Below are positions 1-10,894 of a stretch of 10,894 nt of DNA, in pieces (within the stretch, counting starts at the first letter, position 1; each line of letters begins with the position of its first letter). Position numbers and translations under genes: made by a program. The DNA is taken from the NCBI GenBank assembly GCA_015655225.1, contig JAATFK010000206.1, positions 1-10,894 on the forward strand, written 5' to 3'. The DNA comes from Solirubrobacterales bacterium (lineage in GTDB: Bacteria > Actinomycetota > Thermoleophilia > Solirubrobacterales > Solirubrobacteraceae). The notes beneath the pieces are model-generated. The model was not told the origin of the DNA. It saw nothing but the letters and a program-made list of their open reading frames with translations, and ran no database searches.

Positions 1-1115
1 CCGAGCTGCCCGGCATCGCCGTCGACTTCGTCGAGGGGCTGCACGTCGAGAACGGCCACATGACGCCGTACCTGATCCGCGACCAGGTGCGGATGGAGAC
101 GGTCTTCGAGAACCCGTACATCCTGATGACGACGAGACCGATCACGTCCGTCCAGGACCTGATGCCGGCGCTCGACCAGGTGATGCGCAGCCCGCGGCCG
201 CTCGTGATCCTGGCGGAGAGAATCGACGGCGCCGCGCTCGGCATGATCGTGCAGAACAACCAGCACGGCACGCTGCAGGCGGTCGCCGTGCGCGCGCCCG
301 GCTTCGGCCACCGGCGCGTCGCCTACCTGGAGGACCTCGCCGCCTTCACCGGCGGCCGCGTGATCAGCCCCGAGGCCGGCCTGACGCTCGAGCACGTGAG
401 AGCCGAGACGTTCGGCAGCGCCCGGCGCGTGATCGTGACGGAGGACTCGACCGTCTTCGTCGAGGGCGCCGGCAGCGCCGAGGCGGTCGACGCGCGGATG
501 GCGCAGATCCGCGTCGAGCTCGGCCGCGCCTCGCAGGAGAACGACGTGGACGCGCTCAGAGAGCGGCTCGCGCGGCTCTCCAGCCGGCTGGCGGTGATCC
601 GCGTCGGCGGCGCCACCGACGTCTAGCTGAAGGAGCGGCTCCGGCGGACCGAGGGGTCGCTCGCGGCGACGCGGGCGGCGATGTCGGAGGGGATCGTCCC
701 CGGCGGCGGCACCGCGCTGCTGCGCGCCGAGCGGGCGCTCGACGGGGTCCACCCGGAGGGCGACCGCGGGACCGGCGTCGACGTCGTGCGCCGCGTGCTG
801 AGCCAGCCGCTCTTCTGGATCGCGGCGAACGCGGGCTACGACGGCCAGGCGGTCGTCGACCAGGTCCGCGCGATGGACGACGGCCACGGGCTCGACGCGC
901 TCACGGGCGAGTTCGGCGACCTGTTCGCGGCCGGCGTGATCGATCCCGTGCGGGTCAACCGCCTGAGCCTCCAGCACGCGGCCTCGGTCGCCGCGCTGCT
1001 GCTGACGACGGAGGCGCTCGTGGCGGAGGAGCTGGTGGCGCAGCCGGGGGCGATCATCGCGCCGGGCTTCGGCGACCTCGCCGAGGGCCTCGCGCGCCCG
1101 TCGTCCCCGGTCTGA
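1..1115 (+). pseudogene. groEL: GroEL-type chaperonin paralogue, 5'-truncated by the window and interrupted by an in-frame stop
   Basis: The reading frame is open from base 3 and matches the apical, second intermediate and second equatorial parts of Hsp60. It shows a SPYF-like TPYL, the APGFGHRR segment, the VEGAG segment, EGIVPGGG and [11 protein letters not shown] at 624-626 stands exactly where GroEL reads Glu in its ATEVELKE segment, and the same frame then continues without any shift to TGA at 1113-1115. Counting back from the GGG loop, the codon for the catalytic ATPase residue Asp398 (E. coli numbering, from memory) is GGG (Gly) at 654-656; Asp495 in the IDP motif is kept. The C-terminus lacks the Gly-Met tail and ends PSSPV, which may be normal for this actinobacterial paralogue. 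Bases 681-1115 could be translated alone from ATG 681, but no good ribosome site precedes it. I infer a young pseudogene; a sequencing error at 624 is the main alternative. Confidence is high for the family and moderate for the loss of function. Confidence 0.85.
624..626 (+). other. In-frame TAG nonsense codon in the groEL-like gene
   Basis: The codon lies between the ATDV and LKER segments, where GroEL homologues have Glu. GAG to TAG needs a single base change, and the frame is undisturbed on both sides. No in-frame ATG or GTG occurs until ATG 681, so the downstream half would need readthrough or distant reinitiation. AAGGAG at 630-635 looks like a ribosome site but simply encodes Lys-Glu and has no start codon at the right distance. 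Confidence 0.85.
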
Positions 1116-1127
1116 TCCGGGTCAATC

Positions 1128-1140
1128 GGAGGAGGAGGAG
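1128..1140 (+). promoter_or_regulatory. Extended Shine-Dalgarno for the acetate transporter
   Basis: Four GGA units in a row followed by G give several overlapping AGGAG registers, with the last core ending 6 bases before ATG 1147. This fixes the start and suggests strong initiation. With only 31 bases between the upstream stop and this ATG, a separate promoter would have to lie mostly inside the groEL-like gene. Confidence 0.8.
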
Positions 1141-1146
1141 AGCAGC

Positions 1147-1803
1147 ATGTCCACGGTCCACGCAGACGTAGTAGGAAGCACTTCGAGGGCGGAGGCGGTG
1201 CAGGCGCCGCCGGCCGTGACGGGACTGGCGGCGGGCGACCCGACGGTCCTCGGGTTGCCGGCGTTCGCGGTCGGCTCGATCGCGCTCGGGCTCGCGCTGG
1301 TGGGGTACGTCTCTCCGGCCGCCGGCGGCGGCCCGCTGCCGATCATCTTCGCGATGACCGGCATCGGGCTGCTGCTCGCGACCGTCTGGGCGGCGGTGCT
1401 GGGGCAGACGATGGTCGCGACGATCTTCGGCCTCTTCAGCGGCTTCTGGCTCAGCTACACGGTGCTGGAGGTCGGGCTCGACCACAACTGGTTCGCGGTC
1501 CCGGCCGCCGACGTGCAGCACACGGTCGCGCTCTACCTGATCAGCTGGGCGGTCGTGATGGCGGCGCTGACGCTCGCCACGACGCGGCTGCCGGTCGCGT
1601 TCACGGCCGTGGTCGGGCTCGTCGTGCTCGCGCTCGTGCTGCTGATCATCGGGACGCTCGACACGAACGCGAGCATCACGAAGGCAGCCGGCTACGTGAC
1701 GCTCGTCTTCGCCGCGCTCGGCGTCTACCTGTTCCTCGGGGCCGCCTCCGTGGCCGGCGGCGGCAAGCCCTACCCGCTGGGGCCGCCGCTCGTGAAGGAC
1801 TGA
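1147..1803 (+). CDS. GPR1/FUN34/YaaH (SatP)-family acetate/succinate transporter
   Basis: The 218-residue protein should take up acetate or succinate, probably with protons, across the cytoplasmic membrane. That substrate is known from E. coli SatP and inferred here. After a polar N-terminus of about 30 residues comes DPTVLGL (31-37), the counterpart of the family signature NPAPLGL, so Asn and the first Pro-Ala are altered. Six hydrophobic helices follow, at about 35-55, 64-84, 91-108, 126-144, 148-169 and 180-200. The GLFSGFW segment (95-101) matches the conserved Ser/Gly-Phe-Trp region of the family. The C-terminal tail GGKPYPLGPP is also typical of bacterial members. The length fits the family (about 190-220). 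The start is set by the GGAGGAG run just upstream. The gene may be cotranscribed with the groEL-like gene, and its 3' end meets a convergent gene at a GC hairpin. The family call is firm; the substrate is uncertain because of the changed signature. Confidence 0.87.
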   Translation: MSTVHADVVGSTSRAEAVQAPPAVTGLAAGDPTVLGLPAFAVGSIALGLALVGYVSPAAGGGPLPIIFAMTGIGLLLATVWAAVLGQTMVATIFGLFSGFWLSYTVLEVGLDHNWFAVPAADVQHTVALYLISWAVVMAALTLATTRLPVAFTAVVGLVVLALVLLIIGTLDTNASITKAAGYVTLVFAALGVYLFLGAASVAGGGKPYPLGPPLVKD

Positions 1804-1811
1804 CCGGGCGC

Positions 1812-1845
1812 GTCCGCCGGCCGCCACGTCAGGCGGCCGGCGGGC
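1812..1845. terminator. Bidirectional GC hairpin between convergent genes
   Basis: The arms 1814-1825 and 1832-1843 are perfectly complementary (12 bp, all G-C pairs), with the 6-base loop ACGTCA. A G-T and a G-C pair can extend it to 1812/1845. It follows the transporter stop codon by about 10 bases. The stop codon of the opposite-strand gene (1829-1831) lies in the loop, and that gene's last codons form one arm. There is no T tract on either side, so U-independent or Rho-assisted termination of the actinobacterial kind is the likely mode. Confidence 0.6.
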
Positions 1846-2146
1846 CCTCCAGCTCGAGCACGTCGAACGACCAGATCTCGCTCGCGGTCCCGACCGGGCC
1901 GCCGGTGCGGTGCTGGGCGTGGCCGGCGGCGAAGTCCTGGCTCGCGACCCAGGCCGTGAAGTCCTCCTCGGACGCCCACCGGGTGATCACGAGGCAGACC
2001 TCTCGGTCGTCGTTGGGGCGCAGCAGCTCGAAGGCCTCGAAGCCGGGGGCGCTCGAGACTCTTCCGGCGCGGGTGGCGAAGCGCTGCTCGAACTCGGCGA
2101 AGCGCTCGCGCGGGACGGTGATGGCGTTGATCTTGACGATGCTCAT
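1829..2146 (-). CDS. mhuD: MhuD/IsdG-type heme-degrading monooxygenase (ABM-fold)
   Basis: The 105-residue single-domain protein belongs to the antibiotic-biosynthesis-monooxygenase fold. It closely follows mycobacterial MhuD as I remember it: it begins MSIVKINAITVP, continues with an ExRFA.RAG.V segment and PGFEAFELLRP (34-44), then VITRW (53-57). The residues MhuD needs are present: Asn7, Trp66 and a heme-ligand His at 76 (His75 in MhuD, with one extra residue here). The expected role is oxygen-dependent opening of cytoplasmic heme to release iron; whether CO is made, as in IsdG or not as in MhuD, cannot be read here. I chose ATG 2146 because the family starts exactly there; the frame stays open upstream to 2380 but that stretch is unlike any family member and antisense to the next gene. 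No Shine-Dalgarno precedes the ATG, while a TACGAT -10 lies 7 bases upstream, suggesting leaderless translation. Confidence 0.82.
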   Translation of the reverse strand: MSIVKINAITVPRERFAEFEQRFATRAGRVSSAPGFEAFELLRPNDDREVCLVITRWASEEDFTAWVASQDFAAGHAQHRTGGPVGTASEIWSFDVLELEGPPAA

Positions 2147-2153
2147 GTCAGCA

Positions 2154-2159
2154 ATCGTA
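2154..2159 (-). promoter_or_regulatory. Predicted -10 element (TACGAT) for leaderless heme oxygenase mRNA
   Basis: Read on the minus strand, TACGAT fits TANNNT and ends 7 bases before the A of ATG 2146, placing transcription start at or next to the start codon. No convincing -35 hexamer is seen. The intergenic region shared with the divergent hydrolase gene is only 58 bases. No obvious iron box such as a TTAGG-type dyad was seen. Confidence 0.45.
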
Positions 2160-2204
2160 TGGAAGTCGCCCCGGCGACCCGTGGACTGTGAGAGGGTCTG
2201 CGAC

Positions 2205-4460
2205 ATGGAGAGAGCTGTCGTGTCGCGGCGATGCTGGTCCGCGGCTGTGCTGGTGGTGGTCGGCGCGCTCGCGGGCGTCCTCGCGTGGAGCGCGAGCGCC
2301 CAGGCGTTCAGCGCGCGCGGCAGCGTCGAGCAGGTCGACGTGACCGGCGCCGCGGCGGGCGCGCGGATCGCCCTGTCCAACGCGCGCGGCGCGACGGTGC
2401 AGACGCGCCGCGTCGACCGGCTCGGCGCCGCCCTCTTCCGCGACGTCCGGCCGGGCAGCGGCTACCGCGTCCGCCTGACCGCACCGGGCCGCCCGCTCGC
2501 GAGAGCCGCCCAGTCGCCGCCGCTGACGGTCCTCTCGACCCGCTCGGCGCCGCCGACCACGGCCGGCTACCGCCAGCGCCTCCCGACCACCGGCTACGGC
2601 TACCTGACGACGCGCGACGGCACGAAGCTCGCGATCGACGTCCACCTGCCGACCGGCGCCGCCTCGAAGCCCTACCCGACGCTGATCGAGTACTCCGGCT
2701 ACGGCTACGCCGATCCCAGCGGCGGCCAGAGCTCGATCGCGCAGATCGCGAACCTGCTCGGCTTCGCCGTCGTCGACGTGAACATGCGCGGCACCGGCTG
2801 CTCCGGCGGCGCCTTCGACTACTTCGAGCCCCTGCAGGGCCTCGACGGCTACGACGTGATCGAGACGGTCGCGCGTCAGCCCTGGGTGCTCGGCCACAAG
2901 GTCGGGATGATGGGGATCTCCTACGGCGGCATCAGCCAGCTGTTCGTCGGCGCGACACGGCCGCCGAGCCTGGAGGCGATCGCCCCGCTGTCGGTGATCG
3001 ACAACACCGCCACGACGCTCTATCCGGGCGGGATCCTCAACACCGGCTTCGCGCTCTCGTGGGCGAAGGACCGCGTGCACGACGCGCTCCCCGCCTCCGC
3101 GACCGGCGGCCAGCCGTGGGCGCTCGCGCGGATCCGCGGCGGCGACGCGACCTGCAGGGCGAACCAGGCGCTGCACGCCGAGGCGGTCAACCTGCTGGCG
3201 AAGATCGACGCGAACCAGTACTACGTGCCGAAGGTCGCCGACCCGCTGTCGCCGGTCACCTTCGTCCACAAGATCGACGTGCCGACCTACCTCGCCTGCC
3301 AGTGGACCGACGAGCAGACCGGCGGCCACTGCCCCGACCTCGCCGAGCACTTCACCGGCACGTCGAAGAAGTGGTTCACCTTCACGAACGGGACGCACAT
3401 CGACTCGCTCGACCCGGCGACGTTCGACCGCTGGTACGACTTCCTCGAGCTGTACGTCGCCCACCGAGCGCCCGCGCTGCCACCGGCGCTGAGAGCGCTC
3501 GCACCGACCGTCTTCCAGACCGCGATGGGCGTCGCGAACGTGATGCTGCCGGCCGACCCGATCCAGACGCAGCCGACCTACGCCAGCGCCCTGGCGGCCT
3601 TCCAGGCGCTCCCGCGGGTCCGGATCCTGTTCGACAATGGCGCCGGCGGCACGCCCGGCGCGCCGGTCCCCGCCTTCGAGCAGTCGTTCCCCAGCTTCCC
3701 GCTGCCCGGCACGCAGGCGCGCTCGTGGTACCTCGCGCCCGGCGGCGCGCTCGCCGACGCGAAGCCCGCCGCCTCCGGCGTCGACCGCTTCACCTGGAAC
3801 CCGCGCGCCCGCTCGGCGACGAGCTTCAGCGGCGACACGGCGGCCGGCCCCGGCGGCCTCTGGACCGCGACGCCGACCTACCACTGGCAGCAGAATCCGC
3901 GCGGCAGCGCCGTCTCCTACGTGAGCGCGCCGCTGTCCACGACCACGACGGTCGTCGGCGCCGGCTCGGTGCAGGCGTGGGTGCGCTCGCCGGCGTCGAG
4001 CGTCGACCTCCAGGTGACCGTCTCGGAGGTGCGCCCGGACGGCAGGGAGAGCTTCGTGCAGGACGGCTGGCTGCGCACGAGCGCGCGCAGGCTCGCGCGC
4101 GGCAGCACCGCGCTGGAGCCGGTCCTGAGCCTGCGCAGAGCCGACGCCGCGCCGCTGCCCAAGCGCGGCTACGCGGCCGTCACGATCCCGCTCTACTACG
4201 AGGGCCACGTCTACCGCACCGGCTCGCGGCTGCGGATCACGATCGGCGCCGCCGGCGGCGACCAGCCGGTCTGGGCGTTCGGCGACACGCTCCCGAGAGG
4301 GAGGACGACGGTCGACGTCGCGCACACGGCCGCGATGCCGTCGCGGGTCGTCCTGCCGGTCGTCCCCGGGATCGCGGTCCCGACCGGGCTGCCGCCGTGC
4401 CCGAGCCTGCGCGGCGAGGCGTGCCGCGCCTACGTGCCGCTCGCGAACGCCGCCGGTTGA
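2205..4460 (+). CDS. Secreted CocE/NonD-family (peptidase S15) alpha/beta hydrolase
   Basis: The 751-residue precursor has a classical signal peptide: Arg-rich start, hydrophobic core at 11-28 and an Ala-Gln-Ala site, cleavage expected after residue 34. Residues about 35-110 form an extra beta-rich, Ig/carboxypeptidase-regulatory-like segment. The hydrolase domain (about 125-430) has DGTKLAIDVHLPTG, the oxyanion-side MRGTGCSGG, and the nucleophile elbow GISYGG with Ser239. Asp369 (QWTD) and His398 (NGTH) are plausible triad partners. The C-terminal third (about 560-745) is the jelly-roll PepX_C domain, with RSPASSVDLQVTVSEVRPDG. Family members cleave Xaa-Pro peptides, acyl esters or beta-lactam side chains; the substrate here is unknown. 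ATG 2205 is chosen because it begins the signal peptide and GAGAGGG lies 8 bases upstream; GTG 2220 is a possible alternative. The open frame upstream to 1905 is antisense to the heme oxygenase and is rejected. Confidence 0.86.
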   Translation: MERAVVSRRCWSAAVLVVVGALAGVLAWSASAQAFSARGSVEQVDVTGAAAGARIALSNARGATVQTRRVDRLGAALFRDVRPGSGYRVRLTAPGRPLARAAQSPPLTVLSTRSAPPTTAGYRQRLPTTGYGYLTTRDGTKLAIDVHLPTGAASKPYPTLIEYSGYGYADPSGGQSSIAQIANLLGFAVVDVNMRGTGCSGGAFDYFEPLQGLDGYDVIETVARQPWVLGHKVGMMGISYGGISQLFVGATRPPSLEAIAPLSVIDNTATTLYPGGILNTGFALSWAKDRVHDALPASATGGQPWALARIRGGDATCRANQALHAEAVNLLAKIDANQYYVPKVADPLSPVTFVHKIDVPTYLACQWTDEQTGGHCPDLAEHFTGTSKKWFTFTNGTHIDSLDPATFDRWYDFLELYVAHRAPALPPALRALAPTVFQTAMGVANVMLPADPIQTQPTYASALAAFQALPRVRILFDNGAGGTPGAPVPAFEQSFPSFPLPGTQARSWYLAPGGALADAKPAASGVDRFTWNPRARSATSFSGDTAAGPGGLWTATPTYHWQQNPRGSAVSYVSAPLSTTTTVVGAGSVQAWVRSPASSVDLQVTVSEVRPDGRESFVQDGWLRTSARRLARGSTALEPVLSLRRADAAPLPKRGYAAVTIPLYYEGHVYRTGSRLRITIGAAGGDQPVWAFGDTLPRGRTTVDVAHTAAMPSRVVLPVVPGIAVPTGLPPCPSLRGEACRAYVPLANAAG

Positions 4461-4465
4461 GCGCG

Positions 4466-4484
4466 GCCCGCCGGTCGGGCGGGC
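4466..4484 (+). terminator. Short GC hairpin after the hydrolase gene
   Basis: GCCCGCC (4466-4472) pairs with GGCGGGC (4478-4484) around a 5-base loop, 5 bases after the hydrolase stop. There is no T tract. The right arm directly abuts the predicted -10 of the next gene, so this could act as a weak terminator, an operator, or be chance in GC-rich DNA. Confidence 0.35.
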
Positions 4485-4490
4485 TATCGT
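4485..4490 (+). promoter_or_regulatory. Predicted -10 element (TATCGT) for leaderless FKBP mRNA
   Basis: TATCGT fits TANNNT and stands 7 bases before ATG 4498, the same spacing as at the heme oxygenase gene. No Shine-Dalgarno lies between. It argues for ATG 4498 over GTG 4489, which would fall inside this element. Confidence 0.45.
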
Positions 4491-4497
4491 GGGTCCC

Positions 4498-4878
4498 ATG
4501 ACCACGAACGAGAAGCCCACAGTTGAGGTCCCGGCCGACGAGCCCGGCTACGACGAGCTCGTGCTCGACGAGATCGTCGTCGGGGACGGCGACGAGGCGG
4601 TCGCCGGGAAGATCGTGGAGGTGCACTACGTCGGCGTCTCCTTCAGAAGCGGCGAGCAGTTCGACGCCTCCTGGGACCGGGGCGACACCTTCAAGTTCGG
4701 CCTCGGCAAGGGCCAGGTGATCGCCGGCTGGGATCGCGGCGTCGCCGGGATGAGAGTCGGCGGCCGTCGCCGCATCACGATCCCGTCGAACCTCGCCTAC
4801 GGCAGACGCGGCGCCGGTGGCGTGATCGGGCCGGACGAGACGCTCGTCTTCGTCGTCGACCTGATCGCCGTTCGCTGA
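4498..4878 (+). CDS. FKBP-type peptidyl-prolyl cis-trans isomerase
   Basis: This 126-residue cytoplasmic protein has no signal peptide. It has an acidic N-terminal stretch of about 24 residues and then one complete FKBP domain (25-126). The FK506/proline pocket residues known from human FKBP12 are present: Tyr44, Phe55-Asp56, Phe67 in the FKFGLGKG segment, Val74-Ile75 and Trp78 in VIAGWDRG, Tyr101 in LAYGRRG, and Phe118 in LVFVVDL. The His87 position of FKBP12 is Ala here, which is common in bacterial members. It should catalyse prolyl isomerisation during protein folding; clients are unknown. The methyltransferase gene begins 5 bases after its stop codon, so the two probably share a transcript. 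Three of its arginines (50, 86, 103) are encoded by AGA. ATG 4498 is preferred over GTG 4489 because of the -10 element. The assignment is firm. Confidence 0.92.
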   Translation: MTTNEKPTVEVPADEPGYDELVLDEIVVGDGDEAVAGKIVEVHYVGVSFRSGEQFDASWDRGDTFKFGLGKGQVIAGWDRGVAGMRVGGRRRITIPSNLAYGRRGAGGVIGPDETLVFVVDLIAVR

Positions 4879-4883
4879 GCGAG

Positions 4884-5684
4884 GTGGACGCCGAGCGCAG
4901 ACGGCTCCGCAGCCACGCCTTCGGCGAGGCGGCCGAGCTGTACGACCGCCGCCGCCCCGGCTACCCGCCGGAGCTGCTCGACGACGCGATCGCGACCGCC
5001 GCCGCCAGCGGTCCCGTCGAGCGGGCGCTCGAGGCGGGCGCCGGCACCGGCCGCGCGACGCTCGCGCTCGCCCGGCGCGGGATCCGCGTCGACGCGGTCG
5101 AGCACGACCCGCAGATGGCGGCGGTCGCGCGCGCGGCGGTCGCCGGCCTCGCGGTCGACGTCCACGTCGGCGCCTTCGAGGAGTGGCGCGGCGAGGAGGG
5201 CGCCTACGACCTCGTCTTCTCGGCGCAGGCGTGGCACTGGATCGACCCCGAGCGCGGCCTCGCGGTCGCGCGCCGGGCGCTGCGGCCGGGCGGCGCGATC
5301 GCGCTCTTCTGGAACCTCTCCGAGCGGCGCGAGGATTCGCTGCGCAGGGCCCTCGACGCGGCGTACGAGCCGTGGGCGCCGGAGCTGATCGGGACCTCGA
5401 TCATGAACCACTCCTCCGGCGGGCGGATCGACCCCGTCACGCTCGCGGGCGACGGCTTCGACGATCCGCGCGTGCGCTCCTACCGCTGGAGCCGGAGCTA
5501 CGACGCGGTCGCCTACGGCGAGCTGCTGCAGACCCACTCCGACCACCGCCTGCTCCCGCCCGAGCGGCTCACGGGACTGATCGAGGCGGTGGAGGAGACG
5601 GTCCGCGAGGCCGGCGGCGGCGAGATCGTGCTCGACTACCGCGCCGACCTCGTCACCGCCGTCCGCTCAGACGCCGTCGCCTAG
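4884..5684 (+). CDS. Class I SAM-dependent methyltransferase
   Basis: The 266-residue soluble enzyme of the Methyltransf_11/UbiE-like type starts with the FGEAAELYDRRRPGYP signature (13-28) often seen in this subfamily. SAM-binding motif I is ALEAGAGTGRAT (48-59). The acidic residue after strand 2 is Glu73 in VEHD. Motif II covers YDLVFSAQAWHWID (108-121), and ALRPGGAIALFWN (132-144) is motif III. The C-terminal half, which should define the acceptor substrate, has no feature that I can tie to a substrate, so the methyl acceptor is unknown. The GTG start at 4884 lies 5 bases after the FKBP stop, which favours coupled translation. No strong Shine-Dalgarno is present, only a GAGCGAGG-like stretch. 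The 3' end overlaps the catalase gene by four bases: both stop codons are read from one CTAG at 5681-5684. Family certain, role unknown. Confidence 0.88.
   Translation: MDAERRRLRSHAFGEAAELYDRRRPGYPPELLDDAIATAAASGPVERALEAGAGTGRATLALARRGIRVDAVEHDPQMAAVARAAVAGLAVDVHVGAFEEWRGEEGAYDLVFSAQAWHWIDPERGLAVARRALRPGGAIALFWNLSERREDSLRRALDAAYEPWAPELIGTSIMNHSSGGRIDPVTLAGDGFDDPRVRSYRWSRSYDAVAYGELLQTHSDHRLLPPERLTGLIEAVEETVREAGGGEIVLDYRADLVTAVRSDAVA
5681..5684. other. Shared CTAG stop site of convergent genes
   Basis: TAG at 5682-5684 ends the methyltransferase on the plus strand, and TAG read from 5683 to 5681 ends the catalase on the minus strand. Being self-complementary, CTAG serves both. No hairpin terminator is evident on either side, so the transcripts probably run into each other. 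Confidence 0.8.
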
Positions 5685-6625
5685 TTCGCGACGTCGCCGG
5701 TCACCTTTCTCGGCAGGCCCGCGGCGCTGCGGAGCTTGTCGGCGATCTCTCTCACCTCGGCCGGGTCGGGACCGGGCGCGAAGACCGACGGCTGCGGCGG
5801 CAGGTCGTTCGCGAGCGCGCCCTCGGGGTGCGTCTCCTCGGCGACGAAGAGATCCTCGCCGGTCTCCGGGTGGGGACCGTTGAAGACGGCGCCGATCTCG
5901 AGGAAGTCGCTCGGCGAGAAGCGGTAGAGCTTGAGGTGCTCGCCGCGTCTGATGTGCGGCTGGCACTCGGGGATTCTGTCGGTCGGGATCCGCGGCGAGG
6001 GGAACAGTCTCATCAGGTTCGCGCCGGTCAGGTTCTCCAGGGCGCGGGCGTAGGCGACCTGGTGGACGCCGCCGCGCACGAGCAGGTAGCCGGTCAGCGC
6101 GCGGGCGGCCGGGTGCTCGACCATCTCGTAGACGCGCAGCTTGCCGCTGCGGGCTCCGGTCTCGAGGAAGAAGTTGTGCGTCAGGTCCTCGATCAGGTCG
6201 CCGGAGGAAAAGACGTTGTCGCCCGTCCACGGGTGGCCCATCGAGTCCTGCACGACCGCGCCGGCGCCGCCCGGAGCGAGGTAGTGGTGCGTGTTGCGGG
6301 CGTCTCTGACGCCGGCAAGCCCGTCGCCGGGGCCTCTTCTACCGGTCGGGTCGTTGTCGGCGGTGCCGGTCAGCATCGTGTTGATCGCGGTCGAGACCAG
6401 CTCGATGTGGCCGAACTCCTCCGCCGCGATCGACGCGATCAGGTCGTAGAACGGCCGCGCGCCCTGCCGATTGCGGAAGTTGAACGACTGGTACGTGTAG
6501 TTCATGAAGGTCGACATCTCGCCGAACTTCCCACCCAGCAGCTCCTGGACAGCGGCAGCCCCGTTCGGGTCGGGGTTCGACGGCGGCGGCAGCTCGGTCT
6601 GGAGACGGTCGAGGCGAAGAATCAT
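5681..6625 (-). CDS. Manganese catalase (non-heme, dimanganese)
   Basis: The 314-residue enzyme disproportionates hydrogen peroxide to water and oxygen with a dimanganese centre. All family ligands are seen with the usual spacing: Glu36 in KFGEMST, Glu70 and His73 in AAEEFGH, Glu155 in FFLETGAR and His188 in GGVHQVAY. The conserved YQSFNFRNRQG segment follows the first ligand helix. There is no signal peptide, so it is cytoplasmic, and its length is normal. ATG 6625 is fixed by a perfect AGGAGGAA 7 bases upstream. Eighteen bases before the ATG begins a 15-bp palindrome with the 7-1-7 form of Fur/PerR operators, and the divergent neighbour encodes a Fur-family protein, so peroxide- or metal-dependent repression by that protein is likely (inference). 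It meets the methyltransferase gene tail to tail. The identification is firm. Confidence 0.95.
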   Translation of the reverse strand: MILRLDRLQTELPPPSNPDPNGAAAVQELLGGKFGEMSTFMNYTYQSFNFRNRQGARPFYDLIASIAAEEFGHIELVSTAINTMLTGTADNDPTGRRGPGDGLAGVRDARNTHHYLAPGGAGAVVQDSMGHPWTGDNVFSSGDLIEDLTHNFFLETGARSGKLRVYEMVEHPAARALTGYLLVRGGVHQVAYARALENLTGANLMRLFPSPRIPTDRIPECQPHIRRGEHLKLYRFSPSDFLEIGAVFNGPHPETGEDLFVAEETHPEGALANDLPPQPSVFAPGPDPAEVREIADKLRSAAGLPRKVTGDVAN

Positions 6626-6632
6626 GTAACGG

Positions 6633-6640
6633 TTCCTCCT
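6633..6640 (-). promoter_or_regulatory. Strong Shine-Dalgarno of the manganese catalase gene
   Basis: AGGAGGAA on the minus strand lies 7 bases before ATG 6625 and fixes the start. It sits only 3 bases from the edge of the 7-1-7 palindrome, so a protein bound there would also cover the beginning of the message region. Confidence 0.85.
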
Positions 6641-6643
6641 ACA

Positions 6644-6658
6644 TAGGACATTGTCCTA
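6644..6658. promoter_or_regulatory. 7-1-7 palindrome, candidate Fur/PerR-family operator
   Basis: TAGGACA and TGTCCTA form a perfect inverted repeat around a single central T. The 7-1-7 plan is that of PerR and Fur boxes, although the bases differ from the AT-rich Bacillus consensus. It lies in an AT-richer island between the catalase and the divergent Fur-like gene, and is centred 26 bases before the catalase ATG. By position it should chiefly control the catalase, and possibly also the regulator's own gene. Confidence 0.6.
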
Positions 6659-6662
6659 CAAC

Positions 6663-6700
6663 GTGCCCGAGTGCGAGAGGACGAAACACCAATCGGGCAC
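6663..6700. repeat. Spaced 8-bp inverted repeat around the regulator's promoter
   Basis: GTGCCCGA (6663-6670) and TCGGGCAC (6693-6700) are perfect inverted copies with a 22-base spacer, 30 bases centre to centre, about three helical turns. The right arm runs into the predicted -10 of the Fur-alkyltransferase gene. It could be a second operator, or could fold in the catalase mRNA leader if transcription begins upstream. Confidence 0.4.
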
Positions 6701-6703
6701 AAT
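6698..6703 (+). promoter_or_regulatory. Predicted -10 element (CACAAT) for the fur-ogt fusion gene
   Basis: CACAAT keeps the A2 and T6 of TANNNT and ends 6 bases before ATG 6710, without any Shine-Dalgarno between. This implies a leaderless mRNA. No recognisable -35 is seen. The element overlaps the right arm of the spaced inverted repeat. Confidence 0.35.
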
Positions 6704-6709
6704 GGGCGG

Positions 6710-7696
6710 ATGAGCGGCTTCCGTCCCACCGATCCCGGCGACCTGCTGCGCGAGCGGGGCCTGCGCAGCACGCCCCAGCGGCGGGCGATCCTCGGCGTCT
6801 TCCGGGGCGGCTCGACCGAGCACCTGTCGGCCGACGAGGTGCACGCGCACGCGTCGCAGGCGCTCCCCGACCTCAGTCGCGGGACCGTCTACGCGACGCT
6901 CGCCGAGTTCGCCGAGACCGGGCTGATCGCCGCCTTCGGAACCTCCGAGCCGGTCCGCTACGAGACCAACACGAGCCGCCACGCGCACTTCCGCTGCCGC
7001 CTCTGCCGCCGCCTCTTCGACCTCGACGGCGTGCTCCCCGAGCCGGCTGAGGTGGTCGCGCCCGGCTTCGCGGTCGAGCGCGTCGAGACGCGCGTCGAGG
7101 GCGTCTGCGCCGACTGCGCCGACTACGAGGACGGGCTCGTCGCCGGCGCGGCGGCGATCGAGCGCCGCGGCCCGGCGGTCGAGGCGCTCAGCGTGCCGGG
7201 CGTCGCGGTCGCCGAGCTGGACGGCGGCGCGCTCGGCCCGCTGCTGCTCGCGGCGACGCCGGCCGGCGTCGTGCGCCTCGCGTTCGAGCACCACGGCGAC
7301 GTCGCCGCCCTGCGGGCGCGCGCCCGTCGCCGGCACGGCAGCGAGGCGGCGCACGCGCGGCTGACGGAGGCGAGCGAGGCGGTCGCGCGCTACCTCGCCG
7401 GCGCCCCCGGCGCGATCGAGGCGCCGCTCGACTGGGACGTGCTGGGCGCCGCGTCGGACCCCGACGGCCTCGTCCGCTGCGCCGCGATCCCCTACGGCGC
7501 CAGCCGCTCCTACAGCGAGCTGGGAAGCGGACGCCCGGCACGGGCGCTCGGCGAGGCGTTCGGCGCCAACCCGGTGCCGCTGCTGACGCCGTGCCACCGC
7601 GTCACGCGCGGGAGCGAGCTGCCGCGGCCGTTCGTCGGCGGCGAGGAGCGACGCCGCTGGCTGCTCGCGCACGAGCGCGAGCACGCGCAGCGCTGA
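6710..7696 (+). CDS. PerR-like Fur-family regulator fused to Ogt-type O6-alkylguanine-DNA alkyltransferase
   Basis: The single 328-residue frame holds two intact domains. Residues 10-140 are a Fur-family repressor: a winged helix with LSRGTVYATLAEFAETGLI, structural-zinc cysteines 96/99 and 133/136, and a regulatory metal site whose positions match B. subtilis PerR nearly one to one (His38, Glu85 in place of Asp85, His91, His93, Asp104). After a short Ala-rich linker (about 141-163), residues 164-328 form an Ogt/MGMT domain: an N-terminal ribonuclease-H-like part, IPYGASRSYSELG (260-272), arginine finger Arg278, the Asn hinge in GANP, the active site PCHR with Cys295, and the FVGGEERRRWLL tail. 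The usual FQxxVW segment is degenerate. The expected roles are metal- or peroxide-responsive repression and irreversible transfer of alkyl groups from guanine O6 to Cys295. ATG 6710 is chosen over in-frame GTG 6671, which lies upstream of the -10. Domains are firm; the joint function is inference. Confidence 0.9.
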   Translation: MSGFRPTDPGDLLRERGLRSTPQRRAILGVFRGGSTEHLSADEVHAHASQALPDLSRGTVYATLAEFAETGLIAAFGTSEPVRYETNTSRHAHFRCRLCRRLFDLDGVLPEPAEVVAPGFAVERVETRVEGVCADCADYEDGLVAGAAAIERRGPAVEALSVPGVAVAELDGGALGPLLLAATPAGVVRLAFEHHGDVAALRARARRRHGSEAAHARLTEASEAVARYLAGAPGAIEAPLDWDVLGAASDPDGLVRCAAIPYGASRSYSELGSGRPARALGEAFGANPVPLLTPCHRVTRGSELPRPFVGGEERRRWLLAHEREHAQR

Positions 7697-7699
7697 GCG

Positions 7700-8029
7700 T
7701 CAGACGAGGCCCCACTCCTGCCCCAGCGGGGAGGGCGGGATGCGCGTCGAGCCCTTCACCTCCGGGATCACCATCGCGATCTCGTCGATGAAGCAGTAGG
7801 ACCACTCCTCGCCCGGCTCGAGCGAGCGGATCAGCGGGTGGCCGCTCGCGCCGGCGTGCTTCGTCGCGTGCTGTCCGGGTGAGTCGTCGCAGCAGCCGAC
7901 GTGGCCGCATTCGAGGCAGATGCGGAGGTGGAGCCATCTGCCGCCGGCCGCGAGGCAGTCCTCGCAGCCGGCGACCGACTCCGGCAGCTCCGTCAGGTGA
8001 ACGTGGTCGAGGTGCGTGCAGGAGGCCAT
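7700..8029 (-). CDS. UBP-type zinc-finger protein
   Basis: The 109-residue protein is essentially one ZnF-UBP domain. Metal-ligand candidates follow the family order: Cys4 and His6, Cys22/Cys25 in GCEDC, Cys38/Cys41 in ICLECG, Cys46 (or 47), and His54, His58 and His64, followed by HPLIRSL and the aromatic WSYCF pair (76-80). In eukaryotes the fold binds the free C-terminus of ubiquitin. Bacteria lack canonical ubiquitin, so the ligand here is unknown. The C-terminal tail of about 20 residues (from about 90) is polar and Pro-rich. GAAGGGA is placed 8 bases before ATG 8029. The gene follows the kinase gene after 15 bases, making it the last of the three-gene operon, and its 3' end is 3 bases from the convergent fur-ogt stop. 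The family call is firm; the function is inferred only from context, as a partner of the kinase/reductase pair. Confidence 0.88.
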   Translation of the reverse strand: MASCTHLDHVHLTELPESVAGCEDCLAAGGRWLHLRICLECGHVGCCDDSPGQHATKHAGASGHPLIRSLEPGEEWSYCFIDEIAMVIPEVKGSTRIPPSPLGQEWGLV

Positions 8030-8044
8030 GGTCCGATCCCTTCG

Positions 8045-9442
8045 CTAGTTCAACGGCAGTCGGACGTGAAACGTCGTCGCGCCCGGCTTCGAGTCGACCG
8101 TGATCGCGCCGTCATGCCGGACGGTGACGATCCGGTGCGCGGCGTCGAGGCCCAGCCCGGTCCCCTTGCCGACGTCCTTGGTGGTGAAGAACGGGTCGAA
8201 GACGTGGTCGATCACGTCGGTCGGGATGCCGGGGCCGTCGTCGGAGATCTCGACCGCGAGGCACGGCCCCTCGCGCAGCGTCCGCAGCGTGATCGTGCCT
8301 CTCGTGCCGACCGCGTCGATCGCGTTGTCGAGCAGGTTCGTCCAGACCTGGTTCAGCTCCGAGCCGCGGACCGTCACCTTCGGCAGGCTGCGGTCGTAGT
8401 CGCGCACGATCTCGATCTCCGAAGCTTTGAGCTTGTGCCCGAGCACGACGAGCGTCGTCTCCAGCCCCTCGTGGACGTCGACCTCGACGGTGTCGCCGCG
8501 GTCCATGTACGCGTAGCTTCTGACCGCGCCGACGAGGTGGCTGATCCGCTGCGTCGACTCGGTCAGCTCGCCGACGAGCCCGCGCGCGGTCAGCGACGCG
8601 GCGACCCAGTCGAGCGCCGAGCCGGTCGCGGGGCCGGCGGCGGCCGCGACGCGCTCCAGCCAGTCGGCGTCGATCCCGGCGAGCGACAGCGGCTCGGCGA
8701 GCCGCCACGGCTCCGCGACCCCGAGCGCCTCCAGCCGCTCCAGCAGCTCGTCCTCCGCGTCGGCGGCGTCGAGCGCGTCGAGCGGCGTGCGACCGGCCTG
8801 CCGCGTCATCGCCTCCGCCTGCAGGTCGACGAGCCGCTGGGCGTTCTCCAGCGAGGTCCCCGACTCGACGAAGTGGGCGAACGCCCCGATCACGCGCTCC
8901 AGCGCGGTGCCGAGGTCGGCGGCGGCGCGCTGGGCGGCGGCCGCCGGGTTGTTCAGCTCGTGCGCGAGCCCGGCCGCCATCGTGCCGAGCGCGGCCAGCC
9001 GCTCGCGGTTCTGCTCGATCCCGGTGATGCGGCTCATGACCGGCGCGACCTGTCGCATGATGCGGCGGTGGACGGCGGGGTAGCTGAGCATCAGCCCGCG
9101 CGCCGTCTCCGGCTCGATCGACGCGATCCGGCAGCGGCCGGCCGCCTGCATGCGGACGTTGAGCGTGCCCTCGGTGAGCGTCGCGATCGCGCCGACCCAG
9201 GTCGGGGCGGTCATGCGGCCGACCGGCTCGGTGCGGTCGCCCTCGCCGACCAGCATCGTCAGCAGTTCGCCCTCCAGCAGCAGGTGCAGGCCGGTCGACC
9301 CGGTCCCCTGCTCGGAGAGGATCTCGCCCGCCGGCAGCTCGTGCATGCGGGCGGCCCGCGCCCAGGCAGCCAGCTCCCCGTCGTCGAGGTCGTCGAACAG
9401 GTCGACCGGCCGCAGGTCGGCGACGGTCACTTCGGTCGTCAT
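8045..9442 (-). CDS. Soluble histidine kinase with N-terminal cNMP-binding-like domain
   Basis: The 465-residue protein has no membrane helix, so it senses in the cytoplasm. Residues about 12-130 resemble a Crp-type cyclic-nucleotide-binding beta roll (ILSEQGTGSTGLHLLLEGEL), but the phosphate-binding cassette is altered (GAIATLTEGTLNVRMQ, without the usual GE and RxA). The H box is GLAHELNNP with phospho-accepting His161. Between it and the second dimerisation helix (about 290-312) lies an extra helical stretch of some 110 residues. The ATPase domain has the N box NQVWTNLLDNAIDA (364-377), G1 DDGPGIP, F box FDPFFTTK and G2 GKGTGLGL. The start ATG 9442 overlaps the upstream reductase stop as ATGA, so translation is probably coupled. 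The likely phospho-target is the receiver domain of that upstream protein, since no other response regulator is visible. The open frame beyond 9442 is antisense-frame shadow. Confidence 0.9.
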   Translation of the reverse strand: MTTEVTVADLRPVDLFDDLDDGELAAWARAARMHELPAGEILSEQGTGSTGLHLLLEGELLTMLVGEGDRTEPVGRMTAPTWVGAIATLTEGTLNVRMQAAGRCRIASIEPETARGLMLSYPAVHRRIMRQVAPVMSRITGIEQNRERLAALGTMAAGLAHELNNPAAAAQRAAADLGTALERVIGAFAHFVESGTSLENAQRLVDLQAEAMTRQAGRTPLDALDAADAEDELLERLEALGVAEPWRLAEPLSLAGIDADWLERVAAAAGPATGSALDWVAASLTARGLVGELTESTQRISHLVGAVRSYAYMDRGDTVEVDVHEGLETTLVVLGHKLKASEIEIVRDYDRSLPKVTVRGSELNQVWTNLLDNAIDAVGTRGTITLRTLREGPCLAVEISDDGPGIPTDVIDHVFDPFFTTKDVGKGTGLGLDAAHRIVTVRHDGAITVDSKPGATTFHVRLPLN

Positions 9443-10894
9443 ACGCCTTCCAGGTACTCGTGAATCAGCGAGACCGACATCGAGCCCTCGCCGACGGCGC
9501 TCGCGACGCGCTTGATCGAGCGGGCGCGCACGTCGCCGGCGACGAACACGCCGGGGACGCTCGTCTCCAGCAGGAAGGGGTCGCGGGGGAGCGGCCAGAC
9601 CTCGGCGGGCACGTCGGCGCCGGAGAGGATGAAGCCCCTCTCGTCGCGCGCGACGACGTGGTCGAGCCAGTCGGTGCGCGGCGCCGCGCCGATGAAGACG
9701 AAGCAGGCGTCGACGTCCTCGACCGTCTCGCTGCCGTCGGCGTCGCGGATCCGCAGCCGGTGCAGGCGGGGCGCGATCCCGTCGCTCTCGCCCTCCGCCG
9801 CGACCGCCTCGCTGCCGGTCCGCACGTCGATGTTCGGGAGTCTGGAGATCTGCTCGATCAGGTACTGCGACATCGATCTCTGCAGCGGGCTGCGCACGAG
9901 CATCGTCACCTTCGACGCGTAGCTGCTGAAGTAGACCGCCGCCTGGCCGGCCGAGTTGGCGCCGCCGATCACGACGACGTGCTGATCGGCGCACGAGCGC
10001 GCCTCGGTCATCGCGGCGCCGTAGTAGATGCCCGAGCCGGTGCGCTCCTGGAAGCCGGGCGCGGTCATCTGGCGGTAGGCGACGCCGGAGGCGATCAGGA
10101 CCGTGTTGGCGCTCAGCGAGCCGCCGCCGCTGAGGCGCACGAAGCGCCCGGCGCCGTGGACCTCCAGCCCGACCGCCTCCTGGACCGACAGCAGCTCGGC
10201 GCCGAGCCGGCGCGCCTGGTCGGTCGCGCGGCGCGCGAGGTCGGAGCCGCTGAGGCCGGTGGGGAAGCCGAGGTAGTTCTCGATCCGGCTCGACTGGCCG
10301 GCCTGGCCGCCGGCCGCGTCGGACTCGATCATCACGGTGCGCAGTCCCTCGGAGGCGCCGTAGACGGCGGCCGCGAGCCCGGCCGGGCCGCCGCCGACGA
10401 TCACGAGGTCGTAGTGGTCCTGCTGGGGCTGGCTCGCGATCCCGAGCCGCTCGGCCAGCTCCAGGACGGTCGGGCGCTCCAGGACGCTGCCATCCTCCAG
10501 CAGCACGACCGGCAGGCGGTCGGCGTCGACGCCGGCGATCCGCAGCAGCTCGCGGGCCTCGCCGTCGCGCTCGACGTCGAGCCAGCGGCCCGGGACGCGG
10601 TTGCGGGCGAGGAAGTCGCGCAGCTCGTGGGTCTCCTTCGAGAAGCGATGGCCGAGGATGCGGGCGCCGCCGGCCTCGAGCGCGGCGCCGGAGTCCCAGG
10701 CGGTCAGCAGGTCCTCCAGGACCGGGAAGAGCTGCTCCTCGGGCGGGTCCCACGGCTTCAGCAGGTAGTAGTCGAGGGCCGCCTCGTTGATCGCGGCGAT
10801 CGCGGCGCTCGTGTCGGCGTAGGCGGTCAGCAGGACGCGCTTGGCCTCGGGGACGAGCTTGCGGGCCTCGACCAGGTACTCGGTCCCGGCCATC
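9439..10894 (-). CDS. Receiver domain fused to FAD/NAD(P)H thioredoxin-reductase-like oxidoreductase (5' end outside window)
   Basis: The last 484 or so residues are visible; positions count from Met at 10893, which is not the true start. Residues 1-65 are the second half of a response-regulator receiver (conserved Thr23 in LLTAY, Lys46 in LLKPW); its phospho-Asp lies beyond the edge. Residues 78-152 look like a thioredoxin/glutaredoxin fold without cysteines (FSKET where CxxC would be). Residues 161-275 bind FAD (VIVGGGPAGLAAA, GGQAGQSSRIENY), 305-400 bind NAD(P)H (VIGGANSAGQAA), and 441-484 close the FAD site (GVFVAGDVR). The thioredoxin-reductase CATC is replaced: the YxATC stretch reads YGAAMTE, and only two cysteines, 301 and 397, occur. 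It is therefore probably not a true thioredoxin reductase despite the usual database name for this architecture. It is coupled to the kinase gene by a 4-base overlap. Confidence 0.9.
   Translation of the reverse strand, partial: MAGTEYLVEARKLVPEAKRVLLTAYADTSAAIAAINEAALDYYLLKPWDPPEEQLFPVLEDLLTAWDSGAALEAGGARILGHRFSKETHELRDFLARNRVPGRWLDVERDGEARELLRIAGVDADRLPVVLLEDGSVLERPTVLELAERLGIASQPQQDHYDLVIVGGGPAGLAAAVYGASEGLRTVMIESDAAGGQAGQSSRIENYLGFPTGLSGSDLARRATDQARRLGAELLSVQEAVGLEVHGAGRFVRLSGGGSLSANTVLIASGVAYRQMTAPGFQERTGSGIYYGAAMTEARSCADQHVVVIGGANSAGQAAVYFSSYASKVTMLVRSPLQRSMSQYLIEQISRLPNIDVRTGSEAVAAEGESDGIAPRLHRLRIRDADGSETVEDVDACFVFIGAAPRTDWLDHVVARDERGFILSGADVPAEVWPLPRDPFLLETSVPGVFVAGDVRARSIKRVASAVGEGSMSVSLIHEYLEGV

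What the first reader, a model, noticed from the sequence alone, without database searches (positions are those of the whole stretch)
6710..7696. One polypeptide joins a PerR-like Fur repressor to an O6-alkylguanine-DNA alkyltransferase
Both domains look complete in one uninterrupted frame: Cys4 structural zinc and His/Glu/Asp regulatory site in the Fur half, PCHR active site, arginine finger and Asn hinge in the Ogt half. In E. coli Ada, alkyl transfer turns a repair protein into a regulator; here a peroxide/metal-sensing repressor of a different family is tied to a suicide alkyltransferase. Such a protein could link oxidative and alkylation stress, for instance if methylation of Cys295 changes operator binding, or if the Fur half only targets repair to DNA. 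The fusion is seen directly; the coupling is speculation. I do not know of a characterised example.
Basis: partly seen in the sequence, partly recalled or inferred. Interest (0 to 1): 0.85.

Follow-up and report, generated by a model that had tools for sequence, protein, structure and literature searches.

The report
Catalase repressor fused to alkyltransferase
A soil bacterium makes one protein that joins a peroxide-sensor-type gene repressor to a DNA-alkylation repair domain, beside a catalase gene that it probably controls, and related soil bacteria encode the same unusual combination.

Summary
The fusion is real: one 328-residue frame with a FUR domain and an O6-alkylguanine-DNA alkyltransferase (AGT/Ogt) C-terminal domain. 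It is a conserved family: all 240 rows listed by two protein searches (window protein included) carry both domains. Six of 146 genomes of its family encode it, always beside Mn-catalase, divergent in 5 of 6. A 7-1-7 palindrome of Fur-box geometry lies between the genes (6644-6658). Its core (two variants) lies upstream of Mn-catalase at 5 of 6 fusion loci, at all 3 examined loci of genomes with the closest unfused Fur relative, and at 0 of 22 others. So the Fur half is most likely a local PerR-like repressor of Mn-catalase. [quoted passage not shown]). It therefore kept alkyl-acceptor chemistry while its own DNA docking changed. Whether alkylation of Cys295 alters repression is inference. I found no published description in the searches made.

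The parts
6710..7696 (+). Fur-AGT fusion gene, 328 aa plus stop
   Evidence: open frame; FUR and PF01035 matches; TIGR00589 ogt 46.8 bits against cut-off 46.4
6710..7129 (+). PerR-like Fur half (residues 1-140): winged helix, H38/E85/H91/H93/D104 site, CxxC 96-99 and 133-136
   Evidence: best solved-structure match 2fe3, peroxide operon regulator, E 4.4e-14; residue counts in 242 fusions
7118..7228 (+). Linker (residues 137-173) with conserved Y139, G142, L143
   Evidence: Y139 231, G142 223, L143 240 of 242; C136-G176 distance mostly 34-41 residues
7229..7687 (+). AGT/Ogt half (residues 174-326)
   Evidence: PF01035 at 258-323; alignment with free-standing Ogts
7511..7570 (+). Shortened AGT helix-turn-helix, Tyr268 to Asn287, with Arg278 at the arginine-finger position
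7589..7600 (+). PCHR active-site motif, Cys295 codon at 7592-7594
   Evidence: C, H, R 242 of 242
6644..6658 (.). Palindrome TAGGACA-T-TGTCCTA, candidate Fur-type operator
   Evidence: perfect 7-1-7 inverted repeat; 11 of 1000 shuffles as good; core AGGACANTGTCCT once exactly in the genome; comparative footprint
6664..6687 (-). GTTT-N15-GGGCA, possible SigB/SigF-type promoter of the Mn-catalase gene
   Evidence: pattern found at 3 of 6 fusion loci, 3 of 3 loci with the unfused relative, 1 of 22 others; the sigma-factor reading is recalled, not tested
5681..6625 (-). Mn-catalase gene, divergent from the fusion
   Evidence: PF05067 E 2.8e-62

Best explanation
A PerR-like Fur repressor and an AGT domain were joined once in the ancestry of this protein family. 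The Fur half dimerises around a Cys4 zinc, carries a regulatory metal at H38/E85/H91/H93/D104, and represses the divergent Mn-catalase gene by binding a palindrome about 29 bases before its start codon; peroxide oxidation or metal loss lifts repression. The AGT half keeps a working alkyl-acceptor cysteine (C295 with H296 and E322, Y268 and N287), but its own minor-groove DNA-binding element is shortened and variable, so it either repairs O6-alkylguanine with changed docking, helped by the Fur half, or reacts with small alkyl donors. Shown: the fusion, its conservation, the residues, the synteny and the palindrome. Inferred: operator function, peroxide response, transferase activity. My odds for the parts: Fur half controls Mn-catalase through this site 0.8; C295 accepts alkyl groups 0.75; a functional effect of C295 alkylation on repression 0.3.
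For: Fusion and conservation. Mn-catalase adjacent at 6 of 6 genome loci, while only 38 of 146 family genomes have a Mn-catalase match. Motif [ACG]GAC-N3-GTC[CT] within 60 bases before the Mn-catalase start: 5 of 6 fusion loci and 3 of 25 loci without fusion. Those three genomes (G777, G379, G780) hold an unfused Fur whose best matches are the fusion Fur halves; in all 146 family genomes this Fur occurs only in these three and G779 (which has no Mn-catalase match), followed by the six fusions at 93-119 bits and others at 79 bits or less. Tree: fusion Fur halves one group (SH-aLRT 99), joined with the unfused three (89). Exact core unique in the genome. D104 241 of 242 is the PerR-type residue; N61/D104 criteria from passages of PMC8638851. 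AGT catalytic residues invariant. Two free-standing AGT-like genes also exist in the genome, so the fusion is not the only candidate for bulk repair.
Against: No binding or activity data. The palindrome is weak by itself at two loci: L051 and L052 were matched by 654 and 601 of 1000 shuffles at arm 7, and L051 also fails at arm 13. At L053 it is not within 60 bases of Mn-catalase; motif-like sites lie before a sigma-factor gene and further upstream. The family lacks two PerR marks: position 62 is Ala in 227 of 242 instead of Asn, and the site has Glu85 instead of the Asp of B. subtilis PerR. NCBIfam PerR models are far below cut-off (61.6 of 200 bits). Loci of 10 of 41 Mn-catalase matches were not examined.
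Confidence: 0.6

Rival explanations
1. Suicide repressor: C295 is an alkylation sensor. When it is alkylated, the AGT half becomes unstable or changes shape, the Fur half lets go of the operator, and catalase and the fusion itself are made. The AGT half no longer needs to be an efficient repair enzyme.
For: Catalytic residues invariant while the DNA-reading part drifts: in fusions mean column entropy is 1.95 bits in the helix-turn-helix against 1.55 for the AGT half, in free-standing Ogts 0.50 against 0.69. At least 28 changes between Arg and not-Arg at position 278 on the tree. 26 of 242 have neither Arg nor Lys at 278 or 280. Conserved linker residues. Alkylated Ogt shows a destabilised active-site loop (passage of PMC7216122).
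Against: Of 102 proteins without Arg278, 71 have Arg280, which might serve as finger in the shorter motif. The window protein has Arg278. Tyr268 and Asn287, which belong to base flipping and the hinge, stay conserved. No evidence at all on binding after alkylation.
Confidence: 0.25
2. Two independent activities in one chain: peroxide releases the Fur half and so raises both catalase and an ordinary O6-alkylguanine repair enzyme. The fusion only makes them co-regulated.
For: All catalytic AGT residues and Tyr/Asn kept; Arg278 present in the window protein; palindrome lies between both genes.
Against: Shortened helix-turn-helix in 241 of 242 (17-19 residues; one has 20) and variable Arg position, unlike free-standing Ogts (27 of 27 diverse ones have Arg). 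Two other AGT-like genes in the genome. Whether the palindrome also controls the fusion gene is untested.
Confidence: 0.35
3. The palindrome belongs to another regulator or is part of the promoter, and the Fur half regulates other genes or none.
For: In three genomes the motif is present without an adjacent fusion; a GTTT-N14-16-GG promoter-like pattern accompanies the motif at 6 loci.
Against: Those three genomes hold the closest unfused relative of the Fur half; 0 of 22 other Mn-catalase loci have the motif; 7-1-7 geometry is typical of Fur-family sites (recalled).
Confidence: 0.15
4. Annotation or assembly artefact (two genes joined by a lost stop).
For: Draft metagenome-type assembly, 729 contigs, 77% complete; the same window holds a broken groEL frame.
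Against: 240 listed rows and six genomes show the same architecture.
Confidence: 0.01

Closest known systems
PerR / Fur family (B. subtilis PerR, 2fe3)
   Same: Fold by sequence, Cys4 zinc motifs, four of five regulatory ligands identical including D104; neighbour is a peroxide-removing enzyme.
   Different: AGT domain fused at the C-terminus; Glu85 for Asp85; Ala62 for the Asn that marks PerR box recognition; candidate site TAGGACA-N-TGTCCTA instead of the AT-rich PerR or Fur boxes (the box sequences are recalled).
Ogt / MGMT (AGT family)
   Same: PCHRV, Tyr, Asn hinge, Glu of the catalytic set; TIGR00589 just above cut-off.
   Different: Helix-turn-helix shorter by four residues; arginine-finger position variable in the family; fused to a repressor.
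E. coli Ada
   Same: Regulator and O6-alkylguanine alkyltransferase in one protein (works-like resemblance).
   Different: Different regulator family. No Ada zinc domain is matched in the protein, and PF02805 was not found in this genome, though it was in two of the six fusion genomes.
Other AGT fusions: AGTendoV of Ferroplasma, C. elegans AGT-2
   Same: AGT C-terminal part joined to another function (passages of PMC10779285).
   Different: Partners are an endonuclease or a histone-like region. The words Fur, PerR and ferric do not occur in that review's main text.

Membership tests
Fur superfamily | FUR domain above the curated cut-off | tested here: met
   67.6 bits against 23.1
Fur superfamily | two CxxC structural zinc motifs | tested here: met
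   C96, C133, C136 242 of 242, C99 241 of 242
PerR | Asp at position 104 (peroxide sensitivity) | tested here: met
   D 241 of 242; criterion from PMC8638851 passages
PerR | Asn at position 61 of helix H4 | tested here: not met
   equivalent position 62 is Ala 227, Ser 14, Thr 1 of 242; placed by eye on the alignment
PerR | NCBIfam PerR equivalog cut-off | tested here: not met
   61.6 bits against 200; these models are lineage-specific
PerR | iron-catalysed histidine oxidation by H2O2 | not testable with these tools
   needs purified protein
AGT (Ogt/MGMT) | PCHR with nucleophilic Cys, activating His and Glu | tested here: met
   C, H, R 242 of 242; E322 238, D 3, T 1
AGT (Ogt/MGMT) | helix-turn-helix of usual length with arginine finger | tested here: inconclusive
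   Arg278 present in the window protein, but the motif is 18 residues against 22 (20 in two of 27), and R278 in 140 of 242 family members
AGT (Ogt/MGMT) | alkyl transfer from O6-alkylguanine | not testable with these tools
   needs assay
ATL proteins | Trp or other residue in place of the Cys | tested here: not met
   Cys in 242 of 242
Ada | N-terminal Ada zinc domain and AraC-type helix-turn-helix | tested here: not met
   only FUR and PF01035 matched

The most novel reading that the evidence does not exclude
An alkylation-sensing suicide repressor: a PerR-type catalase repressor has taken up an AGT domain whose DNA-reading part has changed while its alkyl-acceptor centre is under full constraint, so that a single alkylation of Cys295, perhaps by small donors and not only by DNA, irreversibly switches an oxidative-stress gene. 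This would be an Ada-like logic evolved independently in the Fur family, merging peroxide and alkylation inputs in one polypeptide.
Probability: 0.25. Interest if true: 0.92.

Novelty: new variant of a known kind. Interest (0 to 1): 0.74.

Why it matters
Regulator-plus-alkyltransferase proteins are known to me mainly from Ada (recalled). A second, unrelated construction in a peroxide-sensor family, conserved across many soil actinobacterial sequences and tied to one operator and one catalase, offers a testable system in which one reactive cysteine may report alkylation to an oxidative-stress gene. The contrast between an invariant active site and a drifting DNA-reading motif is itself a question about how AGTs can work, directly testable with benzylguanine labelling against DNA repair assays.

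Tried and rejected
Artefact of assembly: rejected because of the homologues. A wider regulon: one-mismatch matches of AGGACANTGTCCT in 12 genomes were near control counts in most (G000 5 against 2, G285 8 against 8, G331 4 against 5); of the ten stretches read, the extra hits I looked at lie mostly inside frames, so no second target is claimed. The one in G000:C696 lies about 66 bases upstream of a small frame and remains open. The exact match in G780 lies inside a gene frame. Plasmids: 107 records matched, 0 covering 80% of the protein. Viral contigs: 26 pattern matches, no relative. Phylum sample: only the own genome, 1 of 396. Arginine finger 'lost': softened after finding Arg280 in 71 of the 102 without Arg278. 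Second inverted repeat 6663-6673/6690-6700: not pursued. Literature: searches found 0 papers; one search was swamped by words beginning with 'perr' and tells nothing; two searches listed PMC11164402, which I did not open. Nothing described this fusion in what I saw; that is limited to this open-access library.

Full report
The thing itself. Window 6710-7693 encodes 328 residues in one frame with a stop at 7694-7696. Pfam places FUR at 15-105 and the AGT C-terminal domain PF01035 at 258-323, both above their cut-offs. Against solved structures the best match of the first half is the B. subtilis-type peroxide operon regulator (2fe3, E 4.4e-14, residues 11-140), and of the second half an Ogt (4wxc, E 4e-10, residues 227-326). 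NCBIfam reaches the ogt superfamily model just over its cut-off (46.8 against 46.4 bits) and no Fur or PerR equivalog at its cut-off.

A family, not an accident. Two searches of 5.8 billion proteins gave 776 and 902 matches at E 1e-3 among the 8000 candidates scored in each; the 120 best of each are listed, and all 240 rows (one is the window protein) carry PF01475 and PF01035. The unlisted matches were not inspected. Where a source names an organism it is Conexibacter, Baekduia or Thermoleophilaceae; JGI pipelines already write double names such as Fe2+ or Zn2+ uptake regulation protein/O6-methylguanine-DNA--protein-cysteine methyltransferase. In held genomes the full fusion is in 6 of 146 of the family (E 1e-40), 5 of 399 sampled from the class, all in the same family (E 1e-45, query P0029), and 1 of 396 sampled from the phylum, the own genome. 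Many of the metagenomic fusions, about 58% identical to ours, therefore come from lineages not held here.

Residues. In 242 fusions (the 240 plus two from genome loci) H38 241, E85 241, H91 and H93 242, D104 241, C96, C133 and C136 242, C99 241; in the AGT half Y268 241, N287 242, C295, H296 and R297 242, E322 238 plus 3 Asp. D104 is the residue that makes Fur-type proteins peroxide-sensitive, and Asn61 in helix H4 marks PerR (passages of PMC8638851); the position equivalent to Asn61 is Ala in 227 of 242 here, and the Asp85 ligand is Glu. So this is PerR-like, not PerR by all marks.

The changed AGT half. Between Tyr268 and Asn287 fusions have 18 residues in 235 of 242 (17 in 5, 19 and 20 in one each); the 120 closest relatives of a free-standing Ogt of the same genome have 22 in 120 of 120, and 27 diverse free-standing Ogts taken from 30 loci have 22 in 25 and 20 in 2. 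A regular-expression count without alignment gave the same picture, with 4 fusions and 1 free-standing protein unmatched and 2 fusions at 24. The residue nine before the hinge Asn, the arginine finger, is Arg in 120 of 120 and 27 of 27 free-standing proteins, but in 140 of 242 fusions (His 36, Ala 13, Tyr 11, Gly 10 and others) with at least 28 changes on a tree made without that stretch. Against a simple loss: 71 of the 102 without Arg278 have Arg280; 26 have neither Arg nor Lys at either place. Column entropy runs the other way from free-standing Ogts: 1.95 bits in this stretch against 1.55 over the AGT half in fusions, 0.50 against 0.69 in the free-standing set, while the active-site stretch is conserved in both (0.63 and 0.19). 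That free-standing set is closely related (mostly 74-84% identical), so the 27 diverse ones are the better control. A review passage calls the finger highly conserved and important for base flipping (PMC10779285). Fusion-specific conserved residues are H195, D197, R208, G210, A214, L271, G285, G301 and V309.

Neighbourhood. The Mn-catalase gene (5681-6625, minus; PF05067 E 2.8e-62) starts 84 bases from the fusion and points away. Mn-catalase is adjacent in all six genome loci: divergent in the window, L050, L051, L052 and L054; at L053 it lies downstream on the same strand behind a sigma-70-family gene. Mn-catalase matches exist in 38 of 146 family genomes, so the pairing is not simply a common neighbourhood. 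Only L050 shares the further neighbours of the window (zf-UBP protein, kinase, reductase).

Candidate operator. 6644-6658 reads TAGGACA T TGTCCTA, a perfect 7-1-7 inverted repeat; 11 of 1000 dinucleotide shuffles of the 90-base region do as well. At the other divergent loci a related palindrome has its centre 26-29 bases before the Mn-catalase start (L051, L052 by their arm-7 site): L050 98 and 4 of 1000 (arms of 7 and 13), L054 87 and 1, L052 601 and 9, L051 654 and 327 (best arm-13 site elsewhere), so single-locus significance is good at three, mixed at one and absent at L051. The comparative test is stronger. Of 31 Mn-catalase loci read (30 held plus L052; 10 of 41 matches not read), the core [ACG]GAC-N3-GTC[CT] lies in the last 60 bases before the start at 5 of 6 fusion loci, and at 3 of 25 others. 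The exception is L053, where motif-like sites lie before the sigma gene and further from Mn-catalase. The exact core AGGACANTGTCCT occurs once in the window's genome, at this place, in a 77%-complete assembly.

An informative exception. The three non-fusion loci with the motif are from G777, G379 and G780. These genomes hold an unfused Fur, beside uvrC, 45% identical to the Fur half of G400 over the whole stretch (46-50% in the best match). Over all 146 family genomes this Fur is found at 83% or more in these three and in G779, which has no Mn-catalase match; next come the six fusions (93-119 bits), then others at 79 bits or less. In a tree of 28 unfused Furs (of 31 loci given) and 16 fusion Fur halves the fusions are one group (SH-aLRT 99) and join the unfused three (89); the root is only a midpoint and the search was quick. 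The unfused sequences read Asn at the H4 position and Asp at the ligand position, as PerR does (by eye). So the motif tracks this Fur clade, fused or not, which argues that the Fur half reads the palindrome and that the AGT was added later. The loci are few and related, so this is support and not proof.

Mechanism. Most likely the Fur half is a local repressor of Mn-catalase answering peroxide or metal, and the AGT half is a catalytically competent alkyl acceptor with altered DNA docking. The genome has two further AGT-like genes and two further Furs, and no Ada zinc domain was found in it, so the fusion looks specialised. Whether it repairs, senses, or both is open; I give 0.25 to a true alkylation switch.

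Novelty. Known AGT fusions in the review passages seen are with endonuclease V and a histone-like region; Fur, PerR and ferric do not occur in that main text. Searches found no paper describing a Fur-AGT protein; one search was uninformative. The architecture is visible in automatic annotation, so what is new is the recognition of the family, its operator link and its changed AGT.

Noticed in passing
window 3-1115: groEL-like frame interrupted by an in-frame stop at 624-626; a real pseudogene or a sequence error in this draft assembly.
   Followed up: partly
window 8045-9463 and 9439-10893, minus strand: A cyclic-nucleotide-binding plus HATPase sensor kinase overlapping a thioredoxin-reductase-like protein that runs off the window; both conserved beside the fusion at L050 only.
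   Followed up: no
window 7700-8029, minus strand: Small free-standing zf-UBP protein tail to tail with the fusion; also at L050.
   Followed up: no
L053 8216-9004: Sigma-70-family gene (regions 2, 3, 4) between the fusion and Mn-catalase, with a motif-like site just before its start.
   Followed up: partly
L139, L140, L141: Unfused PerR-like Fur divergent from uvrC in three genomes, the nearest unfused relative of the fusion's Fur half.
   Followed up: yes
L055 5356-7128, minus strand: Another Fur-family gene of the same genome lies directly upstream of a Dyp-type peroxidase gene.
   Followed up: no
window 6664-6687, minus strand: GTTT-N15-GGGCA promoter-like pattern before Mn-catalase, shared with several loci that carry the palindrome.
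   Followed up: partly
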